A DNA stretch of 64,000 bases from Mariniblastus sp. (GTDB taxonomy: Bacteria; Planctomycetota; Planctomycetia; Pirellulales; Pirellulaceae): the NCBI GenBank assembly GCA_022447555.1, contig JAKVBF010000003.1:100279-164278 (forward strand), written 5' to 3'. This document shows, one piece after another, positions 1 to 64,000 of this stretch. Under the pieces are notes generated by a model. It made no database searches and was not told where the DNA came from. It worked only from the letters and a program-made list of their open reading frames with translations. How positions within the stretch are numbered: position 1 is the stretch's first letter; each line of letters begins with the position of its first letter. The position numbers and the translations under genes were made by a program.

Positions 1-1419
1 GGGGAAAAACGCATCGGATGCGAGCACGCTGCCAGCCGCCCGATCCCCCGCTTTTTTGATCGCGATTTCAACGGAATCGACTCGGCTCATTTGTCCTGCA
101 CCTACCCCAACCAGCGAGCAGTTGTTACTGAGCGTGATTGCGTTAGATTTGACAAATCGCACCATATGCCAGCCAAACATCAACTCTTTCATCAATGATT
201 CGTCCGGTTTTTGCTCGGTTACCGATTTCCAGTCATTGGGATTGTCTGTCTGACTATCTGAGTCCTGTACTAGCATTCCGCCCAGCAGTTGTCGGATCTC
301 CCATCCCGGTTGGGCCGTGGCCAACTGCCCGACTTGCAAGAGTCGCACATTCTTTTTCCATTTGGGGCGAGTTTTAAGAATCCCTAATGCTTCAGCTTGA
401 AAATTGGGAGCGACAATCGCCTCGATAAAGAAATCACCTTCCGCCAATAGGTTGGCGGTGTCCAGATCGACGATTCGATTGAACGCGATGACCGAACCAA
501 AGGCGCTGAGCGGATCCCCTGCCAAACCAGCTTTGCAGGCCATTGCGAGTGTTTCAGACGTTGCTGCGCCGCATGGGTTGTTGTGCTTGATCACGGAGCA
601 GGCGGGAGCGTCGAGAGACCTGACCATGGCCAACGCGCTGTCCAGATCTAATAGGTTGTTATAGGAAAGTTGTTTTCCATTTAGTTGACGCGCATTAATC
701 AGGTTGGCATCGGGACAGTTTTCGAGGCTGTATAGAGCTGCGCTCTGATGGCTGTTTTCGCCGTAACGCAAGTTGGCTTGCCGGTTGAGACTAAACTGTA
801 GTGTGGTTGGGAAAACTTCGCCCTCGGTTTGCCCAGAGAAATACTCTGCAATGGTCTTGTCGTATACGGCCGTGTGTTGAAAAGCTTTGGACATTAATTC
901 ACGACGTAATCGCGTGGTGGTTTTTCCGTCGGTTTGAATCTCTTCCAGCACGGACCAATATTGTTCTGGGTCGGTCACTACGGTCACAAAGTCGTAGTTT
1001 TTAGCCGCAGCCCGAACGAGGCTAGGCCCCCCGATGTCGATCTGCTCGATGGCTTCCTGCATCAGCACATTAGGTCGAGCGATGGTTGCCGCGAACGGAT
1101 ATAGATTGACCACCACGAGATCAAAAGAAGCGATCTCGTGCGCTTGCATTGCGGCGGTATCCGCTTCGTTATTTCGGCGGGCAAGGATGCCAGCGAAGAT
1201 CTTGGGGTGAAGTGTTTTAACTCGCCCGTCCATCATTTCGGGAAAGCCTGTGTAAGTTGCAACATCTGTGACGGGTACATCTGAATTCTCAAGGTGTCGG
1301 CGAGTGCCGCCGGTGCTGAAAATCTCAATTCCTGCATCCACCAATCCTTTCGCAAAGTCGACCAGTCCCATTTTGTTACTGACACTGATCAAAGCGCGTT
1401 TAATTTTTGGTGATTCCAT
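1..1419 (-). CDS. purH: PurH, bifunctional AICAR formyltransferase / IMP cyclohydrolase (3' end outside window)
   Basis: This enzyme carries out the last two steps of de novo IMP synthesis in the cytoplasm: formylation of AICAR, then ring closure. I read it from an ATG at 1419, giving 473 codons before the window edge. The family is usually about 510-530 residues, so roughly the last 40-50 are missing. The N-terminal cyclohydrolase (MGS-like) domain shows STGGT and the segment MMDGRVKTLHPKIFAGIL. The transformylase domain shows the catalytic Lys-His motif KHNNPCG near 565-590. The last visible residues, ASDAFFP, are a conserved stretch near the family's C-terminus. The gene lies downstream, in the same direction, of a propeller-protein gene, separated by two hairpins. 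Family assignment is secure. Confidence 0.96.
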   Translation of the reverse strand, partial: MESPKIKRALISVSNKMGLVDFAKGLVDAGIEIFSTGGTRRHLENSDVPVTDVATYTGFPEMMDGRVKTLHPKIFAGILARRNNEADTAAMQAHEIASFDLVVVNLYPFAATIARPNVLMQEAIEQIDIGGPSLVRAAAKNYDFVTVVTDPEQYWSVLEEIQTDGKTTTRLRRELMSKAFQHTAVYDKTIAEYFSGQTEGEVFPTTLQFSLNRQANLRYGENSHQSAALYSLENCPDANLINARQLNGKQLSYNNLLDLDSALAMVRSLDAPACSVIKHNNPCGAATSETLAMACKAGLAGDPLSAFGSVIAFNRIVDLDTANLLAEGDFFIEAIVAPNFQAEALGILKTRPKWKKNVRLLQVGQLATAQPGWEIRQLLGGMLVQDSDSQTDNPNDWKSVTEQKPDESLMKELMFGWHMVRFVKSNAITLSNNCSLVGVGAGQMSRVDSVEIAIKKAGDRAAGSVLASDAFFP

Positions 1420-1505
1420 TTGCGACACGTTTCAGCCTCAAAGATCGAGATAATAATTACTTGTCAGGCGTCTGACCGAATTGCAATACCGGTTTCCTGC
1501 CCAAG

Positions 1506-1537
1506 AAAAAACCACTTCACACAATGAGCGAAGTGGT
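1506..1537 (-). terminator. Intrinsic terminator-like hairpin upstream of purH
   Basis: The arms ACCACTTC and GAAGTGGT (1511-1518 and 1530-1537) form an 8-bp stem, followed on the minus strand by six T. It is the second such structure after the propeller gene and ends 86 bases before the purH ATG. It could be a back-up terminator or an attenuator in a purH leader. Confidence 0.6.
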
Positions 1538-1637
1538 GTTGTTGAGTTTTGATTATTTCGAATGGATGGCTGAGCCGCAACCGGGTATTGCCGACGCTGC
1601 GCGGCAATATTGAAATGGGTGCTTTGCAATGGGATAA

Positions 1638-1671
1638 CAAAAAACAGCCGCCCGAGGTTCGAGCGGCTGTT
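1638..1671 (-). terminator. Rho-independent terminator of the propeller gene
   Basis: On the minus strand, AACAGCCGC and GCGGCTGTT form a GC-rich 9-bp stem followed at once by a T-run. It lies 55 bases after the stop codon of the propeller gene, the normal position for its terminator. Confidence 0.85.
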
Positions 1672-1725
1672 GCAAAGTGCTACTTGTTCTTTCGATTGGT
1701 TCTCGAATAGAACGACGGTGAAAAC

Positions 1726-3375
1726 TTAGTTGCCACCTGATTTGAAGGGGTCGTCGGAGCCACCTGATTTGAAGGGGTCTTCGGAGCCGCCTGATTTAAA
1801 GGGGTCATTGGCTCCACCGGATTTAAATGGGTCTGACTTGTCATCATCCGTTTTCTTTTGGGGGGTCATTTTGAATGGGTCATCATCAATTCCAGCCTTG
1901 AATGGATCCTTTGAGGGTTCCTTAGTCTGAAAAGGATTGTCTTGGTCGGCTTTTTGGGCGTCAGATTTCTTGGCTTCCGTTGCGTGGAAGAATGGAAATT
2001 CATTACCGACTTCTCGCAAGCATTGGATGAAGCCGCTTTCACTGCCGACAATCAGTCGATCTGATTTCGTATTAGGGCAGACCAATGACAACGGAGAACC
2101 GGCGATCAGATTGATTCGATTGCCGGTCGCTTGATCCAAAACCATTAGATTGCCAAATTTGTCGAGGACGTAAAAGTTCTTCTGGCTGGCACCGACATAC
2201 TGGGTCACATCCCTTACTGGTTTGTCCCAGCCGGAAGCTAGTTTTCCGCTTTCGGCTGCGATTTTGAACAGGTTATTTTCTCTTGTGAAGATGTATAGGT
2301 CGTTCATCAGCGCCACGGGCGATTCCAAAATCTGTTGCCCCATAGTGAGTTCCCAGTTTACCGAACCTTGACGCTCGTTGATCGAATAAATGTAACCATC
2401 TTTGGATGTGACGTATAGGAAACCGTTGCTGTAACCACCGGTCGACAGAATAGCGTCCGATGCATTGACTCGGTACTTGGGTGATCGGACCGTATCGTTA
2501 TTCGGGGCAACCGTGTAGTAGCCGCTCTTGGTTGCCCAAGAAACGGTTCGATCAGTCAGAAGGGGGCGGGATGTGGAGAGTCCGATCGAAACGAAGTTGT
2601 CAATTCCTACCCCTTTGGTTTTCATCGGGAACGCTTGTAATCTTCCGTTTGTCGTGGGTACAAATACGAAATTTTCGCTAACCCCCGGTGGCGCGCTGGG
2701 TGGCCACATAGTGGGTTCACTCCAGAGGATCTTCCCGCTGTCCGCGTCCAAACAATAAACGGAGTTCCCGTTGATGACTGCGACTCTACCGGGCTGATAG
2801 ACCGATTTACCTTTCTCGCTGACAAAGGTGCCGATCGAGGCGCCGAGGCCAATGGTTGGGAAGCCACTTCGGCCGACAGCCTCTACCCATTTGGTTTCGC
2901 CCGATTCTGCGTCAATCGCGGTTACCACACCGTGCGAATTAACCGCGTAAAGCATTGTTTTCGGAACAACAACTTTTTTTACTTCTACTTTGACGTCAGA
3001 CTTACCCTGGGCTTTTAGTTCTGCCTCGATTATTTCTCGACGGAGATTCGCCTGCTCTTCGGCCCCTTTGATTTCATAGGGTTTGCCGAATGCATCCAAG
3101 TCGTTTTCAGATATCCGTTCACTGAAATTCTCATAACTGACGGTGAACAGCGTGGTGGTAAAGTTTTCATCAACCGTATACTGCACGTCAACGAGACGGC
3201 CACCCGCTCCCACCTCCACTTGGGTAAACCATTCGACTACCAAGCCAGCTGGTCCTGCATTGGCGCTCGAAATTCCGCCGTCATTAGGACCTCCCTTAGC
3301 AGCCAAGACGGAGCTTGATACCAAGCAAACGCAAAGGCTTAGTTGGAGGTATGACATTAATTTGAAGTAAAGCAT
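1726..3375 (-). CDS. Secreted PQQ-type beta-propeller protein with DPF-repeat C-terminal tail
   Basis: Predicted secreted protein of 549 residues. The start at 3375 has GAGGAA about 10 bases upstream; an alternative ATG is at 3357. A hydrophobic signal segment ends near ...SVLAA (about residue 26). From about 140 to 455 it reads as PQQ-like propeller blades with typical phrases such as YAVNSHGVVTAIDAESGE, VYCLDADSGKILW and YIYSINERQGSVNWEL. These are structural repeats and do not imply an enzymatic PQQ site. The last ~75 residues are polar and carry one NPF and six DPFK motifs. The final four DPFKSGG units are encoded by 27-bp DNA repeats. Ligand and function are unknown. A clear terminator follows, so the gene is probably monocistronic. 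Confidence 0.8.
   Translation of the reverse strand: MLYFKLMSYLQLSLCVCLVSSSVLAAKGGPNDGGISSANAGPAGLVVEWFTQVEVGAGGRLVDVQYTVDENFTTTLFTVSYENFSERISENDLDAFGKPYEIKGAEEQANLRREIIEAELKAQGKSDVKVEVKKVVVPKTMLYAVNSHGVVTAIDAESGETKWVEAVGRSGFPTIGLGASIGTFVSEKGKSVYQPGRVAVINGNSVYCLDADSGKILWSEPTMWPPSAPPGVSENFVFVPTTNGRLQAFPMKTKGVGIDNFVSIGLSTSRPLLTDRTVSWATKSGYYTVAPNNDTVRSPKYRVNASDAILSTGGYSNGFLYVTSKDGYIYSINERQGSVNWELTMGQQILESPVALMNDLYIFTRENNLFKIAAESGKLASGWDKPVRDVTQYVGASQKNFYVLDKFGNLMVLDQATGNRINLIAGSPLSLVCPNTKSDRLIVGSESGFIQCLREVGNEFPFFHATEAKKSDAQKADQDNPFQTKEPSKDPFKAGIDDDPFKMTPQKKTDDDKSDPFKSGGANDPFKSGGSEDPFKSGGSDDPFKSGGN
1733..1840 (-). repeat. Four 27-bp coding tandem repeats (DPFKSGG tail)
   Basis: Units start at 1733, 1760, 1787 and 1814. 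The first two differ at a single position and the third and fourth are more diverged. Each encodes nine residues built around DPFKSGG in the propeller protein's C-terminus. The near identity of the outermost pair suggests recent slippage or unequal exchange. Confidence 0.9.
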
Positions 3376-3785
3376 CTTCAGGAATTCCTCAGCGGCTGTA
3401 GACCAGGTAAATATGTACTTTCTATTTTATCAAGGATTCGTCATGGAATCCTATGAAATTACACCGTAAATTAGCGATGCCTTAGAAAAACCACGACAGG
3501 TTTATCCGGAAAAACCGGGTCCAGCCCATTATCTGGCACGACACTCCGGTTCACATGCGATATTCGCTAAAACCAACCGCGTGGGGTGCCACAAAGGATT
3601 GGAACGAGCGACATCAACGATTTGGACGATATTTCTTTCAAGTTATACCGCCTAGACCAAAATCCATCGCGTTTTTACGATGGAACCTGTGTGTGAGTTC
3701 CAAAACAAAGCCGAACTTGATCACCAGTTGCGCCGTTCTCCGTCTGGGAGGGTGGCCAAATTCCCCGATTCGGCAGGTATATTTG
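3376..3785. other. Divergent intergenic region
   Basis: This lies between the divergent propeller gene and the 1350-residue gene, so promoters for both should be here. The 3420-3470 stretch is AT-rich, but I could not fix a convincing -35/-10 pair. The plus frame is open from 3555 into the downstream gene, but the encoded 77 residues look non-protein-like and I exclude them. Confidence 0.4.
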
Positions 3786-6700
3786 ATGGGTTCGTCAAAA
3801 TCCGAAACCTCCGGTCCCGGCGCTGCAGAACAGTTGTTGGGCTATCTGAATTTTTCGTCAGGTGTGGCTGACGCAAGGTTTATGAAGAACCTGAACAGCC
3901 TGTTTGCTGAGCAGGGACATTTCAGCAACAACGACTCGATTGAAGCTGAATCGCTGTCGACAGCAAAGAAAGTTCTTCACGCTTTGGGGCAGACGTTGCG
4001 AAATCTTGAGGGCTCGGATCCGAATTTTCAAAACGCGGTACAAGCCAAAGGTGTTCTCGATACGACGAACGATTTTCTGATTGCTTATCGAGAGCATCAT
4101 TGCGATCTTTTGTTCCACCAACCAGATGAGCAATTGTTCAACTCATTTTTTGTAGGCCTCGTAATGCAGGCCGTTCTCAAAAAATTCGCTCAATGTCCTG
4201 ACCGGGCATCATTGATTACGCAAGTCCTATCTGAGTTGAACGATTTTATTGGCCATCGACAAGTTGCGACATTGGAATCTCAGAAAGTCGAACCTTACGC
4301 ACACGAGTGGGTTTGTCCGATTCCAATTTATTTAGCAGAGACGGGAGCGGCTTGGGGGCGTTACGAGCGAGTGATTGAAATCGCCATCGGTTTTATAGAA
4401 CGTGCGGATCCCGATATTCTACGAGCCGCCTATTTCGATCCGCAACGATTGACGGTTTTGGCAATTGACCCTCGGGCCTATGATTTTGACCATCCTATCA
4501 ACAAGCGTCCCAACCATCAGTTTGGGCAGTGGGATGAACATCGTGTTGACAATTCAGGACTGTTTCAACGTTTTATTATTCAGCAAGTTACTTTGGATGC
4601 ACTGTTGGAGCGGGCCGAGAGCACTGAATCAAAAATTGAAATCCCAGCTGATGAGTTGATGGTTGAGGCGGGTGCGGTTTTGGCGGGAACGATTTTGATG
4701 GCATCCGGCATCAGCGGAGATGCTCCGGATACGTTTGATTCCAATATGACGCTGTCGAAACTATTGCCTTCGATTGCTGCTTACCGCGACCAATTTTATA
4801 TGGATTTACTTGCTTGCTTGCCTCCGGCTCATCGCGAAAGGTTGGAAATTGAGGCCGAAGCTCGCCGCCAGCCATTCGGTTGCGCCCGGCAGGATCTCAA
4901 CCGTCAATTGGCGAGGTTACGTGCCTCTCAACTGGTGAACTGCCGTTTGGCTTCCATCTTTGCGAGGATGGGATTCGCCGATGCCGCCGAGAAACAGTCT
5001 CAAGTCGTTCCGGTTGTTTCGGCTCGTTTACTTTGCCAGATTGACTGTCTTTTGAGCAGTATCAATCAGGAAATTAAATCGAGTGCCCAGCTCGAAAAGG
5101 CGTTCGAACAGGTTCCGCGGATCATGTCCTTACTGCGCCGAGGAGTCGAGTGTGGAGCGATTGTTGATCCTTGGAACATTCTAGGATTTGATGCCAACTT
5201 CAGCTTGTTTCCGGCCAATGAAAATACGGTGCCGGATCATCGGGCTTACGAATTGGTCGAATTGGTGGAGCGTATTTTAGGCCTGTATTCGAGGCTTTGG
5301 AGTGAAGCGGCTGCCGTGGATGATCTTGCTATGTGCGAGAAAATAAGGAACGATTTTTCTGGAATCGTGCAGTGGTGGCGGAAGTACGCGACCCATGAAG
5401 TCATGGCTGTGGATGCGGTCGATCCGCAAGACGTGTACCAGGCCGCCGAACACGTTGCGACAGCATTGAATCTCTGGCACAAAGGAGGCGCGGAAACTGG
5501 TAACATTCAGTTTTGGGGGCAGCACGCAGCGATCTTTGACTCTCCTAAAGCGTATGCGCTGGTAATCGACGCATTGATGCAGCGTTCAGATTATAAAACC
5601 GCGACGGCATTAATGGTGCATTGGTTGAGTCAGGCCGAACACATACGATTGCAGCAAGGTGACAGTTCTTTTCACAACCTCTTGTGGCGTTGGATTTCGG
5701 AACAGCGAGATTTATTGGATGAAGCTGATTGCGAACAACGGGAAGTGATCTGGAAACGAATTCGAAAGTTTTATGACTTTATCGAGGTCAACGCAAATTA
5801 TTACTGGCAAGTCCCTATTTTTGAAATCGGCAAAACGGAAGGTTCGACTCGTTCTAAACCGCGTAATCACGACGACGATTTGGAACCCTTGGATGTGGAA
5901 GATGATCCTGAAATAGAGATTTACCAAGCGGCTTATGAAGACGTTACGTATGTCGATTCAACGAATGATGGTGTCGAAGGGCCCGTTTTCGAGTCAGGTT
6001 CACCTCAAGATGAAGCGTTAGAAGCCGAAATGGAACGCGTTAACGATCGCTTGGAATTTCTGGCCACACTGGCCGGATTTTGGCGAATCGCTGCTACGGT
6101 GCCACTGCCGACTCGCTCCAGAGAGCAAGTTGATGACGACATTGAATCCCAATTGAGAAAGCGACGAGCCATTGTCAGTCAATGGATGGAACAGGCTTCT
6201 CGGAATCGAAATGGTTTGATGGAACTGCTGCAGTCAGTCTATGAATACCGCTTACCGAAAGCGGGGGTCGATCACGACTCGATGGCGACGTATGACAAAC
6301 ATCGGTTGTACAAGGAAACGTTGCTAGAACGGATCATGAATAGCTGCGTCGAAACCGAAAACGCATTGCGAATGCTGAATGCCGTTGGGGCTTCGATAGA
6401 TTTCTTAATTGATGATAAACCCCTGGATCAGGTTGATTCAGAAGGGAGTGGTTCCCCCGTCGTCACTTTGTTCGCGGCGGTTTTGTTGTGTGACGCTCAC
6501 GCGGTCCGCGCTCATTTTGCTGAGCTGATTGACTACTTGGGAGAGCGTTCTCTCTTGTATGTACCACTCAGCAAAGGAGGGCAGCCCGACTCGATTTTGA
6601 AAGCTCGAGGATTGCAGTGCTCGTTGCATGATCTATTGGCTAGCCTGCCTCGATTGGGATTGATTGTGGAGACCCATGAGTTGACCGGTACAGCGCTGGC

Positions 6701-7838
6701 GATGGAACGAAACCACAAAATAGCCCGCGGAGCGGTCACTGAATTCGACGATCTATTTCAGATAGCCTATGCTTCATCGGTCAAATGTCTGGTACGAGCC
6801 ACAAAGGAATTTGAAGCAGATCTGATTAAGCGTGGGGAGTCGGCGTCAGATGCCAGTCAAGAGTCCGAGTCGGCCTTGTTTGACGGGATTGAAATGTTGA
6901 CGGAGTCCATGTTAATCATGTGGTTAAGTCATAGTAAAACACTTCGACTAACGGTTCTTGAAAAAGTCAACGATAAGGAATCTTGGAATCAATTTGTCGA
7001 GTTCGCCAAGCTTTATGGGGGAGGATTGTTCACTCAAGATTTTTTGAATTTGTCCAGTATTCGCTCAATCCTGCATCAAGGCGCTGATGTCTGGTTTGAT
7101 AACGTTCGGAATGCTGCCGAACCATTGGATTTGCGGCTGATGGATGAATTGGGCACGGCCCTGCCCGTAGACAAAGCGGTCAGCTTCCTAACTCTTGTTC
7201 TTGAAGCGGTCTATGAGAATTACAATGAATACCGTGATTATAATTCGACAACCACCCAATCGGATCGGGGGGAACTGATTTATATCTTTCTCGATTTCTT
7301 GCGACTTCGGGGGCGTTATGACCGTGTCTGCTGGAATCTCAAACCCGTTGTCTGGGGGCATGAGATACTCGTTCGATTTGGTGAGAATGCGGTGGCTCGA
7401 ATGTGGCGACGGTCATTGACCGAACGCGTGGGTCCTGAAGCGCAAAAGTTTTTGGATCGACTGGAAGAATTGCGATGTGAGTATTCCGTCCAAATGGACA
7501 CAGTGGGCCGGCGGTTAGAGGAACGATTTTCACATCCTATGCAGATTGATCGTCTACGTTCTCTAGTGGGTCCCGCGATGGAGGATCCGGTTACGAGAAA
7601 GAGCCAACGGTCTTTTGATTTATTGCAACATGAGACGCAGGCCTTCTGTAAGGCGACCTCCGGAGTCGGTGTGGATTTGCCATCTTGGTTGGCAGCTTTA
7701 GAGAGTGAAGTCCAGAGGCATCATTTGCCCTTGCGACTGCGGGCTCAGGCTGAAGAACTCAACCTCGTCGAACCGATTAAGGTTTCCATCGCGCAGCTAC
7801 GGGAGCAGCTAGACGAATTACCCCGCCGTCATCGTTAG
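3786..7838 (+). CDS. Very large hypothetical protein (1350 aa), function unknown
   Basis: I do not recognise this protein. It has no signal peptide or membrane segment, so it is probably cytoplasmic. Composition suggests a largely alpha-helical protein with many Leu/Glu/Arg/Ala runs, and it may contain helical-repeat (solenoid) structure. A strongly acidic, probably disordered linker sits around residues 690-725 (encoded at about 5866-5960). I start it at ATG 3786 (protein MGSSKSE...) because the open frame upstream, back to 3555, reads like translated non-coding DNA. The Shine-Dalgarno match is weak. It stands alone on the plus strand and converges with the phosphoesterase gene 21 bases after its stop. 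Confidence 0.75.
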   Translation: MGSSKSETSGPGAAEQLLGYLNFSSGVADARFMKNLNSLFAEQGHFSNNDSIEAESLSTAKKVLHALGQTLRNLEGSDPNFQNAVQAKGVLDTTNDFLIAYREHHCDLLFHQPDEQLFNSFFVGLVMQAVLKKFAQCPDRASLITQVLSELNDFIGHRQVATLESQKVEPYAHEWVCPIPIYLAETGAAWGRYERVIEIAIGFIERADPDILRAAYFDPQRLTVLAIDPRAYDFDHPINKRPNHQFGQWDEHRVDNSGLFQRFIIQQVTLDALLERAESTESKIEIPADELMVEAGAVLAGTILMASGISGDAPDTFDSNMTLSKLLPSIAAYRDQFYMDLLACLPPAHRERLEIEAEARRQPFGCARQDLNRQLARLRASQLVNCRLASIFARMGFADAAEKQSQVVPVVSARLLCQIDCLLSSINQEIKSSAQLEKAFEQVPRIMSLLRRGVECGAIVDPWNILGFDANFSLFPANENTVPDHRAYELVELVERILGLYSRLWSEAAAVDDLAMCEKIRNDFSGIVQWWRKYATHEVMAVDAVDPQDVYQAAEHVATALNLWHKGGAETGNIQFWGQHAAIFDSPKAYALVIDALMQRSDYKTATALMVHWLSQAEHIRLQQGDSSFHNLLWRWISEQRDLLDEADCEQREVIWKRIRKFYDFIEVNANYYWQVPIFEIGKTEGSTRSKPRNHDDDLEPLDVEDDPEIEIYQAAYEDVTYVDSTNDGVEGPVFESGSPQDEALEAEMERVNDRLEFLATLAGFWRIAATVPLPTRSREQVDDDIESQLRKRRAIVSQWMEQASRNRNGLMELLQSVYEYRLPKAGVDHDSMATYDKHRLYKETLLERIMNSCVETENALRMLNAVGASIDFLIDDKPLDQVDSEGSGSPVVTLFAAVLLCDAHAVRAHFAELIDYLGERSLLYVPLSKGGQPDSILKARGLQCSLHDLLASLPRLGLIVETHELTGTALAMERNHKIARGAVTEFDDLFQIAYASSVKCLVRATKEFEADLIKRGESASDASQESESALFDGIEMLTESMLIMWLSHSKTLRLTVLEKVNDKESWNQFVEFAKLYGGGLFTQDFLNLSSIRSILHQGADVWFDNVRNAAEPLDLRLMDELGTALPVDKAVSFLTLVLEAVYENYNEYRDYNSTTTQSDRGELIYIFLDFLRLRGRYDRVCWNLKPVVWGHEILVRFGENAVARMWRRSLTERVGPEAQKFLDRLEELRCEYSVQMDTVGRRLEERFSHPMQIDRLRSLVGPAMEDPVTRKSQRSFDLLQHETQAFCKATSGVGVDLPSWLAALESEVQRHHLPLRLRAQAEELNLVEPIKVSIAQLREQLDELPRRHR

Positions 7839-7859
7839 CGGGGAGGCGATCGCCGGTTT

Positions 7860-8387
7860 TCATTGATTGAGATGGTTTGGTTTGCGACCCCGTGAGCCTA
7901 GTTCGACAACCCTTAGGTTTTCGACTTTCCCTTTAGAGAATCGACATTTCAACAAGGTTCGCGTCACGTGGAATCCGGAATGTCCTGCTGCTCCGGGGTT
8001 GAGATACAACATCCCGCCCATTTGCTTGTCGCGTTCTACGTGGCAAATATGAGAGTGGCCGCATACAAGTACATCGATTGGATCGGATTGAAGCTTTCTA
8101 CGAATCTTTGCTGGGTAACGCCCCGGCCGCCCCGCGATATGCGTCATCCAGACCCCAACGCCCTCGCATTGAAAACGAAGATTTTCATCAAAACCTTCAC
8201 GAATCACCGGGTCATCGATGTTTCCGTAAACGCCACGCAGTGGTTTTATTTCAGCCAATTGTTGGGCAATTTCGATGGAGCCAAAATCCCCGGCATGCCA
8301 GATCTCATCGACATCTGCGAACGCTTTGGCAACCTGAGGATCTAGAAATCCATGCGTATCGGAGATCAAGCCAATTTCAATCGACAT
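7860..8387 (-). CDS. YfcE/MJ0936-type metallophosphoesterase
   Basis: A 175-residue single-domain calcineurin-like phosphoesterase, probably a cytosolic phosphodiesterase or phosphatase using two metal ions. The metal-binding motifs appear in order: SDTHG (D-x-H), GDFGS, GNIDD, CGHSH and NPGA. The YfcE/MJ0936 family is usually 160-180 residues, which supports the start at 8387. A longer frame from 8489 would overlap the upstream DUF1080 gene and adds a Lys/Arg-rich stretch foreign to the family. It is the last gene of a five-gene minus-strand run, 22 bases after its neighbour. Its substrate cannot be told from sequence. Confidence 0.88.
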   Translation of the reverse strand: MSIEIGLISDTHGFLDPQVAKAFADVDEIWHAGDFGSIEIAQQLAEIKPLRGVYGNIDDPVIREGFDENLRFQCEGVGVWMTHIAGRPGRYPAKIRRKLQSDPIDVLVCGHSHICHVERDKQMGGMLYLNPGAAGHSGFHVTRTLLKCRFSKGKVENLRVVELGSRGRKPNHLNQ

Positions 8388-8409
8388 ATTATTTCCCAGG
8401 TGCTGGGGC

Positions 8410-9996
8410 TTACCCCTTCTTCTTGGTACCAGTCTTCTTAGAAGTTTTCTTTTTAGAAGCGGATTTTTTGGGAAAGTCTTGATTGGCATTCATGGCTTCG
8501 TCTGAGGGCGTTGCTGACGGAACACCGTTGTTGGGAACGTCCGTGTTGGCGGACCAAACAATTGCATTGAGGACGAGTTTCCTAAAGTCATCGTTTTGCC
8601 AATTGTTATGAAAATGGCCACCGGTAAAACCAAATCCACGCCCGACTCCGTCACCTCGAACGAATGCCCAGGCCAAATGTTGAAGTTGTTTGTCTTCCAG
8701 AACCGCTTTTCGAACCGCCGGGTTGCCTGAGTGGGGGCCATCTTTGCGTTTTAAGGTTTCCGCACTTGGCATCGCCGAAAGGATCGGTGTGACTCGGGTC
8801 ATTTCGGGGGAGAAACGCATGTGATAATACCACTCATCATTGATTTCAAAAGGCTTGACGCCTTGTGTGATCGGGTGCTTGGGGAGTGTTTCGAATTTGG
8901 CGATCCAGTGTGGATTGACAGACCAGTCGGTCTCAAAATAACCGCCAATCCATTGAAGGAACCTCTGTCCGGACATCCCTTTAGGGACTTCGACTCCGTA
9001 GTGAATACATACTAGGCCGACCCCTTTCCGCATGATTTCCTCAAATTCTTCCCCGTGCTGATGCAAGTAGTGTCGGCCACCGCCATCGCAGTAAACCACG
9101 ACGGTATCAGCATTGTCGAGGGCTGTCGGGTCGGCGGGCCAGCCATTGCGATAAACCTTTGTAATAACGGGCAGTCCATCGCTCGCTGCCGTATCCAAAC
9201 ACTCCGCCATCAAGCGGCATCCGGCGTTGTGCTCATGTTGCCCCCAACCATGACTGGGTTTCCCTGCAATGAAAACGACTTTCTTATGTCCATCGGATAA
9301 AGGTAGGCGTTTTAATTCAATATCCTTGAATTCGATTTTCATCGGGGGACCTTGATGAAGCTGTAGACCTAACAGCCCTTTGCGGTCAACGTGGTCGGGC
9401 TGGTTGTCAATCACCTCGGACATGATTTGTCCGTTGATTTGAGTTGTGATGGTGTTCCCTTTGCCGGTGACAACATATTCGTTCCAGCCATCCATATCGA
9501 TTTTAGAGAGTAGCTCATCTGCCTTATTGACGACCTCGTCCGTTTTCTTGCCGTCCTTTCCAATGGTCACTTTATGACCGCGTTGAGCTAAAATCCCTCT
9601 GCCGGTACGCTCGTCGTAAACGATTCCGATGTAGGTTCCGCTACGGTCAATATCGGCTTGGTAGCCTGCCATGGCTCCATTCTCAGCCTGCGAACTTCGT
9701 ACCTGAATCCCGCTGTTGGCACGAGGTGTTCCTGTGATGCGAAATTTGAGTCTCAATACAAAATCGTCTAATTCGCCGTTATCCCAAACTAAAAATGTAT
9801 TTTGTTTGATCATTTTTTCGGGGGTCGTTTCCCCAACAATGGCTCCATCTTCAACCCGCCATACTTCACTATCTCCCCGCCAACCATCCAAGGACTTACC
9901 GTCAAATAGTGATTTGAATTCTGCGTCCTGAGCGAACGAGATGGAGGTCGTGGCCAACAGGCAAAAAAAGGTGAGTAACGTGAATTTCGTTTTCAT
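8410..9996 (-). CDS. Secreted DUF1080 (3-keto-disaccharide hydrolase-like) / ThuA fusion
   Basis: This 528-residue protein has a signal peptide of about 22 residues ending SISFAQ. Residues ~27-235 are a DUF1080 concanavalin-like domain (FKSLFDGKSLDGW, SGIQVRS, GYQADI). Residues ~240-490 are a ThuA-like domain (VVFIAGKPSHGWGQHEHNAG). DUF1080 members include 3-keto-glycoside hydrolases, and ThuA-type proteins take part in trehalose/3-keto-sugar utilisation in rhizobia. A role in extracytoplasmic breakdown of oxidised sugars is therefore a reasonable inference. The last ~20 residues are very Lys/Ser/Thr-rich (KKKTSKKTGTKKKG), perhaps for binding anionic polymer. It sits between a DinB gene and a phosphoesterase in one operon. 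Confidence 0.88.
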   Translation of the reverse strand: MKTKFTLLTFFCLLATTSISFAQDAEFKSLFDGKSLDGWRGDSEVWRVEDGAIVGETTPEKMIKQNTFLVWDNGELDDFVLRLKFRITGTPRANSGIQVRSSQAENGAMAGYQADIDRSGTYIGIVYDERTGRGILAQRGHKVTIGKDGKKTDEVVNKADELLSKIDMDGWNEYVVTGKGNTITTQINGQIMSEVIDNQPDHVDRKGLLGLQLHQGPPMKIEFKDIELKRLPLSDGHKKVVFIAGKPSHGWGQHEHNAGCRLMAECLDTAASDGLPVITKVYRNGWPADPTALDNADTVVVYCDGGGRHYLHQHGEEFEEIMRKGVGLVCIHYGVEVPKGMSGQRFLQWIGGYFETDWSVNPHWIAKFETLPKHPITQGVKPFEINDEWYYHMRFSPEMTRVTPILSAMPSAETLKRKDGPHSGNPAVRKAVLEDKQLQHLAWAFVRGDGVGRGFGFTGGHFHNNWQNDDFRKLVLNAIVWSANTDVPNNGVPSATPSDEAMNANQDFPKKSASKKKTSKKTGTKKKG

Positions 9997-10067
9997 GATT
10001 GGATCTCAGGTTTAGATGCGTTTGGATCGGATCGGTTGAGTGTTGACTGTACAGGGTGGGCTGACGA

Positions 10068-10589
10068 TTAGGCCACCCGCGTTTTTATTATATTCAAATG
10101 ATGGGTGATATGACCGGCCAAGATATAGGCAAGGGAACGGACAGTAAAAGAATGCCCACTGGCTTCGCCTCGATAGTTCCAATTTTCCGAAGAAATTCTG
10201 TTGAGGAACATTAAGTTGGCTTGCCGGCAATGAATCCATTCCTTGGTGAGTGTAGGTAAATCAGAAGTTTCAAAATTTTGATTTGCCACATAATTGTCCT
10301 GGTCAATTCCGGGTAGCGGTTGGCGGTCGCCACATGCAAATCGATGGGCCCTGCCGCCAAAAATACGTTCACAATCAATCAGATGGCCTAGGACCTGTTT
10401 GATCGTCCATGTGTAAGGAGCGTGGAGCGTCGCGGAGGTGGAAGCGTCGATCGAACCAAGGATCTCCGACATTTGTCTGACCTGCAAGGAAAGCGTCTCC
10501 AATAGGTCCGAATCGGGAACCAAACGAATATAGGTTTCGTAAAATTCGGCATATTCATCGGGCTTGGGACGATGCAATGCGAGGGTCAT
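10068..10589 (-). CDS. DinB-superfamily protein
   Basis: A 173-residue predicted four-helix-bundle protein of the DinB/YfiT type. The superfamily binds a divalent metal with three His. Here HLIDCERIFGGRAHRF and GHITHHL supply candidates in the usual places. Members include thiol-dependent S-transferases and many of unknown function. No signal peptide, so cytosolic. It lies between the sulfatase (22-base gap) and the DUF1080-ThuA gene (71-base gap) in the catabolic run. A second, unrelated-looking DinB gene is at 16836. The specific reaction is unknown. Confidence 0.8.
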   Translation of the reverse strand: MTLALHRPKPDEYAEFYETYIRLVPDSDLLETLSLQVRQMSEILGSIDASTSATLHAPYTWTIKQVLGHLIDCERIFGGRAHRFACGDRQPLPGIDQDNYVANQNFETSDLPTLTKEWIHCRQANLMFLNRISSENWNYRGEASGHSFTVRSLAYILAGHITHHLNIIKTRVA

Positions 10590-10611
10590 CTTAAATCCTG
10601 TTTGAGGTTTT

Positions 10612-12213
10612 TTATTTCCGCTTTTTCCAGAGCCAACCGTTTCCCGGTTGGTAATCCGCTTTAAGAAAAGCTGCGGCCTGCCATTCTAGATTAGGGAGAG
10701 TTTTTTCGCGGGTGTTGACTTGTTGTTGAGCGTACTTTGTAGGATCGAAATTTGGATTAGAGGTTGGCATTGTGGCATCAACACCCTGTAGCCAAGATTG
10801 AAGTTGGTCAGCCATTTGTTGGGCAAGCTTGGGTTGATTTTGGAACTGGTCATTTTGTTCGCCAATGTCGTCGACGATGTTGTAGAGTTCTAGGCGACCA
10901 TCTTCAAAATACTGAATTAATTTCCAATCTCCTTGTTGGATAATGGCAGATGGCTCGCCTCCTTGATTGCCATAATGAGGGTAATGCCAATGGAGTGCGC
11001 GGGGCAGTATCGTCTGGCCTGATAGCAGTGGTACCAAACTGCTGCCGTCTTGATGTTGATTCGGTCGGGCAGGTAAGCCTGCCAGTTCTAAGAGCGTGGG
11101 GTAAAAGTCCATTCCGATTACGGGGGTGTCGCAAGTCGAACCAGCCGGAACCCTCGCGGGGTATTTGATGTAAAAAGGTTCTCGGATACCCCCTTCCCAT
11201 TGTCGGCCTTTGCCACCACGAAGGGGTAGGTTGCTCGTTGCTTTTCCGTCTCCTGCTGAAACGCCTCCATTGTCGGATGTGAAGATCACGATGGTGCTAT
11301 CGGTCAACTCCAGTTCGTCGAGGGTATCGAGAACCAGCCCAACGGCATCGTCCATGGACTCGACCATACCTGCATAGAGCGGATGGTCTTGGACCTGCCG
11401 AACAGGCGAGGTTCTGTCAATGATGAAGCGGTGGTCGGGTTTTTCGAGCTTGATCGCCTTTTCACGGTATTTCTTCCACAGGGCTTGGGTCGATTGGATG
11501 GGGCCGTGGACGGAGTAGAACGAGAGAAATGCAAAAAACGGTTGATCGCGGTGTTGGCGAATGAAATCCGCGGTTTCCCGACCCAACCTCAGAGGTAGCT
11601 GCTCTCCCTGAGAACCGTCGTCCATTTTCGGATTGTTGTAGGGCGAAAAATAACCGCCAGGGGGCGAGCCACGATGATGCCCTCCAATGTTGACGTCAAA
11701 CCCATGATCTTCAGGGAGCGAACCCTTTCCTCCGAGGTGCCATTTTCCAGCAAAAAAAGTGGCGTAACCGGCTTCTTGGAATGCTTCGGCCAAACTCACT
11801 TCTTCGTGAGCGAGTTGGCGTTCGTATTGAGCCGGGAGTAAACGGGTGTTTCGGTTCCATTGTTTTCCTCCAGCCGCTCCAATCCAATCGGTGATCTTTA
11901 TACGCGCGGGGGCTTTTCCGGACATGATTGCTGCGCGACTGGGACTGCAGACCTGACAGGCCGCATAGCCCCGAGTGAACTTCATCCCTTGATTGGCAAT
12001 GCGGTCAATGTTCGGACTCTCATAAAAAGTGCTGCCTTCATTACTTAAATCCCGCCAGCCCAAATCATCTGCCAAAATAAAGACGACATTCGGTGGCTTG
12101 GTGTCTGACGTCAGGGACTCTTGCCCGGTGATGACACCGGTCCCCAGAAAAAAGGATATTAGCAGCCAGAGAAAAATGCGCTGTCGTGAGTGCGGGTTAG
12201 ATTGTTGGTGCAT
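10612..12213 (-). CDS. Secreted type I sulfatase (arylsulfatase family)
   Basis: Hydrolyses sulfate esters, in planctomycetes usually on algal or other marine polysaccharides. From the ATG at 12213 it is 533 residues with an N-terminal hydrophobic segment (IFLWLLISFFLGTGV) acting as signal. The formylglycine motif is complete: C89-S-P-S-R, followed by AAIMSG. N-terminal metal ligands are in FILADDLGW, and a later metal motif is FTSDNGG. A longer frame to 12297 overlaps the upstream gene by 71 bases and hides the signal peptide, so I reject it. Activity would need a sulfatase-maturing enzyme, which is not in this window. The gene follows the DUF6786-like gene by 13 bases. Confidence 0.93.
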   Translation of the reverse strand: MHQQSNPHSRQRIFLWLLISFFLGTGVITGQESLTSDTKPPNVVFILADDLGWRDLSNEGSTFYESPNIDRIANQGMKFTRGYAACQVCSPSRAAIMSGKAPARIKITDWIGAAGGKQWNRNTRLLPAQYERQLAHEEVSLAEAFQEAGYATFFAGKWHLGGKGSLPEDHGFDVNIGGHHRGSPPGGYFSPYNNPKMDDGSQGEQLPLRLGRETADFIRQHRDQPFFAFLSFYSVHGPIQSTQALWKKYREKAIKLEKPDHRFIIDRTSPVRQVQDHPLYAGMVESMDDAVGLVLDTLDELELTDSTIVIFTSDNGGVSAGDGKATSNLPLRGGKGRQWEGGIREPFYIKYPARVPAGSTCDTPVIGMDFYPTLLELAGLPARPNQHQDGSSLVPLLSGQTILPRALHWHYPHYGNQGGEPSAIIQQGDWKLIQYFEDGRLELYNIVDDIGEQNDQFQNQPKLAQQMADQLQSWLQGVDATMPTSNPNFDPTKYAQQQVNTREKTLPNLEWQAAAFLKADYQPGNGWLWKKRK

Positions 12214-12226
12214 GGGAGGTTTTCCG

Positions 12227-13381
12227 TTATCCAAACTTGTTTTCGATTTGGTCCAGGCTAACGCCGAACACGGTCTTTGCTGCTGCGTTGAGTGCATCTC
12301 GCTCGCCCTCTAATCGAAGAGTGCGGTGGATATGCGTGTAGCCCTCGCCAGGCCTCAACGCCAAAGCTGGACTGATTGTCTCTAATTCGAAAAACGGTCC
12401 AAGCATCCCGCCCGTTTCATTGGGTCCGTCATTATAACTATTGATGACATCTCCTGCGAAAGGGTCGTCTTGGATTTCCCAGAGGTTGTTGGTGTAACCA
12501 TTCGGTGATTTTTCGGGGAGGTTGAAGTCAACGATGGAAAGCGTCCCGCCCACCGGGTCCCAACTTCCTAGCGTCGGTTGGACCCGTTCCCGTTGGAGAC
12601 CCAGTTTACTGCGGAATTGACCATCTCCCAAAAAATAAATGAGTTCGTCTTGTTCATCAACGATCAGACGGTCAGGCCCTAGCTTTCCAAAATAGTCGGA
12701 ATTGACGATGTTACCTCGCTCTGCGGCGTTACCCGATTGATAAGGAATGACGACGGTAGCTTGTGGTGAAGGTTCGTTCATGCATAGAACCCAGATCCCG
12801 ATCAAACCGGTCTCAGGAGTCCAATTTTGATCACCTACGTTCGTCAAGCGATTATGGCTCTCGTGAGCGACGGTTTGCAAACCGCTGAGATCGATCGAAT
12901 ATCGGGCCGCCGCCGTCTCCGGATCCGGAACGATTACATTTCGATCAAATTGCATTTCAAACGTGAATCGACTGTAGTTTGTCATCCGACCACGTTTTTG
13001 AAATGAAAGACTGGACGCGGTTCGCCCGACCAGATCAAAAGGCTCGGTGTCAATTAAGGCTGGTGTTCTCCAATGCGTCAATTCCATCGGATCCTCAGGG
13101 TCGAAGAAAACCGAGAATTGGCCACCCTCGGGGCTAATCCAGAAACGGTCCTCTCCCCCATATAGATTCACCACCGGGTCCTGTTTTCCACGGGCAATCA
13201 AGTCATAGTTGATCCACCCGTAACTATTGCTGCTGGCTGGGGTCGCAGATGAGGTCATTGTTCTACCTTGGTAGGCCGGTACCACCGCGACTTGCCCACC
13301 ATGCCCGTTTTCAAGTACGATCGTCTCAACGTACTTATTTAAAAACTCAACGTCCTGCCGGAAATCATTTTGTTTCATCAA
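12227..13381 (-). CDS. DUF6786-like protein, probable sugar-mutarotase fold
   Basis: A 384-residue protein without signal peptide. Phrases such as VAVVPAYQGRTMTS, SYGWINYDLI, YGGEDRFWISPEGGQ and IDTEPFDLV match my recollection of the DUF6786 family. Its layout (substrate-facing Glu/His/Trp in a long beta-rich chain) resembles galactose-mutarotase-like folds. Function has not been established to my knowledge. It is the first gene of the five-gene run with the sulfatase and DUF1080-ThuA, which suggests handling of a released sugar. A divergent Rieske oxygenase gene begins 168 bases away, so the operon promoter should lie in 13382-13549. Confidence 0.7.
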   Translation of the reverse strand: MMKQNDFRQDVEFLNKYVETIVLENGHGGQVAVVPAYQGRTMTSSATPASSNSYGWINYDLIARGKQDPVVNLYGGEDRFWISPEGGQFSVFFDPEDPMELTHWRTPALIDTEPFDLVGRTASSLSFQKRGRMTNYSRFTFEMQFDRNVIVPDPETAAARYSIDLSGLQTVAHESHNRLTNVGDQNWTPETGLIGIWVLCMNEPSPQATVVIPYQSGNAAERGNIVNSDYFGKLGPDRLIVDEQDELIYFLGDGQFRSKLGLQRERVQPTLGSWDPVGGTLSIVDFNLPEKSPNGYTNNLWEIQDDPFAGDVINSYNDGPNETGGMLGPFFELETISPALALRPGEGYTHIHRTLRLEGERDALNAAAKTVFGVSLDQIENKFG

Positions 13382-13549
13382 GGGGTACCTCTAGCTCTTC
13401 TTAATCGTGAGCCTGTATTCTAATCAGATGGGAACGGTCAGGTCGATTGGACCAATGCTCCTTTGTCGAATCGTACACGCGTTTGTTGATTAAAAGATCG
13501 AATGAGAGTGCTTCTTTTTTAATTTTGAATCTTGGAAATAGAATAGATT

Positions 13550-14710
13550 ATGGCTACCCTCCCTCCCTCGCAGCGCTCGGCAAACGGTGACAAAGCACTT
13601 CCGAGGGACTTTGTGGTCTCTCAAGATGTGTTTGAGTTGGAAACCGAGAAGATATTCAATCAGAGCTGGCTGTATGTCTGTCGGGTCAGCGAAATTTCGG
13701 AAGCTTCCGGGTTGTATCGTTTTGAGTTGCTGAATGACCACCTATTTTTGGCGTTGGGCGAGGATGGGCAACTTCGCGCCTTTCGAAATTACTGCAGGCA
13801 TCGCGGCAGCGAATTGGTGACGCCCGAAAATTGCGAGTCGATGGGCAGCCGGATTCAGTGTCCGTATCACGCCTGGACTTATGATCGGTCTGGCAAGTTG
13901 CTTGCGGCCCCTAACATGATGGATGCGGAGGGTTTTGAATCAAGTGAATGGGGTTTAAATTCGGTCCACTGTGAGGTTTGGCACGGATTTGTGTTCGTGC
14001 ATCTAGGCAACCCCGATGATTCGCTGGCTGAATTCCTGAAGCCCTTAGCGGAACATGCGGTCGATTGGAATTTTGATCAACTTGTTGTTGCAGAGGAGTT
14101 GGTCTACACCGTTCAAGCTAATTGGAAGTTGATCTTTCAAAATTATAATGAGTGCTACCATTGTCCCTCTGTACATCCAGCTCTTAACCGTTTGACGCCC
14201 TACAAAGGGGCGACGAACGATGTTGCCAGCGGACCGATTCTGGGAGGGCCGATGAAATTAGCGGATGATTGTCAAACTATGTCCAGTGATGGAAATCGGG
14301 TGGCGAACTTCCTGCCTGGATTGAGTGATGAACAGAAAAGGATGGTGGCTTATTACACCGTATTTCCTGGCTTGTTTATCAGTCCTCATCCGGACTACGT
14401 CTTGTTGCATCGTATTGAGCGGGCTTCAACCGGTGAATCAAGGGTGGTGTGCCAGCTGTTATTCCACCCCGGTTCGATAGCAAGAACGGATTTTAATCCC
14501 ACCGCAGCTGTGGAGTTTTGGGATTTGACGAATCGACAGGATTGGAGGGTGTGTGAGTTGGCCCAACGCGGGATTGGCGATGTAACCTACGAACCCGGCC
14601 CTTACTCCAATCTAGAAAGTGTGGTCGCCGCGTTCGATCGTCATTACAGGGAGCGGATGGATCAGAACCATCAAAATCGACAGCCGATCGGCTTCCCTTG
14701 TGCCGATTAA
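13550..14710 (+). CDS. Rieske non-heme iron oxygenase, alpha-subunit type
   Basis: A 386-residue ring-hydroxylating-type oxygenase. The Rieske [2Fe-2S] ligands are C82, H84, C104 and H107 (CRH...CPYH). The catalytic iron site has N-Y-N-E-C-Y-H-C-P-S-V-H, giving H204 and H209. The third (Asp) ligand is probably in the C-terminal AAFDRHY segment. Size and motifs resemble choline/carnitine monooxygenase and phenylpropionate dioxygenase alpha subunits, so the substrate could be aromatic or a quaternary amine. No reductase or ferredoxin gene is adjacent. It is divergent from the DUF6786-like gene and converges with the small membrane gene at 14733-14930. Confidence 0.9.
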   Translation: MATLPPSQRSANGDKALPRDFVVSQDVFELETEKIFNQSWLYVCRVSEISEASGLYRFELLNDHLFLALGEDGQLRAFRNYCRHRGSELVTPENCESMGSRIQCPYHAWTYDRSGKLLAAPNMMDAEGFESSEWGLNSVHCEVWHGFVFVHLGNPDDSLAEFLKPLAEHAVDWNFDQLVVAEELVYTVQANWKLIFQNYNECYHCPSVHPALNRLTPYKGATNDVASGPILGGPMKLADDCQTMSSDGNRVANFLPGLSDEQKRMVAYYTVFPGLFISPHPDYVLLHRIERASTGESRVVCQLLFHPGSIARTDFNPTAAVEFWDLTNRQDWRVCELAQRGIGDVTYEPGPYSNLESVVAAFDRHYRERMDQNHQNRQPIGFPCAD

Positions 14711-14732
14711 TTTGAAAAACAGGTAGTGCGCT

Positions 14733-14930
14733 TCAGGGATTAAAACGATCTCCGACTGGTTTTCCGTCGGCGTCGTAACTCATTCATCCAAAATAGACAA
14801 ACGCGAAAAGGCTAATGGGAAAGGTGATGAGAAAAACCCATTCGACCGATAGGCCCAAAACAAATCCCAATAGGACCAGTCCAGCCCACAGCCACCAAGT
14901 GTCTTGCCATAAAGCCGCGTAACGTTTCAA
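14733..14930 (-). pseudogene. Small membrane protein, frame interrupted by TGA
   Basis: Not annotated by ATG-based reading because it starts with TTG at 14930, with an excellent GAGGAAGGA seven bases upstream. It encodes 48 residues (MKRYAALWQDTWWLWAGL... to ...FAFVYFG) with two hydrophobic helices, then TGA at 14784-14786. In the same frame it continues M-S-Y-D-A-D-G-K-P-V-G-D-R-F-N-P before a second TGA at 14733-14735. The segment after the first stop looks like real protein. The product may be a naturally short 48-residue protein, a recently broken gene, or a sequencing error (TGG read as TGA). It lies 69 bases downstream of the cupin gene and is probably co-transcribed with it. Confidence 0.5.
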
Positions 14931-14999
14931 GCTTAATCCTTCCTCGTTTGAATGGGCCTGAAAAACGAAACGAGTGACTTTCCGCGTCTTGGGAAAACG

Positions 15000-15359
15000 T
15001 TAGTCGAACCATTCATCTTCTGGATCAAAAGCGGGAACGGGGATGTTGATTATTCTCATTTCACCAACGGCACGATGACGGCAACCAGGTTTGATCAGGA
15101 TAGCGGATCCGGGTCCCACATCGTGAAGCTCGCCGTCCAATTCCATTTTGCCTTGCCCCTCAAGGATGTAATAGATTTCGGTCAATTGGCGGTGGTAATG
15201 TGTTTTGGCTTCTACACTAATATCCACCACGTGCAAGGAAGCTGTTTGATCCGGGTCGTCTGTGAACGCGCGTCGCGTTTTCCCGCAGGGGCAGTCAACG
15301 GGTTTTACCTGGTTCGTGTCTACAATCTGGAATCGTTTGTTGGTCATTTGGGAGTTCAT
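15000..15359 (-). CDS. Small cupin-domain protein
   Basis: A 119-residue single cupin. The first motif shows the metal-binding pattern THYHRQLTEIYYILEGQG (H-x-H-x5-E-type). The second motif PGSAILIKPGCRHRAVG gives the last His. Such small cupins include sugar epimerases/isomerases, dioxygenases and many of unknown role. No signal peptide. It is followed by the small membrane protein frame in the same direction. Its 5' side faces the DUF1559 gene across a ~308-base divergent spacer. Confidence 0.85.
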   Translation of the reverse strand: MNSQMTNKRFQIVDTNQVKPVDCPCGKTRRAFTDDPDQTASLHVVDISVEAKTHYHRQLTEIYYILEGQGKMELDGELHDVGPGSAILIKPGCRHRAVGEMRIINIPVPAFDPEDEWFD

Positions 15360-15667
15360 GTCGTGTTCTTTTAAGGGGTTGAATATCCACAGGACGGTTT
15401 TTTACCTACACGCCGCCTATAACTTTACATAAGATTAGTAGTAGTTTGATCGGCCTCTCAATTCTTTCATCCAAGTTTAACGGGTTGGAATGAGTTGGGC
15501 TACAACCTAAGTCGAAAGGTTGTTCGCGATCAGAATAAAGACTGGTGATGGAACTGGCCATTCAAGCTTTGGTATTTCGGACTCGTATCACAATTTATTT
15601 TTTATGACATGCTTCGTGATGACATGCCTTTGAATTTCAAAGACAATAAGAAAGGTTTTTTGAGATA
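15360..15667. other. Divergent intergenic region, cupin / DUF1559
   Basis: 308 bases, AT-rich toward the DUF1559 start. AAGAAAGG at about 15649-15656 is a likely ribosome binding site for the DUF1559 gene. I see no hairpin with a T-run and no clear -35/-10 pair. Confidence 0.4.
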
Positions 15668-16708
15668 ATGATATTAGGGCGGTCTTTTCAAACAAAATCC
15701 AAGGGCTTCACGTTGGTAGAATTGCTTGTCGTGATCGCAATCATTGGAATATTAATTGGAATGCTTTTGCCAGCGGTTCAACAGGTCCGTGAGGCTGCTC
15801 GAAGGACATCCTGCCTTAATAACATTCGCCAAATTGTTTTGTCGGCTCATAACTATGAATCCGCCATTCGGCATTTACCACCAAGTTATGAAATTAGCCC
15901 TGGCGGAATGGCTGCGGGAAACGGCTCATGGTCGATCCATGCCCAGCTATTACCCTATTGTGAGCAAGCCAATGCATACGATCTGATCGATTTCAATGTG
16001 GCTTGGAGTGAATCCACGAATCTCGCCACGGGGGTACCCACGATGCGAGTCCCGATGTATCTCTGCCCTAGCGAATTAAACGATACAGTTCGGTTAAAAA
16101 ACGGCTCTCCATACGTTTATCCCCAAAATTACGGATTTAATTTTGGTTCTTGGCTGGTATACGATCCGGAGGCTGCCTCACAAAGTGACGGGCTATTTTT
16201 TGTCAATGGTAAGGTCCGTTTTAGCGCTGTACTTGACGGCACGAGCAACACCCTTTGTGTCGCCGAAGTCAAAGCGTTCACACCCTACATTCGTAATACA
16301 GAAGATCCAGGCCCGGTGCCACCCACGGTTCCGAATGCCTTCATGAGCTATACCGGCCAATTGAAACTGGGCACTTCGTTACATCAAAATACGGGGCACA
16401 CCGAATGGTGTGATGGCCGGGTTCACCATTCGGGTTTCACCACCGTTTTTCGACCCAATACCTCGGTCGCCTATGAGCATGACGGTCAGATGTATGACAT
16501 TGACTTTAATTCCGAGAAAGAAGGAAATAGTACCACCAAGGCGACGTACGCCGCGATCACCGCCCGAAGCTATCACGCGGGTGGAATGGTGAATGCTGGG
16601 CTTCTCGATGGCTCGACGCTTTCGATTGCCGACAGTGTCGATTTGCAGATCTGGAGAGCGTTAGGCACCATTCACGGGGGAGAAGTGATCGATACCAGCG
16701 GTTTTTGA
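15668..16708 (+). CDS. DUF1559 protein with prepilin-type N-terminus
   Basis: 346 residues. The N-terminus has a type IV pilin-like signal: cleavage expected after G13 in KSKGFTLVELL, followed by the hydrophobic helix VVIAIIGILIGMLLPAV and REAARRTSCLNN. The rest is the DUF1559 domain ending with the characteristic H-x-G-G-x-N/V...DGS block (SYHAGGMVNAGLLDGSTL). This family is greatly expanded in planctomycetes and presumed to form envelope-associated pseudopilin-like structures; the actual role is unknown. A relative is at 35787. The gene appears monocistronic or co-transcribed with the DinB gene 127 bases downstream. Confidence 0.92.
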   Translation: MILGRSFQTKSKGFTLVELLVVIAIIGILIGMLLPAVQQVREAARRTSCLNNIRQIVLSAHNYESAIRHLPPSYEISPGGMAAGNGSWSIHAQLLPYCEQANAYDLIDFNVAWSESTNLATGVPTMRVPMYLCPSELNDTVRLKNGSPYVYPQNYGFNFGSWLVYDPEAASQSDGLFFVNGKVRFSAVLDGTSNTLCVAEVKAFTPYIRNTEDPGPVPPTVPNAFMSYTGQLKLGTSLHQNTGHTEWCDGRVHHSGFTTVFRPNTSVAYEHDGQMYDIDFNSEKEGNSTTKATYAAITARSYHAGGMVNAGLLDGSTLSIADSVDLQIWRALGTIHGGEVIDTSGF

Positions 16709-16835
16709 TTGACAGCCAACCTCCCCTCTATAAATGATTGGCAGGAGTGGCTGCTCTCTCAAAAACCGGCTAGAATTTGATGCCTAGTTGTACTCCGCTC
16801 ATTGGTTTTCCCTCGCGTCCAAAGGTGTCTCTATC

Positions 16836-17336
16836 ATGACTCCCATCATTGAAGGCCTGCTGTTTTGTTGGAATAAGAATACAGCCTACGCTCCCAAGCT
16901 GATTGCCGACTTGTCAGCCGAGCAGATGTTATTGCAACCGGCCCCGTCTGATATGGCGCCGTCGAATCACCCAGCTTGGGTTCTAAGCCATTTGAATGTC
17001 TATCTTCCCGTCATCGAACATTTGATCCGTGGCGAGGCATTCGAAGACCCCCGAAATCATCAATTTGGGATGTTATCAAGTCCCGAATCAGACCCTAATG
17101 TTTACGCTCCGAAGGAGGAGTTGCTGGAGTCTTTCATGGCGGGTCATCGCAGCGTGGCAGATTTATTATCCCAAGAGAGTGATGCAGTTTTCGAGCAGGC
17201 TGTTCAACTTCCTCGTTGGGCAGCCGTCATGCCGACCGTGGGTTCAGCACTCCCCTATTTAATGTTGAATCATGAAAATCAGCATCTGGGTCAGGTGAGT
17301 GCTTGGCGTCGAATTCAGGGGTTGCCGAGTGTCTAA
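16836..17336 (+). CDS. DinB-family protein
   Basis: A 166-residue DinB-like four-helix protein. The C-terminal motif LMLNHENQHLGQ and the early HPAWVLSHL fit the three-His metal site of the superfamily. The start at 16836 has AAAGGTG eight bases upstream. A TTG at 16788 would add 16 residues without a better site, so I chose the ATG. Planctomycetes often have many of these; likely a metal-dependent transferase of unknown substrate. The intervening 17337-17538 stretch is a convergent spacer to the protease gene. Confidence 0.8.
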   Translation: MTPIIEGLLFCWNKNTAYAPKLIADLSAEQMLLQPAPSDMAPSNHPAWVLSHLNVYLPVIEHLIRGEAFEDPRNHQFGMLSSPESDPNVYAPKEELLESFMAGHRSVADLLSQESDAVFEQAVQLPRWAAVMPTVGSALPYLMLNHENQHLGQVSAWRRIQGLPSV

Positions 17337-17538
17337 AGATTAGCGGTGCGCTTACTAGGGTTAAAAGGTCACGGATCGTTTGGCAAAGAGTGGTGGCCTC
17401 AAATTCATGCTGGTCCGAGTGTTCGCTAGGTTTTGAATCGGTCTCACGAAACGCGAATTCTTTAAAGACTTTACGGTTGGCTCGCAGGCGATCCATTTTC
17501 GGACCGCCTTTGAAGCTTAGGTTAGATGCAACCAAAGT

Positions 17539-18747
17539 TTAAGTTTCAGGAGTGGTCGCTTCTTCGGGCGCTGGCACTGCGTCTTGATGCATGAGTACGG
17601 CAACCGTCTTTAATCGCAAAAATGCTTCTGACATGTAAAGGTAGCCGTCGTGTTTACCCACCTCACCCCAAGAGTTCTTGATCAAGTAATACTTTTTTCC
17701 ATCAGCATCTCGGGCAACGCCGACCAGATGCATCAAATGATCGTCGGTCGTTGAGCGACTGTTAAATGTCTTCTGCCGCATGTCTTGGTCGACGGTTAGT
17801 TCTTCTCCTCGAACACGGAAAAGGTCTCGACGTCCTGCATCACGGGGCAAAAGAGCTAGACCGTTCGTACGCGAAAAACCCCGCTCGCTGATATCACCAT
17901 CCCATGCCACGGTGAATCCATTGGCGATCGCATTGTCAATCGCAGCGACCAACTCATCAATAGGCATGTTTTGGAACTGGCCACTTGAAAAATTGTCGGG
18001 GATTTCAAGAGAGAACGGACGGCCAAAAGGATGGTGGTTGTACGAGGTCAAGTTGACGTAGTTATCCGAATCAAATCCCAATTCGAGAGCAAACGATTGG
18101 GGCGTATAGGTTTTCCCCTCGTAGCTGAATTCAGCGGGGGGTGCGCCCAGATAGACGTCCATGACTCCGTCCAACACTGCAGGCCACTTAGGTGTCAAAG
18201 ACTTTTGTTCTACCAGCCCTTTTAGTATCCCTTCCATGACGTTGAACATCTCACCATGGTTGTGGCCGTTGGCACCATCTTCCAAACCGGTGTAAACCGA
18301 GTTGGGCACCACCCCGTGCCGGCTGGCGGCTCGAATGAAATCGTGTGCGAGAGCGCCTTCCCCAAAATTAGTTTTTCCCTGACGCATCAGGTAATTGCGG
18401 GCTTTGTCTTGGTAAATGTTACGAACGATAAACATTTCTGAAAGATCGTGCTCTCCCTTGCCCATCCTTATGATTTCCGACTCGATAAACGAGGCGGTTG
18501 CAAAGCACCAACAGGTTCCGGTGCTTCCCTGATTTTTAACGCTTGTGCATGGTATCTGTGTTTCAATCGTGAAATCGTAACCGGGAGGAACTTCGACCGC
18601 TTTTTCTGCCTCCGGGGCTGCAGCCGTTTCGGCCTGCGGCGGCGTAGCGGTGTTGGGTTCGGTCACCGGCTCTTGGGAAATAGCCTGCACGCTGGTTAGC
18701 GTGACGAACAAAATAAAACATGAAAAATGGCGAGTTAATAATTTCAT
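17539..18747 (-). CDS. Secreted papain-like (C1 family) cysteine peptidase
   Basis: 402 residues from ATG 18747. A signal peptide (LLTRHFSC then a hydrophobic run to about VQAISQ) is followed by a Pro/Ala/Glu/Thr-rich linker (residues ~25-52). The papain-type active site is complete: oxyanion Gln73 and nucleophile Cys79 in VKNQGSTGTCWCFAT, the His region HLMHLVGVARD, and Asn in LIKNSWGE. The arrangement with long insertions resembles C1B (bleomycin hydrolase / aminopeptidase C) more than short papains, though those are cytosolic. A frame extending to 18942 would bury the signal peptide. Probably acts on peptides in the periplasm. Confidence 0.9.
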   Translation of the reverse strand: MKLLTRHFSCFILFVTLTSVQAISQEPVTEPNTATPPQAETAAAPEAEKAVEVPPGYDFTIETQIPCTSVKNQGSTGTCWCFATASFIESEIIRMGKGEHDLSEMFIVRNIYQDKARNYLMRQGKTNFGEGALAHDFIRAASRHGVVPNSVYTGLEDGANGHNHGEMFNVMEGILKGLVEQKSLTPKWPAVLDGVMDVYLGAPPAEFSYEGKTYTPQSFALELGFDSDNYVNLTSYNHHPFGRPFSLEIPDNFSSGQFQNMPIDELVAAIDNAIANGFTVAWDGDISERGFSRTNGLALLPRDAGRRDLFRVRGEELTVDQDMRQKTFNSRSTTDDHLMHLVGVARDADGKKYYLIKNSWGEVGKHDGYLYMSEAFLRLKTVAVLMHQDAVPAPEEATTPET

Positions 18748-19073
18748 AATGGATTCCTGCAATCGGTTACATGACCTCAATCGTTCACTCGTTCCCATTC
18801 TAACGCTGAGATCGTCAGGATTCCAAGTCTCTGAAAAGGTTTCGGGAGATGTGGAGCGGTTTTCGCTCATTGGGAAGTGCCAAAACAACGTCGAAATCAG
18901 TCGACGCAGCTCGAATGTGGGTAGTTCACGCGTTCTAACCATTTGTGATGAGGATTTTCCGGTCCGTGATTACTCGTGATTTTCTCGGACAGGACTGAAC
19001 GCCTTCACGTTGGACAGAGGATGATCGGCAAATTGTGTGCGGCGATCGAATCGATTTTTTAAAAAATCGGGAC
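18748..19073. other. Spacer upstream of the C1 peptidase gene
   Basis: 326 bases between two minus-strand genes. It holds a perfect 18-bp palindrome at 19052-19069 made of CGA, six T, six A and TCG, next to the terminator of the upstream gene. Open frames here (for example the in-frame extension of the peptidase to 18942) do not read like protein. The peptidase promoter should be within this region. Confidence 0.4.
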
Positions 19074-19101
19074 AAAAAAAGCGGGACAGTTGTCCCGCTT
19101 T
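19074..19101 (-). terminator. Rho-independent terminator after the SPOR-like gene
   Basis: On the minus strand, GCGGGAC and GTCCCGC pair around a 4-base loop, followed by a run of seven T (19074-19080). It begins 30 bases after the stop codon of the 19132-20298 gene. Confidence 0.9.
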
Positions 19102-19131
19102 GACCATTGTCAGTTTTGTGGTGACTACCGT

Positions 19132-20298
19132 TTACCGAAAGCGATTCAATAAACTCGAGGTGTGGGTTTGTTGAGGCTTGGGTACCATCACGGGAATCGG
19201 CTGCGGATCAAACGCGATGTCAAACTTTTGCAACGATGGTAAGACGCGTGGTCGAACCGCACCGGGGATACCCGGTAGATCCTGTACATTCGCTTTATAG
19301 CTGTTGATCAATTTCACCACACTCGGGTTTTGTTGGTTGTTTTTCTTAATCCATTCAAAACTACCAACGCAGACGTAGCTCTCAAAACGATCGTGGAATT
19401 CGTAGGCTTCGACGCCCATTTTCCTCAGCTCGAACGTAAGCCGGTGAGCTTTTGCCGCAGCCAAAGCCAGTTTACTCTCCGTCTCTTTTAGAGGTTTCTT
19501 AAACTTTAGCCGCCAACGCTGTTCCGTTTCCTGAGCTTCGATTTCAGAGAGTTCGAAAGTTGAATCGCCCCGGAACGTAGCAACCCGAACACTGTAGATT
19601 GACGGGCAGTCGAGTAGGCTGTGCTTAATCCCTTTGTTGAGATCCATCACGAATGAATCCATCGCGTCGACATTGAAGTATTCGTCGGGAAGCATTGGAT
19701 TGGGTAGCAAGAAGGCAGCTCGCAGGGGACCTTTTGATTTCATTTCATCATTTTTACTAACGGCTTTGGCAACCTCGCGGTAAAATCTCAAACGTTGTCC
19801 TTCGTCACTACGAGGATCATAATCCTTGATTGACTCAACCTTGAGTGACTTGAGTTTTTCCAAAGTTCTCTGTGCCCTAGCGTCATCGATGGTTGGGAAA
19901 TCTCCAACGAGAACGGCAATTTCTTCAAATCGGTCGGCACCCGCCATGACCATTTTTTTGGGTTCGGCTGTATAGTTGTCGCCCTCTTTGTCGGTGTGTT
20001 CTTTCCAGCCGATTCCTTGGACGGGCTCGCTGAAATCAAAAGTGTGACGGTAAATGTAAGCTTTCATCTTTTGCTGCCGAAGTTCGGCAGCCAAAAGGCG
20101 AGCCTGTTTTTCTCCTTGTTCGCCGACAAATGAGGCACACATGATTAACCAAGGTCCGTCGGTTTGAGCGAGGCCGGTGGTTTGGGTGGTTTCCTTGGAG
20201 GAACGGAACGGTAGCTTAAATTGGGCGTTGGCAACCTCAGCGGTCATAAAAAGCAGAGCCAACGCGATGAGTAATGGTTTCAAACTGGCGGTTTTCAT
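19132..20298 (-). CDS. Secreted protein with two SPOR-like segments
   Basis: 388 residues with a signal peptide ending near ...VANAQ (residue ~26). Residues ~48-85 (WLIMCASFVGEQGEKQARLL, then AAELRQQKMKAYIYRH) look like a SPOR-type beta-alpha-beta unit. A second unit near 285-330 has AHRLTFELRKMGVEAYEFHD then SYVCVGSF. SPOR domains bind denuded glycan strands of peptidoglycan and are common in cell-division and wall proteins. This match is by pattern only. No catalytic motif is visible. The gene has its own terminator and an AT-rich upstream region, so it is probably monocistronic. Confidence 0.65.
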   Translation of the reverse strand: MKTASLKPLLIALALLFMTAEVANAQFKLPFRSSKETTQTTGLAQTDGPWLIMCASFVGEQGEKQARLLAAELRQQKMKAYIYRHTFDFSEPVQGIGWKEHTDKEGDNYTAEPKKMVMAGADRFEEIAVLVGDFPTIDDARAQRTLEKLKSLKVESIKDYDPRSDEGQRLRFYREVAKAVSKNDEMKSKGPLRAAFLLPNPMLPDEYFNVDAMDSFVMDLNKGIKHSLLDCPSIYSVRVATFRGDSTFELSEIEAQETEQRWRLKFKKPLKETESKLALAAAKAHRLTFELRKMGVEAYEFHDRFESYVCVGSFEWIKKNNQQNPSVVKLINSYKANVQDLPGIPGAVRPRVLPSLQKFDIAFDPQPIPVMVPKPQQTHTSSLLNRFR

Positions 20299-20597
20299 CG
20301 TTTCTCCCTAAGGGCTGGTCACGACGGATTCTAGTAATGCGGCTTTGGTTCGCCCGCTGGCGATCTCAAAAGCGGTGGGAGAGTAGCAAATCCAGCTTTA
20401 GCGAACTACATCGAAATCTAAGATTTTCTGCAAACTATTAAAAAAAATATTCGTTCAATATCATTTTCAATGAATTAAAGGGGGGCGTTTTTTCACTTTG
20501 GACGTTATATTGAATGGGTTAAGGTCGCGAATTCGCTAATAGTTGTTTGCGGCTAAAAGGATCCCCTTAAGCGAATTTATGATAGCGAGCTTGAGAT
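20299..20597. other. Divergent promoter region
   Basis: 299 bases between the divergent SPOR-like gene and the HTH-regulator gene. The centre (20430-20480) is very AT-rich, with long A runs and TTCAATATCATTTTCAATGA, suitable for promoters or regulator binding. No hairpin with a T-run. Confidence 0.4.
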
Positions 20598-21752
20598 ATG
20601 CAGTACAGTTTTCGATTGGCGGAGTTGTTGGGTCACGTTCCAGACCCCCGTCGGCGTCCTGGAACCATTAAATCGATCGTTGAATATACGGGTTTGGATC
20701 GGCATCAGGTGGCCGCCCTATTAAAAAACGAAGTTAAATACATCCCTCTGAAAGCGCTTTCTAGGCTTTGTGACTACCTGATTGAGCATGGTCATGCAAC
20801 GGCGGAGCAGCTTCCAGGAGCACTTTTCGCGGTGGAACCCGAGAATTTCTGGGAGTTGCTGGCGCGTCGGAATCGAATGGAGTTATGCGTCGGTGTTCGA
20901 CGCGATGAGTCGACTGAGGTGGCGGATGTCTCTTATGTCGTAGCATCCGATTCCGTGCTTTTAGGCGAACTATTAAATGGTGTCACGACATTGGGTGGTA
21001 CGGCCAAGCTCAAGAAACCCAATGACGGTTCTGGGGCCCAGTTGGCTGCCGATACGATTCCTCAGCCCGAGTATTTAAAGCAATCATTGGTGTGGAGTCC
21101 AGGACAGGCTACCTTTCAGGAGATGGCCGAAAGAGCGGAGGCTGTATACGACGATTTCTCCGAATCCAAAGGAGATAAGGCTCTGGTCGGAATTGGCAGT
21201 ACAAAAAGTAATCCGATCGTTGAGATCGTGCTTTCCCGACTGTTTTCCTGCGATCCATTTGAAACGCAAGATGAGGTAGATGATCCAACTGAGCGTTCGA
21301 TTCCATTTTATCTTCGCTATCGGGACAACGACCCTCAAACCGCATCTTGCGTTGGCGGTTTGCAGTTAAGTAAGGGAAATAGCGATCAAAAACCCGGTAT
21401 TTACTACGAAGACGCCAAAGGTGATTGGATTCAGTGTTCCGCTGCTGGTGCTAAGGAAGAAGTGGCTTTTGTTTTCTATGTCCATCGTGAGTCTCAAGGA
21501 CGGCTAGAAATGGTAATGGGTGGTTTTTCTGGCAAGGCAACTCGTTTGCTGGCACGTGCGTTGGCAACGAGAGCCGAGGATTTCTGGCCGCCTCAATACG
21601 AGGCCCAGGGAATTCAAGTCGGTGCTTTCATTGTTCAATTTGATGTTCCCTCCAATAAAGACATAGATATTCTGCGAACCGATTTGGTTGCCAACTCGAA
21701 GGTGACGCCGATACCTACAGAAGCCCTTGAACGCCGTTTATCTAGGAATTAG
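20598..21752 (+). CDS. Putative HTH regulator, planctomycete-type, with unknown C-terminal domain
   Basis: 384 residues, cytosolic. Residues ~20-70 (GTIKSIVEYTGLDRHQVAAL followed by LKALSRLCDYL) resemble an XRE/Cro-type helix-turn-helix. About 300 further residues match no family I know. A central segment has VGIGSTKSNPIVEIVLSRLF and a later one VMGGFSGKATRLLARALA. Inference: a DNA-binding protein with a ligand- or state-sensing domain. It ends in a good terminator and is followed, after about 470 bases, by a small conserved protein and a Xer recombinase. Confidence 0.65.
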   Translation: MQYSFRLAELLGHVPDPRRRPGTIKSIVEYTGLDRHQVAALLKNEVKYIPLKALSRLCDYLIEHGHATAEQLPGALFAVEPENFWELLARRNRMELCVGVRRDESTEVADVSYVVASDSVLLGELLNGVTTLGGTAKLKKPNDGSGAQLAADTIPQPEYLKQSLVWSPGQATFQEMAERAEAVYDDFSESKGDKALVGIGSTKSNPIVEIVLSRLFSCDPFETQDEVDDPTERSIPFYLRYRDNDPQTASCVGGLQLSKGNSDQKPGIYYEDAKGDWIQCSAAGAKEEVAFVFYVHRESQGRLEMVMGGFSGKATRLLARALATRAEDFWPPQYEAQGIQVGAFIVQFDVPSNKDIDILRTDLVANSKVTPIPTEALERRLSRN

Positions 21753-22222
21753 TTACGAGATCCTCAAGTTAAAGCCCTCCATCGCTGCCATTCGGATTCC
21801 GGATGGCAGTTTTTTGTTCCAACCGCGTTTCTTTTGGTGACGATCAAACCATCTTCAGTCAAAACCGCTTGATTGCTAGGTAAATTGCCAATTGATGGCC
21901 GTTAGACCTTGAAATTGCTATCGGATGGGGAGAACTACCTGATAGCGTCAGGCAACGTATTTTCTGGCACCCTGTAGGAGTCATGACGTTTGCAACTGCC
22001 ATTTTTGCAAGCGTTTTTGTTAGACCAATCTGCCGATACCGATTTTGTTGACCTCCGAAACAAGATATCTGAGAAAGGAGTTGGGTAAACAAAAACTCAG
22101 GTATTGTTTCTTAAGAATCGGACCGATAGGTACTTATGAGGCCACTGCCGTGCAGGAGGCCAAGCGACTTCAAAATGGAACGTGATATTGCAGAGTCGCC
22201 GATAGGGATTCAAGGGGGAAGC
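21753..22222. other. Long spacer between regulator and small conserved gene
   Basis: 470 bases. It begins with the regulator's terminator (21785-21815). The remainder has no convincing open frame: a 77-codon minus frame at 21859-22092 is low-quality, and the plus frame from 22136 is an unlikely extension of the next gene. The promoter for the next gene should lie at about 22050-22200. Confidence 0.4.
21785..21815 (+). terminator. Rho-independent terminator of the HTH-regulator gene
   Basis: CTGCCAT at 21785-21791 pairs with ATGGCAG at 21803-21809, with partial further pairing inside the loop, followed by six T. It starts 33 bases after the stop codon. Confidence 0.88.
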
Positions 22223-22489
22223 GTGTCAAAAGACATTAACATTCTGGCATTGGCCAAAGGCGAAGAGAGATACATCTTTCTGTACAACGAAGAAAATCGA
22301 AGTGAAACCCTGAGAACATTGGGTCGCTACGCTTCCAATCCAGAATTGAGTTTTTCTTGGTATGACGCAGCGGTAATGAGCCAAAAAGTTCGTAAGACGA
22401 AACAAACCGAAGAAACGGATTGGAAACCTGGGCGATACGAGGACTCTCCTATCCAGGACCTGCTTTCTGGCGAAGAACCAATCGCCTGA
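22223..22489 (+). CDS. Small conserved planctomycete protein of unknown function
   Basis: 88 residues from a GTG at 22223, which is preceded by an AGGGGGAA ribosome binding site. A longer frame starting at ATG 22136 exists but its N-terminus is poor. The core, KGEERYIFLYNEENRSETLR followed by LGRYASNPELSFSWYDAAVM, is compact and protein-like. I recall similar short proteins beside recombinase genes in other planctomycetes, but cannot verify that here. No membrane segment, no known domain. It is separated from the recombinase by an intrinsic terminator. Confidence 0.75.
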   Translation: MSKDINILALAKGEERYIFLYNEENRSETLRTLGRYASNPELSFSWYDAAVMSQKVRKTKQTEETDWKPGRYEDSPIQDLLSGEEPIA

Positions 22490-22545
22490 TTGATTGCGGC
22501 CTGCTAGTAGGACTTAGCCCCACCCGCCAACTCACGAAGTAGATT

Positions 22546-22577
22546 TGCCAGCAATCAATGTTGCTGGCATTTTTTTT
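22546..22577 (+). terminator. Strong intrinsic terminator immediately before the Xer gene
   Basis: TGCCAGCAA (22546-22554) and TTGCTGGCA (22561-22569) form a perfect 9-bp stem with a 6-base loop, followed by eight T. The T-run ends 11 bases before the recombinase ATG and abuts its AGGGAG ribosome binding site, leaving no room for a promoter in between. Confidence 0.9.
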
Positions 22578-22588
22578 AGGGAGTACGA

Positions 22589-23500
22589 ATGCAAGCGGCG
22601 ACAAAACGCTTTTTACGGTATCTGAAGATCGAGCGGAACTGCTCTGACTTGACCATTAAATCTTATCGTGAAGATCTCCTAATTCTTCAAGAATACTTCA
22701 CCGATACGATGGGCAGTTGCCCGGCTCCGGGCAAGATTACTCCGCTTGATCTGAGAACCTATGTGGCCGCATTACACGATGCCGGTTATGCCAAGTCATC
22801 GGTCGCTCGCAGGCTGGCATCCCTGCGAAGTTTTTTCAGGTTTGCTCAGCGCGAAGGCCTTTGCGAATCGAATCCAGCCAAGCCATTGAGGAATCCGAGG
22901 AGAGAACGCAAACTACCACATTTCTTAAGTGGTCCCCAGATAGGTAAGTTACTGGTGGCGCCTCCAAAAGATCAACCCTTGGGATTGCGGGACAGGGCGA
23001 TTCTGGAAACGTTGTATTCGGCCGGTCTGCGTGTCAGCGAATTGGTTGGAATTGACTTCGAAGACCTGGATCTGGACGATGGATTGGTACGGGTTCGTGG
23101 TAAAGGGAAGAAGGAACGCTTAGCTCCTTTAGGCAGTCACGCGGTGCGAGCCATTCGGAAATGGGAGAGGGCTCGTCGGTCGCTACCCTCGCGGAAGGTC
23201 CGGGGAGAAACGGGGACTCCTGTGTTTCTAAATAAATTTGGTGCTCGGTTAACCACGCGCAGTGTTGCTCGGATGTTGGAGAAATATCTCAAAACAACCG
23301 GGCTCGATCTTCGCACGTCTCCCCATACACTTCGCCACAGTTTTGCGACTCACCTCTTGGACGGAGGAGCGGATATCCGAAGTGTCCAAGAGTTACTAGG
23401 ACACAAGAGTTTGGTGACCACGCAGATTTATACTCACGTTAGTACGGCTGGCTTGAGGAAAGTATATGAGAAAGCGCACCCGCGCGCTCGTCAGGCTTGA
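22589..23500 (+). CDS. xerC: Tyrosine site-specific recombinase XerC/XerD
   Basis: 303 residues, the normal size for Xer recombinases that resolve chromosome dimers at dif. An N-terminal SAM-like core-binding domain (~1-90) is followed by the catalytic domain. The catalytic residues appear as Arg in [16 protein letters not shown], the LLGHKSL His, and Tyr in TTQIYTHVS. The ending KAHPRA favours XerC over XerD, but the two are hard to separate. ATG 22589 has AGGGAG upstream. Being chromosomal, single and next to conserved genes, it looks like the housekeeping enzyme and not a phage or integron integrase. It converges with yacG. Confidence 0.92.
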
Positions 23501-23598
23501 AATGTTTGAAGTGAAGCTCAGGAAACCAGGTTGATAAAGGTGGCTTTCCTCGATCCGGCTGGGAAATTACTGTTTTGCTGTACGGCAAGGCCGTCGAT

Positions 23599-23871
23599 TT
23601 ATTCTTCGAACGATTCGTGATCGAGATCTTCTTGTCCGTCAAGGGGCAGGCCATAGCTTTCACTCATCCATTTACCCAAATCCAACTGTTGGCAGCGAAC
23701 GCTGCAAAAGGGGAGGCAGCGACTCGTTGCTGGATCGAATGGTTTTTCACACATCGAACAGGTGCGGCTCATATTGTCGCTCCGTCTGCCGGAACGAGTT
23801 TGCATCGCGGGTGTTGAATTTTCCTCCGGGCTATCATCGCCCGAGGGGTTCGGGATAGATTGGAAGTTCAA
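23599..23871 (-). CDS. yacG: YacG-type zinc protein (DNA gyrase inhibitor family)
   Basis: 90 residues. The C-terminal part carries the YacG zinc ribbon: C-S-M-C then F-C-S-V-R-C, followed by the diagnostic QLDLGKWMSESYGLP. In E. coli YacG binds GyrB and inhibits gyrase. The E. coli protein is 65 residues; here about 32 extra polar residues precede the ribbon if translation starts at 23871. An internal ATG (third Met) would give the usual size. The 23871 start overlaps the kinase stop by four bases (ATGA), so I keep it, implying translational coupling. Confidence 0.88.
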   Translation of the reverse strand: MNFQSIPNPSGDDSPEENSTPAMQTRSGRRSDNMSRTCSMCEKPFDPATSRCLPFCSVRCQQLDLGKWMSESYGLPLDGQEDLDHESFEE

Positions 23872-25646
23872 GTTCCGTTCCTTTCGGATTCTTGCAAACG
23901 TTGTCTGGCCGGTTCAATTAAGGGTTGAGCCCAAGGAGATTCGCCATACAGTTCAATGATTGAACGGTATAATTTGGCTGCTTCGTCCGGGGGCGCTGAT
24001 TTGGCCCGCTTCATCGCAGCTTCAATTTTTTCTTGCATTGCTGACCGTTGCTCCGTCGCCCACTGTTTCAACTGCGGGAGATACGTTTGGGCGGCGTTGA
24101 TGGTCTCGGTATCTTCAGGCGTGAGTGCTTCATCCCCATCATAGAGAGTCACCAGAGCACTCAAGCGAGTGTAGGCGGCGGCAGAATCTTTACGCGATAA
24201 TTTCATGATCTCGACAAACTGACTTTCGATGTTGGTCAATGGGCTCCCAGATGAAGCGTTGGCCTGCACGGTCAGTCTTTGCTTCAGTGCGATGGCATCA
24301 GCAAGCTCGCTCAGCTCTTTCACATGCTTCGTAAATTCGTTATCCGGGTAGAATTCGAGGAACTGTTCAATTTCTTCACGAGCTTTTTGCGGGTTGTCTT
24401 CGTCTCTAATGATCGTCGCATAAAGTTGCTCAGCGGATGGTCTCTTGAGAGCTTGAGTGATAAAAAATGACAGCACTAAAACTAAAACTAAAAGAGGGAC
24501 CCCGGTCAACACGACACCCTTCCAGGATGTTTCATCTTTGATTCGGCTTGAATGCCGCTGTCGTTGTTGTTCTGTGACGGTGTTGAAATAATCAATATGA
24601 GCCCCGGAATCTTGTTGGATGGGTCCGTCCATCTCCACAGACGTGTCTGCCTGAGTTGGAGAGGCTGCAAGTTTTTTGTTGACCGACGTTCCGGGGACGC
24701 CATCCTCGAGTTCCGTGTTCTCAGAAGAGCCTTTAAATTGAACCTGTTCCGCGGTGACGGGTGTCCGAATGTCAAAGGTATCGTGAGAGGCTACGGGGGG
24801 GCGCTCAGCTGTTTTCGCTTCGCTGTAATATTTTAGTTGCTGCTCGACGCTTTCAATCTGGTGCAGAAGAGCTTGTGCCGTAGGTAGTCGTTTGGCAGGA
24901 TCACGTTCCATTAAGTGGCTGATCAATTCATCCAGTTCCGGCGGGACTTCTGGAACGGTTCGTATAATGTGAGGGGTGGGAGCGCGGGTCAAATTGTGAA
25001 TCGACTCTTCAACAGACTTGCCTTTGTTTGGGGGGTGGCCTGATAATAGGCAGTACATGACAGCGCCGAGGCTATACAAATCGCTTTTCACCGTGACCGG
25101 CTGCCCCTGCGCTTGCTCAGGACTCATGAAATCCATGGTGCCCAGTACGTTGTTACCCGTGTTTGAATTGGCCCCGTAGTTCTTAGCAATTCCGAAATCT
25201 GTTATTTTGATGAGTCCATCGTTGGAGGCCAGCAAGTTGCCAGGTTTCAGATCGCGGTGAATCACACCTCGATCATGCGCGTGTCGAAGCCCCGTCGCAA
25301 TATCGCGAGAGATGGATAGGACTTCTCGCCAGTCGAACCGCTTACCGTCTCGTTGTAACTGAAATAGGCTTTTTCCCTCAACGAGCTCCATGGCGAAAAA
25401 CAGATTGGTGTCTTCTTGCCCGTAGCTAATAAGGCGCACAATGTTGGGATGATCCAGTTTGATTAGAGCTTTAATTTCCGATTCAAATCGCGTGCGAAAA
25501 TGGGGGTCGTTGACATAGTACGGGGCCAGAACCTTGACGGCTTGGAAATTACCGGTCTTATTATTTTTAGCCCGATAGACAGTCCCCATGCCCCCGCGAC
25601 CGAGAATGCTTAATAATTTATACGGGCCTAGTTTCTTGATCTTCAT
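23868..25646 (-). CDS. Membrane-anchored Ser/Thr protein kinase (PknB-like)
   Basis: 592 residues. Kinase domain at ~1-275 with all Hanks motifs: GRGGMGTVYRA (P-loop), AVKVL (ATP Lys), HRDLKPGNLL (catalytic loop), DFGIAK (metal) and MSPEQAQG (activation/APE-like). A Ser/Thr/Glu-rich juxtamembrane linker leads to one membrane helix at ~378-400 (VLTGVPLLVLVLVL). About 190 outside residues follow, predicted helical with TPR-like spacing (QFLEFYPDNEF). The stop overlaps the yacG start. It is divergent from the GGQ-protein gene across 101 bases. Targets unknown. Confidence 0.93.
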   Translation of the reverse strand: MKIKKLGPYKLLSILGRGGMGTVYRAKNNKTGNFQAVKVLAPYYVNDPHFRTRFESEIKALIKLDHPNIVRLISYGQEDTNLFFAMELVEGKSLFQLQRDGKRFDWREVLSISRDIATGLRHAHDRGVIHRDLKPGNLLASNDGLIKITDFGIAKNYGANSNTGNNVLGTMDFMSPEQAQGQPVTVKSDLYSLGAVMYCLLSGHPPNKGKSVEESIHNLTRAPTPHIIRTVPEVPPELDELISHLMERDPAKRLPTAQALLHQIESVEQQLKYYSEAKTAERPPVASHDTFDIRTPVTAEQVQFKGSSENTELEDGVPGTSVNKKLAASPTQADTSVEMDGPIQQDSGAHIDYFNTVTEQQRQRHSSRIKDETSWKGVVLTGVPLLVLVLVLSFFITQALKRPSAEQLYATIIRDEDNPQKAREEIEQFLEFYPDNEFTKHVKELSELADAIALKQRLTVQANASSGSPLTNIESQFVEIMKLSRKDSAAAYTRLSALVTLYDGDEALTPEDTETINAAQTYLPQLKQWATEQRSAMQEKIEAAMKRAKSAPPDEAAKLYRSIIELYGESPWAQPLIEPARQRLQESERNGT

Positions 25647-25747
25647 TCGTGCTCGGCGACAATGCTATGATCGACTGGCTTGTTTCGGCCAACAGACCTT
25701 TATATTAACGCAACTTACGAATTGATTCAGCCAACCTTGGGACTTTC

Positions 25748-26260
25748 ATGGAATATTGGCCACATCCGGCTTGCCTACCCACCAAAGTTTTGGTGGAAAG
25801 CTGTCAATTTGATCGAACTCGACGGGGGGGGCCGGGCGGGCAACACCGAAATAAGGTCGAATCGGCCGTTGTCGTGCAGCACAAGCCGAGTGGTGTTTCC
25901 GGGCAGGCTAGTGAACGCCGTAGCCAGCATGCCAATCGTGAGGTTGCCTTGGGGCGGTTAAGATTGAATTTGGCGATTCGCCTGCGCACGGACGTCGGGG
26001 ACCACGCGGAACCGAGTGAGTTGTGGAATAAACGACTCTCAGGTAATCGAATTTCGGTCGGAGTGAACCACGAGGATTTTCCGTCAATTATCGCCGAAGC
26101 ACTCGATTGGCTTGGGTATTTTAACTTTAACTTCGCACCAACAGCGAAGAAATTGAAGTGTTCCACGAGCCAGTTAATCAAGCTGCTAAAATCGAATGAT
26201 CTCGTTTTGACCTCGGTCAATCGTCTTCGTTATGAGAACCAGCAAGGCCCCCTCAAGTAA
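25748..26260 (+). CDS. Release-factor-like GGQ protein (ribosome rescue type)
   Basis: 170 residues. The RF-1-type peptidyl-hydrolase motif is clear: RRGGPGGQHRNKVESAV, with the GGQ whose Gln is methylated in release factors. The following QASERRSQHANREVALGRL is also family-typical. Domains 1, 2 and 4 of RF1/RF2, including codon recognition, are absent, as in ArfB/YaeJ and PrfH-like rescue factors. Instead of ArfB's basic tail it has a ~60-residue C-terminal region (FPSIIAEALDWLGYFNFNF then KKLKCSTSQLIKLLKSNDLV), possibly an HTH-like fold. Likely hydrolyses peptidyl-tRNA on stalled ribosomes; inference. No good Shine-Dalgarno before ATG 25748. Confidence 0.8.
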   Translation: MEYWPHPACLPTKVLVESCQFDRTRRGGPGGQHRNKVESAVVVQHKPSGVSGQASERRSQHANREVALGRLRLNLAIRLRTDVGDHAEPSELWNKRLSGNRISVGVNHEDFPSIIAEALDWLGYFNFNFAPTAKKLKCSTSQLIKLLKSNDLVLTSVNRLRYENQQGPLK

Positions 26261-26420
26261 CCGTTTGGTTTTTCGTAGCTATTATTTTACAAGTTGAGGA
26301 CTGTAGCCTATGTCGAATGGTCATTAAAAAAATTGTGTTGGGTGTTCTCATTGGACGCACCGCCGATGTTATTTCGGATAGAATCAGAGTGTTGTTTCTT
26401 TAATATTGGAGAGCCGTTTG

Positions 26421-27395
26421 ATGCTACGTTTCACACTGTGTCTTGTAATGAGTTGGTGGTTGCTGCCTTCCGATGGTCTGCTGAACGCGGCCGAGGAATC
26501 GCATCGTTTGGTAACCCAAGGAAACGGGAAACTCGCGATCGTGGATGTCCATGGGAACATCGAGTGGGAAATGCCGTGGGGAGGGATTCATGATATTCAC
26601 ACCCGATTCGGGCCGGATGGTAGCCCGCAAGCGTTGATGGTTCAGCAGGGAAGCCATCGCTTGGTGGAAATTGATATTTCTTCCAAGACCATCACCTGGG
26701 AGTACGATAGCGCTACGCAAAACCGCGACACGCCAGGCGAGCGAGTGGAGATTCACGCATTTCAGCCACTGGCTGATGGAACCGTGATGATCGCAGAATC
26801 TGGTCCAGCTCGAATCATCGAGGTCGATCAAGATGGCAAGCTATTAAGACAGATTGCGTTGAAGGTGGATCGACCACACCCTCACACGGATACAAGGCTG
26901 GCTCGTAAATTAGCTGATGGAAGCTACCTGGTTTGCCATGAGGGAGATGGCAAAGTTCGCCAATATAGTGATCACGGCGAGGTCGTGTGGGAATATGAAA
27001 TACCCATGTTCGGTCGAGAAGCCAAAGGCGGACACGGGCCCGATTCGTTTGGTAACAAAGTATTCGGTGCGGTGCAATTAGCAAGTGGTAATATTTTGAT
27101 TGCTACTGGAAACGGGCATAGTGTCATTGAAGTAACCCCCGATAAAGAAATTGTCTGGAGCGTTACACAGAACGAATTGCCAAATATCAACCTAGCATGG
27201 GTCACCACTTTGGAGGTGCTGCCGAATGGGCATTACGTGATTGGAAACTGTCATGCCGGCCCGAAGAATCCGCTTTTGGTTGAAATCGATCCAAAGACCA
27301 AGCAAGTTCTTTGGACGTTCGACCAATTTGAGATGTTTGGGAATTCCGTTCCAAACTCTCAATTGTTGGATGTTGCGGGCAAGGTGATTCGTTAA
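26421..27395 (+). CDS. Secreted PQQ-like / arylsulfotransferase-like beta-propeller protein
   Basis: 324 residues from ATG 26421, with TTGGAGAG about 7-14 bases upstream. A TTG five codons earlier is less likely. Signal peptide to about ...LLNAAEE. The rest is a propeller with recurring I-x-V/E-W-E/D and D-G-x-Y/M-I units (IVDVHGNIEWEMPWG, RIIEVDQDGKLLRQI, EVTPDKEIVWSV, LVEIDPKTKQVLWTFD). No catalytic His/Arg of true arylsulfotransferases is obvious. Probably periplasmic ligand binding or scaffolding. It converges with asnS over a 122-base spacer in which I see no clear terminator. Confidence 0.78.
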   Translation: MLRFTLCLVMSWWLLPSDGLLNAAEESHRLVTQGNGKLAIVDVHGNIEWEMPWGGIHDIHTRFGPDGSPQALMVQQGSHRLVEIDISSKTITWEYDSATQNRDTPGERVEIHAFQPLADGTVMIAESGPARIIEVDQDGKLLRQIALKVDRPHPHTDTRLARKLADGSYLVCHEGDGKVRQYSDHGEVVWEYEIPMFGREAKGGHGPDSFGNKVFGAVQLASGNILIATGNGHSVIEVTPDKEIVWSVTQNELPNINLAWVTTLEVLPNGHYVIGNCHAGPKNPLLVEIDPKTKQVLWTFDQFEMFGNSVPNSQLLDVAGKVIR

Positions 27396-27517
27396 ACGAG
27401 GACGGCAAAAAACACCCTCGAGATGCAACATTGGTTGGCCTCGACGTTGCCTCCACGTGGTGGATTCACGGTGGGGTGAGATCAACATAAATGAAGGGGC
27501 ATGAAGAGGTGTCCCTA

Positions 27518-28912
27518 CTAAAAATCAGCGTTGCCAGGCGTTCTAGGAAATGGGATCACATCCCGGATGTTGGACATCCCAGTAACGAACTGTACCAGCC
27601 GCTCAAGACCTAACCCGAAGCCCGCATGAGGGACGGTACCGAATTTTCTTAAATCGGTGTACCACCAGTATTCATCAATCGCCATGTCTTGATCAGCCAT
27701 TCGCTGCTCGAGAACATCTAGACGATGTTCGCGCTGGCTGCCACCAATGATTTCGCCAATTTTGGGAACCAACACATCCATGCCGCGAACCGTCTTGTCG
27801 TCGTCGTTGCAATACATGTAAAACGGTTTGATCGTTTTAGGATAGTCGTAAAGAATCACCGGGGACTTGAAATGAACTTCGGTAAGGAATCGTTCGTGCT
27901 CAGATTGTAAATCGATTCCCCATCTAACGGGATATTCAAATGTTTCCCCGCAGCTTTTCAAGATTTCAACCGCTTCTGTGTATGTGAGACGAACGAATTC
28001 GCTAGATAAAATACCCTCGATGGTATCCAGCAGCGTGGTATCCACGCGAAGATTAAAGAATTCCATATCCTCCGAGCATTTTTTAATGGCGTCGCGGAAC
28101 ACCCGCTTCAAAAAAGCTTCCGCTAGGTTCATGTTGTCAGCGAGTTCGTAAAAAGCCATTTCGGGCTCGATCATCCAGAACTCAGCAAGGTGCCGTGAGG
28201 TGTTTGAATTTTCCGCACGAAATGTAGGGCCGAAAGTATAGACCTTACCCAAAGCGCAGGCGTAAGTTTCGGCTTCGAGTTGGCCACTGACAGTCAAGTA
28301 GGAGGGTCGATCAAAAAAATCAAATTTATAGTCGAGTCGTTCTATTTGGTTTTTTGAGACATGCTCGAGATCCATTGTGGTTACCTGGAACATCTCGCCG
28401 GCTCCTTCACAGTCGCTGGTCGTGATGACTGGCGTATGAACATATAAGAAACCATCTTCTTGAAAAAACTGATGAATCGAGTTGCAGATGCAGTTACGCA
28501 CCCGAGCGACCGCGCCAAAAGTATTGGTTCTTGGTCGCAAGTGTGCCCACTCACGAAGTTTTTCAAACGAATGGCGTTTCTTTTGAAGTGGGTAGGTTTC
28601 AGGGTCGGACCAGCCATGGAGCGTTACTTGGGAAGCGTGCAATTCGGTAGATTGCCCCTTACCACCTGAAGCTTTGATTTCCCCAATCGCTGAGACACTG
28701 CAGCCAGCCGTGAGGTTTTTTATTTCAGATTCGTAATTAACAAGCTCGGCGTCGGCAATGATTTGAATATTACCCTGACTGGATCCATCATTAATTTCGA
28801 TGAAGCTAAAGCCAGCCTTTGAATCTCTGCGGGTGCGCACCCAACCCTGCAAGCAGCACTGCTTTCCAATGAACGACTCGTCACGAGCGTCGTTGACCGA
28901 TAATTTTTCCAT
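27518..28912 (-). CDS. asnS: Asparaginyl-tRNA synthetase
   Basis: 464 residues, essentially the E. coli AsnRS length (466). N-terminal OB-fold anticodon-binding domain ([20 protein letters not shown]). Class II catalytic domain with motif 2 region [21 protein letters not shown] and motif 3 [12 protein letters not shown]. The near C-terminal [13 protein letters not shown] is typical of AsnRS. It charges tRNA-Asn directly, so the organism need not rely only on transamidation. It is the last gene of a trxB / transporter / asnS run, 29 bases after its neighbour. Confidence 0.97.
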
Positions 28913-28941
28913 GAATGATTACGCTGTTCTGAAAGTTAGAC

Positions 28942-30693
28942 TTAATTTGGTTGCGTTGTTTGCTGAGTCGTGTTTCCTGATCGCGAGTCGTTGCGCCGGA
29001 ATCTTGCTGAGAATCCAACCATGGCCAGTAGCAGGAAGGTCGCGACCCCACCAATCACAAAACCTCCCGTTGCGGGGTCGTTGATTTTGGTCATGATGGC
29101 GCCTACCGCTTGAATCAGAGCCCCAAGCACTCCCAGCCCCATCAAAATGTTCCAAATCACCATCCTTCGACCTGTAGGTTTTTCGCTGCCCAGCAAACGC
29201 CGGCTATTCATTAACGCGAAAAATGAAACATAGGCAATCGGTAAGAGGATGGCTCCGAAGGTCGACGCGACGATGATCAGCCAAGTTTTAGATTGGCCAT
29301 CCCACAGCCACCACCAAAAGAAACCGACCAACACCGCTGCGATCGCCCCGGCTAAACGCCAGGCATTACTCTCATAGCGTCCGGCGATTTCGGCAAACGC
29401 ATACCCGTTAATAAGCATCAGGATAATAATCGTTGAAAAACCCATCGCCAAAGCGCCTAATCCAAAGACCAAATTAGCATTACGTTCTCCAAGGACGGGT
29501 GCTAAAGACGTGGCGAGTTGCCCGGCGTTTGGTTTGATCAGGGTGGCCGCCAATTTGCGCTCGTCGGTACTCATTTTGCTGGCGAATTGAGCCAATTGAT
29601 CAGACTGATCTACCTTTTCCATTTTTTCGAATGCTGCATAAGCGGCCGGATCGGCAGTCGTCTCGAGGCGAGCCTGAAGAATTTTCTTCGAGCTATTAAA
29701 TAATTTACTGGTTTGGATAACCGCTGGATCCGAGCTTAGGAATTCGGCGTCTGCTTTGGCATGGAAGGCGTGCGCTGAGGCGATTACGATACAACTGGTT
29801 ACGACAAGGTAGGGAATTCCCATGCCCGTGATGAGATCAAATTTTGCCAGGCCTCGAAAAGGTTTGTCCCATCCGCGTGCCAGCATGGAGTAGGGCAAAA
29901 GGAAAGTCATGTTGAGCCCGACTGCCGCGGCAGTCACGCCGATCATGCTGTTTTGCTGACTCTCAACGATTTTGTCCTTCCAGAATTCGCTGGCATCTGG
30001 GGATAGTGTTTGGGTCAACGCGTCGATTGCGGGAACCGGTTCAGACCAGTGAGCGAAGTTGGGGATGAATCCCATTAAGACTTCATTCCAATGAATGGCC
30101 CCATCTCGGAAAAGATGAATGACGACCATCACAAAACAGATGACAACACAGCCCACCATCAGTTTCAGGAAAATGTCAAACAGTCGCGACATCCAGCCAG
30201 GTCTAAAACTCAGGCCGACGACGACCAAAGCCAATAATGCGATTGCCGCCGAGATCACAATCTTCATGGTCCGCGTGTCCTGAACTTGGCCTAAACTGGT
30301 ATCGAGCGAGTCGAAGCAGAGGCTGAACTGCGGTACGATCCAGATCATGTTGGCTAATATGGTGGCCGTGATCCAGCCGACCCCCAATACCGGGTTCACG
30401 TATTCATTAATGGCCGAATAGGGGCGAGTGCCCGTGGATAGAGTGACGTAACTAATGGCCGATAACATGATGATGCCAATCACGATCGCCACCAATTGTA
30501 ACCAAAGCATGCTGTAGCCGGCCAGCATCCCTAGATACAAAGCCCCCCCCAAAGAACCTCCACCAAGTGTGATCGCACTTTGTAACCAACCGGGACCGGA
30601 AAGTCTAAAAAACGCACCAATGGTCGCGGCGGTGCCATTTTCATGCGCGGAGGACAGAATTTCACGATCTCGAAATGTCTTGGATTCGTTCAT
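28942..30693 (-). CDS. Nramp-superfamily transporter with divergent metal site
   Basis: 583 residues from ATG 30693, about 11 hydrophobic segments. The first helix region (SGPGWLQSAITLGGGSLGG) and fold-wide pattern place it with Nramp-like transporters. Canonical Nramp proteins have DPGN in helix 1 and a Met/His motif (MPHN) in helix 6. Here the matching places read GPGWLQS and GLNMTFLLPYSM, so the usual Mn/Fe site is not conserved. Between the middle helices is a ~90-residue hydrophilic insert (encoded at about 29500-29770) rich in Lys/Glu/Ala. The substrate may be Mg2+ or something else. It sits between trxB and asnS; a 6-bp hairpin lies in the trxB gap (30746-30760). Confidence 0.8.
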   Translation of the reverse strand: MNESKTFRDREILSSAHENGTAATIGAFFRLSGPGWLQSAITLGGGSLGGALYLGMLAGYSMLWLQLVAIVIGIIMLSAISYVTLSTGTRPYSAINEYVNPVLGVGWITATILANMIWIVPQFSLCFDSLDTSLGQVQDTRTMKIVISAAIALLALVVVGLSFRPGWMSRLFDIFLKLMVGCVVICFVMVVIHLFRDGAIHWNEVLMGFIPNFAHWSEPVPAIDALTQTLSPDASEFWKDKIVESQQNSMIGVTAAAVGLNMTFLLPYSMLARGWDKPFRGLAKFDLITGMGIPYLVVTSCIVIASAHAFHAKADAEFLSSDPAVIQTSKLFNSSKKILQARLETTADPAAYAAFEKMEKVDQSDQLAQFASKMSTDERKLAATLIKPNAGQLATSLAPVLGERNANLVFGLGALAMGFSTIIILMLINGYAFAEIAGRYESNAWRLAGAIAAVLVGFFWWWLWDGQSKTWLIIVASTFGAILLPIAYVSFFALMNSRRLLGSEKPTGRRMVIWNILMGLGVLGALIQAVGAIMTKINDPATGGFVIGGVATFLLLAMVGFSARFRRNDSRSGNTTQQTTQPN

Positions 30694-30767
30694 TGCTCTG
30701 CCATTTTTAAATAAGACGCGATAGGAAACCAACGGCCTGGTTCATGCGGGATCGTCCCGCGTGTTTG

Positions 30768-31829
30768 CTATTCAATGCCTTTGTCGGCCAACCAGCGTTC
30801 CACGTCTAAGGCGGCCATGCAGCCTGTGCCCGCTGAAGTGATCGCTTGCCGGTAATAATCATCTGCCACGTCTCCCGCGGCAAAGACTCCATCTGTGCTG
30901 GTATTGGTGCGGAAGGGTAGTTGCCACTGAATGTAACCCTTGTCGTTCATCACGACCTTGTTATTTAGGAACCCGGTGTTGGGTGTATGGCCAATGGCAA
31001 CAAACATCCCTCCCACCTCAAGTTCGCTGGTGGAGTCATCGACCGTATTGCGCAGTCGAAGGCCGGTGACCAAATTGCCATCTCCCAAAACCTCGTCGAC
31101 AACACTGTTCCATTTGACTTCGATATTTGGGTGTTCCAAGGCTCGCTGTTGCATGATTTTTGAGGCTCGCATTTCATCGCGGCGAATGATCATGTAAATC
31201 GTAGCTGCGTCTTTTAGGTTGGCTAAATAGGTTGCTTCTTCGACCGCGGAGTCTCCACCGCCAACGACTGCAAGAGGCTTGCCGCGAAACAGGGGAAGCG
31301 CTCCGTCGCAAACAGCACAGGCACTGACTCCTTTGTTTTTATAATTTTCTTCCGATTCGAGTCCGATGTAATTCGCCCTCGCTCCGGTGGCAATCACGAT
31401 TGTATGTGTTTCAACGGGCTCACCGTTTGCCGGGATCACCTTAAAAGGAGTGGAACTGACGTCAATGTCAACAATGTCGTCTCCAATAACACGGGTGTCG
31501 AAATTCAACGCTTGCTGTTTCATTAATTCCATTAACTCAACGCCCTGGACAGCGTAGTGATGGACTCCGTCTCGCTTGTGATCCGGTGCAGGCGGTAAAT
31601 TCCAGTGACGTTCTTTGTCGACGGCTGATTCAACAAATGCGCGGATATTACCAAATGGAAAACCCGGGTAATTTTCAACTTCAGTCGTAAACGCAAGCTG
31701 TCCTAAGGGAATCATTTCTGGTTTGGCGGTCCCCTCAAATACCACCGGTGACAGATTTGCACGCGCGGCGTAAATGGCCGCCGACCAGCCCGCTGGACCA
31801 CTTCCGATGATGACAATCTTCTCAGTCAC
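30768..31829 (-). CDS. trxB: Thioredoxin reductase
   Basis: 353 residues; NADPH-dependent flavoprotein that reduces thioredoxin. FAD site [18 protein letters not shown] at the N-terminus. Redox-active C-x-x-C in [11 protein letters not shown], which also matches the TrxB type. NADPH-binding [16 protein letters not shown], and the C-terminal FAD motif [16 protein letters not shown]. It is slightly longer than E. coli TrxB (321), owing to an insert in the first FAD domain ([19 protein letters not shown]). First gene of the trxB-transporter-asnS run. No special regulation visible. Confidence 0.95.
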
Positions 31830-31995
31830 AAAATTCTCCCGAAGCTACTTGTCTGTTGAGTTTGATGATATTGCTCAAGCCTAGCGTTGGTTATTGTCGT
31901 ATCACCAGCCCTCGTGTTCAATCATCTTATTCAATACATGCCGTAAATTAATTTATCGGCTTTGATTACTAAAGACACAAAATTATAAGTGGAAC
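31830..31995. other. Spacer between trxB and downstream plus-strand genes
   Basis: Divergent region; with the uncertain small frame at 31996-32328 the gene-poor stretch reaches about 500 bases. 31920-31985 is AT-rich and could host promoters in both directions. No hairpin with a T-run. Confidence 0.35.
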
Positions 31996-32328
31996 ATGAC
32001 GCGTCGTGCAGTGGACAGGTTTGTCGGTTTCGCTGTGGTAGCGTGGGGAGGGAGGGCGAATCCCGGGCCGGCACCCGTTGCGTTATCCGTGCAGGTCATA
32101 CTCGTGGCGAGCTCTTTTCCGATAGTTGCCTTGTGGCAAAGCCAAAACGCCCGGTCTGGCTTGTTGGCTCATAAAAAACTACGATTTAAGAAGTCTTGCA
32201 GGGAGTTCGAGGCGAGGTGGTTAGACCTCGTTGAGTTCGTGGACCAGACACTGGGGTTTTTTCCCGATTGGAGCTTTTTCGGTACAAGACCTTTGAATGG
32301 GCTATTAAACGTTGGAGATCGTGACTGA
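31996..32328 (+). CDS. Doubtful small ORF abutting a lipoprotein gene
   Basis: A 110-codon frame whose TGA is immediately followed by the ATG of the next gene. The first ~55 residues are hydrophobic with two possible membrane segments (FVGFAVVAWGG, ALSVQVILVASSFPIVAL); the rest is polar. I do not recognise it and codon use is not persuasive. It may be the untranslated leader of the lipoprotein gene. Exact stop/start abutment is the only positive sign. Confidence 0.22.
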   Translation: MTRRAVDRFVGFAVVAWGGRANPGPAPVALSVQVILVASSFPIVALWQSQNARSGLLAHKKLRFKKSCREFEARWLDLVEFVDQTLGFFPDWSFFGTRPLNGLLNVGDRD

Positions 32329-32886
32329 ATGATTGATGGGTTGCATCTACGGAAGCAAGCCAGACGGCTGGATTGGCAGTGTGGTTTCAGTTCGTGGGGA
32401 GTGTTGGTTGTGACGTTTTGTCTGCTGGGCTGTGATCTTGGGCAGTACAAACAGACAAAGCGCGCGGAAGTGAGGGGTGTGGTGAATTTCGATGGTCGCC
32501 CCGTCGAAAATGCCCGAATTGTCTTTTGGCCGGATGGTAACCGATCCGGGACGGAACTCAGGATGGCCTATGGTTTGACTGATGCTCAAGGTGAATTCGA
32601 GCTTGAGTCAGTGGGTTTGCAGTCGGGTTTGGCAGAAGGACGTTATCGCGTGTTGATCAGCAAGCCCACAAGTCAGAATGCGTTGCCGCTTCGCCAAAAT
32701 GGGAGTCAGGCTCGAAGGGATGTCGCCGAGCGTATTTCGATGTTGGGGAAGGGAGAACTGAGTGCCCGGAATGCAATTCCATCACATTACAACCAGACGT
32801 CAGATCTGTTCTTTGACGTGATATCTGGAAAAGGTGTGTTGACGGCCAATTTTGAATTGAGCTCCAAAGACCCGTTACTTGAATGA
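32329..32886 (+). CDS. Lipoprotein with carboxypeptidase-regulatory-like domain
   Basis: 185 residues. The N-terminal hydrophobic stretch ends in a lipobox, CLLGC, giving a lipidated Cys at about position 35. The domain begins RAEVRGVVNFDGRPVENARI and continues VFWPDGNR...GLTDAQGEFEL, the typical beta-sandwich of carboxypeptidase-regulatory-like / transthyretin-like lipoproteins that planctomycetes have in many copies, often near DUF1559 genes. Probably anchored to a membrane facing the periplasm. Function unknown. It converges with the glutamine cyclotransferase gene over 35 bases. Confidence 0.82.
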   Translation: MIDGLHLRKQARRLDWQCGFSSWGVLVVTFCLLGCDLGQYKQTKRAEVRGVVNFDGRPVENARIVFWPDGNRSGTELRMAYGLTDAQGEFELESVGLQSGLAEGRYRVLISKPTSQNALPLRQNGSQARRDVAERISMLGKGELSARNAIPSHYNQTSDLFFDVISGKGVLTANFELSSKDPLLE

Positions 32887-32921
32887 ATGAGAGGCCCTTG
32901 TGGTCTTTGGGATTTCACGGC

Positions 32922-33809
32922 CTAGCGACTGACTTCTTCAAATTGCACTTCGAAAATCGTCGGGCAGTATTTTCCGGTCAAGATGATCTTTTGTTGTTGG
33001 GCATCGACAGCAATTCCATTGAGAAGGCCCTCTTGGGGACGCTCTGCTAACGGCCACATTCCAGAGAGGTCGATGATGCCGAGCACACTGCCATCGCGGG
33101 GGTCAATTTTATAAATATAGTCACTTCCGAGTTGGCTTGCGTAGAGTTTACCGTCTGCATATTCCAGTTCGTTGAGGCGCGATATCCTGCGGTGGCCGCG
33201 ATGAACGCTAACGATGCGATTCACTTGAAAGGTGTCGGGGTCGAAGAATTGGATTTGGCTGGTGCCGTCACTGACAAGGAGCTCCTTGCCGTCAAATGTG
33301 ATCCCCCACCCCTCACCGTCGAAATCAAATTCGCGGATTTTATTGAAGTCTAGATCGTAAACGAAGCACTTGCCTTCTTTCCAAGTTAGCTGGTAAAGCA
33401 TTCCCTCTGCCATCACGAGACCTTCGCCAAAATAATCTTCGTCCAGTTCGATTTCGTTGACAACTTTGCCGGTCTCCAGTTCTGTTTTTCTTAACTTTGA
33501 TTTCCCGTACTTGCCGGTGCTCTCCCAAACATGACCACCGGCCAAAACCAGTCCTTGGGTAAATGACTCGGGGTCATGCGGGTGCTCTGACACAATCTTG
33601 TAGGTGAACGTCTGAATTTCAGGCACGGGTCTGAGCATTCGTTGCAAGTAGACGCCACCCAAGGCAATTCCAACAAATAAAATGATCATGCTCCAGCGTC
33701 GTCTCGGATGCATTAAGGGGTGATCGGGTGACGATTCTGGAAGGTGCTGGGCGTAGCTGGGAAGCCCGGAGCGTTTTTTTGGGCGGTTGTTTTTCTTGCG
33801 TTTGTTCAT
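32922..33809 (-). CDS. Glutaminyl-peptide cyclotransferase, beta-propeller type
   Basis: 295 residues. A basic N-terminal tail and a single membrane helix (MIILFVGIALGGVYL, ~40-60) precede a five-bladed-propeller glutamine cyclotransferase domain. Characteristic segments: PHDPESFTQGLV, WESTGKYGKSKLRK, YFGEGLV, YQLTWKEGK, GEGWGITFDG and LNELEYADGK, where the E/W/N motifs match the plant-type (papaya) QC family. It converts N-terminal Gln into pyroglutamate on peptides or proteins. The membrane anchor suggests periplasmic substrates. It is flanked by a lipoprotein gene and an aldo/keto reductase gene. Confidence 0.9.
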   Translation of the reverse strand: MNKRKKNNRPKKRSGLPSYAQHLPESSPDHPLMHPRRRWSMIILFVGIALGGVYLQRMLRPVPEIQTFTYKIVSEHPHDPESFTQGLVLAGGHVWESTGKYGKSKLRKTELETGKVVNEIELDEDYFGEGLVMAEGMLYQLTWKEGKCFVYDLDFNKIREFDFDGEGWGITFDGKELLVSDGTSQIQFFDPDTFQVNRIVSVHRGHRRISRLNELEYADGKLYASQLGSDYIYKIDPRDGSVLGIIDLSGMWPLAERPQEGLLNGIAVDAQQQKIILTGKYCPTIFEVQFEEVSR

Positions 33810-33946
33810 GGTTGGGTCGGTGAGTGTTGGCCGAGGGTCAAAAAGCTAAGGTTACCGGATCCTTGGGAATTCAGCAGCACTGATTTTGCCTGCGACAGCG
33901 TCGTGGTTTTAAGATCATCGTTATTTTTTAAAACTTTGCATTATCA

Positions 33947-34981
33947 TTATGCGTCGGCCTCGCCTGCCCAATTGCTGGGGGGTAATACCACCTGGTTTAA
34001 CAGTTTATCAATTTCCCCGATTTCATCCTTCGAAAAGGTGATATTGTCCAAGGCCCTACAGTTTTCGGTGATTTGCTCTGCTCGACTCGCGCCGCATAGC
34101 ACGCTTGTGATCGTGTCCTGTCTTAGGATCCAGGCGATCGCCATTTGAGCAAGTGTTTGGCTGCGGCGGGCAGCAATTTGGGCCAGCCCCCGAACAATGT
34201 TGATTGTTTCTGAGGACATTTCCTCATCTCGCAATGACTGAGGGGCATAGTGGACGCGCGAGTTTTCAGGGATATCCTCTAAATATTTGTCGGTTAGTAA
34301 GCCTTGAAAGAGCGGACAAAACGCGATCATTCCCATTCCATTTTTCTGGCAGGTCGCCGTCAATCTTTTTTCGACCCAGCGGTTAAACATTGAATAATTC
34401 GGCTGATGAATGAGAATCCGGTGCCAGCCGTTTTCGCTGCAGATGCGAACGGCTTCATCCGTTTGATCAGAGGTGTAGCTGCTGACACCGCAGTAAAGGG
34501 CTTTCCCTCGTTCGATGGCGGTATTGAGTGAGCCCAGCGTCTCCTCGAGTGGCGTATCTGGATCAAAACGGTGGCTATAAAAAATGTCGACATAATCCAG
34601 CTGGAGACGTTTGAGCGACTGATCCAGACTCGCCAGCAAATATTTTCGAGAACCCCATTCGCCATACGGTCCGTCCCACATGTTGTAGCCAGCTTTGCTG
34701 GAAATGATCAATTCATCGCGTGGTAGATCTTTTAGGATTTGGCCCACATTAGATTCAGCACTGCCAAATGGAGGACCGTAATTGTTGGCCAAATCGAAGT
34801 GCGTGATACCCTCGTCAAAGGCAGTGTAAATCATTTTGCGCTGTAGATCCGTGGGAGAAGCCCCCCCAAAGTTATGCCAGCAACCGAGACTGATTTCGGG
34901 TAATAGTAAGCCGGAGCGGCCACATCGCCGGTATTTCATTCGACCGTCGTAACGGTTTTTTTCGGGCTGGTAATTGCTCAT
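33947..34981 (-). CDS. yghZ: Aldo/keto reductase YghZ (L-glyceraldehyde 3-phosphate reductase type)
   Basis: 344 residues from ATG 34981. The sequence follows E. coli YghZ closely: YRRCGRSGLLLPEISLG, HFDLANNYGPP (catalytic Asp and Tyr), ISSKAGYNMW (catalytic Lys), SRKYLLASLDQSLKRL, IFYSHRFDPDTP (His), and IAWILRQDTITSVLCGASR near the end. YghZ uses NADPH and detoxifies aldehydes such as methylglyoxal and L-GAP. A frame extending to 35062 adds 27 residues with no family match. Cytosolic, single gene. Confidence 0.93.
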   Translation of the reverse strand: MSNYQPEKNRYDGRMKYRRCGRSGLLLPEISLGCWHNFGGASPTDLQRKMIYTAFDEGITHFDLANNYGPPFGSAESNVGQILKDLPRDELIISSKAGYNMWDGPYGEWGSRKYLLASLDQSLKRLQLDYVDIFYSHRFDPDTPLEETLGSLNTAIERGKALYCGVSSYTSDQTDEAVRICSENGWHRILIHQPNYSMFNRWVEKRLTATCQKNGMGMIAFCPLFQGLLTDKYLEDIPENSRVHYAPQSLRDEEMSSETINIVRGLAQIAARRSQTLAQMAIAWILRQDTITSVLCGASRAEQITENCRALDNITFSKDEIGEIDKLLNQVVLPPSNWAGEADA

Positions 34982-35786
34982 CAAATCGTGCCTGTCATGT
35001 AGGTTGAAAAGGTAACCAGTCTCTTGATTTGGAACTCCAAAAGGGTCATTTTCGCCATCCAACCGGCTCTGACAACCGTGCCAAATGATGTTTTAAGTTT
35101 GATCCTCAGAACAGTGGCTGGGAACAGTGGCTCGGAACAGTGGTTATCCAGCTGACCGACGTAAACAGAAGTGGTTTGATCACACTGGGTCAACGAGATC
35201 CAGGTTGGCAGAAAAAGGAACTCTGGCTCCAAGTACAAAAGGAGCTTGCTCCAGCACTGAAAAACGCCAAAGATTCCGAAGAGCGGGTCTGTCACCATTA
35301 ATTTGTTGGCCGCAGCGACTTTCCATTGCCCAGTAAAAGAAAATCCGGCATTCGAGGGGCAATCGCTTGGGCAAAGAAAAACTCATCTGAACAGAAAAAA
35401 TAATGGAATTGTGTGAAATTGCTAATGATGGGCCTCTTTGACAGCCGATTATCGTAGGCTGTTAATGCAATTAATTTGTAAATGCAATCATTGTGCATTA
35501 AACTCAACTGGGACGTTTTCCTTTGCAGTTAGTGTATTGAACCGTGATGGACCTTGGTAATCGCCACGATTGGTTAAGGGGTCTTCATTGTTCCATTGGC
35601 GCTTCAGGACTCCGGCTCCGAAGACCTTTTCTCGCGGTAAATTTTTCCGCTGTATCAATGCCGAGCGATTCTATTTTGATGCCCCCGCAAGCGCGAGGAG
35701 ATATCGTTGGAGTGGCCCTGAAAGAGAAGTGCACACAGAATTCAAATCCTTGAACCAGATCGAACTTTCCTAGCAAACTGCCGGTA
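34982..35786. other. 805-base region without a supported gene
   Basis: The longest empty stretch in the window. It contains a 13-bp tandem triplet at 35109-35147 and, around 35460-35505, several TGCAAT/TGCATT words in AT-rich DNA that could be a regulator target or promoter for the DUF1559 gene. Several 60-105-codon frames exist on both strands (for example minus 34981-35298, plus 35544-35753), but none has protein-like composition. Confidence 0.45.
35109..35147. repeat. 13-bp tandem repeat, three copies
   Basis: Units beginning GAACAGTGG start at 35109, 35122 and 35135. The first two differ at one base and the third diverges at its end. It is intergenic, about 130 bases upstream of yghZ. 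Confidence 0.85.
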
Positions 35787-36794
35787 ATGCAAATGCGAAA
35801 AGACTATCAGTCAAAACGTGGCTTCACGCTAGTGGAGTTATTGGTAGTGATTGCGATCGTCGGCATTCTGATTGGGATGCTGCTGCCAGCGGTCCAGATG
35901 GTACGGCAAGCGGCGAGGCGAACGCAATGTTCCAATAACCTTCGGCAAGTCGGAATTGGCCTCCATTCGTATTACTCGTTGCAAGCTCGATTCCCTTCAG
36001 GTTACGAAGCCGATGTGCTAAGTGGAGTCGACGGTAGAGCTTGGGGCTGGGGGGTCTCTATATTGCCGTTTCTTGAGCAGGGGGTTCTGTACAATCAACT
36101 CGATCCATCGAACCGTTCGATTGATGCAGTAGCCTTTAGCAGCGAGAGCCTCTATCTGCTCCAACAGCCGCTTAGCGTTTACCTTTGCCCCTCGGATCTG
36201 GGCGATGAAGAGTCACACCCTTTTAGGTTTCTTACGGTGTCCCAACCCCAGGGAAGTGACGGGATGAGGGGGAATCACATATCTGGAGGGGATGATTTCG
36301 ATGGCTCTTTGGGATGGCTGGCGAAGTCGAACTACGTCGGCTCGCTCGGTAATAACTGGAAGCCCCAACAAAGTGATTGGAAGGAAGAAAATTTTGCTGG
36401 GAATGGGCTTTTCGGAAGAAACTCAGAAGTAAGAATCCCGATGGTGACCGATGGAACCAGTAACACGATTGCCGTAGGGGAGCGGAGTTATCGAAACTAC
36501 GCGGCCGTTTGGGTAGGTGTCAATTCATGGCAGAGAAGTGGTTTTGCGGACAATCAGATGATTCTCGGAACCGCTTATTATCCGATCAACGACGATCCGA
36601 TTGCGACTAATATTGGTAGCGATGGCCGAGGTTCGGCAAACTTCAGCAGTTTCCACGCGGGCGGTGCTAACTTCGTATTCGCGGACGGATCAGTCCACTT
36701 TATTTCCGAGTTGGTCAGCACTCACCCACAACAGGACAGCGTTTTCGCCAAATTGGCTCAGCGTGACGATGGAGAAACTTTGGATGAGTTTTAA
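35787..36794 (+). CDS. DUF1559 protein with prepilin-type N-terminus
   Basis: 335 residues (an alternative ATG is two codons later). A prepilin signal is clear: cleavage after G12 in KRGFTLVELL, hydrophobic helix VVIAIVGILIGMLLPAV, then RQAARRTQCSNNLRQ. The DUF1559 domain ends with SSFHAGGANFVFADGSVHFI, a closer match to the family consensus than the paralogue at 15668. Its stop overlaps the start of a lipoprotein gene by 11 bases, so the two are translationally coupled. Presumed envelope pseudopilin; role unknown. Confidence 0.93.
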   Translation: MQMRKDYQSKRGFTLVELLVVIAIVGILIGMLLPAVQMVRQAARRTQCSNNLRQVGIGLHSYYSLQARFPSGYEADVLSGVDGRAWGWGVSILPFLEQGVLYNQLDPSNRSIDAVAFSSESLYLLQQPLSVYLCPSDLGDEESHPFRFLTVSQPQGSDGMRGNHISGGDDFDGSLGWLAKSNYVGSLGNNWKPQQSDWKEENFAGNGLFGRNSEVRIPMVTDGTSNTIAVGERSYRNYAAVWVGVNSWQRSGFADNQMILGTAYYPINDDPIATNIGSDGRGSANFSSFHAGGANFVFADGSVHFISELVSTHPQQDSVFAKLAQRDDGETLDEF

Positions 36795-37275
36795 TTATCG
36801 CAAGGCAGTAGCGTTCTTGGCGATTCACTTCACTATTTTGTCTTTTGTTGGCTGCCAATCAGAAGCAGAAGTTAGTTATGTTTCATCGCACGGCCCGCAT
36901 GGTGGGCACAATCTTGAAATATCGCAGGCTGTGCCATATTCCCTTGAATTCACACCGGATGAGACAGCCGGGAAAATTATTGTTTACGTTTACGAAAATT
37001 CAGGAAAAGCGCCCCTAGCAATTCCTGTCGATCAGATCAACGCCACGTTTGAGTTTGGTGGTTCCAGTTTTGACTCGACTTTCTATGCGGACCCTAGGAA
37101 TAATGATCCGCCAGGGTGCTCATCGCGATTCTCGATCAGGTTTAGCGACTTACCACAACAGTTGATGAACGTCAGCGAGTTCAATATCAAGCTCTCATAC
37201 ATCGTTGGAGAACAGACGATTACGGCCTTGCTGCAACACAAAAACGACCACAGCCACTATTACAATCACGACTAA
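36784..37275 (+). CDS. Small lipoprotein with His-rich termini
   Basis: 163 residues from ATG 36784. The lipobox SFVGC puts the lipid on C24. Just after it is SSHGPHGGHNLEI and the C-terminus reads HKNDHSHYYNHD, so both ends are histidine-rich and could bind a metal. The middle is beta-rich (YSLEFTPDETAGKIIVYVYE) and resembles short lipoproteins with a PHGG motif that I associate with planctomycete envelope genes. It overlaps the DUF1559 gene by 11 bases (TGGATGAGTTTTAA junction) and should be produced together with it. A longer frame to 36601 lies inside DUF1559 and is discarded. Confidence 0.8.
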   Translation: MSFNYRKAVAFLAIHFTILSFVGCQSEAEVSYVSSHGPHGGHNLEISQAVPYSLEFTPDETAGKIIVYVYENSGKAPLAIPVDQINATFEFGGSSFDSTFYADPRNNDPPGCSSRFSIRFSDLPQQLMNVSEFNIKLSYIVGEQTITALLQHKNDHSHYYNHD

Positions 37276-37278
37276 AGA

Positions 37279-37539
37279 TTAGTCGATGTGAAAGCGGAGC
37301 CGACCTTTTAAAGGTCCTTGCCCGACCGGCCATTGCTGGTTGAATCGCGTTAATCGCGAGTTTTGAAAAGAAACACTGGCTCCTGAATAAGAACGCGACA
37401 ACGGGTCTTTCCAGCGTCTAACTAGCCCTGATAATGTAGCCAAAGAGCGTTCCAATTTGTTGGTCCATTGATCAGAGGTTAGACTGTCGCTTTGCCAATC
37501 GCTTTGTTTTGCCAATGATTTCCCAGCCGGGGGCCGCAA
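37279..37539 (-). CDS. Doubtful small ORF filling the gap before the DPP gene
   Basis: 86 codons, stop at 37279-37281, three bases from the convergent lipoprotein stop. The start overlaps the divergent DPP start region. The ending GPLKGRLRFHID and the middle LERSLATLSGLVRRWKDP look plausible, but I know no homologue and there is no clear ribosome binding site. It could equally be a chance frame in the promoter region of the peptidase. Confidence 0.25.
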   Translation of the reverse strand: MRPPAGKSLAKQSDWQSDSLTSDQWTNKLERSLATLSGLVRRWKDPLSRSYSGASVSFQNSRLTRFNQQWPVGQGPLKGRLRFHID

Positions 37540-39674
37540 TGACTCGATTTACCATGAACCTGTTCTTTACCGTTGTGCTATTGCTACCGGTTCTGCCCGA
37601 TTTCGCCGCGGGACAATCCGGTGGAAACCAGTCAGCCACGCTCCAAGAATTGCCCGGTTACCGTAACTACCGAAAGATTTCTGCGGCGCGGCGGAAACTG
37701 AGCGCCGCCGGCCGCGTATCTCGGATCAAGTGGAGTGCCGATGGAAAGAGTGTTGGTTACTCGGTCGATGGGGAGAAACGGCAGTGGAGTCTCATTGACG
37801 GCACCGTGGGTGAATACAACCAAGAGGATTACAAACCGGTCGAAGCCCAGCGAGAACGGCGCCGTTCTCTCGTCGCTCGGGCGCGGCAGCGAAGGGTAGA
37901 ACCGTCACCTGACGAACGCTGGCAGGCTGTGTATCGAAACAACAATCTGTTTATTGAATCGGTGGAAACCAAACCCGGGAAAGAGGAGAAGTTGACGGTG
38001 ATTCAGGTCACTGATAACGGGAACGAACGGTTGCGTTACGGTACCTGCTGCTGGGTCTATGGTGAGGAACTCGATCAACAAGATGCGATGTGGTGGTCGC
38101 CCGATGGGGCAAAACTGGTGTTTTACGAAGTCGACGAATCGGGCATGAAGGATTATTACCTGACGGAGAAGAACGCCGACGTTTACACCGAATTACATAA
38201 GGTGCGTTATCCCAAGGCCGGATTTTCTAATCCCAAGGTCCGTTTATGGGTTTACGATGTGGCGACTCAAGAAAAATCAGAACTGCCAATCGAAGGGGAA
38301 CCGACTCAATATCTTTTCAATATTCGTTTCGTTCCGAAGTCACAAAAATTATTGGTGAGTCGAACGAACCGGCATCAAAATGTGTTGGATATTTTGATGA
38401 TTGATCTAGCAAGTGGTGTCGTGACAACGGTGGTGACCGAGCAACAACCAGCGTGGCAGAAGAATCGCCCGTTGATGCGGTTTTTAGAGGACGGTAACCG
38501 GTTCGTTTGGGAGACGGAGCGTAACGGCTACAAACATTTTGAATTACGGAATATACAAGGAGAACGGCTCAATCCGCTGAGCGAAGTCGCTGAGTACCCT
38601 TGCGAATCGGTTGTTCAAATCGATGAGTCGGCCGGTTGGTTTTACTATACAGCTTATAGTGACAAGAATCCGTATCACCTTCAATTGCATCGATCGCGTC
38701 TGGATGGGAGTCAGCATGAGCGGCTTACCTTGTCGCCATTAAACCATAGCGGTTTCAGTATTTCACCCGACCATGAGTGGGTCGTCTGCGTTCGGGAAAG
38801 TGTCGATACGCCTGCTGCATCGGTGATCTATCAGGCGGGGGGAGATGGAGAAGGTTTGCTTGCCCAAGGAAGTCGCCAGTCAGCTAATGATCTGGGGCTG
38901 ACGGCTCCCGAACTTTTCTCGTTCCCTGCAGACGACGGTACTGAAATCTACGGCATTCTTTATAAACCGGCTCATTTTGATCCAACCAAGCGTTATCCCT
39001 TGTTGATTGATGTTTATGGAGGGCCTTCTTCGCGGGCTATCAGCAGTCAGTATCGCCCGGGAAATCCTGTTTGTGAGTTTGGTTATCTGGTCGCTAAGAT
39101 TGGGAATCGTGGTACGGCGAGTCGTGGGAAATCGTTTGAGACGGCCGGGTACCAAGGTCTCGGGGGTGTCGATATTCTCGATCAGGCCGATGGAGTTCGT
39201 TTTTTAGCCAAGCGGCCTTACGTCGACGGCGAGCGAGTTGGTATTTTTGGACATTCCTATGGTGGCTATATGTCCGCTCTGGGAATTTTGAAATACCCAG
39301 ATGTTTTTCATGTCGCCGTGGCCGGAGCACCGGTTACTGACTGGCGCCAATATGACACGATCTACACCGAACGTTACATGCGAACGCCCGACGAAAATCC
39401 CGAAGGCTATCAAATGGGCTCCTGCATGTATTACGGGGACCAACTGAAGGGCCGTTTATTGTTGGTACATGGATTGATCGATGACAATGTTCATCCGGCC
39501 AACACTTGGGAGCTGGCCAAGAAGTTGCAGGAAGAAAACAAACGCTTTGATTTGATGATCTATCCGGGATTCAAACACGGGATTGGCAGCACCTATAACG
39601 CGCTCCGTTGGGAATACTTTGATGAACACTTGAAACCGGAACCCGTCCTGGCCAAACCAGTTCGGAACAAGTGA
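37539..39674 (+). CDS. Dipeptidyl peptidase IV-type S9 serine peptidase
   Basis: 711 residues with a signal peptide (FTMNLFFTVVLLLPVLPDFA) from ATG 37539. The N-terminal DPP IV propeller has VYGEELDQQDAMWWSPDG; the GEE pair matches the double-Glu motif that anchors the free N-terminus of substrates in DPP IV. The C-terminal alpha/beta hydrolase has nucleophile Ser573 in GHSYGGYMS, Asp in LIDDNVHP and His in GFKHGIG. It should remove N-terminal dipeptides with Pro or Ala at position two, in the periplasm. An upstream ATG at 37509 would add ten residues before the signal peptide and is less likely. Confidence 0.93.
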   Translation: MTRFTMNLFFTVVLLLPVLPDFAAGQSGGNQSATLQELPGYRNYRKISAARRKLSAAGRVSRIKWSADGKSVGYSVDGEKRQWSLIDGTVGEYNQEDYKPVEAQRERRRSLVARARQRRVEPSPDERWQAVYRNNNLFIESVETKPGKEEKLTVIQVTDNGNERLRYGTCCWVYGEELDQQDAMWWSPDGAKLVFYEVDESGMKDYYLTEKNADVYTELHKVRYPKAGFSNPKVRLWVYDVATQEKSELPIEGEPTQYLFNIRFVPKSQKLLVSRTNRHQNVLDILMIDLASGVVTTVVTEQQPAWQKNRPLMRFLEDGNRFVWETERNGYKHFELRNIQGERLNPLSEVAEYPCESVVQIDESAGWFYYTAYSDKNPYHLQLHRSRLDGSQHERLTLSPLNHSGFSISPDHEWVVCVRESVDTPAASVIYQAGGDGEGLLAQGSRQSANDLGLTAPELFSFPADDGTEIYGILYKPAHFDPTKRYPLLIDVYGGPSSRAISSQYRPGNPVCEFGYLVAKIGNRGTASRGKSFETAGYQGLGGVDILDQADGVRFLAKRPYVDGERVGIFGHSYGGYMSALGILKYPDVFHVAVAGAPVTDWRQYDTIYTERYMRTPDENPEGYQMGSCMYYGDQLKGRLLLVHGLIDDNVHPANTWELAKKLQEENKRFDLMIYPGFKHGIGSTYNALRWEYFDEHLKPEPVLAKPVRNK

Positions 39675-39687
39675 TCGCAAAATTATT

Positions 39688-41142
39688 TTAAGCGAGCAGT
39701 GTATCCCTTTCGGCCGGCTTGCGAGCCAAGATGGTCATGAAGTCATCGAGGGGCATGGCGTCGATCGATGAACCGGCTGAAAAGAGTTCGCCGATCTGCT
39801 GAGCTGACGCTTCGTCATACCATTGATGGGCAGCCTTTTTGAATTTTTCTACCATGATCGGAATCCCCTCTTCCCGCCGGACACGGTGCCCCACTGGGTA
39901 TTGAACCTCAATCCGATCCGTGCAGGATCCATCCTTAAAGAAGACTTGAATCGCATTACCGATCGCCCGTTTATCGAGGTCGTAATAGTCTCGGGTGAAG
40001 GATGCGTTTTCTGAAACGACCATCTTGTCGCGAATTTGATCGATTCGCGGATCCTTGGCGACATCGTCCGAGTAGTGGTCCGCCGTTAGCTGACCAAAAA
40101 TCAATCCGATGGCGGCCATGTACTGTAGGCAGTGATCTCGATCCGCGTAGTTATTCAGAGGTCCTTTTTTGTCGATGATTCTCACACCAGGCTCTTGTGT
40201 TTCCATGACGATCCGATCCACTTGCTCGAGTCGATCGGCGGTTTGAGGGTGCAGTGCAATGGCCGCTTCGACAGCCGTCTGGGCATGAAATTCTGCTGGA
40301 AAAGCGAGCTTGAAGAGGATGTTTTCCATCACATAAGCGTCTAGGGGGCGGGCGAGTGTTACCGGATTGCCACCAAAAAGAACATCTTGGAACCCCCATC
40401 TCGGAGCCGACAAAGCGGTTTCGTAGCCCATTTCCCCAGCGAGGCAGATCAAGCTCAGTCGGACAGCTCGGCCGGTCGCGTCACCGGCTGCCCAGCTTTT
40501 GCGAGATCCTGTGTTAGGGGCATGCCGGTAAGTCCTCAACGCGCCACCATCAATCCAAGCGTTCGACAGGCTATTCATGATTTGGATTCGGTCACCCCCG
40601 AGTATCTGAGTGGCCACGGCGGTGCTCGCTACTCGCACCAGGAGAACGTGATCCAGACCCACTCTGTTGAAAGAGTTATCGATTGCTAGGATACCTTGAA
40701 TCTCGTGAGCTTTTATCATCGCGGTCAATACATCTCGAACCGTGAGTGACTGTCGTTTGACACGGCTTTGGTAATCCGCAACCGCCAGAATCGCACCCAA
40801 ATTATCAGAGGGATGGCCCCATTCTGCCGCCAGCCAAGTGTCATTAAAGTCGAGCCAGCGAACCATCGTTCCGATGTCGAAGGCCGCCTTAACCGGATCC
40901 AGTTCTAGGTCGGTTCCCGGTACCCGGCAGCCCCCTTTTAGTCCCGCACCGGGAACGATAGGTCCCAGCATTTTTCGGCATTGAGGATAGGCTAGGGCTA
41001 AAAAACCACAACCCAAGCTGTCCATCAGACACCATCGGGCCGTGTCGTATGCAAGCTCGCTAGAAATTTCGTGAGATTCTACGTAGTCAGCGATGGCGGT
41101 CTGCAGGGAGTCCATGCTTGGTAATCCTTTATAGCGAGGCAT
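39688..41142 (-). CDS. prpD: 2-methylcitrate dehydratase PrpD
   Basis: 484 residues from ATG 41142, matching E. coli PrpD (483). Many PrpD blocks are present: [21 protein letters not shown]-like [71 protein letters not shown] and [20 protein letters not shown]. It dehydrates 2-methylcitrate to 2-methyl-cis-aconitate in propionyl-CoA breakdown. No prpB or prpC is in the window. It follows the thiolase in a different transcriptional order: the thiolase gene is downstream of prpD on the minus strand, separated by ~115 bases with a hairpin. Confidence 0.95.
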
Positions 41143-41214
41143 CGAAACCCTTTCGGCCTGCGACGCGTTGTGAGAAAACAATTGGATCAGAGGATGATTT
41201 GACGAAGGCTTAGC

Positions 41215-41233
41215 CAGGACCGACTCGGTCCTG
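41215..41233. other. Hairpin between prpD and thiolase genes
   Basis: CAGGACC (41215-41221) pairs with GGTCCTG (41227-41233) around five bases. No T-run on either strand, so not a standard terminator. It lies 24 bases beyond the thiolase stop codon, between that stop and the start of the neighbouring prpD gene, and could be an RNA processing or protein-binding site. Confidence 0.4.
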
Positions 41234-41256
41234 AGTGGAATCTCAGAGTGAGTATC

Positions 41257-42426
41257 TCAGGCGGCTGCGACTGCCATGGCAACGGCATTGCCGCCACCCA
41301 GGCAAAGGCTGGCGATGCCGCGGTGACCGCCGGTGCGCCGCAAAGCGTGAATTAGCGTCACTAAAACACGGGCACCGCTGGCCCCGATCGGGTGGCCCAA
41401 AGAGATTCCTCCTCCGTAAATATTGACTTTGCTTTGATCGAGTTCCAGTTCATTAAGACAGGCTACCATCTGGCTGGCAAAGGCCTCGTTGATTTCGAAA
41501 AGATCAACGTCATCCACAGTCCAACCCGCTTTTTCGATTACCCCTCGGACGGCCAGCACGGGTGCGATAAACAGGTCTTTTGGTTCTGTCCCCGAGGTAA
41601 AGTTGGCGACGATTTTGAATTTCCAGTCGGCTGATTCGGCCGTTGCTTGATCAACAACCATCACTGCCGCGGCCCCGTCACTAAGGGTTGATGCGTTACC
41701 TGCGGTGACCGTGCCTTGACGGTCGAAAACCGTACGAAGTCCTGACAGTCCTTCCAATGTTGTTTCAGCACGTGGCCCCTCATCCTCCGAAACGATGGTT
41801 TCACCACGCCGGCTTTTTACCGTGACCGGAATGATCTCATCGTCGAACGCTCCTAGTTTAATGGCTTCCACAGCGCGCTGTTGGCTCTTTAAAGCAAGTT
41901 CGTCCTGCATTTCTCTAGTGACATTAAACTTTTTTGCCGTGTGCTCAGCATGCAGACCCATGTGGCAGGCCTCAAAGGAGCAGGTCAAGCCATCGAGAAC
42001 CATTGAGTCCTGTAAGGGTGTGTCTCCGAGTTTGACTCCGGCCCGAACCCGGGCCAGGTGAGGTGTTGCCGTCATATTTTCCATCCCTCCAGCAACGATC
42101 GCTCGTGCGTCTCCGCAGCGAATCGCCTGATCGGCAAACATGATCGCTTTGAGTCCCGAGCCGCAAACTTTGTTAATGGTCACGGCCGCAATCGAGTTGG
42201 GAAGTCCCGCTTTTAATGCCGCTTGTCGGGCTGGCGCTTGGCCGACTCCAGCCGTGATGACGTTCCCCATAATGACTTCGTCGACCTGGTCTATTGGCAC
42301 GCAGGATTGCTGAATCGCGCCTTGTATGGCAACCGCTCCTAGGTCAGTTGCGGAGAGCGATTTAAAACCGCCTTGAAAGGATCCAATCGGTGTGCGTACA
42401 CCAGAAACGATGTAAGAGCTGGACAT
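41257..42426 (-). CDS. Acetyl-CoA acetyltransferase (thiolase)
   Basis: 389 residues, the standard length for degradative/biosynthetic thiolases of the AtoB/PhaA/ThlA type. Acyl-accepting Cys88 in [11 protein letters not shown]. The second active-site block is [15 protein letters not shown] (His) and the C-terminal Cys is in [13 protein letters not shown]. It interconverts two acetyl-CoA and acetoacetyl-CoA, or cleaves 3-ketoacyl-CoA. It is divergent from the acyl-CoA dehydrogenase gene, sharing the 450-base spacer, which fits joint control of acyl-CoA degradation. Confidence 0.94.
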
Positions 42427-42877
42427 AGAAAAGCCTGTTTATTTAATTGGTATTCAGTGAATTCCCCGGAGAGCATCCTAAAACAAGTATCGCAAGATGG
42501 GTATAGGACGGTGCTGTCTAAACAACGGTTGTCCATGTTTCTCGCGTCTCTCCGCGAGGTCCGTGAACTTGCCGTCTGGTAAGGAAGCAGGTCGCTAGAA
42601 ATTCTTTCCGCCGCGGCAATATGGCGGTAAGGCGCTGAGAGTGGAGGTGATTTGTCGCACGTTGCTTTGGTTGAGTTTTTGGGGATAATCATAACGTTCG
42701 TGAGATGTTTTTTTACACCCAGTGACGACAGTCTTTTATCTTTTAAATTCCGCATTCGGAATCCGCGTTCAAGGTGCTTGGGGCGATCGCCCTCGATTTG
42801 ATTCAACGTCACTCCATGTTTAAATTTTGCAGTATGCCCACAATGGATGGTTCTTAAAAGTAAAAAGGGAATAAATT
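42427..42877. other. Divergent control region, thiolase / acyl-CoA dehydrogenase
   Basis: 451 bases without a supported gene. An inverted repeat ATTCCG-4-CGGAAT sits at 42747-42762 and could be an operator. AAGGGA at 42865-42870 is a good ribosome binding site for the dehydrogenase. The minus frame 42339-42812 overlaps the thiolase start and is not protein-like. Confidence 0.45.
42747..42762. promoter_or_regulatory. Inverted repeat, possible operator
   Basis: ATTCCG and CGGAAT, 6-bp arms with a 4-base spacer, 116 bases upstream of the acyl-CoA dehydrogenase start in the divergent region. It resembles a dimeric repressor site only in form; no cognate regulator is identified. Confidence 0.3.
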
Positions 42878-44653
42878 ATGTCCAGCGTTCTGACGGATGT
42901 GCAAAAAAAGCAAATTGAGCAGGTCGAAGAACTCTTGTTTACGGGGCCAGAGAAAGAGGGTTTTGTAAAAGATCTTTTCTTCGGGAAATTTCGGGCCGAG
43001 TCGATCATGCCGTTTCCGGAGTTGCCGGAAGTTAACCATCTGCGTGGCAGTGAGATGGTCGATAAAGTAAAAGTTTTTTGCCGTGACCATATCGACCCTG
43101 TCGACATCGATGTGAACGGAAGAATTCCCGAATCAGTCGTGACAGGGTTAGGTGATTTAGGCGTTCTTGGAATGACGATCCAGCCGGAGTATGGTGGGCA
43201 AGGATATTCTCAGACGAATTACTGCCGAGTGATGGAGATCATCGGTGGACATTGTGCTTCAACCGGTGTCTTTGTGAATGCGCACCACTCTATCGGTTTA
43301 CGTGCGTTGGAGTTGTTTGGCACCGATGAACAAAAAAAAGAATGGATGTTGCCGCTGGCCAGTGGCGACAAAATGGCGGCTTTCGCATTGACGGAGCCGA
43401 TGGCTGGCTCCGATGCAGCCAATGTGCGGACACGCGCGGTGCCAACTGAAGATGGTAAAGGGTATACGATCACCGGTGAAAAACGTTGGATTACAAACGG
43501 TGGTATTGCCGACGTCATTACGTTAATGGCTCGTACGCCCGACGTTTCTAATCCAGACGGTAAGATAACCGCTTTCCTTGTCACACCGGACATGCCCGGC
43601 TTTCAAGTTCTGGAGTCGCGGATGGAAAAATGCGGCATCCGCGGTACCGCGACGGGGCGAATGGAATTCCAAGAGATGTATGTGCCGAAGGATAATGTTC
43701 TTGGTCCTGTAGGGCAGGGTCTGAAGGTTGCGTTAACGGTCCTTGATTTTGGGCGTACTACGTTTGGAGCGTGTTGCACGGGTGCGGCTAAGTTTTGCCT
43801 TGAGAGAATGGTCTATCGAGCCAACCAGCGGCGTCAATTTACGAAAACGCTGGGTGAGTTTCAATTGGTACAAGACAAGATTGCGCATGCCGCAGCTGAT
43901 ATTTTCGCAATGGAAAGTGCGACTTATCATACCGCTTCTTTGATCGATAGCGGCGCAGAAGATTTCATGGTGGAAACCGCGATGTTAAAGGTTTTTGCAA
44001 GTGACCAGCTGTGGCGAATCACGAACGATTGTCTGCAAATTTGGGGTGGTAAAGGTTTTTTTACAGACCAGCCGTTTGAGCGAATGATGCGAGACGCTCG
44101 TTTGAATCAGATTGGCGAAGGTGCCAATGATGTGTTGCGATGTTTTATCGCTGCGGTAGGTTTACGTCATGTGGGGCGCGATATGGAAGCCATCTCTCGC
44201 AATCCATTGACAGCATATAAGTTGTTGAGAACGCGACCGGATGTGCCCATTAAACACGAGCACATGAGGTTCCACAGCCGAAATTTAGGCAAACAAGTCG
44301 CGAAATTTGCCTGGGCCGTTGAAATGGCCATCGTGCGCTATCGTGAATCCGTAATCGATCAACAGTATATTCAGGCGAGGTTGGCAGACATTGCGACCGA
44401 GCTTTATCTGTCTAGCTGTGTCTACTCTCGACTCAGTTCGCTGTTGGTTAACGGAACCATACCAGAGCCGGATAAACAACGAGACTTGAAAACGGGCATG
44501 CTGTATTTACGTCAGGCCCATATTCGTAATCGACGAAGACTGGAGGACCTGAAGACCAATCTTGATGATGAATCCATTGCGGTTGCGGCTGAGTGGTTAG
44601 ATGAAGACTTTCAGGATGATTGGGTACTCAAAGGTGATCTCGCTGAAATCTAA
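42878..44653 (+). CDS. Acyl-CoA dehydrogenase (long, VLCAD-like)
   Basis: 591 residues, longer than the ~380 of short-chain types. FAD-dependent alpha-beta desaturation of acyl-CoA. Canonical blocks: GMTIQPEYGGQGYSQTNY, FALTEPMAGSDAANV, ITGEKRWITNGG, and catalytic Glu in RLNQIGEGANDVLRC. The extra C-terminal ~170 residues (from about IAAVGLRHVGRDMEAI) are helical, as in VLCAD/ACAD9-like enzymes. ATG 42878 has AAGGGA seven bases upstream. An acyl-CoA carboxylase beta subunit follows 113 bases downstream in the same direction, suggesting one operon. Confidence 0.93.
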   Translation: MSSVLTDVQKKQIEQVEELLFTGPEKEGFVKDLFFGKFRAESIMPFPELPEVNHLRGSEMVDKVKVFCRDHIDPVDIDVNGRIPESVVTGLGDLGVLGMTIQPEYGGQGYSQTNYCRVMEIIGGHCASTGVFVNAHHSIGLRALELFGTDEQKKEWMLPLASGDKMAAFALTEPMAGSDAANVRTRAVPTEDGKGYTITGEKRWITNGGIADVITLMARTPDVSNPDGKITAFLVTPDMPGFQVLESRMEKCGIRGTATGRMEFQEMYVPKDNVLGPVGQGLKVALTVLDFGRTTFGACCTGAAKFCLERMVYRANQRRQFTKTLGEFQLVQDKIAHAAADIFAMESATYHTASLIDSGAEDFMVETAMLKVFASDQLWRITNDCLQIWGGKGFFTDQPFERMMRDARLNQIGEGANDVLRCFIAAVGLRHVGRDMEAISRNPLTAYKLLRTRPDVPIKHEHMRFHSRNLGKQVAKFAWAVEMAIVRYRESVIDQQYIQARLADIATELYLSSCVYSRLSSLLVNGTIPEPDKQRDLKTGMLYLRQAHIRNRRRLEDLKTNLDDESIAVAAEWLDEDFQDDWVLKGDLAEI

Positions 44654-44766
44654 GGACTCGCACAGTATCTCGGTGATGTGCAATTTTCATTCCGCGAGTG
44701 CGGATTGATAGGAATAACCGGTGATGTGGTTTTCCCATCGCCCTTTCTCAAATGAATTGAACAGTT

Positions 44767-46380
44767 ATGGCTTGGCAAGAAATCTTACAACAACTGACTG
44801 AATCCGGCGAAAAAATTGAGTTGGGAGGTGGCTTAAAAGCCATTGAACGACAACACAAGAAAGGTCGCATGACCGCTCGTGAAAGGATTGATGCGCTTCT
44901 GGATGACGCTGCATCATTCCTTGAAATTGGCCGTTGGGCGGCTTGGGAAATGTATGCTGAATGGGGCGGTGCGACATCGGCGAGCGTGATTTGCGGTATG
45001 GGTAAAGTTTCGGACCGAACGGTCATGATCATCGCCAATGATGCGACGACCAAAGCGGGCGCTTTTTTTCCGATGACTTGCAAGAAGGTGCTTCGCGCCC
45101 AAAAAATCGCGTTGCAAAATCACGTGCCATTGTTGTACCTCGTGGACTCGGCTGGTGTCTTCCTACCCTTGCAAGATGAGATTTTCCCGGACGAAGATGA
45201 CTTTGGTCGGATCTTTCGTAATAATGCTGTGATTTCAGCGCAGGGGATTCCTCAGTTAGCCGCCATTATGGGAAATTGTGTTGCTGGCGGCGGCTATCTT
45301 CCTGTCCTCTGCGATAAGCTGATCATGACAGAGGGTTCGGGGTTGTATTTGGCGGGCCCTGCTTTGGTTAAAAGTGCCATAGGGCAAGAAGTCTCGCATG
45401 AAGATCTGGGCGGGGCCGAGATGCACGGCAGTATCAGCGGTACCATCGATTACAGGGAACCTGATGATCAGGCTGCTATTGAGCGACTGCGATCCTTGGT
45501 GGAGATGTTGCCGGTTGATCGAACTGCCGTTCAATTTCTAAGGGATGAAACGGATGTCGTTTCTGTCCCAACATCACGGGATGGCGAAGATATCTACGAT
45601 ACCATACCCTCGGATCCTCAAGCCCGCTATGAAGTGCGTGACCTGATTGAGTTTTTGATCGACGCGGGATCATTTCAGGAATACAAAGCTGAGTATGGAA
45701 AAACGATTGTTTGTGGTTATGCCAAAATAGGGGGGTACCGAGTTGGGATTGTTGCGAATCAAAGAACCGTTGTTGAGTCGTCTAAAGAAGGGATGCAGTT
45801 TGGGGGGGTGATTTATCACGACAGTGCTGATAAAGAAGCTCGGTTCATCATGGATTGCAACCAGACTTGGACTCCTTTGTTATTTCTACAGGATGTGATG
45901 GGATTCATGGTGGGGCGGGATAGTGAGCAGATGGGGATCATTCGCGCCGGAGCCAAAGTTGTGAATGTCATTTCGAATAGTCGTGTACCCAAAATCACTC
46001 TGATCACAGGCGGCAGTTACGGAGCTGGTAACTATGCGATGTGTGGGAAGGCGTTTGATCCGAGGATGATTTTCGCGTGGCCGAATGCTCGCTATGCGGT
46101 GATGGGTGGAAAACAGGCAGCAGCAACAATTCTGGACATCAATATTGCCGCACTGAAACGCGCTGGTAAGGAACCCGATAAGGTTGAACTTGAATCGTTG
46201 AGGAAGAAAGTCACCGACGCCTATGAAACGTCAACCGACATTCGTTATGCGGCCGGGCGTTTATGGGTGGATGGAATCATCAAGCCAGACGAAACCCGAG
46301 ATCGATTGATTGAATCATTGAAAGTCGTTACGCGGTATGCCGATGATGTTCCGTTTCAGACGGGTGTTTTGCAAGTTTGA
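44767..46380 (+). CDS. Acyl-CoA carboxylase carboxyltransferase (beta) subunit
   Basis: 537 residues, the size of MCC/PCC-type beta subunits. It transfers carboxylate from carboxybiotin to an acyl-CoA. Crotonase-like halves: N-terminal with RMTARERIDALLDD, AGAFFPMTCKKVLRAQKIA and MGNCVAGGGYLPVL; C-terminal with VGIVANQR, FLQDVMGFMVG and KITLITGGSYGAGNYAMCG. GGAEMHGSISGTIDY marks the substrate-binding area. It is nearer to methylcrotonyl-CoA than to propionyl-CoA carboxylases by eye, but the acyl specificity is not settled. The biotin carboxylase/BCCP partner is not in the window. Confidence 0.9.
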   Translation: MAWQEILQQLTESGEKIELGGGLKAIERQHKKGRMTARERIDALLDDAASFLEIGRWAAWEMYAEWGGATSASVICGMGKVSDRTVMIIANDATTKAGAFFPMTCKKVLRAQKIALQNHVPLLYLVDSAGVFLPLQDEIFPDEDDFGRIFRNNAVISAQGIPQLAAIMGNCVAGGGYLPVLCDKLIMTEGSGLYLAGPALVKSAIGQEVSHEDLGGAEMHGSISGTIDYREPDDQAAIERLRSLVEMLPVDRTAVQFLRDETDVVSVPTSRDGEDIYDTIPSDPQARYEVRDLIEFLIDAGSFQEYKAEYGKTIVCGYAKIGGYRVGIVANQRTVVESSKEGMQFGGVIYHDSADKEARFIMDCNQTWTPLLFLQDVMGFMVGRDSEQMGIIRAGAKVVNVISNSRVPKITLITGGSYGAGNYAMCGKAFDPRMIFAWPNARYAVMGGKQAAATILDINIAALKRAGKEPDKVELESLRKKVTDAYETSTDIRYAAGRLWVDGIIKPDETRDRLIESLKVVTRYADDVPFQTGVLQV

Positions 46381-46404
46381 TCAATTGCTCAAAGCCCTTC
46401 TCGC

Positions 46405-46830
46405 TCAGTCGTTTTTGGGAAGTATTTGGTCGCGAAAAAACTGTCGCCACTCGCGACACTCACGATTGCCAATTTCAAAATCGCGACAAACTCGGGGGCG
46501 GTGTTCGTGGTGTTTGCATTGTCGCGTGTTTGGATCGAGCCAAATGCAAGGACCATTCAATTCTTGTTTGGTGTCCGCATGTATTTTCCAGAAGACGATG
46601 AGCTCGTCACGCAAATGCGTAGGCAGCTTGTGCCAATAGGATTCACCGGGATGCCCGTCAAGCAAATGCTTGCGAATTTCTGGGTCCCTTGCTCTCAGAC
46701 TCAATTCTGTATCCGCTGCGATTTGAGCCTCGCTCAATGGCTCTGCGGGTAACATGAAGGTAGGGAATCCCATCTGAAAGCAGCAAACACCACAGCCCTC
46801 GCAATCCTGCGCAATGGGTAACGCGCTCAT
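46405..46830 (-). CDS. YkgJ-family Cys-cluster protein
   Basis: 141 residues with the family signature C-x2-C-G-x-C-C: CEGCGVCCFQMGFP at the N-terminus. A second Cys/His group follows: GPCIWLDPNTRQCKHHEHRP, VCRDFEIG and RECREW. This pattern is thought to bind zinc or an Fe-S cluster. Function unknown; cytosolic. Its ATG overlaps the pta stop by four bases, so translation is coupled to pta. It converges with the carboxyltransferase gene 24 bases away. Confidence 0.88.
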   Translation of the reverse strand: MSALPIAQDCEGCGVCCFQMGFPTFMLPAEPLSEAQIAADTELSLRARDPEIRKHLLDGHPGESYWHKLPTHLRDELIVFWKIHADTKQELNGPCIWLDPNTRQCKHHEHRPRVCRDFEIGNRECREWRQFFRDQILPKND

Positions 46831-47801
46831 TCATTTTCTCCCGCCATCACCGAAGCGATCACGGCAACATCCGTGATGTCTTGTTCAGAACAGCCTCGTG
46901 AGAGATCCATGCATGGTTTCGAAAGTCCTTGAACCAAAGGTCCGAGTGCTTGGGCACCAGCCAGACGTTCGGTAATTTTATAGGCAATATTTCCAGATGC
47001 GAGATCCGGAAAGACAAAGACGTTGGCTTGTCCAGCCACATTGGATTCGGGTGCCTTACGAGCGGCAACTTGCGGGACCCATGCCGCATCGAATTGGAGT
47101 TCACCATCAATCTGTAAATCAGGGGCAAGGATTTTTGCCATTTGGGTGGCCCGCAAAACTTTATCGACTTTTGGGTGACGAGCACTGCCATGGGTTGAAA
47201 ATGAGAGCATCGCGACTTTAGCAGTTTCTCCAGTCAATCGCATGTGATTCCTTGCCGCCGTCACCGCAATTTCAGCGAGTTCTTCTGAGGTGGGGTCCGG
47301 AACCACGCCGCAATCGGCATAAGTAATGGCGCACTGGCGCAGTTGCATCAGGAAGAAGCTGGAAACTAATTTTTGGCCCTCGGGCGTTCCAACCCCATAT
47401 AAACCAGCACGTATCACACTGGCGGTTGAGGCGACGCTTCCAGCCACTGAGGCGTCCGCGTATCCCGTTCGGACCAACAACGCGGCAAATAGGACGGGGT
47501 TGTTGATCGCTTCTTTAGCAGTATCGAAGTCCATGCCTTTATGTTGACGATTGATTACGAGTTGTTGGGCAGCCTGGTTGCCAAGATCCGTGTCAGAGGT
47601 GAAAGCGGTTTGCACTTTTTCGTGAAACGAGGAGGAGGGTTGGGGGTCGAGGATAATCGGCACACACCATCCCTTTTCAGCCAGTCTGTTCGCGGCTGCA
47701 ACCACCCGTGGATCTTGGCTTTCGGGAAAGATAATACGCCGCGGCCGATGGATAGCCCGTTCTCGTAGCTTGGCGATCACTTGCCAATCATCATGTTCCA
47801 T
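46827..47801 (-). CDS. pta: Phosphate acetyltransferase
   Basis: 324 residues, a single PTA_PTB domain as in Gram-positive and Methanosarcina enzymes, without the E. coli N-terminal extension. It interconverts acetyl-CoA and acetyl-phosphate. Family blocks: RRIIFPESQDPRVVAAA, SVAGSVASTASVIRAGL, MLSFSTHGSARHPKVDK, GELQFDAAWVPQVAARK, and ANVFVFPDLASGNIAYK. The gene starts two bases after the nadE stop and overlaps the YkgJ gene. No acetate kinase gene is adjacent. Confidence 0.94.
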   Translation of the reverse strand: MEHDDWQVIAKLRERAIHRPRRIIFPESQDPRVVAAANRLAEKGWCVPIILDPQPSSSFHEKVQTAFTSDTDLGNQAAQQLVINRQHKGMDFDTAKEAINNPVLFAALLVRTGYADASVAGSVASTASVIRAGLYGVGTPEGQKLVSSFFLMQLRQCAITYADCGVVPDPTSEELAEIAVTAARNHMRLTGETAKVAMLSFSTHGSARHPKVDKVLRATQMAKILAPDLQIDGELQFDAAWVPQVAARKAPESNVAGQANVFVFPDLASGNIAYKITERLAGAQALGPLVQGLSKPCMDLSRGCSEQDITDVAVIASVMAGENE

Positions 47802-47803
47802 GA

Positions 47804-49801
47804 TTAACCGTTGATCGAGAGAGTGGAAAGGTGCGCGTCCAGTTTTTCTAATTCATAGCGATAACCGCCCGAAAGAATTGGAAAACGGCACCATGTTTTT
47901 GGATCTAAATTTTCGTCATCTAAATGGAAGCTGGGCGCGTAACGTTCTCGCTTCCATTGGTTTTGGCACCATAGTGTAAAAAACTTGTGAGTCCATGCGG
48001 CCAGCTGTGGGATAGGGTAGTCGTCAAAATCAGACCTTAGTTTTTCGAACACATCCACGGGCATCATTTTGTCACGAATAGCTAAACGCTCTATGTAATC
48101 GAGAACGTCATAGGGCATCAAGTCGGCTTCGTCGGTTTGACACTCACTTTGGGGACGTAATTCGGCTGTGGGCTGCTGTTGATTTACGGAGTTGAGTTGC
48201 GGGATAGGGCCCAAGCCTTCAGGACCAATGGTTTCCATCCAGACGAGCCATTTTCTTAGGAAGTCTTTGTCAATTCCGGCCAGCGGACTAAGGCCCCCGG
48301 AGGTGTCGCCGTCCATCGTCGCATAACCCACGGCTGACTCACTACGATTGCTGGTTGAAAGTAAAAGAGCGTTTCGAATATTGGCGACCATCCAAACACT
48401 CGGTGCCCGGGTTCGCGCTTGGATATTTTGCAGTGCGATATCATGATCTTGCCAATTCAGATCTAGGTTCAAGGCCTGTCCGACGATTTCTCGATAACGC
48501 TCCACTTGTTCATCCACATTTAGCTCTAGATGATTTGAATGGACAGCTGCCGCAACGTTGGCCGCGGCAGAGCGAGTGGTTTCCGAACTTTGGCGAGTGC
48601 TCTGATACACGGTCGTCAATAGGCGTCGCATCAAATTTGGGATATCGGTGGTGGATTCGGCCCAGCTGCCCAGTCGGTCTCTTAAACGCTCAAATCCCAA
48701 TTCTCTCTCAGCGAAACGAATAGCGGTTGAAACTAAAACGGTCGCCGCGGCAGAGTCTGCGCCGCCACTGAGCGACACCACAAACCCGTGTGATTGGCTT
48801 TTCAAGAGATAATCAAATAGGCCTAGGCTCACGCAGCGGGTGAATTCTTCGAACTTATTATCGAGGTTGTTTTCCCAATTCGTCGCGTGTTTGTTGTGTG
48901 GCAGAGGGGTTAGCTCGGGATGATTAAAATCAAATTCGAGAACGTCGGATTCGTCTCCATCCACATCAGGTTCGAAGCTGCCCGTTCTCGCACGACTCAT
49001 TCGCGTTGTGTCGATGTTTACCTGTTGAGTGGTGATGCTATTGGTTTCGAAGCTAAGTCGAGGGCCTGTTGCCAAAAGTTCCCCATTGCTTGCGATCATG
49101 GTGTCACCGTCGTAAATCGCTCGCCCCGCTTCGTTACCGACTAAATTCGAATAGACGTAGGTGACGTGAAACGCCCGACTTCCCTCGGTAACAAAACCAC
49201 GACGCACGGCATGCTTGCCAAAGGCAAAATGACTAGCGCTTGGGTTTAAAATAATATCCGCCCCCCGTGCGGCATGGTCAGCACCTGGTCGAGACCCAAC
49301 CCAAGCGTCTTCACAGATTTCGAAACCGATACGGATTCCCCCGACATCGAAAAGAAGGTCACCAATGGGGTAATCGGTATTGCCAATTTCAATTTCTCCT
49401 TGGATTCCTTTTGGCCAGTGCTTGAACCAGCGAGGTTCGTAGTGGATTCCATCGCCGGCTAAATTTTGTTTGGCGGCAAAGCCCGCTATGCGACCATCGA
49501 CCAACATACAGGCGGTATTGAAGACACCGCCGGCGTACATAATCGGTAAACCAACGCATGTGATAAGGTTTCGGGACTCAGGAGCGAGTGACTCCAAGAC
49601 TTCAATCGCTGTTTCATGAAGTCCCGGCGAGTAAAAGGCGTCTTCACAGCCGTATCCGGTGATGGATAGCTCAGGAAGGCACAGAACCGAGACCGAATCC
49701 TGACGCGCTTTCTCAAATGCTTCAATGATATTCGTGCGGTTGCGATCCCAGTCCATCGGGGTTTGATTGAGAACACCAGCGGCTACTCGTATCAGCTTCA
49801 T
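47804..49801 (-). CDS. nadE: Glutamine-dependent NAD+ synthetase
   Basis: 665 residues, two domains as in Mycobacterium and Cyanobacteria. N-terminal nitrilase-type glutaminase (1-~290) with Glu44 (CLPELSITGYG), Lys111 (AAKQNLAGDG) and nucleophile Cys163 (FEICEDAW). C-terminal synthetase with P-loop SLSGGADSAAA (~347) and AVGYATMDGDTSGGLSPLAG. It converts deamido-NAD to NAD using Gln-derived ammonia. First gene of a nadE-pta-YkgJ unit. The start at 49801 gives the canonical MKLIRVAAG... opening. Confidence 0.96.
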   Translation of the reverse strand: MKLIRVAAGVLNQTPMDWDRNRTNIIEAFEKARQDSVSVLCLPELSITGYGCEDAFYSPGLHETAIEVLESLAPESRNLITCVGLPIMYAGGVFNTACMLVDGRIAGFAAKQNLAGDGIHYEPRWFKHWPKGIQGEIEIGNTDYPIGDLLFDVGGIRIGFEICEDAWVGSRPGADHAARGADIILNPSASHFAFGKHAVRRGFVTEGSRAFHVTYVYSNLVGNEAGRAIYDGDTMIASNGELLATGPRLSFETNSITTQQVNIDTTRMSRARTGSFEPDVDGDESDVLEFDFNHPELTPLPHNKHATNWENNLDNKFEEFTRCVSLGLFDYLLKSQSHGFVVSLSGGADSAAATVLVSTAIRFAERELGFERLRDRLGSWAESTTDIPNLMRRLLTTVYQSTRQSSETTRSAAANVAAAVHSNHLELNVDEQVERYREIVGQALNLDLNWQDHDIALQNIQARTRAPSVWMVANIRNALLLSTSNRSESAVGYATMDGDTSGGLSPLAGIDKDFLRKWLVWMETIGPEGLGPIPQLNSVNQQQPTAELRPQSECQTDEADLMPYDVLDYIERLAIRDKMMPVDVFEKLRSDFDDYPIPQLAAWTHKFFTLWCQNQWKRERYAPSFHLDDENLDPKTWCRFPILSGGYRYELEKLDAHLSTLSING

Positions 49802-50007
49802 AGAAATACTCGACTTACCTAGGTGGAGCGTGGGAAGTCACGAAAATACGCGGCTAAATTTGTTTTCAATATCGGCTTGCTTCTTAGGGCCATCATATCA
49901 CCCCTTTCCTAACCGACAATCTCAAAACAACATCTCAGATAATGCAGAAAAATGATTTTGATTTTGAGCCTAGGCGATTGAGATCGAATTAGAATTAAAT
50001 CAGAATT

Positions 50008-50035
50008 GAGATGGGTAAATCGAGATGGGTAAATC
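50008..50035. repeat. 14-bp direct duplication at the apparent 5' end of a gene
   Basis: GAGATGGGTAAATC occurs twice head to tail (50008-50021 and 50022-50035). The two ATGs it creates are in different frames. It is preceded by three GAATT words in AT-rich DNA. Likely slippage; it bears on start choice for the following gene. Confidence 0.9.
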
Positions 50036-50112
50036 CGAACTGTCTAGAGAAAGGCCGTTCGTTTGGCCTGTTTTTAACGGCTGAGTGGATACGACTGGAA
50101 TTGGGAGATAAT

Positions 50113-52005
50113 TTGACCTCCAAAGAGCTGATCGTCTTTGAGTGCCCCAAATGTTTGGGAATCATCAAATCGTCACGTGAATCGGCAGGCCAGCGGATTG
50201 CGTGTCCTGATTGTGGCGTCTCCTTGATCGTACCGGTTTTGGGTAGCACGGGTGGTGGATTCGACGATCTTTTCGGGGAGGCTGCTACCCACGGCGGATC
50301 GTCGCCGGAGAAAGAAACGGGTCCCGTTTCTGATGATGGTCCGCTACCGTTTGGTTCGGAAGATTCTTCGTTCGACAATCTAGAGCACCCAGAGGTTGAG
50401 GGGGTAGAGTTCGAGGTATCAGCCGCCACCGCAAGTGAGGTAGGTGGGGAGCCCGTCAGCAAAGAGCTGCCGGAAATATTGAACGAAGTTCTTGGTGATG
50501 ATATTTCAAATGATGCATTCGATTCGGAACTAGCGTTTGAGATTGAACCGCCAGATCCGCCGATAAAGTCAGAGGATGCCAAAGATCCATTTTTAGAGGA
50601 TGCTGACGCCCCCATCAAAATTGATGGTTTGGAGATGGATGTGGACTCTGATCAAGTCTTTGGTGTGACGTGCTCCATTTGTGACACACGGATCCATGTG
50701 GGTTATGACCAAGTGGGTGGCAAGGTTTCCTGTCCGATCTGCTATTCTGAGGTTGAGGTTACCGAGCCGGTCAATCGACCCGAGTCCAAAAAACCCTGGG
50801 CCATGCCCTCCCAGAAACCTGAAGCCACAGCTGACGAGTTGACTCTTGAGGCTCCGGTAGATCGCCCTCAAGCCGACTATGGCATTGAGCCTGGTTACGG
50901 CCTGGCTCCGGTCGACGAAGACTTGTTAACGCCCATCGAGCTACCCGAGGACGAGATCGTTGATTTGGAGATCCTAGAGGATGTACCCCAATCGCCTGAG
51001 GTTTCATCTTCCTCGATGCCGATTCCCTCGCTAGTCGATGATGGGAGTTTTTCCTTGCTTGATGTCGAGCCTCTTGAGAGTTCGCCGTCGGCGTCAACAA
51101 AGCAGGTGCCGGGTCCCGCGGTCACTGAATCCTCCAAGACGGAACATCGTGTCGAAAGCGACAAAGACCCAGGGGGGCGCTGGCGACAGGTTGACGACAG
51201 GCGCGATGGCTCGTCCGCTACTCAGTCAAAAGACAGCACACCTTCCCCCAGTCCAGAGAGGGGCGTTAGATGGAAGCCGGTGGTGGGCTGGATGACGCAG
51301 GTCTTTAAAAGCCCTCAATTGGTGATCCGAACCCTAATTAGCATTGGTTCATTCGCGGTAGGTTATTGGTTTTTCGATTCGTTTCATGCGACTTGGGGTG
51401 ATAACGAAATGGACTCCACCTCGCGGATAGTGGGTCTGCTATTCAGCGGATTCATGGGGACTCTTTTTTGGATACCTAGCGCATTGTTGTTTTCGATTAC
51501 ATTTGCCATTTTGTTTCGCGACTCTGTGGAAGAAGATCCCAAGGTCGATCAGTGGCCGGGGGCTGGATTCTCGGAATGGTTCGGTTCCTTTGCATTCGTA
51601 GCCTTCAGTTTTTGGATTGCATCGCTACCAGGGATTTTGCTTGGAAATGTCTTGTACATGATGACAGACACCATGATATTTCTTTTGCTGTTGGTGCCAC
51701 TTTCTGTTTTCTTGATCCTGCCAATTTGTTTAGTGAATGCCCTGTTTAACGAGTCGATTTTGAACATCGTTTCAGCGGATGTGATGAAATCGATTCCTCG
51801 TCAAAAAACTAAATGGTTGGATTTTTACAAGGTTAATTTGATACTGTTAGGTATTTTTACGTCGGGAACTTTGTTTTTGTATTTGCCAACGATCCTTTTT
51901 AGTTTCTTGGGAACGGTATTGCAGGTGGTTGGAGCCTTAGGTTTGGCGGCCGCGTTGGGGTTACACACCCGGAAGGTTCTCGATGAAATTGACCAACATG
52001 GGTAG
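50113..52005 (+). CDS. Zinc-ribbon membrane protein, function unknown
   Basis: 630 residues from TTG 50113, which has GGGAG five bases upstream and puts the first zinc ribbon near the N-terminus. An ATG at 50011 would add 34 residues and lies in a DNA duplication. Two ribbons: ECPKCLGIIKSSRESAGQ then IACPDCG, and CSICDTRIHVGYDQVGGK then CPICYSEVEV. These cytosolic ribbons are linked by a ~200-residue acidic, Pro/Ser-rich region. Residues ~410 onward hold four or more membrane helices (encoded at about 51340-51940). Planctomycetes have several such MJ0042-like ribbon plus membrane proteins. Role unknown. Confidence 0.75.
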   Translation: MTSKELIVFECPKCLGIIKSSRESAGQRIACPDCGVSLIVPVLGSTGGGFDDLFGEAATHGGSSPEKETGPVSDDGPLPFGSEDSSFDNLEHPEVEGVEFEVSAATASEVGGEPVSKELPEILNEVLGDDISNDAFDSELAFEIEPPDPPIKSEDAKDPFLEDADAPIKIDGLEMDVDSDQVFGVTCSICDTRIHVGYDQVGGKVSCPICYSEVEVTEPVNRPESKKPWAMPSQKPEATADELTLEAPVDRPQADYGIEPGYGLAPVDEDLLTPIELPEDEIVDLEILEDVPQSPEVSSSSMPIPSLVDDGSFSLLDVEPLESSPSASTKQVPGPAVTESSKTEHRVESDKDPGGRWRQVDDRRDGSSATQSKDSTPSPSPERGVRWKPVVGWMTQVFKSPQLVIRTLISIGSFAVGYWFFDSFHATWGDNEMDSTSRIVGLLFSGFMGTLFWIPSALLFSITFAILFRDSVEEDPKVDQWPGAGFSEWFGSFAFVAFSFWIASLPGILLGNVLYMMTDTMIFLLLLVPLSVFLILPICLVNALFNESILNIVSADVMKSIPRQKTKWLDFYKVNLILLGIFTSGTLFLYLPTILFSFLGTVLQVVGALGLAAALGLHTRKVLDEIDQHG

Positions 52006-52124
52006 GGTAGGACGTCTCTGTATAATCGGGGTTTAGGCCCGTTTATCTTTTAGTCTCTCCCTTTGCGGAATTGCTTGCGGTTGAATGTGAATGGTGATTA
52101 TTTTAATTTGTCGTTGCAGAAAAA

Positions 52125-52397
52125 ATGAATTCTAAAAACCCAAGACAGAGAAGTGCTTTACGCCAGATCGTCGATTATACCGTCGGCGCGCTCGTTGCTG
52201 GATTGTTGATGATGTGGGGCACGATGAATTTTGTGACCAACCTAACAGAGCTAAACAACAGCGCGGCGGGGCAGAATTGGTGGTTGGCGACGGTGTTTGG
52301 GTTGTTTACTATTTTATTGCCATTTGGCTTGGGTGTTTGGTTGATCTCGCGCCAAATGAAAATGAGCGGTACGAAAAAAACCGCCAATCGGGATTAG
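52125..52397 (+). CDS. Small two-helix membrane protein
   Basis: 90 residues with two hydrophobic segments (VGALVAGLLMMWGTMNFV and LATVFGLFTILLPFGLGVWL) and basic termini. No recognised family. It lies 119 bases downstream of the zinc-ribbon gene in the same direction and converges with dapL. Composition supports a real integral membrane protein. Confidence 0.65.
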   Translation: MNSKNPRQRSALRQIVDYTVGALVAGLLMMWGTMNFVTNLTELNNSAAGQNWWLATVFGLFTILLPFGLGVWLISRQMKMSGTKKTANRD

Positions 52398-52462
52398 GAG
52401 ATTATTCGACTTGCTTCGGACAGTCATGGTATGTCCGACGAGCGAATCCCCGAGGTTCCGCG

Positions 52463-53704
52463 TCAAGGACTGTCGGCCAAGCGTGACTTGATGCGATGAA
52501 TGGCTTCCTCTGTATTTTCCAGGCTGTTGAACGCGCTGAGGCGGAAGTAACCTTCCCCCGATGCTCCAAAACCGCTGCCTGGCGTTCCGACAATTTGCGA
52601 TTCGTTAAGTAGCAGATCAAAGAAATCCCAGCTAGATAAGTCGTCTGGAGTCTTGAGCCAGACATAGGGAGCGTTGACTCCGCCGTAGACCTCAATCCCA
52701 GCGGCCTTCAAACCCTCCCGTAATAATCGGGCATTATTCATGTAGAAGGTAATCAGTTCTGCAATTTGTTGCCTGCCCTCGGGGCTAAATGAGGCAGCAG
52801 CTCCCCGTTGGACCGGGTACGAAACCCCGTTGAATTTTGTGCAATGACGACGATTCCAAAGAGGGTGAATTGCTTGTGGAGAGCCATCTGAAGTGTGCCC
52901 CATCAGTTGTTTGGGGATCACCGTGAAGGCGCATCGCACGCCGGTGAAGCCCGCATTTTTACTAAAGCTGCGAAGCTCGATTGCGACTTCCTTGGCACCC
53001 TCTACTTCATAAATCGAGCGAGGGATTTCCGGATCGGAAACAAATGCTTCATAGGCGGCATCAAAGAAGATGATGGACTGGTTTTTATGAGCATAATCGA
53101 CCCAAGTCTTTAACATCTCTCGAGTGGCGACGGTGCCTGTGGGATTGTTGGGGTAGCAGAGGTATATCAAGTCGACGCGGCCATTTGGTAACGCTGGCTG
53201 AAAATTATTTTCAGCATTTACCGGTAGATAAACCAGCCCCTCATACTGGCCGTTCGCCCCAGCATCGCCGGTTCGACCAACCATCACGTTGGTGTCGACA
53301 TAGACCGGGTAAACAGGGTCTAGAACTGCGATGGTGTTATCCGTGCCAAAAACATCGAGCAAATTCCCACTGTCGCACTTGGATCCATCTGAGATGAAAA
53401 TTTCATCCGATTCAATATCGATATTTCGTTCTCGATAGCAGTTATCTCGAATGGCATCGCGAAGAAACGGGTAGCCCTGTTCCGGACCATAGCCGCGGAA
53501 AGAATGACTTGTCGACATTTCCTCAACGGCTGCGTGCATAGCATCGATGATTGCTCTTGGCAGAGGCCGAGTCACGTCGCCGATACCCATTTTGATGACC
53601 TTGGCGTCGGGATGAGATTGGCAGTAGTTTGTCACGCGTCTGGCAATTTCCGGGAATAGATAGCCGGATTGGAGTTTGAGGTAATGTTCGTTGATGGTTG
53701 CCAT
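52463..53704 (-). CDS. dapL: LL-diaminopimelate aminotransferase
   Basis: 413 residues, the usual DapL size. PLP-dependent class I/II aminotransferase making LL-DAP directly from tetrahydrodipicolinate in lysine and wall synthesis. Diagnostic blocks: [75 protein letters not shown] and [12 protein letters not shown], which holds the PLP Lys. Its presence fits organisms using the DapL route, known in planctomycetes/chlamydiae. Monocistronic by position; converges with the small membrane gene. Confidence 0.96.
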
Positions 53705-53836
53705 ATCAAATTTCTTGTCTGCGGTTGGACTCGCTTAAGGTGTGAAGGGCCTTTTGGTTAACACGGTGTCGTTTCTTGACTTTTGTTTTTATCGCGCCCA
53801 CTTCATTCAATAATTGTGAACAAATTGTCTAAGATT

Positions 53837-53875
53837 ATGCATGAACATAATGCATGAACATAATGCATGAACAAA
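53837..53875. repeat. 13-bp tandem repeat, three copies
   Basis: ATGCATGAACATA at 53837 and 53850, then ATGCATGAACAAA at 53863. Each unit contains the palindrome ATGCAT. It lies 18 bases beyond the CPBP-protease stop codon, in the spacer shared with dapL. Confidence 0.92.
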
Positions 53876-53893
53876 ACTCGGAAAACCAGTGAT

Positions 53894-55372
53894 TTACGAC
53901 ATGAGTAGAAACAGCGTGCAAGTCACTAGTCCATTGTTGATTGCATGCATCACGATTGAAGCCAGTAATGAACCTCGCCATTGTCGCATTAACGAAAATC
54001 CGATGGCCAGAGTGGTCAGCAGTGGGATTCCCACAAGTCCTTGCGGATGGATCGAAGCAAAAATGAGGCTGTTGAATAGGGCTGCGAAACCAATGCTTTG
54101 GTAACGCCGCCATCCCACCGTTGCGTCTCTTAAATGCCGAAAAAGAACTCCTCGAAACATGGTTTCTTCGACAACCGGTGCCGCGACACAGGCGGTTAAA
54201 AATACGATCAACCAAGTCGTGGGATCTCCCGATGCAATCTCTTCTTGGATCGGGTGTCCTCCCGCCGTAGTGCTGCTGAATTCATTGGTTTCTTGCAACG
54301 ACGAAAGAAGTATCCCGAGTACAACCGAAACCACTCCGGCGCAAAGAACGAACGGTATTAAAGCCGTGTAGGATACTAGCGCGACCGTAATTTCTTTTAA
54401 AGGATTTCCTAAAGTGAGGCCAAGGTCTTCGCGAACTTCACGAAACGGGATCCCGCGTAAAGCCGGCCAGATCAAGACAAATAATGACGCGAAAAACACT
54501 GTGGGCATTAAGATTTGCAATATCATTGGATCGGTGATGACGCTTCCTGCAAATCCGATACCTAGTTGCAGAATAATGAACAGTGAGATCCAAATGGCAA
54601 AGGTTTCCAGATAGATCGAGCCTCGTTGCCGCGAAGTTCGCATCTTGGTTTGAATGTTTCCGGATAAAAGCAGATAAAGCAGCGTAGCGACGCTGACCAG
54701 TGCGGACAACAACAATCCCACGGCGAAGAAAAATATACCAACCATCATCCAGAAGGTGCTCGTCGCTTGGTTGATCACTTTTTGCCGTTCCGATTGATTC
54801 GGAGTGCCGGAAGGTACCAACGCTAAACTGCCGCACCATCCCAGTTTCGAGGTTAGGAAATCACGGTCGTCCTTTGGAATGAGTGAAGAGTCAAGATTGC
54901 CTGCTTGATATTGATCAAGCAGGTGGCAAATGATTTCCTGGAGCCGGATTTGATCGGGCGTCAATTCGTAACCGAAATCAGCGGCCGCTTTGTCCGTCTG
55001 CTCGATTTTTTCAATGGCAATTTCCGGCCCCTCCAGCTCGTTTACGAAAAGAGCGTAACAATATCGTTGTTCGATTGGGCCTAAGTTGAACTGGTTGAAT
55101 TGATTTGCCAAAGAGTCATCTGTGGCGGGAGCCATTTGGGATTGTCCAATTAACATGCGGCCGATCATGTTGATGTTCATGATTTCAGCACCAGATATTT
55201 CTTGCTCTCGCGGTGCCGGCATGATTTGGCTGATCAATACGTTACAAAAAAGGAACAGAGTGATTCCCAGAATCACCAACCAAGAGATACATGTGGCAAC
55301 GCTAAAATAACTTGGTTTGGGCTCTTCGGCGAGCGGAGCGTGATATTCTGTCGGGTTGATATGTTCCGACAT
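53894..55372 (-). CDS. CPBP-family intramembrane metalloprotease (CAAX-like)
   Basis: 492 residues with many membrane helices. The C-terminal CPBP domain has the glutamate pair VVEETMFRGVLFRHLR (~402-416), FNSLIFASIHPQGLVG (His) and later SIVMHAINNGLV. CPBP proteases cleave within membranes (CAAX processing, bacteriocin immunity, or unknown). An N-terminal ~230-residue region includes one early helix (VATCISWLVILGITLFLFC) and a soluble helical section (LNQFNLGPIEQRY-like), longer than in most family members. Third gene after the UDG and membrane protein, 163 bases from the former. Confidence 0.88.
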   Translation of the reverse strand: MSEHINPTEYHAPLAEEPKPSYFSVATCISWLVILGITLFLFCNVLISQIMPAPREQEISGAEIMNINMIGRMLIGQSQMAPATDDSLANQFNQFNLGPIEQRYCYALFVNELEGPEIAIEKIEQTDKAAADFGYELTPDQIRLQEIICHLLDQYQAGNLDSSLIPKDDRDFLTSKLGWCGSLALVPSGTPNQSERQKVINQATSTFWMMVGIFFFAVGLLLSALVSVATLLYLLLSGNIQTKMRTSRQRGSIYLETFAIWISLFIILQLGIGFAGSVITDPMILQILMPTVFFASLFVLIWPALRGIPFREVREDLGLTLGNPLKEITVALVSYTALIPFVLCAGVVSVVLGILLSSLQETNEFSSTTAGGHPIQEEIASGDPTTWLIVFLTACVAAPVVEETMFRGVLFRHLRDATVGWRRYQSIGFAALFNSLIFASIHPQGLVGIPLLTTLAIGFSLMRQWRGSLLASIVMHAINNGLVTCTLFLLMS

Positions 55373-55535
55373 GGTTGAGATGTCCCGTTATATAAGAGTT
55401 ATGTGACGTTCCGGAAAGCGAGTGACAGCACGGACCGGCATTATAGCCGAATGCAGCCTGACCATACAGCGATCAAAGGTCGAGACTGGCGAGAAATCTC
55501 TCGACTCTTCTAGGCAGGACTACGGGGTTGATAAA

Positions 55536-56234
55536 TCAAGTGTCCGAGATGAACTGGTTCGCTTGTTGAAAAATTTCGTTCAGCATTGGTTCCGTCAAAC
55601 GACCGGTAAACGTATTTTGTTGGCTTGGGTGATAAGATCCTAGTAGCCAACATCGTTTGCGGCGGCGGGGAATAACTAATTGGGCAAAAGAGCCGTGGGA
55701 AAATTTAGGTTGCGGTCCAGATAGCCAGTCATGCTGTCGTGCGTATTTAACAACGGCTTTCCATGCCAAACCGCCGAGTGCCAAGAATACACGGGGGCGC
55801 AATTCTTGTATCGTTTGGTCTAAGAATGGAGCGCATCGCAGGGTTTCTTCAGTGGTTGGTTTGTTGTCTGGCGGAGCGCAATGGCAGACGGCCGTGATCA
55901 CGCAACTCTTTAATCTAAGACCATCAGATTGTGAAGACGATTCGGCTTGATTGGCGAAGCCTGCCCGGTGGAGTGCTTTAAAGAGCCAGTCTCCGCTTCG
56001 GTCCCCGGTGAACATTCTTCCGGTACGGTTGGCCCCGTGAGCACCGGGAGCTAATCCGACGATCAACAGTGAGGCTCGCGACGGCCCCATATTCGGTACG
56101 GGGCGGCCCCAATAGTCTTGGTCCGCGTAGGCGCGACGCTTGTTTTTTGCGACGAGGTGACAGTGCTTGACCAGCCGGTCACAGGCCTGGCAATCAGCAA
56201 TTCGCTCATTCAGTTTTTGCCAGTCGGAGGTCAC
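55536..56234 (-). CDS. Uracil-DNA glycosylase, family 5 (UDGb)
   Basis: 232 residues. The family 5 motif is exact in form: [19 protein letters not shown], where most other UDGs have a polar catalytic residue. Motif 3 is [16 protein letters not shown]. Cysteines C15 and C18 plus later ones (VCHCAPP) fit the 4Fe-4S cluster of families 4/5. It excises uracil, and in studied members hypoxanthine and other deaminated bases. 22 bases downstream of a membrane-protein gene. Cytosolic. Confidence 0.92.
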
Positions 56235-56256
56235 AGATCATCTAACTATGGGAAGT

Positions 56257-57099
56257 TTAATCGGTAGGGGGAGATGAGTTTTCAGCTTGAGTGGAAGCAC
56301 TGTCGGTAGGTTTCTCTTCCGATTTTTCAGCTCGTTTTTTTGCAGCCGCCATGTATTTCTTTTTAACGAACCGATAGCGAATTTCAACCAATCCAAATAG
56401 GGCTACCAACAGGATGACGCCAACTATTTTGACCCAGACATTTCCAGGGGTGATGTATTGATTGATCTGTTTGGCAAACAGATACATGATTCCGTTACCA
56501 ATAATACTACCGATTAAAATACCCGTTACGGTCATGTAGCGACTGAGTCCCAGTAGTCGCCCAAAAATCGAGCCACCAATGCTTCCGGTGGTTGAGGTCG
56601 GGAAAATCACAAACCCGATCAATCCCACAAAAGCAATGCGTTTGACCCATGGCTGCGCATTCAATAGGAATTTTCCGTCCCAAACAAGCATCGCTACCTT
56701 GGGCCCAACGTAGGGGGTGCGGAACAGGAAACCCATATGAAAGGTGACGAACAGAGCGACCATAAAATCGAGATACGTCACTAAACCAAAGAGCTCGCCG
56801 GGAGAGAGTGCGATCATATAGGTTTTTGTGATACCTGGATCCAGTCCGCAAAGTATGATCAGGCGACCAAAAATGAAAAAGGTCATCAAGGCATGACCAA
56901 TCAATTTCTGAGAATAGCCCCACCCATCGGTACATCCGAAAAAGAGTATCAGTCCCGCCGAAACGACAAACGGCGCAAGTAAAGTCACTAACCAGATAAT
57001 GGGAAAGCGGCGGCGAAACGAAAGTTCAAAGTCCGTAAACGACTGCAACAGCTGCTGGTGCAGTGCCTCGGGGTCGTTAGCTTTCGAAATCTGTTCCAT
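56257..57099 (-). CDS. Integral membrane protein, possible small-multidrug-export-like family
   Basis: 280 residues. About six hydrophobic segments (IIWLVTLLAPFVVSAGLILF, ALMTFFIFGRLIILCG, VALFVTFHMGFL, and others) and a charged Lys/Glu/Ser tail. The stretch VIFPTSTTGSIGGSIFGRLL looks like the P-x-T-G-x-x-G/S-x-x-G segment of the putative small multidrug export family, but the match is partial. Function unknown. It leads a likely operon with the UDG and CPBP protease genes. A divergent or upstream promoter lies in the 617-base region beyond. Confidence 0.7.
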   Translation of the reverse strand: MEQISKANDPEALHQQLLQSFTDFELSFRRRFPIIWLVTLLAPFVVSAGLILFFGCTDGWGYSQKLIGHALMTFFIFGRLIILCGLDPGITKTYMIALSPGELFGLVTYLDFMVALFVTFHMGFLFRTPYVGPKVAMLVWDGKFLLNAQPWVKRIAFVGLIGFVIFPTSTTGSIGGSIFGRLLGLSRYMTVTGILIGSIIGNGIMYLFAKQINQYITPGNVWVKIVGVILLVALFGLVEIRYRFVKKKYMAAAKKRAEKSEEKPTDSASTQAENSSPPTD

Positions 57100-57716
57100 T
57101 GATATAGTTTAGCCAAATTACCAATAGGATGCTTCAAGCGGGAGAGGGAGTAGGTAAGGGATCGTCTTTTGATTGTCGACTGAGGGGCAATGTGGACTAG
57201 AAAGAGCCAGACTTCCTAAACCGAATATGACGCCCGCAGCCTCATCCTGAATCAAGCTGCGCATCGTTATCGCCCGCCCGCTTTTTACCGGCCTTCATCT
57301 CTCCTACCGTCGGGTTTTCCTTAGAGTTTACCCGTCTATCAATAAATTAGTATGCCTGTTTTTGAGAAACCGAACAAAGCAGATCAGTGGCTGGGATTTG
57401 TCGCAAAAAACCGGTATTCGAGATTTTGTGTATGGAATTAAACTGATAAGTACCAGTTAAATCTGACAGACTTTTGCGGCATCGGTAGGTAAATAGAAAG
57501 GAGCGGTCGTAAAAGTGCGGTCAGGTGAACCAGGTTTAAAAGATTACCTTTGCCCAGCAATGATCATGGCCAAACGCAAAAATCCGAAACAGAATATCTC
57601 ACCTAGTTTGCCCGCAAAATCTAGTTAGTTGCAAAGCGATGAGCCCGTGCGCACTTAAGAAATTCGGCCGTTTATCGGTTTCACGCCGGTTGGATTGGAA
57701 AAGCTGCCTGTGTTAG
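57100..57716. other. 617-base region without a supported gene
   Basis: Between two minus-strand genes. It holds AT-rich patches (57330-57360, 57425-57470) suitable for the membrane-protein promoter. A 29-codon frame from ATG 57351 is the best plus-strand candidate and is too weak to call. No hairpin with a T-run, no repeat. Confidence 0.4.
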
Positions 57717-58358
57717 TTACATTGCAGCCCGCGACCAAATTTGCCACCAAGGCTTCTTGGGTAACGATTTGTTACTGAACCCCCACGGCTGACCATTGGT
57801 GCCAATCGACTCTTGCATCTTCGCATACTCGAAGCTGGCACCGAGTATTTTTCCGTCCGTCATAATCGATTTCCGCAAATCGGCTCTGGTGAAATCTGCA
57901 TTTGACATATCTGCACCAAAGAAATTGACGCTGATCAAACTGGCCGCCGTGAAATTACTGCGAAGTTCGCAAAAGAAAAAATCGGACCCGTCGAATTTAC
58001 CACCAGTGAAATCAGCACCATTGATTTTTGAGTGCCGAAACTTGCAGCCGGTGGCGTTCACGTTGACGAATTTAGAAACGTCCAGAACATTGTCACTCAG
58101 GTCAGCATTGGCCATGTTGGCATTGGTGAAATCACCGCGTTGAATAACGCAATTAATGATTTTTGCATTGGAGAGATTTGTTGTGCGTAAATCAGCCTCG
58201 CTCAAACTGCAGCCAATGAAACTGCTGCCGCTGAGATCCTGATTCTGAAAATTAGCACCTCTCAAGTCGATACATTTGATTCTGCATCCACGAAGGCTGT
58301 CATTATTGACCTTGTGCAAGACTTTGCCGGTCGTTTTGTGCTTGATTTCAATCATCAC
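57717..58358 (-). CDS. Pentapeptide-repeat protein
   Basis: 213 residues. From ~30 to ~170 it is built of A(D/N)LXX-like units: LRGANFQNQDLSGSSF, SEADLRTTNLSNAKI, TNANMANADLSDN, GADFTGGKFDGSDFFF, GADMSNADFTRADLRKS. These form a right-handed quadrilateral beta-helix. Some members mimic DNA and protect gyrase (Qnr, MfpA), but most have no known role. A C-terminal KPWWQIW segment is aromatic-rich. No signal peptide. Flanked on both sides by long non-coding stretches. Confidence 0.88.
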   Translation of the reverse strand: MMIEIKHKTTGKVLHKVNNDSLRGCRIKCIDLRGANFQNQDLSGSSFIGCSLSEADLRTTNLSNAKIINCVIQRGDFTNANMANADLSDNVLDVSKFVNVNATGCKFRHSKINGADFTGGKFDGSDFFFCELRSNFTAASLISVNFFGADMSNADFTRADLRKSIMTDGKILGASFEYAKMQESIGTNGQPWGFSNKSLPKKPWWQIWSRAAM

Positions 58359-58762
58359 GAGTCCTCGCTGAGTTTGACGAAGAGCGAACCATATACCTCA
58401 CTGAATCGACCATGTCAGACGATGTGGCAAAGTCAATTCAGTGATTGAACCCAACTCGACGAAAAGCAGTCGGATTTTATTTAAAAAAAGGGGTAACAGT
58501 CGGAAGACTGTTTCTTTGTGGAGGTTGTTTTCTATTAGGTGCCGCATTTCAGGATGAAAACAAGCGGCATTTATTTAACTCGGGCCAAGCGTGAGAAGTT
58601 TCGACGTGATTGGGGACAACCAAAAAAAATCAAAAAGTCGTACGTCTCAATCAAGATAGCCAAACTAAAGTCTTTGTGCAAATTAAAACAAATTTAACGG
58701 TCGATAGAGGGTTTTAAAGGAGTTCAATTGCCCGCTAAATTACGCAAATTAACGTCGCTGTG
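58359..58762. other. 404-base AT-rich spacer
   Basis: It contains a hairpin at 58495-58512 and a small basic plus-strand frame (58554-58697, 47 codons, MKTSGIYLTRAKREKFRRDW...). The frame has AGGTG about 13 bases before its ATG, but nothing else supports it. Low GC compared with flanking genes. Confidence 0.35.
58488..58512 (-). terminator. Possible terminator hairpin in spacer
   Basis: On the minus strand AACAGTC-TTCC-GACTGTT is followed by ACCCC and then seven T. The gap before the T-run makes it less than canonical. It could end transcripts from the 59566-58763 gene, about 250 bases upstream. Confidence 0.35.
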
Positions 58763-59566
58763 TTATTTTTGGTCGATCAACCCGTCTTGAGCGGAGGTTG
58801 GTAAGCCACGGAATTCGGCCATGCTTACCTTTCGGTAACTCATCCAGCAACGTTTTGCTAATTCGATTCGTTCTTGGTCGCGGTCGGATAGATTCATGTT
58901 TACGGTATGCTGTGTGCGGGCAGTCATCGTGCGTTTGAACGCTTCGTTGCCATTCAATTCAAAGCGTACTTCTTCAGGAATCCAGCCGTACTTTTTGATG
59001 ATCTGATTGAATCTCAGCCGAGCAAAAGGGGGAAAGCTCTGCGGGTCTGTCGCGCCCAGCATGGTGAAGTGATCTAAAAATTCATGGTACGCCGGGAGGA
59101 TGGTAGAGTCGCTGGGGCGTTCCCCTTTGAGTTGGTAACGGATCAATTCAGAGGTCGCAACAACCTTCCCTGCTGCAATGTCGTAATCTTCCAAGAACTG
59201 AATGTCTGCCATGAACCGGGAAGCCTCATCCTGCATCGTTTCGTTACGCAGGCCCTCTAAGAGTTTGATCAATTGAGCGCGATCCAACTCGAATCTCATC
59301 TTTTGTTGCATGTCAATGAGAATGAATTTCTTTTGAGTCCGATCGAAAATCGTGATTTGCAGCGGTTCGGAGACGGGCGTATCAGACATCAAGAAATCGT
59401 AAATCGAGGTGTCCGAAAAAACAGTAACATTTCGGGAGCTGGATTTACTTGATTCACCGAGGTAAAGTTCGGTTTCGATACGAAAATTTTGTGCCGCTAG
59501 GCCAGAAGTCATCGCCAGCATAAAAATCACGCAAAGTTGAGGCGTCCAAGAAATTCGGTAATGCAT
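58763..59566 (-). CDS. Secreted hypothetical protein
   Basis: 267 residues with a signal peptide (hydrophobic LCVIFMLAMTSGL, end near ...LAAQN). The mature protein opens with FRIETELYLGE, then ITIFDRTQKKFILIDMQQKM and ELDRAQLIKLLEGL, beta-rich then helical, resembling outer-membrane lipoprotein-sorting-like folds only loosely. I do not recognise a family. No membrane helices beyond the signal and no catalytic motif. Single gene between long spacers. Confidence 0.7.
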   Translation of the reverse strand: MHYRISWTPQLCVIFMLAMTSGLAAQNFRIETELYLGESSKSSSRNVTVFSDTSIYDFLMSDTPVSEPLQITIFDRTQKKFILIDMQQKMRFELDRAQLIKLLEGLRNETMQDEASRFMADIQFLEDYDIAAGKVVATSELIRYQLKGERPSDSTILPAYHEFLDHFTMLGATDPQSFPPFARLRFNQIIKKYGWIPEEVRFELNGNEAFKRTMTARTQHTVNMNLSDRDQERIELAKRCWMSYRKVSMAEFRGLPTSAQDGLIDQK

Positions 59567-59873
59567 GTTTTTCTATTGAGCTGATCGGTTTTGAAACGGG
59601 CTGCAGCAGCCTGTTGGGGCATGCAAACTAGAGGCTATCAAGATCACTGTCTAGGTGATTTTGGTAGGGCAACATTTTGAGAGCTACATCGTCATGCTAG
59701 CATACGTGATGGCATGAGATATTTCCTCGCGAGGGATCGAGCGGAAAGGCTCGTTCTCGAATCGGAAGAGTATGATGGATACGGTCTCTCCGAGTTTTGA
59801 AATCATTATCGGAGGTCAAAGCGAACGCCAACCAGCCTGAGCAGTCGAAGTGAGTCAGTACTTCTGATCTCGT
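59567..59873. other. 307-base spacer downstream of lpd
   Basis: Between the lpd stop and the secreted-protein gene start. No protein-like frame, no clear T-run hairpin. The promoter for the secreted-protein gene should be in 59580-59720. Confidence 0.35.
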
Positions 59874-61259
59874 TTAGCTGTGAATGGCCCGGCCATCAAC
59901 GGCCATGGCTGCTTCCTGCATGATCTCTGAGAGTGTCGGGTGGGCGTGGCAGCAACGTGCAAGGTCTTCACTCGAGGCTCCAAAGGACATCGCAACAGCC
60001 GCTTCGGCAATCAGATCCCCGGCCCGCGCGCCGATGGCATGCACTCCCAAGATTCGATCCGTCTCGCGATCGGCGAGGATTTTAATTTTGCCGTCAGCTG
60101 CCCCCAAGGCCCGAGCTCGCCCGTTGGCTCCAAATGAGCAAACCCCTTTGTTGTAAACAATGTCCGCTTCTTTTAGCTGTTCCTCAGTTCGCCCCACGGA
60201 AGCAATTTCAGGGTCGGTGTAAACAATCGCTGGAATGGTGTTGTAATCGACGTGGCCGGTTTCATTGACAATGTGCTCGACGCAGGCAATCCCTTCTTCA
60301 GAAGCTTTGTGAGCCAGCATCGCTCCACCGATGCAGTCGCCTACGGCAAAAACCCCAGGGCGGGAGGTCTCGAATTTCTCATTAACTTCAATAAATCCTC
60401 TTCCATCCGTTTTAACATCCACGGATTCCAATCCAAGGTCTTTTGTGTTGGGGACCCTACCGGTCGACATCAACACTCGGTCACACTCAATCGGCTCCGA
60501 GTCTTTACATTGGACGATGCAATGATTTCCATCATGTTTTGCGCTTTCAACCCGCATGCCGGTTTGGAATTTTATTCCCTGTTTTTCGAAAGTTCGGCGG
60601 GCCACTCTGGCGATTTCCTGATCGAGCCCGGCCAGTACTTTATCCATCGCTTCCAAGACAATCACCTCGGCACCCAATCGACTCCAGACGGAGCCGAGTT
60701 CCAGTCCAATGTACCCTCCGCCGATCACCACCAATTTTCCAGGAACGTCTTCATAAGAGAGTGCCGTTGTGCTATCTCCAATGAAATGATCATCAAATTC
60801 GATCCCGGGCAACATCATGGGGATGCTGCCTGTGGCCAGTAAAATATTCTTGGCTTGGATGTTCCGTGAATCGTCACCGTTCACTTCGATGGATCCATCG
60901 GCAACCAAGCGTCCGCGTCCGGCAATGGAAGTCACCTGATTCTTCTTAAGGAGCATTTTGATGCCGCCGGTCAATGTATCAACCACTTTGGTCTTTCGCA
61001 CCATCATGGTCGCCAAATCGACTTTTAACGGGCCGGTTGCGATCCCATGTTCTGCCATGTGATCGCGAGCTTCAACAAACAGGTGGCTTGACTCCAGAAG
61101 GGCCTTGCTTGGTATGCAACCCACACGTAGGCAGGTCCCCCCCAGTTTGGGATTTTCGTCAATCACTGCGGCGTTCATGCCGAGTTGGGCTGCGCGAATC
61201 GCAGCAACGTAACCGCCGGGGCCGCCGCCTACAACAACAAGATCATAACTATTTGACAT
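59874..61259 (-). CDS. lpdA: Dihydrolipoyl dehydrogenase (E3)
   Basis: 461 residues. FAD-dependent oxidation of dihydrolipoamide, passing electrons to NAD+. GGGPGGYVAAIRAAQLG (FAD), redox disulfide C43/C48 in GGTCLRVGCIPSKALL, VVIGGGYIGLELGSVW (NAD), GVFAVGDCIGGAMLAHKA and the C-terminal CHAHPTLSE His-Glu pair are all present. It is the last gene of the sucA-sucB-lpd cluster, 94 bases after sucB, and probably serves the 2-oxoglutarate complex. Confidence 0.97.
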   Translation of the reverse strand: MSNSYDLVVVGGGPGGYVAAIRAAQLGMNAAVIDENPKLGGTCLRVGCIPSKALLESSHLFVEARDHMAEHGIATGPLKVDLATMMVRKTKVVDTLTGGIKMLLKKNQVTSIAGRGRLVADGSIEVNGDDSRNIQAKNILLATGSIPMMLPGIEFDDHFIGDSTTALSYEDVPGKLVVIGGGYIGLELGSVWSRLGAEVIVLEAMDKVLAGLDQEIARVARRTFEKQGIKFQTGMRVESAKHDGNHCIVQCKDSEPIECDRVLMSTGRVPNTKDLGLESVDVKTDGRGFIEVNEKFETSRPGVFAVGDCIGGAMLAHKASEEGIACVEHIVNETGHVDYNTIPAIVYTDPEIASVGRTEEQLKEADIVYNKGVCSFGANGRARALGAADGKIKILADRETDRILGVHAIGARAGDLIAEAAVAMSFGASSEDLARCCHAHPTLSEIMQEAAMAVDGRAIHS

Positions 61260-61353
61260 TGCTTTACCTGATTGATATTACAAAAAATATTCTGTAGCCA
61301 ATGAATTTCAAGGCAGGCAATTTAGCACCCATTCTGATTGGCGTTCGTTTGGT

Positions 61354-62607
61354 TTAGACCTCTAGGAATAGTCTCGCCGGCTCTTCTAACACTTCCTTGA
61401 TGGTTTTCAGAAACCCGACCGCTTCGCGCCCATCGATAACTCGATGATCGTACGTCAGCGCAATGTACATCATGGGACGAATAACAACCTCGCCGTTTAA
61501 AGCGACGGGGCGTTCTTGAATGGAGTGTAACCCAAGAATCCCACTTTGTGGTGGGTTGACGATTGGTGTCGATAATAGAGAACCGTAAACACCGCCGTTA
61601 CTGATGGTGAACGTCCCACCGGATAGGTCGGCCGGTTTGACGCGATTTTCTTGGGCCAAAGCGGCGTATTGTCCAATTTGTCGTTCAATGTCTGCGAAAC
61701 TACGTTTTTCAACGTTACGAATGACTGGGACGAGGAGGCCTTTCCCACCACCGATGGCAATACCGATATCGAAATAATTTCGGGAGATGACATCGGTCCC
61801 GCGGATTTCTGTGTTGATGGCGGGGAATCGCTTAAGCCCTTCAACAACCGACTTTGCGAAGAACGACATGAAACCTAGCTTGACGCCATGTTTTGCAAGG
61901 AAAGCCTCTTTGTATTTTTTCCGCAAATCCATCACCGGCTTCATATCAATTTCATTGAAGGTGGTTAGGAGGGCAGCAGAGTGCTGAGCTTCTACCAGTC
62001 GTGCAGCGATGGTCCTGCGGATCATGCTCATCGGCTTGACCGTTTCCACCCGCGATCCGTGGAGCTCACTCATTTCCATTTCGTATTCTTCTACCGGATC
62101 GGTCGGAGTGGCAACGGCAACGGGAGCGGGGGTCCCACCTGGTTTGAGACCTTTTGCATCGATGTATTTCATGACGTCTTCTTTTAGCAGGCGTCCACCT
62201 GGGCCTGTCGGCTGAATCGCATCTGCTGATATCTTATATTCGTTCAACACACGTTCTGCTGCCGGCATGATCCACTCAGTCGCTTGGGCCACTGGGTGCC
62301 CTGCAACTTCAGTCGCGGCACTGCCTGAGGTGGCTGTCTGAGATGATGCGTTGTTACTACTCACGGGTTTTTCTCCAGCCTTCATCACACAAAGAACATC
62401 GCCCACGTTGGCAAATTCACCGTCGGGAACTTTGATTTCTTGTAGGATCCCAGCTTCGGGTGAGGCCAATGCCTGGGACGCTTTCTCTGACTCCAGTTCA
62501 ACCAAGTCTTCATCGAGCTCAACCCAATCGCCGATTTTTTTCAGCCAGGTTGCAACTTGAACTTCCTGAATGGACTCGCCGAAGGCCGGCACTTTAATTT
62601 CGAACAT
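61354..62607 (-). CDS. sucB: 2-oxoglutarate dehydrogenase E2, dihydrolipoyl succinyltransferase
   Basis: 417 residues. One lipoyl domain (1-~80) with the lipoylated Lys42 in [10 protein letters not shown] Thr/Ser/Ala-rich linker. A peripheral subunit-binding domain at ~112-150 ([19 protein letters not shown], then [16 protein letters not shown]). The C-terminal catalytic domain contains [15 protein letters not shown] with the active-site His and Asp. The single lipoyl domain and neighbouring E1o gene identify SucB rather than pyruvate E2. 132 bases after the sucA stop. Confidence 0.95.
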
Positions 62608-62739
62608 GTTAGGTTCCGTTTGAATCGTTGGATTCGTGGTGCAGTAAATAGGTTAGTCAGAGGGACGTGACGTGATAGTAAAGTCGGCAATCAAGGCCAA
62701 TTCGATTGACCGATGTTGGAAAAAATACCGTCGAACTGC

Positions 62740-64000
62740 TTATTGCGCTTTTGCAATCTTTCTCGCCGGTGCGCCCAAAGCCGCTTTTTTCAATTCTTCC
62801 TGTTCGATCAAATGGGTTTTTTTCGATCCGGTCGAGGGACTGGCTGATTCTGGCCGACTGATAACCTCAAGTGGCCATTGGTTGTCTAGCCCGAATTCGT
62901 CCCATTTCACCTTCATAAAATACCAAGCCCCCATGTTACTTGGCTCCTCTTGAACCCAGTAAAGTGGTGTCCCCGGAGGATAGGTTTCCAGGATTTGTTT
63001 TATTTGAGGAACGGGTAATGGGTACAACTGTTCCAAACGTACGATTGCTATATCGTCCCGTTTGGTTTTTTCACGCTCCTGAATGAGCTCCACACCAATT
63101 TTTCCATTGCAAAGAAGGATTCGCTTTGGTTTGGCCGAACCCGGAACCAGAGAGTCGGCGATCACGCGTTGGAACGTCCCCGAATAGAACTCGCTCAAGC
63201 CGGACATCACATTGGGTTCACGTAGTAAGCTTTTGGGAGTCAGCACGATCAAGGGTTTTCGCCATTGGCGTTTGACCTGACGGCGTAGCAGGTGGAAATA
63301 CTGGGCGGCAGTGGTTGGGTTGGCGATCTGAATATTGTGTTCGGCTGCCAATGTCAGGAACCGTTCTACGCGGGCGCTGCAATGTTCGGGTCCCGCTCCT
63401 TCGAATCCGTGGGGCAACAGCATCGTTAAACCGCTCAACCGAGCCCATTTGTCTTCCGCGCTGGTAATGAATTGGTCAACAATCACCTGAGCGGCATTCC
63501 AGAAATCACCAAATTGTGCTTCCCAGCAAATGAGACTCTCGGGGGAATCTAGGCTGTAACCATATTCGAAACCGAGCACGCCGATCTCACTGAGCGGGCT
63601 GTTGAAGATATCTACCGGCGCTTGATCATCGCTAATGTGTTGCAATGGCGTGTAGGATTCACCGGTCTCATGATCGGCCAAAACGGCGTGTCGCTGACTA
63701 AACGTTCCCCGTCCGCAATCTTGTCCCGACATCCGAACGCGGTGCCCTTCAACGGCAAGGGACCCAAATGCCGCCAACTCTGCTGTCGCCCAGTCAACAG
63801 GACGTTTGCCCTCGGCAATCTCTTTCCGAATATCGAGAATGCGTTGAAGCTTTCGGCTGACGCCGAATGATGGTGGCAGTTCAGCCAATTGATTAATTAC
63901 GTAGGTTAATTTTCCCATTGGGACGCCCGTGTCGACGTTGTCATCTTCCTGTTCGGGCCCACCGTAATAACCTTCCCAGTAGCCGCCCCCAACCTGAGCG
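62740..64000 (-). CDS. sucA: 2-oxoglutarate dehydrogenase E1 (5' end outside window)
   Basis: The C-terminal 420 or so residues of a thiamine-diphosphate decarboxylase of ~930 residues. The open frame enters from the right edge with YWEGYYGGPEQEDDNVDTGV, as in other E1o proteins. Blocks: MSGQDCGRGTFSQRHAVL, FNSPLSEIGVLGFEYGYSL, WEAQFGDFWNAAQVIVDQFI, TMLLPHGFEGAGPEHCSARV, and the ending ISRPESASPSTGSKKTHLIEQEEL match SucA. A Lys/Ala-rich tail follows. An internal ATG at 63918 is not the start. First visible gene of the cluster. Confidence 0.96.
   Translation of the reverse strand, partial: AQVGGGYWEGYYGGPEQEDDNVDTGVPMGKLTYVINQLAELPPSFGVSRKLQRILDIRKEIAEGKRPVDWATAELAAFGSLAVEGHRVRMSGQDCGRGTFSQRHAVLADHETGESYTPLQHISDDQAPVDIFNSPLSEIGVLGFEYGYSLDSPESLICWEAQFGDFWNAAQVIVDQFITSAEDKWARLSGLTMLLPHGFEGAGPEHCSARVERFLTLAAEHNIQIANPTTAAQYFHLLRRQVKRQWRKPLIVLTPKSLLREPNVMSGLSEFYSGTFQRVIADSLVPGSAKPKRILLCNGKIGVELIQEREKTKRDDIAIVRLEQLYPLPVPQIKQILETYPPGTPLYWVQEEPSNMGAWYFMKVKWDEFGLDNQWPLEVISRPESASPSTGSKKTHLIEQEELKKAALGAPARKIAKAQ

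What the first reader, a model, noticed from the sequence alone, without database searches (positions are those of the whole stretch)
14733..14930. Small membrane protein gene with a single in-frame TGA and coding-like continuation
Seen: a TTG start with a strong GAGGAAGGA site, 48 codons encoding two hydrophobic helices, TGA, then 16 more in-frame codons that read like protein (YDADGKPVGDRFNP) and a final TGA. Inference: either a recent nonsense mutation or read error at a Trp/other codon, or a genuine short protein, or rare TGA read-through. Because the start is TTG the gene is easily missed.
Basis: partly seen in the sequence, partly recalled or inferred. Interest (0 to 1): 0.5.

Follow-up and report, generated by a model that had tools for sequence, protein, structure and literature searches.

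The report
Conserved small membrane gene, prematurely stopped
A small, unnamed membrane-protein gene that many related bacteria keep intact is cut short by one early stop codon in this genome, most likely a recent mutation or an assembly error, so it is an ordinary broken gene, although its protein family matches no named family searched here.

Summary
It is a gene of an unnamed two-helix membrane protein, found in 27 of 28 genus genomes, own genome included, and in 84 of 396 sampled genomes of the order. In 103 other copies none stops here: all run on 10-20 residues, position 49 is always a sense codon, and Arg51 is invariant. The window copy has a stop at 49 and Ser at 51. The tail still looks protein-constrained, so the stop is young. 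Best reading: a recent truncating mutation that removes the conserved RYDxxG end. Assembly error is the main rival; no reads or second assembly of the species were available. The genome has a selenocysteine system and a hairpin follows the TGA, but no copy has Cys there, and 8-9% of the window's TGAs have as good a hairpin. Recoding is unlikely (about 3%). Interest is low.

The parts
14784..14930 (-). Small two-helix membrane protein gene, part before the first stop (48 codons, TTG start; stop TGA at 14784-14786)
   Evidence: homologues in 26 of 27 other genus genomes; helices 2-28 and 31-51 in the model of the intact nearest relative
14784..14786 (-). In-frame TGA at codon 49, where 103 of 103 other copies have a sense codon
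14736..14783 (-). Former C-terminal tail, 16 codons (MSYDADGKPVGDRFNP), homologous to the RYDxxG end of the family; Arg51, invariant in 103 of 103, is Ser here
14733..14735 (-). Second TGA, at the same place as the normal stop of the two nearest relatives (which have TAG)
14937..14945 (-). GAGGAAGGA, ribosome-binding-like site, 6 nt before the TTG
   Evidence: read directly
14752..14770 (-). Hairpin CCGAC-GGAAAACCA-GTCGG, starting 13 nt after the TGA; resembles a bacterial SECIS in outline but is not unusual for this sequence
15000..15359 (-). Upstream neighbour: cupin-domain protein, same place in both nearest relatives
13550..14710 (+). Convergent neighbour: Rieske ring-hydroxylating oxygenase alpha subunit
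12227..13381 (-). DUF6786 protein; in some other genus members it directly follows the small gene

Best explanation
This is the single copy, in one planctomycete genome, of an unnamed small membrane protein: two long helices forming a hairpin and a short conserved C-terminal turn, RYDxxG. A recent change has put a TGA stop at codon 49, near the end of the second helix. Translation should end there and yield a 48-residue protein that keeps nearly all of both helices but lacks the family's most conserved motif, so it is probably non-functional or weakened. Shown: the gene, its homology, the stop, the loss of the motif, and protein-like constraint on both sides of the stop. Inferred: that the stop is real in the organism, that translation ends there, that the helices are in the membrane, and that function is lost.
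For: 27 of 28 genus genomes have the gene (own genome included), and only the window's copy has an inside stop. In the order, 84 of 396 sampled genomes have a match and every listed match other than the window's is free of stops. In 103 other loci all copies extend 10-20 residues past position 49, position 49 is always a sense codon, and Arg51 is invariant. G000 departs at both 49 (stop) and 51 (Ser): two departures within three codons, which fits relaxed constraint after a stop better than a single misread base. Against the two nearest relatives, codons 2-48 give pS 0.70-0.72 and pN 0.12; the tail gives pN 0.13-0.16 with pS 0.41-0.87, so the tail was selected as protein for most of its history and the stop is young. 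Between the two intact relatives pN is 0.08 in the body and 0.05 in the tail, so the tail has gained relatively more changes in G000, a weak hint of relaxed constraint. TGA is an ordinary stop here: RF2 is present, and the thiolase and carboxyltransferase genes of the window, complete or nearly so by Pfam coverage, end in TGA. Gene order around it is the same in both nearest relatives.
Against: No raw reads, no second strain and no second assembly of this species could be examined, so an assembly error cannot be excluded. The 48-residue body keeps its conserved residues, which would also fit a truncated but working protein. The tail is too short (16 codons) for a strong rate test.
Confidence: 0.58

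Rival explanations
1. Sequence or assembly error: the organism has an intact 65-residue gene, and codons 49-51 are wrong in this assembly.
For: The genome is a draft of 62 contigs with 97.5% completeness. Both departures from otherwise fixed family features (stop at 49, Ser at 51) lie within three codons, and everything around them still looks functional.
Against: Relative to both nearest relatives codon 49 differs at two bases and codon 51 at one, so more than one wrong base would be needed unless the species differed there already. The frame is kept on both sides. A scan of the window listed 13 same-frame ORF pairs split by one stop (it needs 60 codons on each side and so could not see a case as short as this one); four pairs were followed up with Pfam, and the only one with hits on both sides is two separate neighbouring genes. 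The other nine pairs were not scanned with Pfam.
Confidence: 0.3
2. Working truncation: the 48-residue two-helix protein is the new functional form, and the tail is dispensable in this species.
For: The stop falls near the end of helix 2 (helix 31-51 in the model), so nearly all of the helical part is kept; the conserved body residues W12, W13, W15, P38, F44, Y46 and F47 are all kept.
Against: None of 103 other copies ends before ten residues past position 49, and Arg51 is invariant in all of them.
Confidence: 0.08
3. Recoding: UGA 49 is read through, by selenocysteine insertion or by near-cognate suppression, giving a 65-residue protein.
For: The genome has tRNA-Sec with anticodon TCA, SelB, SelD and SelA, each over its model's cut-off. 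A hairpin follows the UGA; a 41-nt stretch that I trimmed to it folds better than 197 of 200 shuffles. The tail keeps protein-like constraint.
Against: No homologue has Cys at position 49 (0 of 103), whereas PMC1088965 required at least two Cys homologues (passages read). The hairpin is ordinary: 218 of 2478 TGAs in the window score as well and 201 fold as stably, and the 54-nt stretch from UGA to the second stop has z -1.34, with 16 of 200 shuffles as good. Arg51, invariant elsewhere, is lost beside it. Position 49 is mostly hydrophobic in the family.
Confidence: 0.03
4. Stop and restart: translation ends at the TGA and restarts at the ATG directly after it, giving a 48-residue and a 16-residue peptide.
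For: TGA and ATG are adjacent.
Against: Met at position 50 is ordinary in the family (36 of 103), so the ATG was not acquired for this; the 16-residue piece would have no membrane part.
Confidence: 0.01

Closest known systems
Unnamed Pirellulales small membrane protein family (no Pfam or NCBIfam model reached its cut-off)
   Same: Same start, two helices, RDTWWLW-like first helix, Y-F-[GA] near the end of helix 2, C-terminal YD..G, length to the second stop
   Different: This copy has a stop at 49 and Ser instead of the invariant Arg at 51
   Same: 71 and 74% identity over 65 residues; same neighbours (DinB, DUF1559 pilin-like, cupin, Rieske, DUF6786, sulfatase)
   Different: Leu codon at 49 and Arg at 51; ATG start
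Bacterial selenoprotein genes (UGA followed by a SECIS hairpin)
   Same: In-frame UGA with a protein-like continuation and a hairpin, in a genome with SelA, SelB, SelD and tRNA-Sec
   Different: No Cys homologues, no redox motif seen, hairpin near chance level

Membership tests
Pirellulales two-helix RYD protein family (named here for convenience) | Homology over the whole length of about 60-70 residues | tested here: met
Pirellulales two-helix RYD protein family (named here for convenience) | Open frame through to the RYDxxG end | tested here: not met
   TGA at codon 49, 0 of 103 others; the gene belongs to the family by descent, its predicted product lacks the motif
Pirellulales two-helix RYD protein family (named here for convenience) | Arg at position 51 | tested here: not met
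   Ser here, Arg in 103 of 103
Bacterial selenoprotein | Host has SelA, SelB, SelD and tRNA-Sec | tested here: met
   each over its cut-off; of the 14 control genomes 5, 2, 2 and 1 are over the cut-off of tRNA-Sec, SelB, SelD and SelA; ARAGORN calls the tRNA SeC, anticodon tca
Bacterial selenoprotein | Homologues with Cys at the UGA position | tested here: not met
   0 of 103; criterion as stated in PMC1088965
Bacterial selenoprotein | SECIS hairpin directly downstream, beyond chance | tested here: not met
   a hairpin is there, but 218 of 2478 TGAs in the window score as well and 201 fold as stably; the distance and loop limits used in that script are recalled, not read in a paper. The trimmed 41-nt stretch alone does better (3 of 200 shuffles as good)
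Bacterial selenoprotein | Selenium-dependent full-length product | not testable with these tools
   needs protein data

The most novel reading that the evidence does not exclude
UGA 49 is decoded as selenocysteine at a position where the nearest relatives have Leu and none of 103 homologues has Cys. This would be a newborn selenoprotein not derived from a Cys protein, with the hairpin formed by changes in codons 54-58 that the two nearest relatives lack.
Probability: 0.03. Interest if true: 0.65.

Novelty: new member of a known kind. Interest (0 to 1): 0.17.

Why it matters
As a finding it is an ordinary broken gene, or a base error, in one genome. Its use is that it draws attention to a conserved protein family of about 60-70 residues that matches no Pfam or NCBIfam model at cut-off, with an invariant Arg and near-invariant Tyr, Asp and Gly at its C-terminus. 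Several other genus copies also start with TTG or GTG, so such genes may be missed by annotation. If the stop is real, one species lives with a shortened copy.

Tried and rejected
Named families: Pfam and NCBIfam gave only matches far below cut-off for the small protein, as did Pfam for 22 intact members. No solved structure by sequence; Foldseek gave two matches, at E 7.6 and 9.8, not meaningful for a helix hairpin.

Reassigned TGA: rejected. RF2 is present and window genes end in TGA.

Terminator reading of the hairpin: no terminator-like site by the consensus scan in 14600-15500.

Known selenoproteins of this genome as a yardstick for SECIS: formate dehydrogenase-like hits were below the model's cut-off and carried no inside stop, and no SelW-like match was found at E <= 0.01, so no native SECIS was available for comparison. 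Other selenoprotein families were not searched.

Independent assembly of the species: the genome-contig scan returned 23 loci, the best two at 71 and 74% identity, so none from this species; it says that records of the window's own genome may be left out.

Rows dropped before the counts: of 127 loci aligned, the genome-contig loci L037-L057 (21; copies of genomes already held, as judged from contig lengths and sequences), two repeats (L075, L078) and the window's own L002 were left out, leaving 103 loci. Four genomes (G128, G191, G219, G325) give two loci each, so 99 genomes by my count of handles. One of 28 genus genomes (G013, 82% complete) had no match.

Full report
What is there. The window lies in a 4.19 Mb draft genome of 62 contigs.

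It is a real gene. A six-frame search found it in 27 of 28 genomes of the genus (own genome included), one match each, the window's copy being the only one with an inside stop. In the order, 84 of 396 sampled genomes (own included) had a match at E <= 0.001; again only the window's copy has an inside stop among the listed matches. I collected 103 other loci after removing copies (rows dropped are told under Tried and rejected). No Pfam or NCBIfam model reaches its cut-off and no solved structure matches by sequence. A model of the intact nearest relative (22 sequences, mean pLDDT 91.4, pTM 0.68) has helices 2-28, 31-51 and a less certain 59-63. Foldseek finds nothing useful.

What the stop does. 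All 103 other copies go on for 10-20 residues past position 49. There position 49 is Phe 39, Leu 32, Tyr 13, Ile 9, Met 2, Trp 2, Ala 2, Ser 2, Val 1, His 1, never Cys and never a stop; Arg51 is 103 of 103; Tyr52 100; Asp53 98; Gly56 102. The window copy has the stop at 49 and Ser at 51, but keeps Tyr52, Asp53, Gly56 and the GDRFNP end shared with its two nearest relatives. The stop therefore removes the last turn of helix 2 and the most conserved motif of the family.

How old it is. Against the two nearest relatives the body (codons 2-48) has pS 0.70-0.72 and pN 0.12; the tail (codons 50-65) has pS 0.41 and 0.87 and pN 0.13 and 0.16. Synonymous sites of the body are near saturation while the tail protein is about as conserved as the body, so the tail was selected as protein for most of that time. 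A young stop, a base error and functional read-through all predict this; an old stop does not. Between the two intact relatives pN is 0.08 (body) and 0.05 (tail), so the tail has changed relatively more in G000; this and the replacement of an otherwise invariant Arg two codons after the stop lean towards a real lesion with relaxed constraint, but 16 codons are too few for a firm test.

Context. Both nearest relatives keep the same six neighbours (DinB, DUF1559 pilin-like, cupin, Rieske oxygenase, DUF6786, sulfatase) at 64-85% identity (the sulfatase runs off the locus ends). In L006, L009, L015 and L018 the start of the next gene lies within a few bases of the small gene's stop or overlaps it, which suggests co-translation there; Pfam names it DUF6786 in L018, the others resemble it. 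In L005 the DUF6786 start is about 100 bases away. Of 14 relatives' loci searched, 8 have DUF6786 near. In the window, its two nearest relatives and L037 the convergent Rieske gene lies between the two. A PfkB-like kinase precedes the small gene in many genus copies (Pfam tested in L018 only). This does not give a function.

Recoding. The genome carries tRNA-Sec (68.6 bits, anticodon TCA), SelB, SelD and SelA, so selenocysteine insertion had to be considered. A hairpin follows the TGA. The 41-nt stretch trimmed to it folds better than 197 of 200 shuffles (z -2.66), but the 54-nt stretch only reaches z -1.34 (16 of 200 as good); the same 54-nt stretches of the two nearest relatives show no such stability. 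Of 2478 TGAs on both strands of the window, 218 have an equally good SECIS-like stem by my script's rule and 201 fold as stably. The rule's distance and loop limits are recalled. PMC1088965 (passages read) required Cys homologues and describes a small apical loop with a guanosine; Cys homologues are absent here. PMC4807772 (passages read) reports selenoproteins in planctomycetes from a marine red alga, so the pathway itself is not new in the phylum. TGA is an ordinary stop in the window: the thiolase and carboxyltransferase genes end in it, and RF2 is present.

Verdict. A conserved small membrane gene carries a premature stop in this one genome. Probabilities: recent truncating mutation 0.58, sequence error 0.30, working truncation 0.08, recoding 0.03, restart 0.01. 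The finding is ordinary; the family has no name in the libraries searched.

Noticed in passing
G000, loci L058, L064, L152, L157 (outside the window): The genome has tRNA-Sec, SelB, SelD and SelA over their cut-offs, but no selenoprotein was found with the two families tried (formate dehydrogenase alpha, SelW-like).
   Followed up: partly
window 25796-25975, + strand: Weak match to the release factor 2 model (49 bits, positions 227-286) in a 183-residue open frame, perhaps a small release-factor-like rescue protein.
   Followed up: no
window 12227-13381 (-) and relatives L006, L009, L015, L018: A DUF6786 gene directly follows the small gene, within a few bases or overlapping, in some genus members, but is separated from it by a convergent Rieske gene in the window and its two nearest relatives.
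   Followed up: partly
window 39691-42438, - strand: Thiolase and MmgE/PrpD genes lie in the same frame separated by one TGA; Pfam covers each nearly whole, so this is two genes and not a read-through case.
   Followed up: yes
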